Shown here: piece by piece, positions 1 to 25,875 of the stretch
Position numbering within the stretch: the stretch's first letter is position 1
Layout: each line of letters starts with the position of its first letter
DNA from: a virus
Reading direction: 5' to 3' (one strand)
DNA: 25,875 nucleotides
Virus record (IMG/VR): IMGVR_UViG_3300050821_000459
Location: 1 to 25,875 of that record
The notes under the pieces: model-generated
Database searches by the model: none
Told to the model about the DNA's origin: nothing
Seen by the model: the letters and a program-made list of their open reading frames with translations, nothing else
Made by a program: the position numbers and the translations under genes

Positions 1-165
1 GCGAAGTTCCCACTGGTATTCTTCAAAGATTTCACCACCGAGGGTGATCAATCCGTTACTACTAATTTGCCCCATTTGAAGTGGTGGCATTTCAACAGCG
101 AAAGAGGCAGTACCATCTACACTATTAGCTAGAACGTTTCCTGCATCTAGATAGGCATCGGTCAT
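1..165 (-). CDS. Probable portal protein, N-terminal 55 codons only (runs off the window)
   Basis: Reading leftward from ATG at 165-163, the frame is open to the window edge. It is preceded by GGAGG (complement of 170-176 region), well spaced for initiation. The visible residues start MTDAYLDAGN and end EEYQWELR, with no signal peptide or membrane segment. The gene lies 41 nt downstream of the terL stop on the same strand. In tailed phages the gene after terL is usually the portal, the dodecameric ring that docks the terminase and forms the DNA channel. The portal call rests only on this gene order; the fragment is too short for a domain assignment. It could instead be another head or neck protein. 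Confidence 0.5.
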   Translation of the reverse strand, partial: MTDAYLDAGNVLANSVDGTASFAVEMPPLQMGQISSNGLITLGGEIFEEYQWELR

Positions 166-206
166 AAACCTCCCCTTTATTTATTAATAGTTTCAAATTA
201 AATAGA

Positions 207-2112
207 CTAGAATTTGAATGGATTTTTCACGGACATATCAACACCAGTTAACCCCGGTAGGAAGTTTCCTATATTGATTTTAGTGGCGAGAGTTATAAAG
301 GCGTCAGATGTGGCGTCAACTTGCAATATCTTAAACAAGATTCGTTAATTCTTATCCAGTCCTTAGACTGCTATGTATCGCTACATAGAGGAGACTATCT
401 CTTCAAACAATTTTGTTTGCCCACCACTTCCACTCACTTGAGTGTACTCCCTTCCGGGATAGTCGTTACACCTTCCTACTGTTGTAGGCTTGGCTCGGTA
501 TTGTCTCATAGAGAGGTTCACCGAATTCGATGGGTTTATAGACGACCAATGTTTTAAAAATCGTCTTTATTCTTACGGCTTCCGTCAAACTGTTCCAATT
601 CATCGAAATAAACATCATTCCATGAGTCGTCTTCTACATAGTCAATAAGACCAGCTTCGGCTGCGGCTGCGAAGGGTTGAAATCTTACAACTTTAGATTT
701 ATTCGTAGGGCGCATTCTAGCGTAGAAACCTTCGGAAAGAAGCTCTTTAATCATCATCTGGCCCGCAGCCTTACCAGCTTGTCCGGGTTCTTGAGGGAGA
801 ATGATCTGTGTACCATCTGGATCAGACTTTGCAGTATCAAGAATTCTCTGCATTACTTCACCAAACCGAGCTTTAAATCTGACTACATCAACAACAATAT
901 AACGGCCAGCTTTAGTCTTCGCTAATAAAACGCCGGCTGTTGCGTCAGGATTTGGCGTAGCCTCACTGGGGAGCGAGCCTGCAATGTCCCACGCACGACA
1001 ATAAGAAATAATGTTTTGTTCATGTAATCTAATAGGACTACAAAAATCTTTCTTAAAGAATCCGCTAGAAGTTTCTTTTGCATACCACGACCCGAGGTAA
1101 AGCCGCTCCATTTCTACACGGGGCATATTCATGAGTTTATGGGCGTAGGATGGGTCACGGCGGAGCAAAACTGGATTATCGTGACAATTTGCCGGAAGGA
1201 AAACAAATGACATTGGGCCACAGTTTTCACCATAAGTCTGAAGTAATTCTTCTTTAGATTCGGACCATACCATTTTATTATCAATACGAATAAACCACAT
1301 CCGTACACCATCGCGGTCTTTTCGAGGAATACCCCTTTCGTCTAGATAGCCAGCATCTTCTAGCCATTTACGAAGATATGAGTCATAGTCAGGGTTCGCA
1401 GTCATCATCATCACAGGCTTCATCGGAGCTGCTGTACGCATACGGGAGATGAAATAAAGTACCTGAGATTCCTCAAATTGCTGAGCCTCATCTACGAGGA
1501 ATGCACTCACCTGCCAGCCTTGGAAGTTATGCTTATCTTTTTCTTGCTCACAACCTTTACAGACAATAGTAGCTTTATTTGGGAAGATAAATTTACTATC
1601 CTTAACCCGCCACTGTGCTCCAAAAGGTTGATAAATCTCTTGTCCTGTCTCAGCAGGACCACCGGGGCCGGTTACTTGAACCATTGTCCTTCGTAGAATA
1701 ACTCCACGAAACTTTCCCATGGACGGGTCTTGGACCCATTGAAGAAAAGCCATAACACCTAAATAACTCTTACCACTACCCAAATACTTATGAAGTTCGT
1801 TAAACTTCCTCTTATCACTAAGAGAATCGGACTATATCTTCAACCAGTAGGTTGCCCCCCGTTTCGATTGCACTTGCAACCTACTCTACTAAGTTCCGTA
1901 TAAATACGTCTTTTCGATAGTCTCTGAACGTTACTTATTTCTAAGTCTTCGCTGCTGATTGTCTCTGAGAGAGTTCCAGCAATTAGAGGGGTTTAACGCG
2001 ACCCATAGTGTTAAGCCGCGCCTCCGAAGAGGACTATATCATTTTCTGAAACCGCCTTTAGGAAGGCGGCTTGCTTGGCTGAGGCTGGAGCAATAATATT
2101 GTCGTCAGACAT
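207..2112 (-). CDS. terL: Terminase large subunit, three exons split by two group I introns
   Basis: The DNA-packaging motor: an ATPase that pumps DNA into the prohead plus a nuclease that cuts concatemers. Reading leftward, exon 1 is 2112-2014 (33 codons), exon 2 is 1780-560 (407 codons), exon 3 is 323-207 (38 codons plus TAG), giving 478 residues, a normal length. Spliced motifs: Walker A GGAAGSGKS at residues 30-38, Walker B FLVDEA with D130-E131, a TANP coupling motif near 160-163, nuclease motif AWDIAGS with D298, and the C-terminal metal-binding motif DDQVDATSDAF from 439. Without splicing, translation stops after 33 codons (TAA is the first intron codon), and a product that spliced only the first intron would stop two residues into the nuclease motif. 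Start: ATG 2112 (AAGG 12 nt upstream); ATG 2121, in frame three codons earlier, is an alternative. The gene overlaps the preceding endonuclease gene by 8 nt. An unspliced reading starting from TTG at 1783 is an artefact of intron sequence. Confidence 0.93.
324..559 (-). ncRNA. Group I intron in the terL nuclease motif, ORF-less (236 nt)
   Basis: A self-splicing ribozyme between exon base 560 (T) and exon base 323 (C); the last intron base is G (324). P1: exon AGACGAU (566-560) pairs with intron 546-540 through seven pairs ending in the expected U-G wobble at the 5' splice site. P4/P5: UCGGU and ACCGA enclose the phage-type GAACCUCUC..GAGACAAU segment. P6: CCUAC/GUAGG. P7: GACUAUC (464-458) with GAUAGUC (399-393), seven perfect pairs. 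P9-like hairpin CUAUGUA-GCGA-UACAUAG near 388-371. These match the IA2-type core familiar from the T4 td intron. The splice joins GAT to CAA and restores D-D-Q-V-D-A. There is no room for an endonuclease gene inside. Confidence 0.93.
1781..2013 (-). ncRNA. Group I intron in the terL P-loop, ORF-less (233 nt)
   Basis: The second ribozyme in terL, between exon base 2014 (T) and exon base 1780 (G), ending in G (1781). P1: exon CGCGGCU (2020-2014) pairs with 2003-1997 (GGUCGCG), seven pairs ending in U-G. P4/P5: GCUG/CAGC around AACUCUCUCAGAGACAAU, nearly the same segment as in the other intron. P6: ACUUA-GAAA-UAAGU. P7: GACUAU (1922-1917) with AUAGUC (1835-1830). P8: AGUAGGUUGC with GCAACCUACU, ten perfect pairs. 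P9: CUCUUA-GUGA-UAAGAG, followed by GAAGUU/AACUUC. Splicing joins GGCGCGGCT to GGTAGTGGT, giving G-G-A-A-G-S-G-K-S. It shares the core but not the peripheral sequence with the downstream intron, so the two are relatives rather than a recent duplication. Confidence 0.93.
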
Positions 2113-2860
2113 ATCTGCCATTTACCTTATCTAATGCTCGGGCATTAACTGCACCTGCTGACTTATTTTCATACTCAGTCACAAACATGCAAAGCTCTCG
2201 TGAGTACACTTTGTTATCTGGAACTTTTAAATCTTTATCAAGATTGTATTTAAGTCCTGTTTCACTTGCATTCAACCACATTTCAAAGTTTTCAAGTTTT
2301 GAAATGTCAGTAAGAAAGTTTGCAAAGCAGTGCCAACGGGCATCAACAAAGCAACGACCAAAATATCCCATATAATCTTTTGGATTATAGCAACGCTTCA
2401 TCATATTGGACCAAAGTTGTTTGGCTTGTTTCCAATATGGAAGAAGTTCGTACTCCCCAAGATATCCGATACCAAGAAACGTCTTACTATATGGGTCAGA
2501 AATCTTACCTTTTCGTACGTTGTGAATTTCTACTGTAGTTGTGTACCCAGTTTCATTAAATTGGACTACACATTTACTAGCTTTTTTACTAATAATTTTA
2601 CCACTAAATCCTGCATTATTAGTGAAGTCTTCATCCCAAGGTTGCCAAGTGTGTGTTGTACATCTCGGCAGACTAGCGTCTCTAACTTTACCCGCAATTA
2701 TATTTCCGGGTTCAACGACTGTTTCATACCCAGTATTTACAAACCTTACCTTAAGTTTTCTTCCATCATCAGTCCTCCCTAGCACTTCAAAAGTGCCGTA
2801 GCCATTTGACTCATAAAACTGATCATATACTTTACGGTAATTTCCAACTCTGTTAGCCAT
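2105..2860 (-). CDS. Free-standing HNH-like homing endonuclease with tandem DNA-binding repeats
   Basis: 251 residues. Two similar modules can be seen at about 20-60 and 83-125, each with a 'V/VQF-N-TGY-TTVE/V-G-K' pattern (VRFVNTGYETVVE and VQFNETGYTTTVE), as expected of repeated DNA-binding units of phage homing enzymes. The C-terminal part has the arrangement W..M.KRCYNPKD..Y, then W.CFANFLTDI, then LDKDLKVPDNKVYS, then CMFVTEYEN, which I associate with HNH/His-Me-finger phage homing endonucleases. Start ATG 2860 with GGGAG 8 nt upstream. The last 8 nt overlap the terL start. It sits outside both introns but next to the terL exon in which the P-loop intron is inserted, which suggests a link to intron spread. 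Catalytic residues were not confirmed, so family certainty is moderate. Confidence 0.75.
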   Translation of the reverse strand: MANRVGNYRKVYDQFYESNGYGTFEVLGRTDDGRKLKVRFVNTGYETVVEPGNIIAGKVRDASLPRCTTHTWQPWDEDFTNNAGFSGKIISKKASKCVVQFNETGYTTTVEIHNVRKGKISDPYSKTFLGIGYLGEYELLPYWKQAKQLWSNMMKRCYNPKDYMGYFGRCFVDARWHCFANFLTDISKLENFEMWLNASETGLKYNLDKDLKVPDNKVYSRELCMFVTEYENKSAGAVNARALDKVNGRYV

Positions 2861-2894
2861 GTGAATTCTCCCATGCTAGTTAATTAAATTTAAA

Positions 2895-3254
2895 TCAAAC
2901 CTGATTTGTATATTTCAAATACTTACTAGTCAGCAAATTACGATCCCTGCCACTTTCACCAGTAGTATCTTTCACAAGCTTCTTGAACACTTCCCAGTCC
3001 AAAGCTTCCAACTGTTCTTTACTATAAACCAACTGTGTTTTAGGAAAAGGAATAGCCCAAATATGTGGACCCTTATCTTTCCATTCATTCTGAGGATCTT
3101 CACCAATCTCAACAATCATCTCAGCCATTAGTGGGAGTGTCTTCAAAGAAACATACGTTCCTTCTTTATAACGTGCTCCACGAATAATAGCTTCTTGAAC
3201 TCTCTGTAGGAATTCGATTGGACATGTTGCTTGTACATTAATATCTTGTTGCAT
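2895..3254 (-). CDS. Unknown phage protein (119 aa) with 'SGRDRNxLTxKYL' C-terminus
   Basis: No assigned function. 119 residues, soluble, no signal or membrane segment. The C-terminal third (YSKEQLEALDWEVFKKLVKD, then SGRDRNLLTSKYLKY) has the look of a small helical SAP-like or nucleic-acid-binding end found in phage proteins near terminase genes; this is pattern memory, not proof. Start ATG 3254; the Shine-Dalgarno is weak (AAGAGA). A strong promoter (3304-3333) lies just upstream, and the leader folds a GTGGC-AAA-GCCAC hairpin right before the start, so translation may be controlled. The homing endonuclease gene follows after 34 nt. Confidence 0.75.
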   Translation of the reverse strand: MQQDINVQATCPIEFLQRVQEAIIRGARYKEGTYVSLKTLPLMAEMIVEIGEDPQNEWKDKGPHIWAIPFPKTQLVYSKEQLEALDWEVFKKLVKDTTGESGRDRNLLTSKYLKYTNQV

Positions 3255-3303
3255 AGTCTCTTAGTGGCTTTGCCACCGTCCTCTGTTCTTTGCTTGAGGA
3301 AGA

Positions 3304-3333
3304 ACTATATCAAACTGTAAGCCATTCTGTCAA
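3304..3333 (-). promoter_or_regulatory. Sigma70-like promoter for the 2895-3254 gene and probably terL
   Basis: On the minus strand TTGACA (3333-3328), an 18-base spacer, then TATAGT (3309-3304). Five of six matches at -10 and a perfect -35. Transcription would start near 3297 and run through the unknown gene, the endonuclease and terL. Confidence 0.7.
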
Positions 3334-3405
3334 GCCTATCGCAAAATAAATATTGTCTTTACATAAAATAAATGCTAGCTGCCACCCTACCTGCATATCT
3401 AGCGT

Positions 3406-3501
3406 GAAGTCCAAAGTGACTTCCTCTCCACTTACTAGTCTTTCCTAGTAGTCATTTGTTGTGGTTCGCCAGAACCACGGGCTTCAGGAACTAGACCTGA
3501 A
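3406..3501 (-). other. Cluster of four short hairpins after the 3507-3914 gene
   Basis: Within 96 bases there are four perfect stems: TTCAGG/CCTGAA (3483-3501), GTGGTTC/GAACCAC with a 4-base loop (3461-3478), ACTAG/CTAGT (3434-3449) and GAAGTC/GACTTC (3406-3423). None is followed by a T run on either strand, so they are not standard intrinsic terminators. They lie just after the stop of the small-terminase candidate on its own strand, where they could protect the mRNA 3' end or form a protein-binding or packaging element. No gene is visible between 3255 and 3506. Confidence 0.5.
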
Positions 3502-3506
3502 TTCTT

Positions 3507-3914
3507 TTATTCATCATCTTCAGAAGGATCTACATACACCAAACTAAGACGTGGTTTCAATTCTTTGGAGATTTCCTGCGGAGTTTGTTCTTCTGGTTCA
3601 TCATCCCGCTTACCTTTAAGGCGAGCGTTGAAGCTACCAAGCTCTTCAGCAGATGCACTTTTGATAACTGATACGATGCTATTAAGCACCCATTTAGCTG
3701 AAGCAACACTATCCGCATTAACTTCTTTACCAGCCAAGCTTTTATCGACTAACTCAAGTGCAATATCTTGACGTTCAAGAAGCTTGTCAGCTAAAACACG
3801 CAGCTTAGACTTGTTGATACGAACACGGGAATTACCCTTTTCGTTACGATTAGATTTCTCCCCATTAAAGCGTGTAGCTTTCTGGGCATCTGTTTGTTCT
3901 TTTTTATTAGCCAT
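3507..3914 (-). CDS. Possible terminase small subunit
   Basis: 135 residues, highly charged: a basic N-terminus (MANKKEQTDAQK, then RVRINKSKLR), a helical middle (ADKLLERQDIALELVDKSL) and an acidic tail ending DPSEDDE. Upstream of terL on the same strand, it is of the right size and general make-up (N-terminal DNA-binding helices, oligomerising helices, acidic tail) for the small terminase, which recognises the packaging site and regulates TerL. I see no diagnostic motif, and the two genes are separated by about 1.4 kb holding two other genes. It could equally be a scaffold-like or unrelated early protein. Start ATG 3914 with AGG 8-9 nt upstream. Confidence 0.4.
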   Translation of the reverse strand: MANKKEQTDAQKATRFNGEKSNRNEKGNSRVRINKSKLRVLADKLLERQDIALELVDKSLAGKEVNADSVASAKWVLNSIVSVIKSASAEELGSFNARLKGKRDDEPEEQTPQEISKELKPRLSLVYVDPSEDDE

Positions 3915-3935
3915 ACATAATTACCTATAATTGTG

Positions 3936-4001
3936 ATTTTCTTAAGCAAACTCGTAGGCTATGCCTTACAATATTCAACGAAGGAGAGTGCTTAAGAAAA
4001 T
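3936..4001. repeat. 13-bp perfect inverted repeat, 40-bp spacer
   Basis: ATTTTCTTAAGCA at 3936-3948 is matched by its exact complement at 3989-4001. The pair lies just upstream of the 3507-3914 gene, in a stretch without a gene. It could be an operator, an RNA hairpin in the leader, or part of an origin or packaging site. Confidence 0.6.
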
Positions 4002-4138
4002 GTTCTCATACAGTGAGGAGAGCACCATACAAGAACATGAAAGACCCTTAAGGAAGGAGAGAGGAGGAGCTCAAGAGTCTTTAAGAGTGAGCAGAAGAGG
4101 GAGAAAGCTCACAGGGAATACCTCAGAGTGTTTTAAGA
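3985..4138 (+). repeat. Three copies of an AGAGT-TTAAGA motif in a purine-rich stretch
   Basis: AGAGTGCTTAAGA (3985-3997), AGAGTCTTTAAGA (4074-4086) and AGAGTGTTTTAAGA (4125-4138). The plus strand from about 3980 to 4120 is strikingly rich in A and G. The only reading frame here (from ATG 3961) has no ribosome binding site and a low-complexity Arg/Lys/Glu/Ser product, so I treat the region 3915-4230 as non-coding. Confidence 0.4.
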
Positions 4139-4235
4139 TTAGTTCTTATTGTCTGAGGGTGAAACAAATTGCAAGCTGTACTGGAGACGCACAAAGAATA
4201 TCAGAGTATTCAAAGTATCGCCCTAAGTAGTGTCC

Positions 4236-4324
4236 AGCCTTTCGATAATCAACGTCTCATCCTGTAGAGTGAATCCATACACTATCTCTCAGGATTCCTG
4301 TGTACTGCGATTGATTATCTGGCT
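4236..4324. other. Long interrupted dyad, likely structured RNA
   Basis: Outer stem AGCC (4236-4239) plus GATAATCAA (4244-4252) pairs with TTGATTATC (4311-4319) plus GGCT (4321-4324); an inner stem ATCCTG (4259-4264) pairs with CAGGAT (4290-4295). It lies 25 bases beyond the stop of the 4349-4628 gene on the minus strand. There is no T run, so it is not a plain terminator. It may cap that transcript or be a separate RNA element. Confidence 0.45.
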
Positions 4325-4348
4325 TGCAAAATCTTTAAATTAATACCA

Positions 4349-4628
4349 CTAGCAAGTTACAACGTACGGCGGCATTAAATCCCAAGCCTTTTCAGATTCC
4401 GGTCGGCGACCAATAAGATCAATAAGATCAGTTAACTTTTGGTGATCTGGAAATTGAACTGTAGGCTTAATTTCAATATTCATGTCGGATGTACGATCAG
4501 GCGTCTTCTTATCAAATACAAGCTTCAAATGATCTTTAATCATCAACCATTGTTTTTTCAGAGATAGTGTCTGTATCTTGAAGTTCTACGAAGCCTTGTA
4601 ACCAGTATGTAAACGTTTCAGAATTCAT
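4349..4628 (-). CDS. Small conserved-type phage protein with a broken reading frame at an A6 run
   Basis: From ATG 4628 (AGAG 10 nt upstream) the frame reads MNSETFTYWLQGFVELQDTD and 5 residues later meets a run of six A (4552-4557 on the complement). After it, the frame ends shortly at TAA. Dropping one A joins it to the second frame: SEK-QWLMIKDHLKLVFDKKTP and onward to VVTC at 4349, about 92 residues. 'F.YWLQGF.EL' followed by 'IKDHL..VF.K.TP' is a common layout of a small phage protein of unknown function, so the two parts belong together. The cause may be a real +1 frameshift, a mutation, or a base-call error in the homopolymer. It has its own consensus promoter. Confidence 0.7.
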
Positions 4629-4653
4629 TTCGGTTTACTCTTTAAGTTCTTTG

Positions 4654-4682
4654 ATTTTACACGTCTTATTCTATTTTGTCAA
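4654..4682 (-). promoter_or_regulatory. Strong sigma70-like promoter for the 4349-4628 gene
   Basis: TTGACA (4682-4677), 17-base spacer, TAAAAT (4659-4654) on the minus strand, about 25 bases before the ATG at 4628. Confidence 0.75.
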
Positions 4683-4686
4683 GAGG

Positions 4687-4863
4687 TTATTCATAAATTG
4701 GCATAATAATTCTAAAAGAAGTTGAATTTAACTCCGTAATGGATTCAAAAGCACTCTCCCACTTAAAGTCAGGAGAGCTATCTTCTAGGTGTTCTACGAC
4801 AATATTACAAGTACAACTTCTATCAAAGCGTCCACATTCGGGACAATAAGTATCTTCGCCCAT
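4687..4863 (-). CDS. 58-residue protein with a zinc-ribbon-like CxxC/CxC start
   Basis: Starts MGEDTYCPECGRFDRSCTC: CPEC and CTC pairs within the first 19 residues could bind one zinc ion. The rest is acidic and ends MPIYE. ATG 4863 has AAGGAG 7 nt upstream, an excellent site, and a promoter at 4897-4926. Too short and too plain for a function; small zinc proteins of this kind are common phage host-takeover factors, but that is inference. Confidence 0.7.
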   Translation of the reverse strand: MGEDTYCPECGRFDRSCTCNIVVEHLEDSSPDFKWESAFESITELNSTSFRIIMPIYE

Positions 4864-4896
4864 TTGTGGACTCCTTGGTTGATTTCTTATTTAAGA

Positions 4897-4926
4897 ACTT
4901 TAAATCATTTCTAAGTCATTTGTCAA
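4897..4926 (-). promoter_or_regulatory. Sigma70-like promoter for the 4687-4863 gene
   Basis: TTGACA (4926-4921), 18-base spacer, TAAAGT (4902-4897) on the minus strand. It lies immediately after the end of the 4946-5266 gene, so this gene can be expressed separately from the polymerase-like unit upstream. Confidence 0.6.
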
Positions 4927-4945
4927 GAGTTTTATAAAATAAATA

Positions 4946-5266
4946 TTAAATGTCATAATCATATTCTTTTTCTAATCGTTTTAGTTCCAATCTGTATTCG
5001 ATATCATCAATACTGTTTTTAATCTCTAGCCCCGCGTGAGAATCTCCATAATTCTTTAGTGCAAAGTCATCAAGAGAGCATTGTCGGCAAACTCGATTAT
5101 TTACATACCGAAAAGTGACATGACCTCTTGCGCAAGGCTTACCTGTCCAATAAAACTTCAGGTCTGCTGAAACTGCTTGATCCCTTGTAATATGACTATT
5201 TCCAAACAGGCCAGTTGCTTCTTTGATAAACTGCAATAATGTTTCTGTTTTACCTTTACGTTTCAT
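4946..5266 (-). CDS. Small protein with a Cys-His zinc-binding cluster (GKPCxRGH...CRQC)
   Basis: 106 residues. The middle holds FYWTGKPCARGHVTFRYVNN then RVCRQC, a four-ligand C-x3-H-xn-C-x2-C cluster of the kind found in phage endonuclease-associated zinc modules (endonuclease VII-like and HNH families carry similar 'GKPC.RGH' segments). The nuclease residues themselves are not evident, so this may be only a DNA-binding remnant or a separate small protein. Start ATG 5266 overlaps the stop of the polymerase-like gene by 4 nt (ATGA), so translation is probably coupled. Confidence 0.7.
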   Translation of the reverse strand: MKRKGKTETLLQFIKEATGLFGNSHITRDQAVSADLKFYWTGKPCARGHVTFRYVNNRVCRQCSLDDFALKNYGDSHAGLEIKNSIDDIEYRLELKRLEKEYDYDI

Positions 5267-6624
5267 TTCTTATCCACCTTACAAAATGTTTTATCACCCA
5301 ACACAGCTTCCCATGCTGAGTACATAGCCTCTCTTAAGTCATCTTCAGCAGAAGCTTTAACTAAGCAGCTATCGTGATAAGCTAACACTGTATGCCCTTT
5401 AGACCCCATTGCACCAACAATACGCATCATGATTTTACTATCGATGTTTTGCAGAGTAATACCAGCATCCGAAAAGAAATGCTCTGAGATAAAATCATTG
5501 TGACTTTGAACAGCCTCAAGTACAGATGAATAGTCAATGTCCCCTACCATTGCATAGAACTCTTGATCTTCAATGCCGTTCTGAGCACGGTCAATCTTAA
5601 CTTTATTACCAAGTGTCCAAGCTGCGCTATTCTTGTCGTTAGAGTTCATACCAATAAGAATAGCTAATTTAGCTAACTGTCGTACAGGGTTATGTGTCTT
5701 ACCTGTAACAGACTCCCATTGTTCCTTCATGCGACCATCAACTTTGATAAACGAAAGGTCTGCACCATAGGGAGAGAAATCTTCTCCCATTACATCATAA
5801 ATACTGAAGCCATCTGTATTGTACATCATCTGATAGCAGATGCTTGGGTGGATAGCTGAGTAATCCAACTCCACAACTGGCTCACCATCAATCATCAAGG
5901 ATGACGCTCGGATGTGTTGTGGGAGAAGCTGAACTCCACCACCTAGCGTATAGAGACGGCCACCACTCTCCAGATCACCACTAAAGATACGACGGTATGC
6001 AACATCAGCAATAGGACGGCCATCAAAAGTAATTGATGCACCAGCCAACATATCATTCATACTCTTAACCTCACTTTTGATATCTTTAAATCCTTTATGA
6101 CCTCGTGTTGGCATCATATCTTTTGTTTCACGGTCACGAATGATAGCTAGGTCATTATCTTCAAGCTCTTTCCACAAATTGTAGGAAGTATTAACATTCT
6201 CCCACATCTCTTCTGTTCTCTTTTTGAATATCATACATGAAGGAACAGATTCATCAGGAACTAAGTTCCCTTTATGCATCTTCCAAGATTTTACATACCC
6301 TTTGTAAAGGTCAATATACCCTTTAGCCTCAAGGAAGTCAACAAGAGATTTAACTTTCCTGTACCCAATACCTTGCTTTGACTTAGTGTATGCGTGTATG
6401 TCAAGACTGAAGACAATACCTTTAGCATTCTTCTTGACAGCACGGGCAGAGTTAGACACCCACCATCTTACTGCATCTTCCCACTTGTAGTTGGTATGCT
6501 CCATCACTCGATCTACTATCTTCTTGTAGTATTTAGATTCATGGTAATAGATATAGCTTCTTACACACCTGAGATTAACAGAGTAAGCTTGATGTTCTGT
6601 CATGTTACTTAATTCATAGATCAC
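5263..6624 (-). CDS. Reduced family-A-like polymerase palm protein with an N-terminal helical/winged-helix-like region
   Basis: 453 residues. Residues 1-200 look like DNA-binding helices (for example GYRKVKSLVDFLEAKGYIDL near 87-106, a winged-helix-like pattern). From 222 a polymerase-like order appears: GRLYT (222-226), motif A VELDYSAIHP with D254, motif B-like R315-x3-K319 followed by a small-residue/Asn stretch, and motif C AYHDSCLV with H417-D418. Family A polymerases have DYSxxE in motif A and HDE in motif C; here the HDE glutamate is Ser and no separate exonuclease or full fingers/thumb is evident. I recall similar unannotated proteins in phages and mobile elements. Likely role: DNA synthesis or replication start, unproven. 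Start is GTG 6624 with AGGA 6 nt upstream; an internal ATG lacks a site. Confidence 0.65.
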   Translation of the reverse strand: MIYELSNMTEHQAYSVNLRCVRSYIYYHESKYYKKIVDRVMEHTNYKWEDAVRWWVSNSARAVKKNAKGIVFSLDIHAYTKSKQGIGYRKVKSLVDFLEAKGYIDLYKGYVKSWKMHKGNLVPDESVPSCMIFKKRTEEMWENVNTSYNLWKELEDNDLAIIRDRETKDMMPTRGHKGFKDIKSEVKSMNDMLAGASITFDGRPIADVAYRRIFSGDLESGGRLYTLGGGVQLLPQHIRASSLMIDGEPVVELDYSAIHPSICYQMMYNTDGFSIYDVMGEDFSPYGADLSFIKVDGRMKEQWESVTGKTHNPVRQLAKLAILIGMNSNDKNSAAWTLGNKVKIDRAQNGIEDQEFYAMVGDIDYSSVLEAVQSHNDFISEHFFSDAGITLQNIDSKIMMRIVGAMGSKGHTVLAYHDSCLVKASAEDDLREAMYSAWEAVLGDKTFCKVDKK

Positions 6625-6775
6625 TTGTTATCCTATTAGATTCTAGTGGTAAGGATGGTTAGTAGTAGATAGATGTATTATATTACATGTTCTCCTCTAC
6701 AGGCCACGGTTTATAAGGGTTTGTCCTCATTCTACTCGGTACTTTCTCTGTTTTTGTACCTAATTCATTCCCACA

Positions 6776-6804
6776 ACTCTACACACCTACAAGCTCTCTG
6801 TCAA
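6776..6804 (-). promoter_or_regulatory. Leftward promoter for the polymerase-like operon
   Basis: TTGACA (6804-6799), 17-base spacer, TAGAGT (6781-6776). The leader to GTG 6624 is about 145 bases and includes ATGTA-ATATAA-TACAT (near 6671-6686), a near-palindrome that also contains a TATAAT but has no matching -35. Confidence 0.6.
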
Positions 6805-6860
6805 CCCACAATCAGAATTACCCTTTATTCCAAACAAATCTAAATTCTTCACCAAGGAGC

Positions 6861-6889
6861 TTGCTTTCCTGAAACCTGTGGGTTAAGAT
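6861..6889 (+). promoter_or_regulatory. Rightward promoter for the large operon
   Basis: TTGCTT (6861-6866), 17-base spacer, TAAGAT (6884-6889), 31 bases before the first ATG. The -35 is imperfect. It is divergent from the leftward promoter 57 bases away, so the 6625-6920 interval is a shared control region. Confidence 0.5.
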
Positions 6890-6920
6890 AGGTACATCAC
6901 TTAAACAAAGGAGAGAAGAA

Positions 6921-7085
6921 ATGAAAGTATATATTGTTGTACAAGCCGAAGACAACTCCCTGAGTAGGCTCAATTGTGGGGTCTACCTAACAGAAGATCA
7001 GGCAGTTGACCACCAAAACGAAATGGATGAGTGCTCAGGTGGTGGTGTGACATATTGGGAAGTTGAAGAGTGGGATATAGAATGA
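6921..7085 (+). CDS. Small early-type protein (54 aa), paralogue-like to 7360-7584
   Basis: First gene of the rightward operon; AAGGAG 7 nt before the ATG. Begins MKVYIVVQ and has VYLTEDQAVDHQNEM, ending acidic (EVEEWDIE). The 'V-x-IVVQ ... LTE-D/E-x-A' layout recurs in the product of 7360-7584, suggesting one small beta-alpha fold used twice. Function unknown. Confidence 0.75.
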   Translation: MKVYIVVQAEDNSLSRLNCGVYLTEDQAVDHQNEMDECSGGGVTYWEVEEWDIE

Positions 7086-7363
7086 TTAACTCAAACGACG
7101 TAACTTGTATAATCGACAACATCACCATAACAGACTTCGTAGACGGAAGCTTCTACCAATCCCCTAAACTCTGGCACACAGCAGAACAGATTGAGAATGG
7201 GAATTGGAAGCTTTCTGTGGAGCACAAAGGGAATCGTACAATGCTTGTAGAACTATCAGATGAAAATTACAAGAAATATGGGATTGACAAGCTTGAGCCT
7301 ACGGCAGAGAATCCTTTCAAGATTGATTATGATGATGCAGATTTAGTGGAGGTAGGGAAATGA
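7082..7363 (+). CDS. Unknown small protein (93 aa)
   Basis: Start ATG 7082 overlaps the previous stop as ATGA; a GTG four codons upstream is possible but less likely. Soluble, with an acidic C-terminus (DYDDADLVEVGK). Beta-rich by eye (CIIDNITITDFVDGS, then WKLSVEHKGNRTMLVEL). No recognised family. Confidence 0.7.
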   Translation: MINSNDVTCIIDNITITDFVDGSFYQSPKLWHTAEQIENGNWKLSVEHKGNRTMLVELSDENYKKYGIDKLEPTAENPFKIDYDDADLVEVGK

Positions 7364-7584
7364 GTAAGGTAATTATTGTAGTACAGAAGTGGATTGAGTC
7401 CTACCCTGATGCACCACTAGACATGTACGTCGAACGCTGTTTCTTGACAGAAGAAGCCGCTAACAAATGGATATTGGATCAAAATCCTAAACACCCTGAC
7501 TGGTTTGAGTATGTATGTCCAGCAGAGGGGACCAGAGAATCACATTCGTATACAATTGATTATACTGTTCTGGAGGAAGAATGA
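7360..7584 (+). CDS. Small early-type protein (74 aa), paralogue-like to 6921-7085
   Basis: ATGA overlap with the gene before. MSKVIIVVQKW, then ERCFLTEEAANKWI, and WFEYVCPAEG. The order matches that of the operon's first product (strand, 'LTEEAA' helix, Tyr/Trp strand). Function unknown. Confidence 0.75.
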   Translation: MSKVIIVVQKWIESYPDAPLDMYVERCFLTEEAANKWILDQNPKHPDWFEYVCPAEGTRESHSYTIDYTVLEEE

Positions 7585-7757
7585 TTGCTAAAATTCGCCT
7601 ATATGAACAACGAAAGAAGGGTAAGCTGTATGTGTGGGTGATTTACAAGAAAGAATGCCTCGGAGGTCCATTTTCTTCGGTAAATGAGGCACTTCAATCG
7701 AAGTCTGAGTGGATGCTCTACCCATATGATTTGAAAAGTAATGGAGGATATAGGTGA
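7581..7757 (+). CDS. Unknown basic small protein (58 aa)
   Basis: ATGA overlap; GGAGG 5-9 nt before the ATG. Starts MIAKIRLYEQRKKGKLYVWV and ends NGGYR; Lys/Arg and Tyr/Trp rich. Its last codons carry the GGAGG used by the next gene, so translation is probably coupled. No function assigned. Confidence 0.7.
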   Translation: MIAKIRLYEQRKKGKLYVWVIYKKECLGGPFSSVNEALQSKSEWMLYPYDLKSNGGYR

Positions 7758-7957
7758 TGAGTAGTTTTCAACGAGAAGAACGGTACATTGTAATTAAGCT
7801 CAGTGACTTGACAGATGAAGAATATGAAGATATTGAAGGATATCTAGAAAGAAATATTATTGAACAACGTGAGTGTGTTGTTGTAGAAGCTCATTGGCCT
7901 ATCTATGAAGAAGTTTGGAATATGATTGAGGGGTTGAGTAATGAAAAAGTCAAGTGA
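7757..7957 (+). CDS. Unknown phage protein of the 'ERYIVIKLSDL' type (66 aa)
   Basis: Start ATG 7757 shares one base with the previous TGA and has GGAGG 9 nt upstream; GTG 7754 is a weaker option. Starts MSSFQREERYIVIKLSDLTD and has VVVEAHWPIYEEVWNMIE. The 'ERYIV.K.SDL' start with a later 'VVVE..WPIYE.VW..I' is a pattern I know from small accessory genes in many tailed phages, without known function. Acidic, probably a two-helix plus strand fold. Confidence 0.75.
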   Translation: MSSFQREERYIVIKLSDLTDEEYEDIEGYLERNIIEQRECVVVEAHWPIYEEVWNMIEGLSNEKVK

Positions 7958-8057
7958 AATGTACAAACAAATCTTAAAGGCTCAGAAAGCCATGAAGAAA
8001 TGGCCTAAAGAGTTAAAACGCGACCTTGTAGTTATTCCAATTGAGACTTTAGAATGA
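7941..8057 (+). CDS. Tiny basic protein (38 aa)
   Basis: Starts MKKSSEMYKQILKAQKAMKK and ends LVVIPIETLE; amphipathic helical start, net positive. The ATG lies within the end of the previous gene (17 nt overlap) after GAGGGG, and its stop overlaps the next start as ATGA. The chain of overlaps on both sides is the main reason to believe it is real. Confidence 0.6.
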   Translation: MKKSSEMYKQILKAQKAMKKWPKELKRDLVVIPIETLE

Positions 8058-8218
8058 AATCAGAATCTTGCAACCTAAATATTCTTGAAATTGGTTGGTG
8101 CATGCCAAAGAAATGGAAAGGTAATACTAAGAGACTCGCATTGTGCGACAAAACGACCGGACTTGTTTGGCACGATAGGTATAAGATGCTTTTGGATGTA
8201 CAGAGGGTGCTCAAGTGA
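8054..8218 (+). CDS. Unknown small protein (54 aa)
   Basis: ATGA overlap with 7941-8057. Starts MKSESCNLNILEIGWCMPKK; three Cys in 34 residues, then a basic helix ending LDVQRVLK. No recognised motif. Its stop overlaps the GTG of the next gene (GTGA). Confidence 0.65.
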   Translation: MKSESCNLNILEIGWCMPKKWKGNTKRLALCDKTTGLVWHDRYKMLLDVQRVLK

Positions 8219-8427
8219 CTGAAATAGAACCAGCATCAGGGGAGTGGTTAGACTACATAGCACGAAGACAAGCTCTAGTCCGAATGTATTACGGAGACAA
8301 TCCTGATGTAAAACCAAATGAAGATTGTATTTGGTACGATGATGGGTGGTATTTTAAAGCTGGTTGGCATGAATCTGATGCTAATTTTAGGGCTAGATAT
8401 GAGATGTATAGGAAGGAGATGTTATGA
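8215..8427 (+). CDS. Unknown aromatic-rich small protein (70 aa), GTG start
   Basis: GTGA overlap with the previous stop fixes the start. Starts MTEIEPASGEWLDYIARRQA; rich in Tyr and Trp (IWYDDGWYFKAGWHES), helical tail ARYEMYRKEML. Soluble. Function unknown. Confidence 0.7.
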   Translation: MTEIEPASGEWLDYIARRQALVRMYYGDNPDVKPNEDCIWYDDGWYFKAGWHESDANFRARYEMYRKEML

Positions 8428-8600
8428 AAATTAAAGACTTTATAGAGTGGCTGGAAACACAGGATACTGATCTAGAGGTGATGGTAGTTTCATACCAGCC
8501 AGAGAGTTACCACACCTACACAGATCTTGATGTAAGATGTGGAGGACATATTGAGATTATTGAAAACTGTCTATTTCTGGGAGGAGACGGTGAATATTAA
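8424..8600 (+). CDS. Small 'MKIKDFIEWL'-type protein (58 aa)
   Basis: ATGA overlap; AAGGAG 7 nt upstream. MKIKDFIEWLETQDTDLEVMVV then a Tyr-rich strand and CGGHIEIIENC. This layout, a short N-terminal helix followed by 'D-x-x-V-x-V' strand, is repeated by the next gene and by 17328-17507, so these appear to be one small family. Function unknown. Confidence 0.7.
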   Translation: MKIKDFIEWLETQDTDLEVMVVSYQPESYHTYTDLDVRCGGHIEIIENCLFLGGDGEY

Positions 8601-8856
8601 GAAACTGAAAGCAATGATCGTAGACCTGCCAGATGACATGCCGGTAGTAGAGTGCCGTGATGGGAATGTAGGTTCTTGGACACATTCACCAAACCTATCA
8701 GTACGACCTGTTTATAAGTTCCATATGGTGCTGAACTACGGTATTAATAAAGGCTCTCTTTATCAGGTAGAGTTTTGTGAAGTACCACCATATGAGAATA
8801 ATGGCAGAGATGTAATTTCACAGTATGATGCACTTGTATTTTACACTCAAGAGTGA
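8590..8856 (+). CDS. Small 'IKKLKAMIVDLPDDMPV'-type protein (88 aa), GTG start
   Basis: GTG 8590 with GGAGGA 5-10 nt upstream; an earlier ATG at 8539 would lie inside the previous gene and lacks a site. Starts M(V)NIKKLKAMIVDLPDDMPVV, then strands with GNVGSW and YKFHMVLNYG. Same family layout as 8424-8600. Overlaps it by 11 nt. Function unknown. Confidence 0.7.
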   Translation: MNIKKLKAMIVDLPDDMPVVECRDGNVGSWTHSPNLSVRPVYKFHMVLNYGINKGSLYQVEFCEVPPYENNGRDVISQYDALVFYTQE

Positions 8857-9003
8857 ATGATGACACAATCAGAAATAGATGCAATTAAACAAGCTCTTTG
8901 GGAAGCATATAAAGCAGCTAGTGATTTTGACTGTAGTGCATCTAGGTACATTTCAGGTATGATTGAAGAATTCACTGAGACGTTTATTCCAGAGGAAGAT
9001 TAA
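8857..9003 (+). CDS. Unknown small helical protein (48 aa)
   Basis: Begins directly after the previous TGA with ATGATG (8857 or 8860 could be used). MMTQSEIDAIKQALWEAYKA then ISGMIEEFTETFIPEED: two amphipathic acidic helices. No function assigned. Confidence 0.6.
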   Translation: MMTQSEIDAIKQALWEAYKAASDFDCSASRYISGMIEEFTETFIPEED

Positions 9004-9004
9004 A

Positions 9005-9265
9005 ATGAAAGACAATATTGAAAAATTTGTGGGTCTTGGCGGTAGTTTTGAAGTTGGTATTCACTGCACTGACTTACTTTATAGTGGCAAGAGAATGAGT
9101 ATTCCAAATCATTTCTTCACTTCAGATGATAGTGATTGTAAACAAGTGCTTGACTATTACCTTGAAATGATGCCTAAGTTACTGGACAATAAAGGTCCAA
9201 GCGCTGTAGTGGGTTTTCCAGAAGACCTTGACACGCTTGAATATTACAAGGATAGTGGCGAATGA
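9005..9265 (+). CDS. Unknown small protein (86 aa)
   Basis: ATG 9005 follows the previous stop by one base; AGAGGAAG lies about 10 nt upstream. An ATG at 8963 in the same frame lies within the previous gene and is not favoured. Starts MKDNIEKFVGLGGSFEVGIH, has two Cys (HCTD, SDCK), ends YYKDSGE. Not recognised. Confidence 0.7.
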   Translation: MKDNIEKFVGLGGSFEVGIHCTDLLYSGKRMSIPNHFFTSDDSDCKQVLDYYLEMMPKLLDNKGPSAVVGFPEDLDTLEYYKDSGE

Positions 9266-9588
9266 AAGTATGTTGTGGTAATGGGAAGGCTTATGATAGT
9301 CTTACGGACATTGAAAAGTTTGGCTGCAATCAGGACCACTGTTTGGGGCCAATTCAAGAATACCTTTTCTTGCAGTTCTGTGGAACATTCAACACAAAAG
9401 ATTGCATTTCAACAAAAGACCTGAGCTGCCTACTAAGCAAAGCTAACACTTGGGAAGAATGGATACTTTCACAGATTGAGCAAGAAGGCGTTGACCAATG
9501 GAAAGATTGGTATGATAGAATGTCAAAGAGATGTGATTTGCATATTGATTTGATTACAGCTTATAATAAATTATTTGGAGAGAAGTGA
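9262..9588 (+). CDS. Unknown cysteine-containing protein (108 aa)
   Basis: ATGA overlap. Starts MKVCCGNGKAYDSLTDIEKF; Cys at CC, GCNQDHC, FCG, DC, SC, RC, unevenly spaced, so a metal site is possible but not evident. Trp-rich middle (TWEEWIL, QWKDWYDRMSKRC). Function unknown. Confidence 0.7.
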   Translation: MKVCCGNGKAYDSLTDIEKFGCNQDHCLGPIQEYLFLQFCGTFNTKDCISTKDLSCLLSKANTWEEWILSQIEQEGVDQWKDWYDRMSKRCDLHIDLITAYNKLFGEK

Positions 9589-9589
9589 A

Positions 9590-9994
9590 TTGACAATTAA
9601 CCGCACAAACTACGAAGCCGTCCTAACACAAATCACAGCTACGCAAGTTTCCCTAACAACTCTTAACACTGATGTAAACACAGCAGACTCCACTAACACA
9701 TTTGGGTCAATCTTCACCAACATCCTAGCAGAACTTACTACAATTAACACATGGGCCGCTAATATGGTGCTACAAGCTGATCAGGAGGTAGTGATGACTG
9801 ATTTTCTTTCGGAGCTGAAAGCGGTGTTTGATAAATATACAGCAGAAATTGAAGTGGGTAGTGCAGCAGATGGTTACGGTACATCTTATGGTGGTGGAGG
9901 GAATGTTGGGATTAAATTGTCAGCTATGTTGAATGGTGTTATAGCTACAAAAGAGATTAATAAGGCTGTGATTGTAGGGGGTGATTTGGTATGA
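9590..9994 (+). CDS. Unknown protein (134 aa) with a Thr/Asn-rich N-terminal half, TTG start
   Basis: TTG 9590 has GGAG 9 nt upstream and fits the tight gene packing. The first half (QITATQVSLTTLNTDVNTAD) is Thr/Asn rich with heptad-like spacing, suggesting a coiled coil; the middle is a helix (MTDFLSELKAVFDKYTAEIE) and the end has a glycine stretch YGGGGN. Codon use in the first 150 bases is more C-rich than in its neighbours, as in structural or recently gained genes. Could be a minor virion or assembly protein, but nothing fixes that. Confidence 0.65.
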   Translation: MTINRTNYEAVLTQITATQVSLTTLNTDVNTADSTNTFGSIFTNILAELTTINTWAANMVLQADQEVVMTDFLSELKAVFDKYTAEIEVGSAADGYGTSYGGGGNVGIKLSAMLNGVIATKEINKAVIVGGDLV

Positions 9995-10236
9995 GGGATT
10001 ATGAATTGCTATATGAAACGTTCTGGAAAGATATCATCGAAGAAGAGGGAGCGCTCAATATTGATCAGGTAAAACGGGAACTATTTGATTTTCATCAACT
10101 AATTGTTAATATACCTAAGATATTCGACCACATTACTGGTGGTGCTTGTACAAAACCTTTGACGGATGTCAGTGTAGTGTGTAGCTTAGCTGATGAATAT
10201 TACACAGAACTACATACAATGGAAGCTGAAGAATGA
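9991..10236 (+). CDS. Conserved-type small phage protein (81 aa), 'MRDYELLYETFWKDIIE'
   Basis: ATGA overlap with 9590-9994. MRDYELLYETFWKDIIEEEG then FDFHQLIVNIPKIFDHITGG and a TDVSVV segment. I recognise this as a frequent small protein of tailed phages infecting Gram-negative bacteria, without a known function. Mostly helical, acidic, cytosolic. Confidence 0.75.
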   Translation: MRDYELLYETFWKDIIEEEGALNIDQVKRELFDFHQLIVNIPKIFDHITGGACTKPLTDVSVVCSLADEYYTELHTMEAEE

Positions 10237-10475
10237 AGCCACAGGAGATAAACAAGCTTCAGGCACTAGACCCTACAGGAATGAATGGCACAATCCAGAG
10301 TATTTTACTAGACCCAAACATTAATCAAGCATCCTATCCAGATGTTTTGTATTATTTGCTTGCAAAGACACTTGACGAACGTAAATATTATGAGAAGATG
10401 TATCAGAAGTTCTTTAATGTACTTACTGCTAATAATTTGATGAGTAATGAATTGTTGGAATTGGAGGAGAAATAA
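10233..10475 (+). CDS. Unknown helical small protein (80 aa)
   Basis: ATGA overlap. Starts MKPQEINKLQALDPTGMNGT, then helices (YPDVLYYLLAKTLDERKYYE and FNVLTANNLMSNELLELEEK). No recognised family; acidic tail. Confidence 0.7.
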   Translation: MKPQEINKLQALDPTGMNGTIQSILLDPNINQASYPDVLYYLLAKTLDERKYYEKMYQKFFNVLTANNLMSNELLELEEK

Positions 10476-10787
10476 ATGTTTGTAATTAAAACTGAATGTA
10501 AACAAGCTAATTCCGGAACCAAGGAGAAAAGTTTAGTAACTCGTGAAGGTGAGAAAGTTTGGGTAGTTAAAGAGCCTGATGGTTGGGTTGAAGCAACAAG
10601 TACAAGTATTCACCTATATCCAGAACCCCCTCAAGATTGTAAGACTTTTGAAACCTACGCCGCCGCCGAGAAGTTTATTAAGCGCTGGAAAGGTCATCCT
10701 TGGTACTATGTTCCTAATGGGAATTATGAGATTATTGAAGTTGAGCCAAAATATAAGCAAGTGGTAAACGGATTCCAAAAGAAATAA
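10476..10787 (+). CDS. Unknown small protein (103 aa)
   Basis: ATG follows the previous TAA directly; GGAGG 9 nt upstream. Beta-rich by eye: VIKTECKQANSGTKEKSLVT, VWVVKEPDGWVEA, a Pro-rich YPEPPQD, then FIKRWKGHPWYYVPNGNYEI. The 'AEKFIKRWKGHPWYY.P.G.YEI' segment recalls the 'A..WI......Y.I' ends of operon neighbours such as 14601-14876. The next 112 bases (10788-10899) hold no gene that I can support. Confidence 0.7.
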   Translation: MFVIKTECKQANSGTKEKSLVTREGEKVWVVKEPDGWVEATSTSIHLYPEPPQDCKTFETYAAAEKFIKRWKGHPWYYVPNGNYEIIEVEPKYKQVVNGFQKK

Positions 10788-10899
10788 ATCTTTAGAAAGC
10801 TTGCAAATGGCTGGATAGTGTGGGATGCTGAATGTGTTGGGATGTGAAGCAAAGAAAAGGTGTAGAAATTTAATATTAATTAGATAGTGAGGTGGTACT

Positions 10900-11706
10900 T
10901 TGGGCGCACGGGAACGTAGCTTCGTAGTTAATGTTGACGGTCAGGATGTTGCTGTCAGTCGGAAATCCACGCGGAAAACTCGTAATGGAGGTTTGCCACA
11001 AGAGCAGAAGGAGAAATTTATTAGGGAAGCGGCTGCAAAGATTGAATACATTAAGAAGTTCGTACCAACACCGTCTCAAGAGCAGGCAATTGAGATTGCA
11101 CGTAATAACACATTGAGCTGGATTGTTGGCGTGAGTGGTTCAGGTAAAAGTACTTGTGTATTGTGGGATTACTGCCAAGAATATCTTCGGGATAACACTA
11201 AAAAGATTTATGTAATCAAAGGTGCTACTGAAGTAAGTATGGACAAGATTGGATTCCTCCCTTTTGGTTTGGACGAAAAAATGTCTGCACATATGGTGGC
11301 TAACCGGAAAATTCTTGAAGACTTCCTTGGTGCTGAGAAAGTAGCAGCAGATTTGAATAAGCGAATCTTTTTGCTTCCTCCAAATTATCTGCTTGGACAA
11401 ACACTAGAGGGACTCATTCTAATTGAAGAAAGTCAACAATTACAACCTAATGTACTTAAGTTGATTCTTGAGCGTACTGGTTCAAAAGGAAGTCGTGTCT
11501 GCGTGGTCGGGGATGCAAGCCAGCTGTACACCGATGCAAAAGAGGCTAAATTACGTAATGGTTTGACTGATGGCCTTAAGCGATTCTTTAATGAAGATAT
11601 GTCACCTAAGTATCCAGATGTAGGTCATTTTGAGTTTAATATTGAAGATGTGCAGCGTTCAGAAATTGTGAAGACTATTCTGCGTGCTTACGCTGATTAT
11701 CAGTAG
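10900..11706 (+). CDS. phoH: PhoH-like ATPase
   Basis: 268 residues. Walker A GVSGSGKST (77-85), Walker B LILIEESQQL (172-181), and CVVGDASQLYT (201-211), the conserved third motif of PhoH family P-loop NTPases related to superfamily 1 helicases. The order and spacing match the PhoH domain of many phages, where it occurs as an auxiliary metabolic-type gene of unclear role; RNA-linked ATPase or helicase activity has been proposed. N-terminal 55 residues are basic. TTG start with GAGGTGGT 6 nt upstream, the only good initiation site. It is followed by a homing endonuclease gene after 8 bases. Confidence 0.88.
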   Translation: MGARERSFVVNVDGQDVAVSRKSTRKTRNGGLPQEQKEKFIREAAAKIEYIKKFVPTPSQEQAIEIARNNTLSWIVGVSGSGKSTCVLWDYCQEYLRDNTKKIYVIKGATEVSMDKIGFLPFGLDEKMSAHMVANRKILEDFLGAEKVAADLNKRIFLLPPNYLLGQTLEGLILIEESQQLQPNVLKLILERTGSKGSRVCVVGDASQLYTDAKEAKLRNGLTDGLKRFFNEDMSPKYPDVGHFEFNIEDVQRSEIVKTILRAYADYQ

Positions 11707-11714
11707 GAGATAAG

Positions 11715-12449
11715 ATGGCTGCTAAAATAGATTTGACGGGGAAGAAATACAATAGACTTCTAGTAGAAAGCTTTGCAGGCACACGTAGAACGGAGGGTGC
11801 TGGACAATCTATACGAACTTGGAACTGCTTGTGTGATTGTGGTAATCGGATTGTTGTAGATGGGCACGCACTGAAGTGTGATAACACAATGAGCTGTGGA
11901 TGTTATAAGCTAGAAGTTACAACAACACATGGGATGTGGAAGGATAGGTTTTATGGTATATGGGCTGACATGAAGGTAAGATGTGACTGCCCGACTAACC
12001 AGTCTTATCACAGATATGGAGGGCGTGGTATTGGATATCAAGATTCTTGGGTGGATTTCGAAGAGTTTAAATCTGACATGTATCCAAGCTATGAGGATCA
12101 TTTAACACTAGAACGAGTTGATGTACATGGAAACTACTGTATAGAAAACTGTACATGGATCACCAAGGCAGAGCAAGCAAGAAATAAGGGAATGGATGAC
12201 AGAAACAAAACAGGTGTTACTGGTGTTAGGACTTGGGTAGACAAGAAGACATTAGTTAAATATTATGTTGCCGATGCACAAGCTCCTGATGGATCAAGGA
12301 TGTCAAAACATTTTTCTACTGTAAAGTATGGTGAGGAGGGGGCTTTTAATATGGCAGTTGAGCGTAGGAAAGAGTATATTACCCTACTTAATGAACAAGG
12401 TGCCGGATACGGCGAAAATCACGGTACTAATAAAGAGGCTTTCCTATGA
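11715..12449 (+). CDS. HNH homing endonuclease with zinc-like N-terminus and C-terminal AP2 domain
   Basis: 244 residues. N-terminus DLTGKKYNRLLVESF and C-x-CDCG (38-42) with SCGC (60-63) form the usual zinc-type DNA-binding start; then IWADMKVRC, YGGRGIGY, W.DFEEFKSDM and the catalytic segment LERVDVHGNYCIENCTW (132-148), the HNH signature of this family (E-R-x-D-x-x-G-N-Y-x-x-E-N-C-x-W). Residues 165-220 (TGVTGVRTW, YYVADAQAP, HFSTVKYGEEGAF) are an AP2 domain. Free-standing, no intron around it; it sits as an insertion between phoH and the ClpP-like gene, with short spacing to the first and ATGA overlap with the second. Confidence 0.9.
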   Translation: MAAKIDLTGKKYNRLLVESFAGTRRTEGAGQSIRTWNCLCDCGNRIVVDGHALKCDNTMSCGCYKLEVTTTHGMWKDRFYGIWADMKVRCDCPTNQSYHRYGGRGIGYQDSWVDFEEFKSDMYPSYEDHLTLERVDVHGNYCIENCTWITKAEQARNKGMDDRNKTGVTGVRTWVDKKTLVKYYVADAQAPDGSRMSKHFSTVKYGEEGAFNMAVERRKEYITLLNEQGAGYGENHGTNKEAFL

Positions 12450-13192
12450 AACACGAAGAACTAATGCTGTTGCCACAGAAGTCCCGTATCACTTCCAGCC
12501 ACAGCGGCGGTATGACTCATGTTATCCAAATTCATGAGGATATTACAGAACCAAGTAATTGGAGTGATGAATTTGCCCTGATTAACGGTGTTGGGGAACA
12601 GGATACCATAGTACTTGACCTCTGCACGCCGGGAGGTGATCTTTATACTGCAATGTTGTTCGTTCGGAGTCTTAATAGTTGTGCAGGGCACACAGTTGCA
12701 ATCCTTGGTCCTGAGGTCGCTTCAGCTGGATCAATCATTGCACTTTCGTGCAGGGAGTGGATCTTGGATGATACCTCTAGCCTCATGATTCACACAAGTT
12801 CGTATGGAATTATGGCAAAAGATACAGATATCTTTGAACATGCAAACTTCAGTCGTCAGCAACTTAAGCGACTTTATGAAAATGTATATCGAGGCTATTT
12901 GTCAGATGAAGAACTTTCTGATGTAATTAAAGGGACTCCGTTTTACTTTGACGCGGAACATATTGCAGAACGTTTGGACAGTCTACAAGAGTATCGTGCA
13001 GGTCTTCCATGCCCTTGTGGTGATGAAAATTGTGGGAAACCACCAGTTGAAGACCAAGAACCCTTTGACGACATGCCTACTTTGGAAAGTATTATCGAAG
13101 CCGCTGTACAGGCAGGTGTAACCAAGGCTCTGGCTGCTCGTGATGCTAAAGAGAAGAAAGCTCAAAAGAAAATCGTAGAAAAGCCCGAATAA
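12446..13192 (+). CDS. ClpP-like serine protease with C-terminal extension
   Basis: 248 residues. The ClpP/crotonase fold is recognisable: LDLCTPGGDLYTAM (58-70), nucleophile region GPEVASAGSII with probable catalytic S93, and SLMIHTSSYG with probable H115. The third member (Asp) is not certain. Residues after about 175 form an extension with CPCGDENC, a possible zinc pair, then an Ala/Lys-rich helical tail, unlike host ClpP. Its place in the early operon argues for a role other than the prohead protease, perhaps degrading host or regulatory proteins; a prohead role is not excluded. It follows the homing endonuclease gene with ATGA overlap. Confidence 0.82.
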   Translation: MKHEELMLLPQKSRITSSHSGGMTHVIQIHEDITEPSNWSDEFALINGVGEQDTIVLDLCTPGGDLYTAMLFVRSLNSCAGHTVAILGPEVASAGSIIALSCREWILDDTSSLMIHTSSYGIMAKDTDIFEHANFSRQQLKRLYENVYRGYLSDEELSDVIKGTPFYFDAEHIAERLDSLQEYRAGLPCPCGDENCGKPPVEDQEPFDDMPTLESIIEAAVQAGVTKALAARDAKEKKAQKKIVEKPE

Positions 13193-13213
13193 AGTTCTTT
13201 ACAACACACACGT

Positions 13214-13236
13214 GTGCTGGCTTACAAGAGCAGCAC
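13214..13236 (+). other. Short hairpin between the ClpP-like gene and 13261-13410
   Basis: GTGCTG (13214-13219) pairs with CAGCAC (13231-13236); it is overlapped on the left by the palindrome CACACGTGTG (13207-13216). No T run follows, so it is more likely an mRNA processing or stability element than a terminator. Confidence 0.35.
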
Positions 13237-13260
13237 ATTAACAAACAAAGGATAATTAAA

Positions 13261-13410
13261 ATGACAGTTGAAATAAACAATGCATATAAAAACCCTCAAT
13301 GGGCTTTTGGTACATTTTTGAAGTTTAAAGGTGATGTAAACGGAAATGAGTTTCTAGTCGTAGGAGAGACTGATGAATATGTGCAAACCTTAGTAGTATG
13401 GAAATTGTAA
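13261..13410 (+). CDS. Unknown small protein (49 aa)
   Basis: AAAGGA 8 nt before ATG. Starts MTVEINNAYKNPQWAFGTFL and ends LVVWKL; beta-rich, neutral. Stands alone between two hairpin-containing gaps (13193-13260 and 13411-13482). Function unknown. Confidence 0.65.
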   Translation: MTVEINNAYKNPQWAFGTFLKFKGDVNGNEFLVVGETDEYVQTLVVWKL

Positions 13411-13430
13411 GCTAAAGGTAGACAACCGAG

Positions 13431-13455
13431 GTGGAGTGCTTTATTATGGCTCCAC
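13431..13455 (+). other. Hairpin in the 13411-13482 gap
   Basis: GTGGAG (13431-13436) pairs with CTCCAC (13450-13455). No T run follows. It would lie in the leader of the 13483-13698 gene and may modulate its translation. Confidence 0.35.
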
Positions 13456-13482
13456 TAACCCAAACAAATAGGAGAGAATATT

Positions 13483-13698
13483 ATGTACACTGAGCAAGAA
13501 TTAAATGAGGCAATATTCAAAGTTGTAGAACAGAATAAAGTTCCCTATACTCAAGATGGAATTGACTTCCTACTTGAAGAAACTATTAAGCTTCTGCCCA
13601 AACGTGAAGTAAGCTTCCAAATTGAATCAATTGAAGAGCTGTCAGTTCAAGATCGACTGGAGGGTAAACTTCCCAAGATTACTATGACGTATCAATAA
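13483..13698 (+). CDS. Unknown acidic small protein (71 aa)
   Basis: AGGAGAG 8 nt before the ATG. Starts MYTEQELNEAIFKVVEQNKV; helix then LLPKREVSFQIESIEELSVQ. Ends ITMTYQ. Not recognised. Confidence 0.7.
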   Translation: MYTEQELNEAIFKVVEQNKVPYTQDGIDFLLEETIKLLPKREVSFQIESIEELSVQDRLEGKLPKITMTYQ

Positions 13699-13821
13699 AT
13701 GAACCTATTCGACCAATTATACGAAGTTCCAGACGAAGACGAACACCTAGAACCAGTGTTTGACGTTGACCCATATATTTATCTAGAACTTGATCTGCAC
13801 TACGCACAAGGAGAAATGTAA
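13699..13821 (+). CDS. Tiny acidic protein (40 aa)
   Basis: ATG directly follows the previous TAA; its own stop shares a base with the next ATG (TAATG). MNLFDQLYEVPDEDEHLEPV then YIYLELDLHYAQGEM. About 13 Asp/Glu and no Lys/Arg. Function unknown; one of several strongly acidic products of the operon. Confidence 0.6.
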   Translation: MNLFDQLYEVPDEDEHLEPVFDVDPYIYLELDLHYAQGEM

Positions 13822-14141
13822 TGCCATATACACGTAATACACGAATTCAAGTTACAAAACATCTGCACAAAACTAACTATAAAGCTCAAGTAGAGTACCG
13901 CTATCCTATTACCGGATTGAAGTGTTGGGAGAATATTTCAGACGTTGGGTATAATTACTTCTTTTGGATGATTGATTCTCGTGTACCAATTGCTTGGCAA
14001 GCCGATATTAACTGCGTTAATAATGCTGAACTTGATGATGTTAAAGGCATTGACTGGGCAAAGGCGCAGATTGATGAATACCATAAGCTATTTGACGAAC
14101 AAGAATTCACACCAACTGTTGAATATGTGAAGTACCCTTAA
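13821..14141 (+). CDS. Unknown small protein (106 aa)
   Basis: TAATG overlap with the gene before; AAGGAG 7 nt upstream. Basic N-terminus (MPYTRNTRIQVTKHLHKTNY) then aromatic strands (YNYFFWMIDS) and an acidic helix (WAKAQIDEYHKLFDEQ). Not recognised. Confidence 0.7.
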   Translation: MPYTRNTRIQVTKHLHKTNYKAQVEYRYPITGLKCWENISDVGYNYFFWMIDSRVPIAWQADINCVNNAELDDVKGIDWAKAQIDEYHKLFDEQEFTPTVEYVKYP

Positions 14142-14151
14142 GGAGAATAAA

Positions 14152-14322
14152 ATGATTGTCTACACACTTATCAAAACAGACTTCGGGCACAAAGAAAACA
14201 TCGGAACATTCTCCACTCTAGAGAAAGCTCAAGCATTCCAATCTGCATCTGAAGTGGAATTATTTGATAGTGGTAGCTTAGCGGGTATTTCTTACTTTAT
14301 TGAAAAGGTTGTTGTGCAATGA
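14152..14322 (+). CDS. Unknown small protein (56 aa)
   Basis: AAGGAG 7 nt before ATG. Starts MIVYTLIKTDFGHKENIGTF, then STLEKAQAFQSASEVELFDS. Same general plan (strand, 'STLEKAQAF' helix, strand) as the operon's first gene product, so perhaps a distant relative. Stop overlaps the next ATG as ATGA. Confidence 0.65.
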   Translation: MIVYTLIKTDFGHKENIGTFSTLEKAQAFQSASEVELFDSGSLAGISYFIEKVVVQ

Positions 14323-14456
14323 ATTACGAGAACATAGAGATTCAAGATTTGGAAAGTTCTATTGAAACATGGATGTTGTCAGACGAAGCTGATGTACGAG
14401 ATACTTTCGGTGATAATTTGTTGGAGGCTGTGAGGGAGGCGTTGGATAATGAGTAA
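14319..14456 (+). CDS. Tiny acidic helical protein (45 aa)
   Basis: ATGA overlap. Starts MNYENIEIQDLESSIETWML and ends LLEAVREALDNE; about 14 acidic and 2 basic residues. Overlaps the next gene by 8 nt. Function unknown. Confidence 0.6.
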   Translation: MNYENIEIQDLESSIETWMLSDEADVRDTFGDNLLEAVREALDNE

Positions 14457-14604
14457 TTCAGCCTATGATGTATTTCTCGATAAATGTGTTGATGAATATT
14501 ATGAGGATCTAGAAGAACCACTAGACTTGTGTTGGGACGATGAACCTGCAACATATCCAGAAGATGATTACGATAACTATGACGGCTGGGATGATATGCA
14601 ATGA
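14449..14604 (+). CDS. Extremely acidic small protein (51 aa), possible DNA-mimic
   Basis: Starts MSNSAYDVFLDKCVDEYYED and ends YDGWDDMQ. By count 19 Asp/Glu and one Lys in 51 residues, with regularly placed Tyr/Trp. Small, highly acidic phage proteins often imitate DNA to block host nucleases or regulators (Ocr and ArdA are known examples), but no sequence relation to those is visible, so this is a suggestion only. Placed between two other small genes with overlaps at both ends (8 nt and ATGA). Confidence 0.65.
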   Translation: MSNSAYDVFLDKCVDEYYEDLEEPLDLCWDDEPATYPEDDYDNYDGWDDMQ

Positions 14605-14876
14605 CTGATAAAAAGAAAGATCCTAAAGTGACGATTGTAGACTACCAGACAATTACGGATTACCTGTTCATACCACCATCCACCTTTTATATTCAGAACG
14701 CTATGGGAGAATATTGGTTTGTGCATACTTCATCCAGAGTTGTTGCACAAGAATATATAGATTCTGTTTACGGTAAAAATCGGTATACTGTTGTAGCTAG
14801 TAAGTTACAGAAAACAGTAAGTAAATCTGAAAGCGGTGAGCTGAGCTGTCGCGGGACAGACACCAGAAAGAAATAG
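14601..14876 (+). CDS. Unknown small protein (91 aa) ending in a basic 'CRGTDTRKK' tail
   Basis: ATGA overlap. Basic start MTDKKKDPKVTIVDYQTI, core MGEYWFVHTSSRVVAQEYID then YTVVASKLQKT, and a charged tail. The core 'E.WFV..S..VAQ.YID..YG...Y.VV.S' is a small-fold pattern seen in several phage proteins of unknown role. Confidence 0.7.
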   Translation: MTDKKKDPKVTIVDYQTITDYLFIPPSTFYIQNAMGEYWFVHTSSRVVAQEYIDSVYGKNRYTVVASKLQKTVSKSESGELSCRGTDTRKK

Positions 14877-14885
14877 GAGAATAAG

Positions 14886-15098
14886 ATGGAATACACAATT
14901 ACATACAATGACAAAGAACAGAAGTTTGAAATGAATGGCGTGCTGGAGATGTGGGTAGGAAATCATCTGTATACCATTGCAAAAGAAAACGATGTAACAA
15001 CTATTGCAGATTCTGAGAGCCATCATCTGGCAATCCTTGCAGCTCATAACATCAAAATTAATCTTCTTGAGGAAGATGGTTCACGGATGGAGTGGTAA
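14886..15098 (+). CDS. Unknown small protein (70 aa)
   Basis: AGGAGAATAAG before the ATG is an excellent site. Starts MEYTITYNDKEQKFEMNGVL and ends EEDGSRMEW; beta-rich N-terminal half. The next ATG follows after one base. Not recognised. Confidence 0.7.
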   Translation: MEYTITYNDKEQKFEMNGVLEMWVGNHLYTIAKENDVTTIADSESHHLAILAAHNIKINLLEEDGSRMEW

Positions 15099-15099
15099 T

Positions 15100-15363
15100 A
15101 TGTCATTCACCTTTGCACAGTTTTTACTGAATCAAACAAAAGAATGCAACGGGCACTTACAAGCCACAGCAACAGGTATTTCTATAGAGGATGGAATGCA
15201 GCTTTGTAAAGAGTTGGAAGCTCTTACAGGTAACCAACATTCCTTTATACTGGAAGTGTGGTCAGATGGTAGTTATACAATTTATGAAGTGGACTTTTGG
15301 GATAAAGGAGAGCACCCACTAGGGCATCTACACCGAATGATTCTTGGCGTTAGTAATTCATGA
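15100..15363 (+). CDS. Unknown small protein (87 aa)
   Basis: Start ATG 15100 sits one base after the previous TAA; an upstream in-frame ATG at 15004 is inside that gene and has no ribosome site. Starts MSFTFAQFLLNQTKECNGHL, with SFILEVWSDGSYTIYEVDFW in the second half. Stop overlaps the deaminase start as ATGA, so the two are coupled. Confidence 0.7.
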   Translation: MSFTFAQFLLNQTKECNGHLQATATGISIEDGMQLCKELEALTGNQHSFILEVWSDGSYTIYEVDFWDKGEHPLGHLHRMILGVSNS

Positions 15364-15773
15364 AGTCAAAAGAATATAACACCTATTTCGACTTCGCTTG
15401 TCGTGTAGCACTCAATTCTTATGCTGCACGTAAGAAAGTGGGGAGCTGCTTGATAACCCCAGATGAAGTCCTCCTGATTGGTTGGAACGGAAGTCCTAGT
15501 AATTTTGATAATAAGTGTGAAGATGACCAAGGGAACACTTTTAGTCACATTCTGCACTCCGAAAGCAATGCAATTATGAAAGCGACTAAGGCAGGTGTCA
15601 GCCTTAAAGGAAGTACAATCTTCACGACGTTGAGCCCGTGTCAATCTTGCAGTAATTTGATTGTACAAGCTGGCATCACTAAGGTAGTATATGGAGAGGT
15701 GTACAGAGATGAGGCACCTTTAGGATTTCTCAGGAGATGCGGAGTGCAGGTAGAACAGTATGAACAGGTTTAA
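15360..15773 (+). CDS. dcd-like: dCMP deaminase (deoxycytidylate deaminase)
   Basis: 137 residues, usual length. Converts dCMP to dUMP, feeding dTTP synthesis in the cytosol. Zinc site: H66-S67-E68 (the usual HAE, here HSE, keeping the His ligand and catalytic Glu) and SPCQSC with C94 and C97. GWNGSPSNFDNKCEDD (41-56) matches the substrate-binding segment typical of the dCMP type rather than free cytidine or tRNA deaminases. ATGA overlap with 15100-15363; 14-nt overlap with the next gene. Confidence 0.9.
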   Translation: MKSKEYNTYFDFACRVALNSYAARKKVGSCLITPDEVLLIGWNGSPSNFDNKCEDDQGNTFSHILHSESNAIMKATKAGVSLKGSTIFTTLSPCQSCSNLIVQAGITKVVYGEVYRDEAPLGFLRRCGVQVEQYEQV

Positions 15774-16110
15774 ACCAGAGAATGGATCTTTTGACAATGT
15801 AGTTAGAGAATGTTTCAAAAAGAATAAGAATTCTTGTATCTCTTGGTTCCTCAGCTCATCATATTGTTACTACATCCTATACCAGTCGTTGATGACAGAC
15901 GAAGCTTTTGACAAGATGTGTAAATGGATGCTAGATAACTACGATAGCTTGGAACATGAACATAAATATTTGGTAACGAAGGAGATGCTTTCATCAGGAA
16001 GTGGATATAATATTCCCTATGACGGTTATCCGTTGAGAGTGCAGAATTCAGCAAGTTATTTTATTGAAGCGTTATATAAATCGAAAGGAGAACAAAATGC
16101 ACACATCTAA
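15760..16110 (+). CDS. Unknown phage protein (116 aa), faint resemblance to NAD-ligase domain Ia
   Basis: ATG 15760 lies inside the deaminase end. Residues near 28-60 read SWFLSSSYCYYILYQSLMTD then EAFDKMCKWMLDNYDSLEHE; 'YYxLxxSxMTDExFDxM' resembles the N-terminal Ia segment of NAD-dependent DNA ligases. No adenylation domain is present, so it is not a ligase. It could be a stand-alone NAD/NMN-binding module or a chance match. The 14-nt overlap with 16097-16522 carries that gene's ribosome site. Confidence 0.65.
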   Translation: MNRFKPENGSFDNVVRECFKKNKNSCISWFLSSSYCYYILYQSLMTDEAFDKMCKWMLDNYDSLEHEHKYLVTKEMLSSGSGYNIPYDGYPLRVQNSASYFIEALYKSKGEQNAHI

Positions 16111-16522
16111 ATCCAGTTGGAGTCCTGAAGATATTCAGGACACTCGGAATCTTCAAATTTACAGTTTAAAGCAAGTGATGAAAGCTTTGGGTTATGAATA
16201 TGCTGACGGATGGATAACATCACATCCTTATTTCTACAGCCATGAGCACTATAATAAAGGTCGTAATTTTATCTCAGTGAAAACAGCCATTAGCTTATAC
16301 AATGGTCACTCCGTTAAATGTGTATTTGGTCGTCCACCTGAATTCCTTACGATCTGGAGTTTTAATGACTATCAAATTGCCCAAGCTAAGGCTGCACGTA
16401 TCACGAAATCTGTGAAACTCCAATATTGCCGACAAACTAAACAGATTATTTGTCAAGATCACCGTGTTCAGTTTGTTATTGAAAGTTATTCTAGGCTGTT
16501 CCTTAATAACAAATATTTGTGA
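16097..16522 (+). CDS. Unknown protein (141 aa)
   Basis: Start ATG 16097 has AAAGGAG 6-7 nt upstream; an ATG at 16064 is in frame but lacks a site. Starts MHTSKSSWSPEDIQDTRNLQ; basic overall, with IAQAKAARITKSVKLQYCRQ and KQIICQDH in the C-terminal half. Nucleic-acid binding is plausible but not shown. Confidence 0.7.
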   Translation: MHTSKSSWSPEDIQDTRNLQIYSLKQVMKALGYEYADGWITSHPYFYSHEHYNKGRNFISVKTAISLYNGHSVKCVFGRPPEFLTIWSFNDYQIAQAKAARITKSVKLQYCRQTKQIICQDHRVQFVIESYSRLFLNNKYL

Positions 16523-16530
16523 GGTGACTT

Positions 16531-16722
16531 ATGGAGCATCGCACAACAGTATTACTTTTCGAGACAGGTCACTGGCTTTGGAGTGAAGATTATCATCTTG
16601 CTGCACATAAAGATCTTGGACGATATGAAGAGATTTATTTTGCAAAAGGATGGCAAGATTCTGAGGTAGAAGAAGTGATTTCAGAATACTATAAAGTTAA
16701 TCTATTAGAATTGTTTCCGTGA
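16531..16722 (+). CDS. Unknown small acidic protein (63 aa)
   Basis: GAGGTGACTT before the ATG. Starts MEHRTTVLLFETGHWLWSED, then a helix with EVEEVISEYYKVN. Last gene before the intrinsic terminator at 16734. Confidence 0.65.
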   Translation: MEHRTTVLLFETGHWLWSEDYHLAAHKDLGRYEEIYFAKGWQDSEVEEVISEYYKVNLLELFP

Positions 16723-16733
16723 TTAGAATTTAT

Positions 16734-16771
16734 AAGGCTCTTAGGCATTGCGCTTGAGGGCCTTTTCTTTT
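16734..16771 (+). terminator. Rho-independent terminator in mid-operon
   Basis: AAGGCTCTTAGGC and GCTTGAGGGCCTT form a long stem with a few G-T pairs around ATTGC, followed by TTTTCTTTT. It lies 12 bases after the stop at 16722 and splits the rightward operon into two transcription units or sets their relative levels. A TTGACA (16776-16781) follows but has no good -10. Confidence 0.8.
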
Positions 16772-16803
16772 ATCATTGACAAACACAAACTGGAGACATA
16801 CCC

Positions 16804-17331
16804 ATGAACTCAATAACAGCTAAAGCCAGAATCTTTTCGATAGCAGCCCACGAAGCCATGGAACAAAAGAGAAAGTACACTGGAGAATCTTATTATCACC
16901 ACCCGGCAGAGGTTGCAATGACAGTCTATGCTGTATATGGTACAGATGATATGATTGCAGCAGCGTACCTTCACGACGTACAGGAGGATTGCAACATTAC
17001 AAATGAGTTGATTGAGAAAGAATTTGGCAAAGAAGTGGCTGAGCTTGTTGGTTGGCTTTCGGATGTCTCAAAACCAGAAGATGGCAATCGTGCACAACGT
17101 AAAGCAATTGATCGTCAACACACAGCACAGGCTTCGCCAGCAGCAAAAACGATCAAACTTGCAGATCTTATCTCAAACAGTAAGTCAATCTGTGAACATG
17201 ATAAAGATTTTGCAAAGGTTTACATCAAAGAAAAAGAACTGTTGCTAGAAGTGCTGACTGAAGGTGATCCTACTCTGTATGCACAGGCTAAGGATATTGT
17301 AGAGAAGGCTAAGAAGGAGTTAGGTATATGA
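16804..17331 (+). CDS. HD-domain hydrolase of the SpoT/MESH1 type (small alarmone hydrolase candidate)
   Basis: 175 residues. HD-family metal ligands in order: HH-PAEVA (H32/H33), YLHDVQED (H57-D58, E61-D62) and KLADLISN (D121). Flanking residues fit the ppGpp hydrolase domain of RelA/SpoT and the stand-alone MESH1 enzymes, rather than dNTPase or phosphodiesterase HD types; no synthetase domain. Probable reaction: (p)ppGpp to GDP/GTP plus pyrophosphate, which would relieve the stringent response in the infected cell. GGAG 9 nt before the ATG. First gene after the mid-operon terminator; ATGA overlap with the next. Confidence 0.82.
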   Translation: MNSITAKARIFSIAAHEAMEQKRKYTGESYYHHPAEVAMTVYAVYGTDDMIAAAYLHDVQEDCNITNELIEKEFGKEVAELVGWLSDVSKPEDGNRAQRKAIDRQHTAQASPAAKTIKLADLISNSKSICEHDKDFAKVYIKEKELLLEVLTEGDPTLYAQAKDIVEKAKKELGI

Positions 17332-17507
17332 AACTATCAGAAGCAGTGGCTCATTTCCAAAAGATGATTACTGAGCATGGCGATATGGACTTTAGGTTGT
17401 GTGATACAGACACAAGGTGGCAGTTAGACCTTGAACCAAAGCACCTAACCTATTATGACAACCATTGTGAAATTTATATTGAAGGGTATTGGGAGTTTGA
17501 GATTTGA
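17328..17507 (+). CDS. Small 'MKLSEAVAHFQKMI'-type protein (59 aa)
   Basis: ATGA overlap. MKLSEAVAHFQKMITEHGDM then DFRLCDTDTRW, a helix followed by strand, the same plan as 8424-8600 and 8590-8856. Acidic C-terminus. Function unknown. Confidence 0.65.
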   Translation: MKLSEAVAHFQKMITEHGDMDFRLCDTDTRWQLDLEPKHLTYYDNHCEIYIEGYWEFEI

Positions 17508-17695
17508 ATAAAATACAATTAGAGAAGCAACTCACTCTGTTACATAAAGATCTGTCCAAGTGTGACCAGAGATGCAAGAAGATTTCTAAAGCATGTGGTC
17601 TTGAAGACAACCATTTGTTTCTATATGCCATGAAGCAAACGGAAGACGTTCTAGCCTACATTCAAGAGTTGAGGGAGAAAGGGAATGACCAGTAA
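17504..17695 (+). CDS. Small helical protein (63 aa), TTG start
   Basis: TTGA overlap with the gene before; GGGAG 9 nt upstream supports the TTG start. MNKIQLEKQLTLLHKDLSKC and further helices; coiled-coil-like first half. Overlaps the next gene by 11 nt. Confidence 0.65.
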   Translation: MNKIQLEKQLTLLHKDLSKCDQRCKKISKACGLEDNHLFLYAMKQTEDVLAYIQELREKGNDQ

Positions 17696-18041
17696 ACTAA
17701 AACTGTATATAGCGGTGCTTGATGAAGTTCCAGATTTCATGGTGCCAACTCTTGTAGCACACAGCATACTCAATGCACACATTGCATTTCAGCCTTCACT
17801 GATTTATCAAGATTGGTTAGCTAACTCTTTTAAGAAAGTTGTATTACGAGTTAATCGTAAAGAGTTTGAAAAGATTCGTTCTAGACACTTCTGCTGGGAA
17901 GGGCATGAGAATACAACTCTTGGAGGTGAGAAGAGTTGTCTGGTGGTTGTTCCTATGGAACCTTATGAAGTTCCTCCTGTGTTGAGTTTTGCTAAAATGT
18001 GGAAACCTAAGGAGGAAAAGGACAATGATCAAAAGGTTTGA
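17685..18041 (+). CDS. Pth2-like (peptidyl-tRNA hydrolase fold) phage protein
   Basis: 118 residues. KLKLYIAVLDEVPDFMVPTL (4-23) then VAHSIL, WLANSFKKVVLRVN (near 45-58) and EKSCLVVVP follow the usual strand-helix plan of Pth2-type proteins (first strand and helix, then 'S-F-K-K-V' strand). Known members release peptidyl-tRNA; phage versions of this kind are usually left unannotated and catalytic residues are not clear here. ATG 17685 has AGGGAG 6 nt upstream. Followed by the phosphatase with a 17-nt overlap. Confidence 0.5.
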   Translation: MTSKLKLYIAVLDEVPDFMVPTLVAHSILNAHIAFQPSLIYQDWLANSFKKVVLRVNRKEFEKIRSRHFCWEGHENTTLGGEKSCLVVVPMEPYEVPPVLSFAKMWKPKEEKDNDQKV

Positions 18042-18693
18042 GGAAAATAAAATTGGCAGGGACTTCTTCACAACAGACATTCATGGTAGTTTTGACCTTC
18101 TGCATGAGCAAATGAGACTGAATGCTTTTGACACAAGTAAGGATCGACTGTTCGTAGGTGGTGATAATGCGGACCGTGGACCATACTCAGATACAGTATT
18201 GGATTATATCTACGAGCCGTGGTTTATTAGCATACGTTCAAATCACGAAGAGATGCTAATCACTGCCTATGAAAATCCAACAAGCAGAAGTGCTTATGAA
18301 ATGCTTTATTGTAATGGTGGGGAATGGTTCTACGATTGCTCTCCTGAGAAACAGAAAGCTGTCTATGAAGCCTTCAAGAGTTTACCACTAGCAATTGAAA
18401 TTGAAAACCCTAAGGGATTGATTGGTATTATTCATGCTGAAGTTCCGTATGGAGACTGGGAGAAGTTTAGAGGGATCACTAAAGCAGAACTTGAGTGGAA
18501 CGGATATGCTATTGCTCAATGGGCACGTACAAAGTATGATAAACAAGACAGCACACCAACAAAAGGACTTTATAAGCAGTTTTCCGGGCATACACCAACT
18601 AACTCTGGTGAAGTTGAACAGCTGGGAAATGTGTTTTACTGTGACCTTGGAAGCTTCTTCCGTCATAAAATCAGTTTTATTGAGATTAAATGA
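18025..18693 (+). CDS. PPP-family serine/threonine phosphatase (lambda-phosphatase type)
   Basis: 222 residues, the size of lambda phosphatase. Metal-site motifs in order: TTDIHG (16-21, GDxHG-type), GGDNADRG (45-52, GDxxDRG) and SNHEEM (72-77, GNHE with Ser for Gly), then IIHAEVP and FSGHTPT His ligands. Expected to remove phosphate from Ser/Thr/Tyr or small molecules in the host cytosol. Start ATG 18025 has GGAGGA about 10 nt upstream; an ATG at 17989 lies inside the previous gene. ATGA overlap with the next gene. Confidence 0.88.
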   Translation: MIKRFEENKIGRDFFTTDIHGSFDLLHEQMRLNAFDTSKDRLFVGGDNADRGPYSDTVLDYIYEPWFISIRSNHEEMLITAYENPTSRSAYEMLYCNGGEWFYDCSPEKQKAVYEAFKSLPLAIEIENPKGLIGIIHAEVPYGDWEKFRGITKAELEWNGYAIAQWARTKYDKQDSTPTKGLYKQFSGHTPTNSGEVEQLGNVFYCDLGSFFRHKISFIEIK

Positions 18694-19055
18694 AAATGAG
18701 CCATCTAGTACCAATGACAGAAGAACAACGAGAAAATGCACGCCTTAAACGCCTAGCTGAGCAAGAGTACGCTGTAAATCATTTGATAATCGAGTATAAA
18801 GATGCTGATTATTGGCGTTCTCTGGCATCAGAACAGGGTTTGAAGATGCCTCAATGGTGGATAAGAGGGACAGAAACCAAGTATATTCGAAGGGCTTGCA
18901 AGAAGCTTGGCATTGATGTGGCTGATTATGTGGAGTCTACAGGCTTTAAAAACCTCAAAGAATTCACAGAAACCAATGAAAAATACACTGCATTTGCTCA
19001 TGTAGGCTTGGTTTTAGAATGGTATCATGAGAATACGGCTCAGAAACCTTGTTAA
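18690..19055 (+). CDS. Unknown helical protein (121 aa)
   Basis: ATGA overlap. Starts MKMSHLVPMTEEQRENARLK, charged, mainly helical; ARLKRLAEQEYAVNHLIIEY then YIRRACKKLGIDVADYVEST, which has a helix-turn-helix-like feel but no clear motif. Followed by a 93-base gap. Confidence 0.65.
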   Translation: MKMSHLVPMTEEQRENARLKRLAEQEYAVNHLIIEYKDADYWRSLASEQGLKMPQWWIRGTETKYIRRACKKLGIDVADYVESTGFKNLKEFTETNEKYTAFAHVGLVLEWYHENTAQKPC

Positions 19056-19117
19056 AACGGGAAGAAAGTGGTAAAGTTGGCGTAGTTTTCATACATTCTA
19101 GCTTGATTAACAATAAC

Positions 19118-19136
19118 AGAGCCCGGTAGTGGCTCT
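19118..19136 (+). other. Short hairpin in the 19056-19148 gap
   Basis: AGAGCC (19118-19123) and GGCTCT (19131-19136), not followed by a T run. It lies 12 bases before the ATG at 19149 and overlaps the region of that gene's ribosome site, so it may affect translation. Confidence 0.3.
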
Positions 19137-19148
19137 TAGGGGATTACA

Positions 19149-19331
19149 ATGATCTTTATCCTATATTTTACACTAACTCTACTCATACTCTACACGGAAG
19201 CCATGTCGTGTTTCGATAAGAAGGCCGACTTTAAGCTCTATGAAAGCTTATTCTTCTCTTTACTGTGGCCATACACACTTCCTCACACCATTTACATGAT
19301 TCATAAAGCTGCACAGAAGGATACAAAATGA
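19149..19331 (+). CDS. Small membrane protein (60 aa), two hydrophobic segments
   Basis: Starts MIFILYFTLTLLILYTEAMS, a clear first transmembrane stretch; a second hydrophobic stretch FFSLLWPYTLPHTIYMIH follows after the charged DKKADFK segment. Likely inner membrane. It could be a holin-like or superinfection-type protein, but nothing specific supports that. GGGG 8 nt before ATG. Confidence 0.65.
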   Translation: MIFILYFTLTLLILYTEAMSCFDKKADFKLYESLFFSLLWPYTLPHTIYMIHKAAQKDTK

Positions 19332-19360
19332 GTAACTTGCTGTGGAGTGTGAATAAATGA
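19328..19360 (+). CDS. Possible 10-codon leader peptide
   Basis: ATG 19328 overlaps the previous stop (ATGA) and reads 10 codons, MSNLLWSVNK, to a TGA overlapping the next ATG (ATGA). The chain of overlaps suggests translation coupling, but the peptide is very short and may only be a bridge. Confidence 0.3.
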   Translation: MSNLLWSVNK

Positions 19361-19599
19361 CTTGGGTATCGTATGAAACAAACAGTGTCAAACTGGGACT
19401 ACAAGATAGATTCACAATTATCTATGATCAGCTTGATTTCTTTTCTGAGGAATTTCAAATGGGATTAGACAACGTTGATTGCGAAAAAGATAGTGTAGAG
19501 TTTGCACAACAACTTATGTCAACCATTGGTAATCATCTTAGCCGTAGGAATCTAAGAGATATCATTAATCAATGTTCCAAGATGTTGGAGGAATGGTGA
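19357..19599 (+). CDS. Unknown acidic small protein (80 aa)
   Basis: ATGA junction with the short leader reading frame; GGAG about 10-13 nt upstream. Starts MTWVSYETNSVKLGLQDRFT, then helices FAQQLMSTIGNHLSRRN and RDIINQCSKMLEEW. Not recognised. Confidence 0.65.
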   Translation: MTWVSYETNSVKLGLQDRFTIIYDQLDFFSEEFQMGLDNVDCEKDSVEFAQQLMSTIGNHLSRRNLRDIINQCSKMLEEW

Positions 19600-19600
19600 C

Positions 19601-19792
19601 ATGCACGTTAAGACTTTAGAACAACAATTTGACAGCTTCCTATCCCTAGCTAGGGATTTCTGTCTAGACACTACACAAAGTAAAACAATTCCCATGTATT
19701 TTGAGAGTTTAGATGTGCAAGCTGCTTGGTGTATGTATACTAGAGCCTACTGGGCTGGTGTTACTGATGCTGATAAGGAGAGGTGGAAATGA
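19601..19792 (+). CDS. Unknown small protein (63 aa)
   Basis: GGAGG 8-9 nt before ATG. Starts MHVKTLEQQFDSFLSLARDF; second half ESLDVQAAWCMYTRAYWAGV then TDADKERWK. The 'AAW.MY.RAYW.G' block is common in small phage proteins of unknown role. Confidence 0.65.
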   Translation: MHVKTLEQQFDSFLSLARDFCLDTTQSKTIPMYFESLDVQAAWCMYTRAYWAGVTDADKERWK

Positions 19793-20007
19793 TTTATGAT
19801 GTAGGACAGAAAGTTATTATCAACTCCAAGAATGGATGGGGAGGTAATTTTCACAAATGTAAAGGAATCATCACTTCCTTAGAATATGACAATATGTTTA
19901 GAGTGGAGGTAGAGCCAGAGGAAGTACCAGCTCTTACACAAGGACATTCTTATATGGGAAGTCACAGTTCGCTTTGTAATCCTAGTAATGTACTGAGGGT
20001 TGTGTGA
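19789..20007 (+). CDS. Small SH3/KOW-like beta protein (72 aa)
   Basis: Start ATG 19789 overlaps the previous stop as ATGA; an earlier GTG (19783) is less likely. MIYDVGQKVIINSKNGWGGN then CKGIITSLEYDNMFRVEVEP and NVLRVV: 'VGQKV.I....G.G....CKGIIT' is the strand-turn pattern of small SH3-like barrels. Role unknown. Confidence 0.6.
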   Translation: MIYDVGQKVIINSKNGWGGNFHKCKGIITSLEYDNMFRVEVEPEEVPALTQGHSYMGSHSSLCNPSNVLRVV

Positions 20008-20204
20008 TGATTGTAGTTAATGATCTGGCTGGAGATGAAGATGATGCCTATCTTTGGCGTGAGTATTTTAAATTGGCTCTACAGGAAAGGCTGTATAATA
20101 TTTTAGTTAATGCTATCAAGAGCCCTTCCTATCATACACAGATCAGTAATGTAGTTATAGATAAACCAACTAGGTATGTTTCTTACACAGTGGAGGTGAA
20201 ATGA
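20007..20204 (+). CDS. Unknown small protein (65 aa)
   Basis: ATG 20007 shares a base with the previous TGA and has GAGGG 7 nt upstream (GTG 20004 is the alternative). MIVVNDLAGDEDDAYLWREY, then helix RLYNILVNAIKSP and strand VVIDKPTRYVSYTVEVK. Not recognised. Confidence 0.6.
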   Translation: MIVVNDLAGDEDDAYLWREYFKLALQERLYNILVNAIKSPSYHTQISNVVIDKPTRYVSYTVEVK

Positions 20205-20380
20205 ACACGTTTGCAGAGGATATGATCGTGAGGATGAAAACCCACATCGAAAACTGCTATGACGATGCACGTAGGGCATTCGATCAAGGATATGTTGCTC
20301 AGGCTAAAGCTCTTGTTAAGATTGGAAGGGAGTCTGAAGAAGAGTTAGCTAGATTTATAGGAGAGTCAGATGATAATTGA
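20201..20380 (+). CDS. Small helical protein (59 aa)
   Basis: ATGA overlap; GGAGG 5-6 nt upstream. Starts MNTFAEDMIVRMKTHIENCY; nearly all helix (DDARRAFDQGYVAQAKALVK) ending GESDDN. Overlaps the next gene by 11 nt. Function unknown. Confidence 0.65.
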   Translation: MNTFAEDMIVRMKTHIENCYDDARRAFDQGYVAQAKALVKIGRESEEELARFIGESDDN

Positions 20381-20585
20381 CAAGATGGCAAGTTATCTAG
20401 GATTTGACACAGACAACCTAACACCACATGCACTAGACGAGATTGAAATAAAACTTATGAGCATAGAAGAACGTATTGTTATGCAAATTAAGAATGTGAT
20501 TATGGAATATGCCTCTGGACAGATTGCTGTTGAAGATGCTAAGAAGAAGCCTAAGCCATATTATCGTAGAGGGAGGTGGGAATAA
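20370..20585 (+). CDS. Small helical protein (71 aa) with basic tail
   Basis: AGGAGAG about 4-8 nt before ATG. Starts MIIDKMASYLGFDTDNLTPH, helix EIEIKLMSIEERIVMQIKNV, then tail KKKPKPYYRRGRWE (strongly basic). DNA or RNA binding by the tail is possible. TAATG junction with the next gene. Confidence 0.65.
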   Translation: MIIDKMASYLGFDTDNLTPHALDEIEIKLMSIEERIVMQIKNVIMEYASGQIAVEDAKKKPKPYYRRGRWE

Positions 20586-20776
20586 TGGAAAATTCAACAT
20601 TAAATTGGCTGCTTAGTATTATTTTTGTTGTGTTTACATTTTTTGTTGTGTTGAGTTGCATAGACAGCGTAAAGAAAGAGGATGCCTGTAAGCTAAAGGG
20701 AGGTATTCCTATCACTGAACGTGGAACGTACAAGCTTTGTATGAAGGCTGATGGCTTTATTGAGGGGATAAAGTGA
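20585..20776 (+). CDS. Small membrane-anchored protein (63 aa), two conserved-looking Cys
   Basis: GGGAGGTGGG before ATG. Hydrophobic segment LNWLLSIIFVVFTFFVVLSC (6-25) anchors it in the membrane; then DACKLKGGIPI and YKLCMK, which could form a disulphide outside the membrane. 'VLSC' at the end of the hydrophobic segment resembles a lipobox, so a lipoprotein is possible though not typical. Confidence 0.65.
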   Translation: MENSTLNWLLSIIFVVFTFFVVLSCIDSVKKEDACKLKGGIPITERGTYKLCMKADGFIEGIK

Positions 20777-21060
20777 TGAACTACCAAGACTTTAAACTCC
20801 CGGCAGAATACGAGAGTCTATTCTATCTGCACACAATGCTTGGAGATATTAAGATTGTTGAATGCGTTTGTACAATCTGGAATAAAGTCAATCTAGGAGA
20901 CACACTTCGTATTATTAAGGCAGATGACAGCACGGGAATAATTACCCTTACTGGGAAATGTCATGATGTAGAGGCTGCTATTAAGATCTGTAAATGGTTG
21001 GTTACGTTTGCAATGGTACAGATTCGTTATGAGAAAACAATTATTAGTTTTGAGGCGTAG
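20776..21060 (+). CDS. Unknown protein (94 aa)
   Basis: ATG 20776 shares a base with the previous TGA; GAGGGG 7-9 nt upstream. Starts MNYQDFKLPAEYESLFYLHT, then a mixed strand/helix body with VECVCTIW and KICKWLVTF. Not recognised. Confidence 0.65.
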   Translation: MNYQDFKLPAEYESLFYLHTMLGDIKIVECVCTIWNKVNLGDTLRIIKADDSTGIITLTGKCHDVEAAIKICKWLVTFAMVQIRYEKTIISFEA

Positions 21061-21063
21061 CTA

Positions 21064-21462
21064 GTGGAATTCAGAAACTCAGCAGATATGTTCAGTCAGA
21101 ACACCAAAGCAATGCGCGAGACAAATGATTGCACTGTCAAAGCATTTGCTGTAGTTTTTGACACAACATATGAAAAGGCTCATGCACATTTAAAACACAA
21201 TTGTGGTAGACAAAACAGGAAAGGAGTTGTGAGCCGCGAAGTATTAGCACCAAGCTTGAAGAAAACCAAACATAGGATTGGGCCTTATTCAAAAACTAAC
21301 AGAATTATGCTGAAGAACTTCATTGAGAAACATAGCGAAGGCAGGTTCTATGTCTGTGTAAGAGGCCATGCTCTAGCTGTGATTGATGGGGTTATTTATG
21401 ACTACAAAGAAGGTTTGCGTAGGCAAGTTACGTGGGCTATGAGAGTTTATTTGGAGGATTGA
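21064..21462 (+). CDS. Putative cysteine-peptidase-like 'RETNDC' protein
   Basis: 132 residues. MRETNDCTVKAFAVVFDTTY (17-36) holds the probable nucleophile C23; residues 47-56 hold CGRQNRKG; GRFYVCVRGHALAVIDG (93-109) holds probable H102 with D108 or D113 as partner. The layout 'R-E-T-N-D-C ... G-H-A-[LVI]-A-x-x-D-G' is that of papain-like/C39-type folds and is common but unannotated in tailed phages. It may process a host or phage protein or act as a transglutaminase-like enzyme. GTG start with GAGG 8 nt upstream. Confidence 0.55.
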   Translation: MEFRNSADMFSQNTKAMRETNDCTVKAFAVVFDTTYEKAHAHLKHNCGRQNRKGVVSREVLAPSLKKTKHRIGPYSKTNRIMLKNFIEKHSEGRFYVCVRGHALAVIDGVIYDYKEGLRRQVTWAMRVYLED

Positions 21463-21593
21463 TGGTGGAACAAGAAGATCCTGATGACGATAAGTATTAC
21501 AACTGGGAAGAGCAAGATTGGCTGGAGAATTGGTTGATGTATGAGTATGGATTGGAGTATTTGGAAGAATTACCACAGAAGGAGAAGATGTGA
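21462..21593 (+). CDS. Tiny, very acidic protein (43 aa)
   Basis: ATG 21462 shares a base with the previous TGA; GGAGG 6 nt upstream. Starts MVEQEDPDDDKYYNWEEQDW and ends PQKEKM: 15 acidic and 3 basic residues, rich in Trp and Tyr. Resembles 14449-14604 in character, though not in sequence. Possible nucleic-acid mimic, unproven. Confidence 0.6.
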   Translation: MVEQEDPDDDKYYNWEEQDWLENWLMYEYGLEYLEELPQKEKM

Positions 21594-21883
21594 TGAGAAT
21601 CCGTAAGACTCGTATTAAGAAAGAAACCAAAGCAAACAATTCTGTAAAATATACAGCAGAATATAAGTGGGGATTTTGGTGGTATCAGTTCAGTGATATG
21701 ATGTCCCCAGATGATGAACCTCGTTCTATTAGTCATGATTGGATTAGGAATAAAGAGAACTTTAACCACTCCGAACAAGAGGCTAAAGATCTTATTGACT
21801 TCTACATTGCACGAGTTAACCATGTCAATGCTTCTTTGATTGAAAATGAAGTGGTGAAAGAAGAATCTGAGAGGTATCCATGA
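21593..21883 (+). CDS. Unknown protein (96 aa) with a basic start
   Basis: AAGGAG 8 nt before ATG 21593 (TGATG junction). MRIRKTRIKKETKANNSVKY then Trp-rich YKWGFWWYQFSDMM, and a helical acidic tail DLIDFYIARVNHVN, IENEVVKEESERYP. Not recognised. Confidence 0.65.
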   Translation: MRIRKTRIKKETKANNSVKYTAEYKWGFWWYQFSDMMSPDDEPRSISHDWIRNKENFNHSEQEAKDLIDFYIARVNHVNASLIENEVVKEESERYP

Positions 21884-22095
21884 ACCCTAACGGTTGTACT
21901 GAAGATGGTTGGGATTTATTCGAACAACAGACTAGAGAGGAGTTTGAATATTACGCTGTTCGTAGGGGTTATGATATAACACGGGATAGTGAATACAACT
22001 TCTTCTATGCTGAGCAACGAACAGCGGATGCTTGGGAGATGTATCATCATGGGCATGTTAAGGGGAGGGGTTGGAATGAAACCACTAATCCTTAA
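21880..22095 (+). CDS. Unknown small protein (71 aa)
   Basis: ATGA overlap. Starts MNPNGCTEDGWDLFEQQTRE, then FEYYAVRRGYDITRDSEYNF and YAEQRTADAWEMYHHGH. The 'F..YA...GYD..R......Y....T..AW..Y..G' block is a recurrent small phage-protein pattern; function unknown. Confidence 0.7.
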   Translation: MNPNGCTEDGWDLFEQQTREEFEYYAVRRGYDITRDSEYNFFYAEQRTADAWEMYHHGHVKGRGWNETTNP

Positions 22096-22177
22096 AATAC
22101 CAGAGGGACTGTATGTCTGTGAAATTCCTATTGAGAATGAACCAGAAGGTGGGGCATCTGATAGAGAGTGGGTGTAA
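22076..22177 (+). CDS. Tiny protein (33 aa)
   Basis: GGGGAGGGG 6-8 nt before ATG 22076. Starts MKPLILKIPEGLYVCEIPIE and ends DREWV. Overlaps the end of the previous gene by 20 nt. The strong ribosome site is the main support. Confidence 0.5.
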   Translation: MKPLILKIPEGLYVCEIPIENEPEGGASDREWV

Positions 22178-22226
22178 GACTTTGGAGGATGTTTTGAAGG
22201 CCACGAGTAAAAGGAAGGCGTATTAA
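22137..22226 (+). CDS. Possible tiny basic protein (29 aa)
   Basis: ATG 22137 inside the previous gene, reading MNQKVGHLIESGCKTLEDVL to TAA just before the next GTG. Fills the 22178-22226 interval in a chain of abutting genes; ribosome site weak (GAG). Low certainty. Confidence 0.3.
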   Translation: MNQKVGHLIESGCKTLEDVLKATSKRKAY

Positions 22227-22421
22227 GTGAAAGAATCTAAGATTCCAGATCTTACAACTGAGATTGCACAAAGGGTAGAAGCTAACGCTGATGCCCTCGC
22301 AGCTATTGGAGTTAAAGAGTGGATGAAACAACGAAGGAAGAAAGCAAATATGACTGAGCTAGAACAGAAGGAAGCTGTTAGGAAACTTGAGGAGCAAAAG
22401 CTAGATGACAAGAGGACGTAA
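22227..22421 (+). CDS. Small charged helical protein (64 aa), GTG start
   Basis: GTG directly after the previous TAA with AAGGAAGG 9 nt upstream. Starts MKESKIPDLTTEIAQRVEAN, then MKQRRKKANMTELEQKEAVR and EEQKLDDKRT: one long charged helix, probable coiled coil. Overlaps the next gene by 17 nt; may be its partner. Confidence 0.65.
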   Translation: MKESKIPDLTTEIAQRVEANADALAAIGVKEWMKQRRKKANMTELEQKEAVRKLEEQKLDDKRT

Positions 22422-22827
22422 GCCTGTTGTGTTGGTGAATGATATCAAAGATGAATTCTGTGAACATTGGTATGGCAAAGATGAACCTGATACTTGGCCT
22501 GTGTGGATCGATGATATTGTTTCAGGAGTTGCACGCCTAGATTGGTATGGTGACAAGGTAGATCAAATCCCACTGTCTACTACAAACATTATCAAATGCT
22601 TTCTGTTTTTAAATGAGATAACCACAGGGAATGTAATGGAGCTTCTTGAGATGAAGAAGAGTCAAGCCAGTTTGTATGTGAAAGCCTGCACCCTGTGTTA
22701 TAGGTTCTTAAAGCGTTCACTGGAGGATAAGGAATTATTGAGGATGAAATATCCTAGACAGAGTATTGTTAGTGAACAACAAGGGATTGAGCTTGGGTAT
22801 GATAAACCCAATAAAGTCTACATTTAA
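22405..22827 (+). CDS. Possible DNA-binding phage protein (140 aa)
   Basis: Starts MTRGRKPVVLVNDIKDEFCE. Near 88-121, TTGNVMELLEMKKSQASLYV then KACTLCYRFLKRSL, a helix-turn-helix-like stretch ('ITT..VMELL.....QA..YVKAC'), of a kind found in small phage regulators or replication accessory proteins. This is a resemblance only. Last gene before the HNH cassette. Confidence 0.5.
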   Translation: MTRGRKPVVLVNDIKDEFCEHWYGKDEPDTWPVWIDDIVSGVARLDWYGDKVDQIPLSTTNIIKCFLFLNEITTGNVMELLEMKKSQASLYVKACTLCYRFLKRSLEDKELLRMKYPRQSIVSEQQGIELGYDKPNKVYI

Positions 22828-22836
22828 TTAATCCGG

Positions 22837-22842
22837 TATAAT
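22837..22842 (+). promoter_or_regulatory. TATAAT -10-like element before the homing endonuclease gene
   Basis: TATAAT at 22837-22842, then TATATATAAG, in the 35-base gap before ATG 22863. No recognisable -35 at 17-18 bases, so it may be weak, activator dependent, or chance. Confidence 0.35.
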
Positions 22843-22862
22843 ATATATAAGAGAGTTTTAAG

Positions 22863-23948
22863 ATGATTGAAAAGTGGAAAGTTGTAGAAGGTTATGAAGG
22901 GAAATACGAGGTCAGTAACTTCGGAGAAGTGAGAAACGTTTGGGACAACGTACCAGTAGCTAAAGTGATTGCTGGTATTCCTCAGTATTGGTATGTGAAC
23001 CTTACACATCCAGATAAGACAAGAGCATTAGTGCGATTGCACCGAGAAGTGGCTAAAGCTTTTATTCCAAACCCTGAAAACTTACCAATGGTTGATCACA
23101 TCGACAGAGATAGACTTAATAACAAACTGTTTAACCTCCGATGGGTAACACGATCTGGTAATCAGCGGAATACAGAAAGGAATAACTATTTTGGGGAGGG
23201 CTTATTACTAGACTATGTGAAGCAGTATGAAAATCCAGAGGCTGCCTATGCTCACATTGACTCAAGTATTAAGTCTGGTCTTACACAGCAAGAGGCTTTA
23301 GACAAATATAGTAAGTACCTTGAGTATGGAAGGAAACAGTTTAAAGTTGAGTGGAATGGTGAAACCGTATACCTAGCAGACTTGTGTGCTAAATATTTGG
23401 TAGAATACGATGCTGTTAGGGACAGGCTCACTCAAGGGTGGGGCATCTGGAATGCTATTTCTAATATCAACCCAAATAACCCTTTCAGTTTTGAAGTTAA
23501 AGGTAAATACGGTGTTGGACACTGGTTCCCTTCAAAGGCCTATTTCAGCAACCTCCACAGTGAATCTCTACTTAAGTACCTTGATGAGGGTCTAGACTAT
23601 GAAGATGTACTGACTAAAGACGGTAAAGATTATCTTAGGCAAACAGTCAGGGGTGTTTATGGTACTGTAAAAGAGTTGTGTGAGCATTTTGAAGTAAGTC
23701 TAAGAGCTGTAGAGACTAATAGGCTTAAGAAAGGTATGACACTAGAAGAAGCTATATTTTCTCCTAGACAGCGAGTTAAAAGGCTTTCAATCAATGGTGT
23801 GTATAACAGCCCAAAATATTGGTACGAGAGTTTTGGTATCAATGCAAAGACAGCCAATAAGTATAAGAGTGATAAGAAGTTAACTTTTAAGGAAACCTTC
23901 GAGCATTATGGTGTGGATACTTCTGAAATGGTTATCTCGATAGTATAA
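22863..23948 (+). CDS. NUMOD4-HNH homing endonuclease with C-terminal DNA-binding repeats
   Basis: 361 residues. NUMOD4 start EKWKVVEGYEGKYEVSNFGE (3-22); HNH domain from about 59 with RLHREVAKAFIPNP, MVDHIDRDRLNNKLFNLRWV (77-96) and TRSGNQRN, keeping the His and Asn-containing core. After 130, four related modules can be seen (starting near FKVEWNGE, FSFEVKGKYG, LRQTVRGVYG and RLSINGVYNS), each ending in a helix with 'G....A/E' and each likely a small helix-turn-helix recognition unit. Free-standing. Not within a visible intron. It has its own TATAAT-like element and intrinsic terminator, so it forms a self-contained cassette at the operon end. Confidence 0.92.
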   Translation: MIEKWKVVEGYEGKYEVSNFGEVRNVWDNVPVAKVIAGIPQYWYVNLTHPDKTRALVRLHREVAKAFIPNPENLPMVDHIDRDRLNNKLFNLRWVTRSGNQRNTERNNYFGEGLLLDYVKQYENPEAAYAHIDSSIKSGLTQQEALDKYSKYLEYGRKQFKVEWNGETVYLADLCAKYLVEYDAVRDRLTQGWGIWNAISNINPNNPFSFEVKGKYGVGHWFPSKAYFSNLHSESLLKYLDEGLDYEDVLTKDGKDYLRQTVRGVYGTVKELCEHFEVSLRAVETNRLKKGMTLEEAIFSPRQRVKRLSINGVYNSPKYWYESFGINAKTANKYKSDKKLTFKETFEHYGVDTSEMVISIV

Positions 23949-23972
23949 TTTCCAACCCCCCCCCTAAATTTT

Positions 23973-24006
23973 AGAGGTCTTGCTTGTATAGAAGACCTCT
24001 TTTCTT
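23973..24006 (+). terminator. Rho-independent terminator of the rightward operon
   Basis: AGAGGTCTT (23973-23981) pairs with AAGACCTCT (23992-24000) around a 10-base loop, followed by TTTCTT. It sits 24 bases after the endonuclease stop; a run of nine C (about 23956-23964) lies between. Confidence 0.85.
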
Positions 24007-24044
24007 ATGCCTAGAATATCTGTAAGTCTTTATTTATAAGGTAT

Positions 24045-24176
24045 CTAGCTTCTGTAAACACTGTCGCGGTAGACCCAAGGCTTAACGCGGGCCTGAGATT
24101 CATTCTTATTTAAAGACTTCCCGTAGAAATATCTGCATATCCTGCGCCAATCAGCTGTCCACTCATCAGATAATGT
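24045..24176 (-). pseudogene. Possible remnant of a small protein gene
   Basis: On the minus strand an open run of 43 codons to a TAG at 24047-24045 reads LSDEWTADWRRICRYFYGKS and then LNKNESQARVKPWVYRDSVY, with protein-like composition but no start codon; the neighbouring frame upstream reads MSCAYGWSSWYEAGLVDII before a stop exactly where the first becomes open. A one-base frame change would join them. It may be a decayed gene or chance. Confidence 0.2.
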
Positions 24177-24305
24177 CTACCAAGCCAGCTTCATACCAAC
24201 TAGACCAACCATAGGCACAACTCATTACTAAGCGTAGCATAACGTAACAGAGTACCGAAGTTATATTATGGTAAATGTTACCTTATAGGATGTGTCTATC
24301 AAGCC
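24174..24305 (+). repeat. Imperfect direct repeat TGTCTAYCAAGCC
   Basis: TGTCTACCAAGCC (24174-24186) and TGTCTATCAAGCC (24293-24305), 119 bases apart, followed by partly similar sequence (both run into ..TACCA). In a stretch without genes. Confidence 0.4.
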
Positions 24306-24494
24306 TGTCTGTACCACAAGCACACTTCACCTAGTCCTGTCAACCTTCTGGACACATTCTTCTATAGCTACGCTGTAGTGATGAATGGCTAGATGATGGA
24401 TTGATATGAGTGCACAGGTGTAAACTGAAGTTTGAAGCGATAGACAAGACTACGCTTAGCCATCAGAGATGTCTTCGCTTATTGAACAGATGGT

Positions 24495-24528
24495 TATAAT
24501 GTGACTAAAACACCCTTGTCAGTCACAT
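24495..24528 (+). promoter_or_regulatory. Promoter-like -10 with operator-like dyad, copy 1
   Basis: TATAAT (24495-24500) runs straight into GTGACT (24501-24506), which is matched after 14 bases by AGTCAC (24521-24526); flanks extend the dyad to ATGTGACT/AGTCACAT. A clear -35 is missing. Confidence 0.5.
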
Positions 24529-24551
24529 TGGAGATTAAGTAGGATAAAGCT

Positions 24552-24604
24552 TTGACAAGATTTGTGAGTGTTTATAAAGTGACTAAAAGAAGAGATGTAG
24601 TCAC
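24552..24604 (+). promoter_or_regulatory. Promoter with operator-like dyad, copy 2
   Basis: TTGACA (24552-24557) with a 17-base spacer to TAAAGT (24575-24580); TATAAA overlaps at 24573. GTGACT (24579-24584), 14 bases, AGTCAC (24599-24604). Identical in the blocks GTGACTAAAA and AGTCACATT to copy 1, 78 bases upstream. The 20-bp spacing of half-sites is about two helical turns, as expected for a protein operator. Confidence 0.55.
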
Positions 24605-24619
24605 ATTTTAGATAACATA

Positions 24620-24641
24620 AAGCCGACTAAAGAGTCGGCTT
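24620..24641 (-). terminator. Nine-pair hairpin, probable terminator of the leftward gene set
   Basis: AAGCCGACT-AAAG-AGTCGGCTT. On the minus strand it is followed by TTATGTTAT, a weak T-rich tract, and lies 20 bases after the last leftward gene. On the plus strand it could end a short transcript from the promoter at 24552. Confidence 0.5.
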
Positions 24642-24661
24642 AGAATCTCCCTGCTAGAGTG

Positions 24662-24814
24662 TCAGACTACAACTTCACTCACTAACCACTCTTCAGGATC
24701 TTTTATAGCCTGTTTGACCATCTCCACAGCCTTTTGTGCAGAAGTGGCTTGAACAGTCTGAGAGTGGATAATAGAGTTGAACTGATTGATCAAGGTGATT
24801 GTGTAAGTAGTCAT
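24662..24814 (-). CDS. Unknown small protein (50 aa)
   Basis: ATG 24814, AGAGA about 9 nt upstream. Starts MTTYTITLINQFNSIIHSQT, helix ATSAQKAVEMVKQAIKDP, ends EEWLVSEVVV. Similar plan and 'AxKA' helix to 24880-25089, so possibly a paralogue. Last gene of the leftward set. Confidence 0.65.
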   Translation of the reverse strand: MTTYTITLINQFNSIIHSQTVQATSAQKAVEMVKQAIKDPEEWLVSEVVV

Positions 24815-24879
24815 TGTGTTTAATCTCTGTTTGTCTTTGATGCTTAGAGTGTATCCCTCTTTCGAGGGCTTGTAAACAC

Positions 24880-25089
24880 TTATCTCAGATCTTTAGCACC
24901 ATTTACAACCTCTTGTGCAGCCTTTTTGTTGGTCATTTGAACTTTACGGCTTGCATTCAGATGGCTATATTCACCAGTTGCCCGTGCTGTGTTGATTGCA
25001 GATGTAGGGCCAATTGCATCAATGATGAATGTCACTTTAGAGGTTTCATACTCACCAGCTTTGTAGAGTTCAACGAAGTAGATGGTCAT
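24880..25089 (-). CDS. Unknown small protein (69 aa)
   Basis: ATG 25089 with AAAGGA 8 nt upstream and a promoter at 25131-25158. Starts MTIYFVELYKAGEYETSKVT, then IGPTSAINTARATGEYSHLN and MTNKKAAQEVVNGAKDLR. Strand then helices; not recognised. A CCCTC-TTTC-GAGGG hairpin (24856-24869 region) follows its stop. Confidence 0.7.
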   Translation of the reverse strand: MTIYFVELYKAGEYETSKVTFIIDAIGPTSAINTARATGEYSHLNASRKVQMTNKKAAQEVVNGAKDLR

Positions 25090-25105
25090 TTGAGTGTTCC
25101 TTTCT

Positions 25106-25153
25106 GGAGGTTTTCTTTGTCTGTGTGGTCAGTATAACAGACTAGAAACCTCC
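25106..25153. repeat. 8-bp inverted repeat around a promoter
   Basis: GGAGGTTT (25106-25113) and AAACCTCC (25146-25153) flank the -10 element of the promoter at 25131-25158. Could be an operator pair or a leader hairpin. Confidence 0.4.
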
Positions 25154-25158
25154 GTCAA
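25131..25158 (-). promoter_or_regulatory. Sigma70-like promoter for 24880-25089
   Basis: TTGACG (25158-25153), 16-base spacer, TATACT (25136-25131) on the minus strand. Confidence 0.6.
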
Positions 25159-25171
25159 GAACTATTTTCAT
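25142..25171 (-). CDS. Possible 9-codon peptide
   Basis: ATG 25171 has AAGGAG 6 nt upstream, an ideal site at the end of the previous gene, and reads MKIVLDGGF to TAG within the promoter of the next gene. Could be a leader or just a trace of a lost gene. Confidence 0.2.
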   Translation of the reverse strand: MKIVLDGGF

Positions 25172-25174
25172 GTT

Positions 25175-25495
25175 TTACTCCTTGGTTTGACACAACAAGA
25201 GTAACCTCTCTAGTAGATCGTCTGGGTTACTGTCTTGATCAAAACACATGGGTACGACCTGTGATACCAAGCTCTTTATCTCGTCAAGTTTATTAGTCAA
25301 TAAGATAATCTGTTGGTCTATATTACATGGATTGTCTGGATAGGAGCCGAAAGCAATGAGGTTCGCAGGAACTCCGTTTTGTAGTTTAAGGTGCTCAAAA
25401 CTAGATGAGTTGAGATTGCAAACTAATTCTCCGTCAACCCATACTTCCCGACAATTAGTTTTCCGGTTATCGAAAGTACCTTCTAATTCATTCAT
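25175..25495 (-). CDS. Unknown acidic protein (106 aa)
   Basis: AGGAAG about 9-10 nt before ATG 25495. Starts MNELEGTFDNRKTNCREVWV, then DGELVCNLNSSSFEHLKLQN and a helical C-terminal half (IILLTNKLDEIKSLVSQVVP; DDLLERLLLLCQTKE). Not recognised. Confidence 0.7.
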   Translation of the reverse strand: MNELEGTFDNRKTNCREVWVDGELVCNLNSSSFEHLKLQNGVPANLIAFGSYPDNPCNIDQQIILLTNKLDEIKSLVSQVVPMCFDQDSNPDDLLERLLLLCQTKE

Positions 25496-25531
25496 GTGTG
25501 ATCTTCCTGTGTTTATCGTCTTGATGTGTTC

Positions 25532-25560
25532 ATTCTATCTAGATTCATCTGACCTGTAAA
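25532..25560 (-). promoter_or_regulatory. Sigma70-like promoter for 25175-25495
   Basis: TTTACA (25560-25555), 17-base spacer, TAGAAT (25537-25532) on the minus strand. Confidence 0.55.
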
Positions 25561-25582
25561 TCTTAACAGGTTCAATCCTTTC

Positions 25583-25747
25583 TCACAAAGCTTCGAATCG
25601 GATTGGCGTATACTCAGCATACTCATCTCCCATACACACAAACTGCTCATACATCTCAGCACGTTCTACATAGTCCCATAGCACTACGGTAGTGGTGCCT
25701 ATCACTTTAAGGAAAGGGATGATGATTGGTTTTTCTTCGTAGTTCAT
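25583..25747 (-). CDS. Unknown small protein (54 aa)
   Basis: AGGAGACAGACATC before ATG 25747. Starts MNYEEKPIIIPFLKVIGTTT, then VVLWDYVERAEMYEQFVCMG and ends PIRFEAL. A strand then helix fold; acidic. No function assigned. Confidence 0.7.
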   Translation of the reverse strand: MNYEEKPIIIPFLKVIGTTTVVLWDYVERAEMYEQFVCMGDEYAEYTPIRFEAL

Positions 25748-25764
25748 GATGTCTGTCTCCTAAT

Positions 25765-25875
25765 TTATTCAGCAATGTAGCAATCAGATTCTTTATAGCC
25801 CTTCTTACTCATATACTCACGTTCAAGCTTAGCACATTGTTCAAATGCTTCATTTTCTTCCTGTTGAGCTAACTG
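25765..25875 (-). CDS. Unknown protein, C-terminal 36 codons only (runs off the window)
   Basis: Open on the minus strand from the window edge to TAA 25767-25765. Visible part starts QLAQQEENEAFEQCAKLERE and ends GYKESDCYIAE; helical and acidic. Start lies outside the window. Confidence 0.6.
   Translation of the reverse strand, partial: QLAQQEENEAFEQCAKLEREYMSKKGYKESDCYIAE

What the first reader, a model, noticed from the sequence alone, without database searches (positions are those of the whole stretch)
207..2112. Terminase gene split by two ORF-less group I introns in its two catalytic motifs
Both introns interrupt codons for essential motifs: one the P-loop (GGAA|GSGKS), one the DDQVDA nuclease motif (DD|QVDA). 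For each, P1, P6, P7 and P9-like stems, the U-G pair at the 5' splice site and the terminal G can be read. Known: mobile introns favour conserved sites in essential genes. Two in one small terminase, each under 240 nt, is unusual, and splicing becomes a checkpoint for late packaging.
Basis: partly seen in the sequence, partly recalled or inferred. Interest (0 to 1): 0.88.

Follow-up and report, generated by a model that had tools for sequence, protein, structure and literature searches.

The report
Phage packaging-motor gene with two self-splicing introns
A phage gene for the DNA-packaging motor is interrupted twice, in its ATP-binding and its DNA-cutting motifs, by small RNA elements predicted to cut themselves out of the message; each feature is known from other phages, but the neighbouring endonuclease gene and its relatives make it possible to test how such introns spread.

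Summary
On the minus strand a 478-aa terminase large subunit (TerL) is encoded by three exons (2112-2014, 1780-560, 323-207), separated by two ORF-less group I introns of 233 and 236 nt. Both pass Rfam's group I threshold (88.3 and 75.7 bits). P1, P10 and core helices covary across relatives, including exon-intron pairings. Intron-free relatives confirm the site-2 join. Site 1 is GGAA|GSGKS (Walker A); site 2 is DD|QVDA (nuclease motif).

The architecture is not unprecedented. Vibrio phage ICP1 has the same layout at the P-loop, spliced in vivo. Bastillevirinae TerLs carry two or three introns. TerL inteins hit the same ATPase motifs.

What adds interest is the HNH-family gene overlapping the terL start (2860-2105). 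Its closest relatives lie inside the intron at the site-2 position in three divergent TerLs, or free-standing beside terL. Among TerL-sampled relatives, all five with the free-standing gene carry intron 2, versus 3 of 26 without it. I infer, but have not shown, that this endonuclease mobilises intron 2 in trans. A packaging "checkpoint" is unsupported. New member of a known kind.

The parts
2014..2112 (-). terL exon 1, 33 codons, ends in Walker A (FGGAA)
1781..2013 (-). intron 1, group I, 233 nt, no ORF; P1 pairs 2022-2014 with 2003-1995, P10 2010-2005 with 1779-1774, P3 1991-1986 with 1860-1855, P7 1922-1918 with 1834-1830
   Evidence: Rfam 88.3 bits; covariation
560..1780 (-). terL exon 2, codons 34-440 (GSGKS ... 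KDD)
324..559 (-). intron 2, group I, 236 nt, no ORF; P1 pairs 566-560 with 546-540, P3 534-529 with 425-420, P7 464-460 with 397-393
   Evidence: Rfam 75.7 bits; covariation; absent from intron-free relatives
207..323 (-). terL exon 3, codons 441-478 and stop (QVDATSDAF...)
2105..2860 (-). HNH-family endonuclease gene (phrog_2081), overlapping the terL start by 8 nt; candidate trans-acting homing endonuclease of intron 2

Best explanation
A phage terL gene is interrupted by two small, ORF-less group I introns that fold as ribozymes and excise by the standard two-step guanosine-initiated reaction, restoring codons 33|34 (Walker A) and 440|441 (nuclease motif) so that a 478-aa TerL is made. In both, an in-frame stop lies within the first six intron bases, so unspliced RNA gives only truncated products. 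They are best read as mobile elements held at sites where imprecise loss would be lethal, not as evident regulators. Lacking their own endonuclease, they most likely spread by homologous repair after cleavage in trans; the HNH gene overlapping the terL start is the best candidate for intron 2, 1.5 kb away. Shown by computation: intron identity, joins, covariation, presence/absence polymorphism, HNH association. Inferred: splicing in cells, cleavage by the HNH protein, homing. The confidence given is for the intron reading; the trans-homing step alone I put at about 0.4.
For: Rfam hits; exact joins and continuous TerL; covariation including exon-intron P1 and P10; intron 2 precisely absent from L002, L004, L005 and others. 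Exon-guide co-adaptation: the second Asp codon at site 2 ends in T in 12/12 carriers and 9/27 empty alleles. Purifying selection on the exons: 175 of 223 exon-2 differences from L003 are at third codon positions. ICP1 terL with a P-loop intron is spliced in vivo (PMC10448857; layout). HNH: relatives of >=48% identity found only beside terL or in a terL intron; inside the site-2 intron in KIL1, L060 and L061; TerL-sampled association with intron 2 of 5/5 versus 3/26, Fisher 3.3e-4; none with intron 1, p = 1.
Against: No RNA data for this phage. The HNH association rests on few events: in the TerL-sampled set only 4-5 independent pairs, none discordant but too few for significance; the wider set reaches 6:0, p 0.03, but counts in-intron cases and loci chosen for having the HNH. 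L056 and L057 carry the HNH without intron 2. The DNA block shared with L057 spans HNH, exon 1 and intron 1 (window 1753-2894), which would also fit an HNH tied to the P-loop. The HNH nuclease fold was not recovered by AlphaFold plus Foldseek.
Confidence: 0.88

Rival explanations
1. The introns are real, but the upstream HNH gene has nothing to do with them: the slot before terL is a landing place for unrelated free-standing endonucleases that cut elsewhere, and the ORF-less introns are relics left after their own endonuclease was lost, now inherited with the gene.
For: Relatives hold at least four other endonuclease types in the same slot: NUMOD3/HNH, T5orf172, HNH_3/AP2, NUMOD4, in intron carriers and non-carriers alike. 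L056 has the HNH (88% identical) with neither window intron. PMC10448857 proposes endonuclease turnover for the ICP1 terL.
Against: The same HNH subfamily lies inside the site-2 intron in three divergent TerLs, and TerL-sampled HNH carriers all have intron 2.
Confidence: 0.45
2. The HNH protein acts on the P-loop site and mobilises intron 1, the nearer intron, with co-conversion of its own gene; its link to intron 2 is coincidence.
For: Distance of about 90 bp against 1.5 kb; with L057 the DNA similarity runs through HNH, exon 1 and intron 1 and stops 27 nt into exon 2; ICP1 has an analogous layout.
Against: No statistical association with intron 1 (p = 1); L045 has the HNH and intron 2 but an empty P-loop site; in-intron copies are at site 2.
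Confidence: 0.13
3. Splicing is a regulatory checkpoint that delays TerL production until late infection.
For: Unspliced RNA gives truncated products; phiAGATE terL splices in the second half of infection (PMC11878797).
Against: Close relatives lack one or other intron (L002, L004, L005, L045); SIOphi shows only spliced terL transcripts (PMC11878797). No regulator or switch seen.
Confidence: 0.05
4. Not introns: a decayed or misassembled terL, or gene fragments acting in trans.
For: Three separate frames with stops between them.
Against: Rfam, covariation, exon conservation, precise empty alleles and an identical sequence in a second record.
Confidence: 0.02

Closest known systems
Vibrio phage ICP1 terL intron with adjacent homing endonuclease tcgB (PMC10448857)
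   Same: Endonuclease gene overlapping the terL start by 4 nt, about 32-codon exon 1, about 250-nt ORF-less intron in the P-loop codons (FYGGA|AGGGKS by my reading), then the rest of TerL; splicing shown there by RNA-seq, RT-PCR and Sanger sequencing (layout checked)
   Different: By my reading the insertion point is one codon upstream of the window's; the endonuclease is T5orf172-type; no intron at the nuclease motif reported; its intron is not found by Rfam even at E 0.1
Bastillevirinae TerL group I introns (SIOphi, phiAGATE; PMC11878797)
   Same: TerL split by up to two or three group I introns; splicing shown in vivo, and in vitro for SIOphi
   Different: Introns there average 802 nt over all genes and the TerL ones include VSR-type nucleases; insertion points were not mapped onto this TerL here
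Pseudomonas phage KIL1 (Flaumdravirus) terL, L015
   Same: Intron at the same DD|QVDA site; the HNH inside it is 50% identical to the window's free-standing HNH
   Different: Intron is 770 nt with the HNH inside; its other intron is at the coupling motif (AANV|YDNP); P-loop uninterrupted
Collaborative or trans homing (reviewed in PMC2988022; also PMC10448857)
   Same: ORF-less intron plus neighbouring free-standing endonuclease
   Different: Cleavage at the intron site not tested here; endonuclease is 1.5 kb from intron 2
TerL inteins of mycobacteriophages (PMC5050341)
   Same: Mobile elements inserted in TerL Walker A, Walker B and C-motif
   Different: Protein splicing, not RNA splicing; all lie in the ATPase domain, none in the nuclease domain

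Membership tests
Group I intron (RF00028) | Covariance-model match above the gathering score | tested here: met
   88.3 and 75.7 bits against 50
Group I intron (RF00028) | P3-P7 catalytic core with covarying helices | tested here: met
   97.0% and 95.4% of cells paired; 0/500 shuffles reach the covariation score. P7 itself hardly varies, so it is conserved rather than covarying.
Group I intron (RF00028) | U-G pair at the 5' splice site in P1, terminal G, P10 | tested here: met
   U-G in 7/7 and 8/8; G at the end of every intron listed; P10 is 6 bp in intron 1 but only 3 bp in intron 2
Group I intron (RF00028) | Guanosine-dependent self-splicing | not testable with these tools
   needs RNA
TerL (Terminase_6) | ATPase and RNase H-like domains, Walker A and nuclease motif intact after joining | tested here: met
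   Terminase_6N 51.2 and Terminase_6C 70.4 bits on the joined protein
HNH homing endonuclease (phrog_2081) | Profile match | tested here: met
   E 8.3e-47
HNH homing endonuclease (phrog_2081) | beta-beta-alpha metal nuclease fold | tested here: inconclusive
   Model pTM 0.42; Foldseek shows only weak Tudor-like matches to the N-terminal part, none at E<=0.001; no Pfam HNH hit
Collaborative (trans) homing pair | Endonuclease co-occurs with the intron | tested here: inconclusive
   5/5 versus 3/26 carry intron 2, Fisher 3.3e-4, but only 4-5 independent pairs
Collaborative (trans) homing pair | Endonuclease cuts the intron-free insertion site | not testable with these tools
   needs a protein assay

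The most novel reading that the evidence does not exclude
The free-standing HNH gene before terL is the trans-acting homing enzyme of the ORF-less intron at the nuclease motif 1.5 kb downstream. The same endonuclease-intron pair exists in nature in both states (endonuclease inside the intron: KIL1, L060, L061; endonuclease outside an ORF-less intron: window, L003, L026, L045), a natural series of the proposed path by which mobile introns gain or lose their endonuclease.
Probability: 0.38. Interest if true: 0.6.

Novelty: new member of a known kind. Interest (0 to 1): 0.4.

Why it matters
TerL emerges as a gene whose catalytic motifs are repeatedly invaded by small group I introns: Walker A at three points within 6 nt in different lineages, Walker B, the coupling motif and the nuclease motif. 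The locus family offers a tractable test of trans homing, because the same endonuclease subfamily is found inside and outside the intron at one site. It also shows that routine annotation truncates TerL in cultured phages.

Tried and rejected
A genome-contig scan with TerL found no relatives; megablast of the first 25 kb of the window against phages gave no match. The HNH tree does not resolve whether the in-intron or free-standing form is older. Structure search of the HNH model gave no nuclease match. Sequence search of the PDB gave nothing meaningful for the HNH protein and only a weak PhoH ATPase match for TerL. Rfam does not detect the ICP1 and barbavirus interruptions, so Rfam-based counts of TerL introns are lower bounds. 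I opened the first 50 kb of SIOphi to map its TerL introns, saw no gene annotated as terminase there and left it. An association of the HNH with intron 1 was tested and not found.

Full report
Observation. On the minus strand of the window, reading from 2112 to 207, a terL gene is interrupted twice. Rfam's group I intron model matches 2073-1808 (88.3 bits) and 615-371 (75.7 bits), well over the gathering score of 50, with no other match at E<=1 in 25.9 kb. The joined protein scores better than the middle ORF alone against Terminase_6N (51.2 against 46.7 bits) and Terminase_6C (70.4 against 57.9 bits, now reaching profile position 153 of 155). Intron 1 is 233 nt and lies in Walker A (GGAA|GSGKS); intron 2 is 236 nt and lies in the nuclease motif (DD|QVDA). 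Neither holds an endonuclease ORF. The first 3,296 nt of the window recur without a mismatch in a second IMG/VR record, and exon differences from relatives are concentrated at third codon positions, most clearly in exon 2, so an assembly error or a decayed gene is unlikely.

Structure. P1 of intron 1 pairs exon GGCGCGGCU with GGUCGCGUU and closes with U-G at the splice site; P10 pairs CACUAU with 3'-exon GUAGUG. P1 of intron 2 pairs exon AGACGAU with GUCGUCU. On seven intron-1 sequences 97.0% of cells pair and 20 of 58 pairs change on both sides; on eight intron-2 sequences 95.4% and 28 of 57. No shuffle of 500 reaches either covariation score, and sliding the partners drops pairing to 35-47%. 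Exon-intron pairs covary too: L057 changes both exon and guide in P1 and P10, and L045 changes both sides of one P1 pair at site 2. At site 2 the second Asp codon ends in T in 12 of 12 carriers but 9 of 27 empty alleles (Fisher 8e-5). In exon 1 of six intron-1 carriers, 16 of 18 invariant amino acids upstream use more than one codon, but none of the last four do. These synonymous sites look locked by pairing to the intron's guide, although shared ancestry of the carriers contributes to the counts. The stretch between P7 and P3' would fit the extra P7 stems of subgroup IA; that is from my own knowledge and was not tested.

Relatives. In IMG/VR the two introns come and go independently among TerLs of 47-93% identity. 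L003 has both; L002, L004 and L005 have only intron 1; L022 and L045 only intron 2; L006 has three (P-loop, NFQG|W just before Walker B, nuclease motif); L007 has one between D and E of Walker B plus intron 2. A neighbouring insertion point, GG|AAGSGKS, two codons upstream of the window's, is occupied by introns of more than one sequence type in L008-L012, L020, L026, several of L030-L037 and L041. Cultured phage KIL1 has introns at the coupling motif and at DD|QVDA. ICP1 and a barbavirus also show an intron-like interruption in the P-loop codons, although Rfam misses both; splicing of the ICP1 one is experimentally proven (PMC10448857). Bastillevirinae TerLs carry up to two or three introns, SIOphi's self-splicing in vitro (PMC11878797). 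That TerL can be split by several introns is therefore not new.

The endonuclease. The ORF at 2860-2105 overlaps the terL start by 8 nt and matches phrog_2081, an HNH family (E 8e-47) that is intron-encoded in Bastillevirinae polymerase genes (PMC11878797, Table 2). A viral scan and a search of 43 records found copies of 48% identity or more only next to terL or inside an intron at the site-2 position. Free-standing before terL: window, L003, L020, L026, L045, L056, L057. Inside the intron: KIL1, L060 and L061. The exon fragment of L061 gave no tblastn match to our TerL, yet it ends in HDD and resumes with QVDA at the corresponding codons. Among loci found through TerL alone, all five with the free-standing HNH carry intron 2, against 3 of 26 without it (Fisher 3.3e-4); the tree allows only four or five independent contrasts, none discordant. 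The wider set gives 6:0 (p 0.03) but includes in-intron and HNH-selected cases; the HNH shows no association with intron 1 (p = 1). The two exceptions, L056 and L057, have distant TerLs without QVDA at the site. HNH genes 88% and 73% identical to the window's beside TerLs of about 30% identity show that the gene moves between phages; with L056 the DNA similarity ends at the HNH stop codon, with L057 it continues through exon 1 and intron 1 and stops 27 nt into exon 2.

Mechanism. I conclude that the introns self-splice to restore TerL (near certain as identity, inferred as activity), and that intron 2 may well spread through cleavage in trans by the neighbouring HNH protein (about 0.4). The main rival is that the slot before terL is simply a landing place for many unrelated endonucleases: it holds NUMOD3/HNH, T5orf172, HNH_3/AP2 and NUMOD4 types in relatives, and PMC10448857 offers endonuclease turnover as an alternative for ICP1. 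A modelled structure of the HNH protein supports tandem Tudor-like N-terminal repeats but not, at this confidence, the nuclease fold. The checkpoint idea is not supported.

Verdict. Its value is the natural series of endonuclease positions around one intron site.

Noticed in passing
L015 (KU130126.1) 4039-4910: GenBank's KIL1 TerL ends at the site-2 intron; the last exon (QVDATSDAF..., at 4809-4910) lies beyond a 770-nt intron holding an HNH gene, so the annotated protein lacks part of its nuclease motif.
   Followed up: yes
L124 (MT497230.1) about 2262-2501: Barbavirus TerL is annotated from after the P-loop (2534); the sequence shows an exon ending VIGG, an intron-like stretch of about 240 nt with P1- and P7-like pairs that Rfam misses, then AAGSGKS. 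115 Rheinheimera phage records match the TerL query and the five listed all start at residue 32, so they may share this.
   Followed up: partly
L006 3792-5706; L007 315-585: TerL with three group I introns (L006); in L007 one intron separates D and E of Walker B (FLVD|EAQQ).
   Followed up: partly
L020 5273-6038: Intron 2 here carries a different ORF (HNH/AP2-like by eye) apparently in the P6 loop, while the same record has the phrog_2081 HNH before terL: one intron site, two endonuclease types.
   Followed up: partly
window 11715-12449: Second free-standing HNH gene (phrog_374) packed between a PhoH-like gene (ends 11706) and a Clp-protease-like gene (starts 12446, 4-nt overlap).
   Followed up: no
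window 22863-23948: Third endonuclease gene, NUMOD4 plus HNH_3.
   Followed up: no
window 5263-6624 (-): 453-aa protein of phrog_4756, unknown function, with polymerase-like stretches by eye (ELDYSAIHPSICY, YHDSC) and no Pfam match.
   Followed up: no
window 2105-2860 (-): The HNH protein has two N-terminal repeats (residues about 16-65 and 77-122), Tudor-like in the predicted model; KIL1 and L061 versions have one.
   Followed up: partly
L017, L018, L019 (Vequintavirus terL): TerL interrupted near residue 132 by an insert annotated with endonuclease VII (L017, 2424-3375) or a short group I intron (L019, Rfam 84.1 bits); L018 has a second interruption near residue 231.
   Followed up: no

Follow-up and report, generated by a model that had tools for sequence, protein, structure and literature searches.

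An HNH homing endonuclease gene overlapping the start of an intron-split viral terL gene, a probable mobile occupant of an endonuclease hotspot

The window, by which we mean the whole 25,875-nt stretch analysed here (IMG/VR record IMGVR_UViG_3300050821_000459), carries on its minus strand a terL gene interrupted by two group I introns. Exon 1 (2014-2121), of 36 codons, ends with FGGAA inside the P-loop, where intron A (233 nt, 1781-2013) splits the motif as FGGAA^GSGKS, the caret marking the insertion point. Exon 2 (560-1780), which alone matches phrog_979 with E=5e-150, is followed by intron C (236 nt, 324-559; KNKDD^QVDATSDAF), located at the site where the introns of relatives hold an HNH gene, and by exon 3, which includes the stop codon (207-323). 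Both introns were recognized by Rfam RF00028 on the minus strand, at 2073-1808 (88.3 bits) and 615-371 (75.7 bits) against a gathering score of 50, and their boundaries were then refined; splicing in silico yields one continuous large terminase of 481 aa. The longest stop-free stretch in either intron does not exceed 58 codons, which bears out the first-pass annotation of both as lacking an endonuclease. Directly before terL, on the same strand, lies a free-standing gene for an HNH-type homing endonuclease (HE) of 251 aa (2860-2105), assigned by its phrog_2081 match; the range originally annotated, 2013-2860, comprises this gene plus terL exon 1. The HE gene had been described as ending 8 nt inside terL and lying about 90 nt from the P-loop intron, and both figures stand: its stop codon is 91 nt from the 5' splice site of intron A (2014/2013), and the 8 nt are counted from the ATG at 2112 (ATGTCTGA). 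Since a second possible terL start, the ATG at 2121, would give an overlap of 17 nt, the region shared by the two genes spans 2105-2121 (minus strand) at most; the 8-nt overlap is the likelier figure because the close relative L009 retains only the second ATG.

At its other end the HE gene is preceded by a short leader, ACTAGCATGGGAGAATTCAC (2861-2880, minus strand), which contains its own ribosome-binding site, and then by a gene of 119 aa belonging to no known family (2895-3254, minus strand); small genes similar to the latter precede terL in relatives. A sigma-70-like promoter match, TTGACA-18-TATAGT (3304-3333, minus strand; 11 of 12 positions), could serve the 119-aa gene, the HE gene and terL jointly, although it is a consensus match only and the total number of such matches in the region equals the chance expectation. 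A hairpin masking the terL start was also sought, and no unusual structure was seen (z -0.2). From the geometry of the overlap, translational coupling of HE and terL is plausible.

The HE protein matches the phrog_2081 profile, annotated as HNH endonuclease, with E=8e-47, and has weaker matches to phrog_953 and phrog_374, which bear the same annotation; a Pfam scan gave no match above the cut-off, Pfam HNH included, and comparison with solved structures gave none to E<=1. The protein seems to contain the same repeat twice, at residues ~14-65 and ~79-130, ahead of an HNH-like domain; the repeat shows a weak match to Tudor_3 and is present in only one copy in some intron-borne relatives. In a 9-row alignment compared by eye, no invariant histidine corresponding to the canonical HNH catalytic residue was found, and the invariant D208-K209-D210 occupies the position of DHID in HNH_3-type proteins. 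Because the usual catalytic histidine is not visible in this subfamily, activity of the enzyme is assumed here. A search of prokaryote genomes for further members returned 45 pattern matches, among which there were 0 relatives.

Comparison with relatives shows the HE gene to be present in some and missing from others, between genes that are conserved, and its insertion ends to be sharp. Six distinct copies occur upstream of terL, namely that of the window (L008) and those of L009, L010, L011, L012 and L013, with 92%, 87%, 74%, 57% and 57% amino acid identity to the window, respectively, and all six end inside the terL start. The window, L009, L010 and L011 share similar DNA from ACTAGCATGGGAGAATTCAC through the HE stop and diverge on both flanks; in L011 the final stretch of the HE itself diverges as well. 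Between the window and L010, the HE is 84% identical at the nucleotide level, exon 1 is 58% identical, and the rest of terL only ~32% at the amino acid level. The reverse is seen in L016, where terL (93% aa) and intron A (94% nt) are close to those of the window and the HE in the slot before terL is an unrelated phrog_655 protein. As far as contig comparison can show it, then, the HE moves as a cassette bounded by its own ribosome-binding site and its stop codon, the leader forming the 5' end and the overlap with terL the 3' end, and it is replaced by other HE families in close relatives; transfer was deduced from uneven similarity among metagenomic contigs, of which several are short or incomplete. 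An HNH-type gene adjoining terL might also be a conserved part of the packaging machine and no mobile element at all, as exemplified by gp74 of HK97, whose gene adjoins that of the terminase and which cooperates with that enzyme (PMC10448857). Unlike gp74-type packaging proteins, however, the window HE is patchy in its distribution, close relatives either lacking it or having HEs of unrelated families instead; it also has no Pfam HNH match and is related to proteins borne by introns elsewhere in terL. The packaging reading, very improbable on all these counts, is rejected on account of the patchy distribution.

The position before terL is shared with many other endonucleases. In a survey of 66 terL loci, with HE classes assigned by profile on representatives, the preceding gene was very often an HE, and at least eight HE families use the slot: phrog_2081, 953, 655, 681/559 (T5orf172), 374, 99 (HNH_3/AP2) and 59 (NUMOD4) types, as well as GIY-YIG, Endo VII-like and LAGLIDADG types. 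Different HE families also occupy the slot in L034-L037, where nearly identical terL genes, on very short tree branches, are accompanied by three HE families between them and no intron A. Within the wider clade, the stop codon overlapped the terL start in 25 of 30 HEs but in just 1 of the 13 upstream genes of other kinds (Fisher p=4e-6), a count for which start codons were picked by script and in which some loci are related and not all independent. HEs of phrog_374 and phrog_953 even have a common tail, YYGWNK(E/Q), with a stop overlapping the terL start. Our literature search found no paper stating that HE stops frequently overlap terL starts; the region upstream of the terminase genes has been reported as an HE hotspot in HK97-related phages (PMC10448857). 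The layout of the window recurs in independent contigs and in phage ICP1, and is therefore not a chance arrangement. We consider it likely that the HE gene is a mobile, free-standing homing endonuclease occupying a hotspot directly before terL, and that it is only loosely coupled to the introns. A LAGLIDADG_3 protein just before terL in L079 (977-1987) looks intein-like.

It could be argued that such a gene is a decaying HE, an inactive passenger retained only for the tail that supplies the terL translation start, given that the catalytic histidine is not visible and that in L145 evident remains of an HE (E=6e-13) have been kept immediately before a terL that has no intron. This seems improbable to us, as the ORF is full-length in six loci, its HNH-like part is nearly identical in the window, L009 and L010, the gene has a separate ribosome-binding site, and its spread between different terL types looks recent. 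Before terL genes with an intron and without an HE, the remnants found amount to a ~17-nt stretch resembling an HE tail, in L050.

The first-pass annotation had proposed collaborative homing, in which a free-standing enzyme cuts the intronless allele and moves the intron along with itself. The features in its favor are present, namely a free-standing HE, ORF-less introns, an overlap with terL and a layout like those of ICP1 terL and S-PM2 psbA. Relatives do not carry the introns without the gene in all cases, either: five of the six loci with the upstream HE have a P-loop intron, absent only in L010, and in these it lies at GGAA^G except in L012 and L013, where it lies 6 nt upstream at site A' (GG^A(A/M)G). 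P-loop introns in relatives were located by the break in the coding frame, because Rfam misses some, such as that of ICP1 terL. Across the 66 loci, HE and intron occur together in 20, HE only in 16, intron only in 4 and neither in 26, so that 20 of the 24 P-loop introns are accompanied by a slot HE and 16 of the 36 slot HEs have no intron. A pattern in which the intron is rarely without the HE and the HE often without the intron fits HE-aided arrival of the intron, but does not prove it. The Fisher p was 0.0007 for all 66 loci, 0.05 for the wider clade (44) and 0.46 for the near clade (37), values that are descriptive because the larger sets were assembled after the first result had been seen; in tree-based independent pairs the association was not significant (median p 0.25-1). 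Consequently, shared presence or absence of HE and intron A was rejected as a demonstration that the two collaborate, the pattern being not significant once relatedness is allowed for.

In its strict form, collaborative homing would have the HE cut the intronless P-loop, intron A block self-cleavage, and HE and intron A be copied together. Besides the 91-nt distance, the lack of an ORF in the intron and the five of six loci mentioned above, this possibility draws support from ICP1, which has the same layout with a terL intron 6 nt from the intron A site and an ATGA overlap, and from the terL clade of L010 and L011, where all three P-loop introns are accompanied by a slot HE and, among six intronless loci, a full slot HE is found only in L010. 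We nevertheless find it doubtful. L010 combines the HE with an uninterrupted P-loop, therefore the intron is not always needed, and intron A stands beside other HE families in L016, L018, L019 and L020; the association, moreover, is not significant within the near clade or in independent pairs. Between the window and L011, nucleotide identity is 71% for the HE and 80% for intron A, but 54% for the intervening exon 1, which they do not have in common, and 46% for exon 2. With HE and intron alike and exon 1 and terL unlike, each therefore moved, and not visibly as one tract. The layout part of the proposal stands; coupling of this HE to intron A is no more than a possibility.

Although their HEs differ, the window, L009 and L016 have nearly the same sequence over the 40 nt of exon 1 that adjoin intron A, and in exon 2 similarity among the three tends to be higher in the first 50-100 nt than further on. 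L060, which has an HE and an intron at A', differs from its sister L062, which has neither, in that exon identity is 68% beside the intron vs ~82% elsewhere, and the L060 flank matches another intron-bearing phage, a pattern resembling what co-conversion would leave. The P-loop site, which we looked at for immunity of L010 by codon changes, is highly variable among relatives. The divergence of L046 from its near-identical relatives L043 and L047 covers exon 1 and everything upstream and stops precisely at the P-loop intron, which looks like a recombination boundary. In L099 (3094-3804), the P-loop is interrupted by ~700 nt free of stop codons in the terL frame, which may encode an intein at a site used elsewhere by introns.

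The other intron of the window offers a different partner. A profile search for the HE family yielded 31 loci, and in relatives at 45-54% identity a group I intron core lies just 5' of the HNH gene, with the exception of L121 (L113, L114, L117 and L123 were not among the scanned loci). Wherever the host gene was readable, in about a dozen loci, it was always terL and the interruption lay where exon 2 ends, that is, at site C; none of the members in the 31-locus search was found within a P-loop intron. Cultured examples of the site-C intron-borne HNH are the Pseudomonas syringae phages KIL1-KIL5 (Flaumdravirus). Intron C is a serious candidate partner because these intron-borne relatives sit at site C and never at A, and the likelier partner of the HE may thus be an intron 1.5 kb away. 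The HE would be derived from the site-C intron HE, or be its source, and would still cut site C at that distance. Consistent with this, intron C of the window is of the same type and at the same site as that of the KIL phages, ORF-less, and 73% identical at the nucleotide level, the two have similar exon sequence on either side of site C, and intron C is present in 4 of the 6 loci with the upstream HE vs 4 of 31 other near relatives (p=0.013, uncorrected for relatedness). It is ORF-less in the window, L009 and L012, and in L013 it holds a different HE-like ORF. On the other hand, intron C is missing from L010 and L011 despite their upstream HE, the HE tree, which separates upstream and intron-borne members by two changes, leaves the switch between contexts unrooted and its direction not fixed, and only 2-3 comparisons are independent; we hold this reading tentatively, as a possibility that we would not yet expect to prevail. 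Further group I introns are found in the middle of terL (site B, at one position or more) in L010, L020, L021, L112, L115, L124 and KIL (L001). In Vibrio phage K373 (L003 3471-4409), a 32%-identical HNH relative follows the gene for the small terminase subunit; the record opens with terL, annotated as uninterrupted, and this HNH gene stands at its end.

Several known systems can be set beside the window. In the Vibrio phage ICP1, an HE adjoins the N-terminal exon of an intron-containing terL whose splicing has been shown, and such layouts have been ascribed to collaborative homing, with HE turnover proposed as an alternative (PMC10448857). Like the window, ICP1 has a free-standing HE (ORF130) before a short exon 1, with a stop/start overlap (ATGA in its sequence), and an ORF-less intron within the P-loop codons (FYGG^AGGGKS). 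In contrast to the window, ORF130 is of the GIY-YIG/T5orf172 type, the intron is a different one, 6 nt away at site A', and the second intron, at site C, is a feature of the window; the ICP1 intron (L136 24410-24700) gave no RF00028 match even at E 0.1. The type case, the psbA intron of S-PM2 with F-CphI, likewise combines a free-standing HE with a neighboring group I intron gene and has been described as collaborative homing; for that system, measurements exist both of how the intronless allele is cut and of the protection given by the intron (PMC6083498), two properties that are only predicted for the window. F-CphI also belongs to another enzyme family, with an Endo VII motif. The KIL phages share with the window a homologous HNH protein (50-51%; 178 aa in KIL1), a homologous site-C intron and a related terL, but their HNH gene lies within the site-C intron and encodes one N-terminal repeat, and they have no P-loop intron. 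Trans homing by mobE and I-TevIII in T4 indicates that a free-standing HNH enzyme can mobilize a nearby intron that lacks a working HE (PMC2988022); mobE overlaps the upstream gene nrdA, unlike the window HE, which overlaps the downstream gene. The window is a further case of a known layout, to which our analysis adds a connection with the site-C intron family and a count of start/stop overlaps.

If the HE is the mobile hotspot occupant we favor, it would cut terL alleles that lack it, and repair would copy the HE gene in, as in intronless homing. The cut would lie within terL, near site C or near the P-loop, which relatives make about equally likely, and a donor with an intron in the cut site would be shielded from the enzyme, while that intron could be co-copied. 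The two kinds of element recombine independently of each other and come together time and again, forming no fixed unit. After insertion, terL translation would depend on the HE tail because the tail holds the terL start codon, making clean loss of the HE harder. A bolder combination, which we think unlikely, is that one HE family switched between the site-C intron and a free-standing position at the other end of terL, still cutting site C, moving the ORF-less intron from 1.5 kb away and carrying the P-loop intron along, with the slot acting as an addiction site where many HE families end inside the terL start and loss of the tail costs terL translation.

These findings bear on how endonucleases and introns join or separate in the course of intron evolution, a matter on which the collaborative-homing pathway and the HE-turnover hypothesis (PMC10448857) predict different histories. 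In the terL family a single site offers many naturally occurring states, with HE and intron together, either of them alone, neither, or remnants, and one HE family is both intron-borne and free-standing within the same gene. Overlap of the HE stop with the terL start, seen across HE families, could be a simple route by which a selfish gene becomes hard to lose. Elsewhere in the window, a second HE-like HNH gene (phrog_374; 11715-12449) lies between phoH and a protease-like gene, and its end likewise overlaps the start of the gene that follows (TATGAAACAC, 4-nt ATGA, at 12446), a third HE-like gene (22863-23948) has NUMOD4 and HNH_3 domains, and a 453-aa protein of unknown function (phrog_4756, E=3.5e-82) is encoded at 5263-6624.
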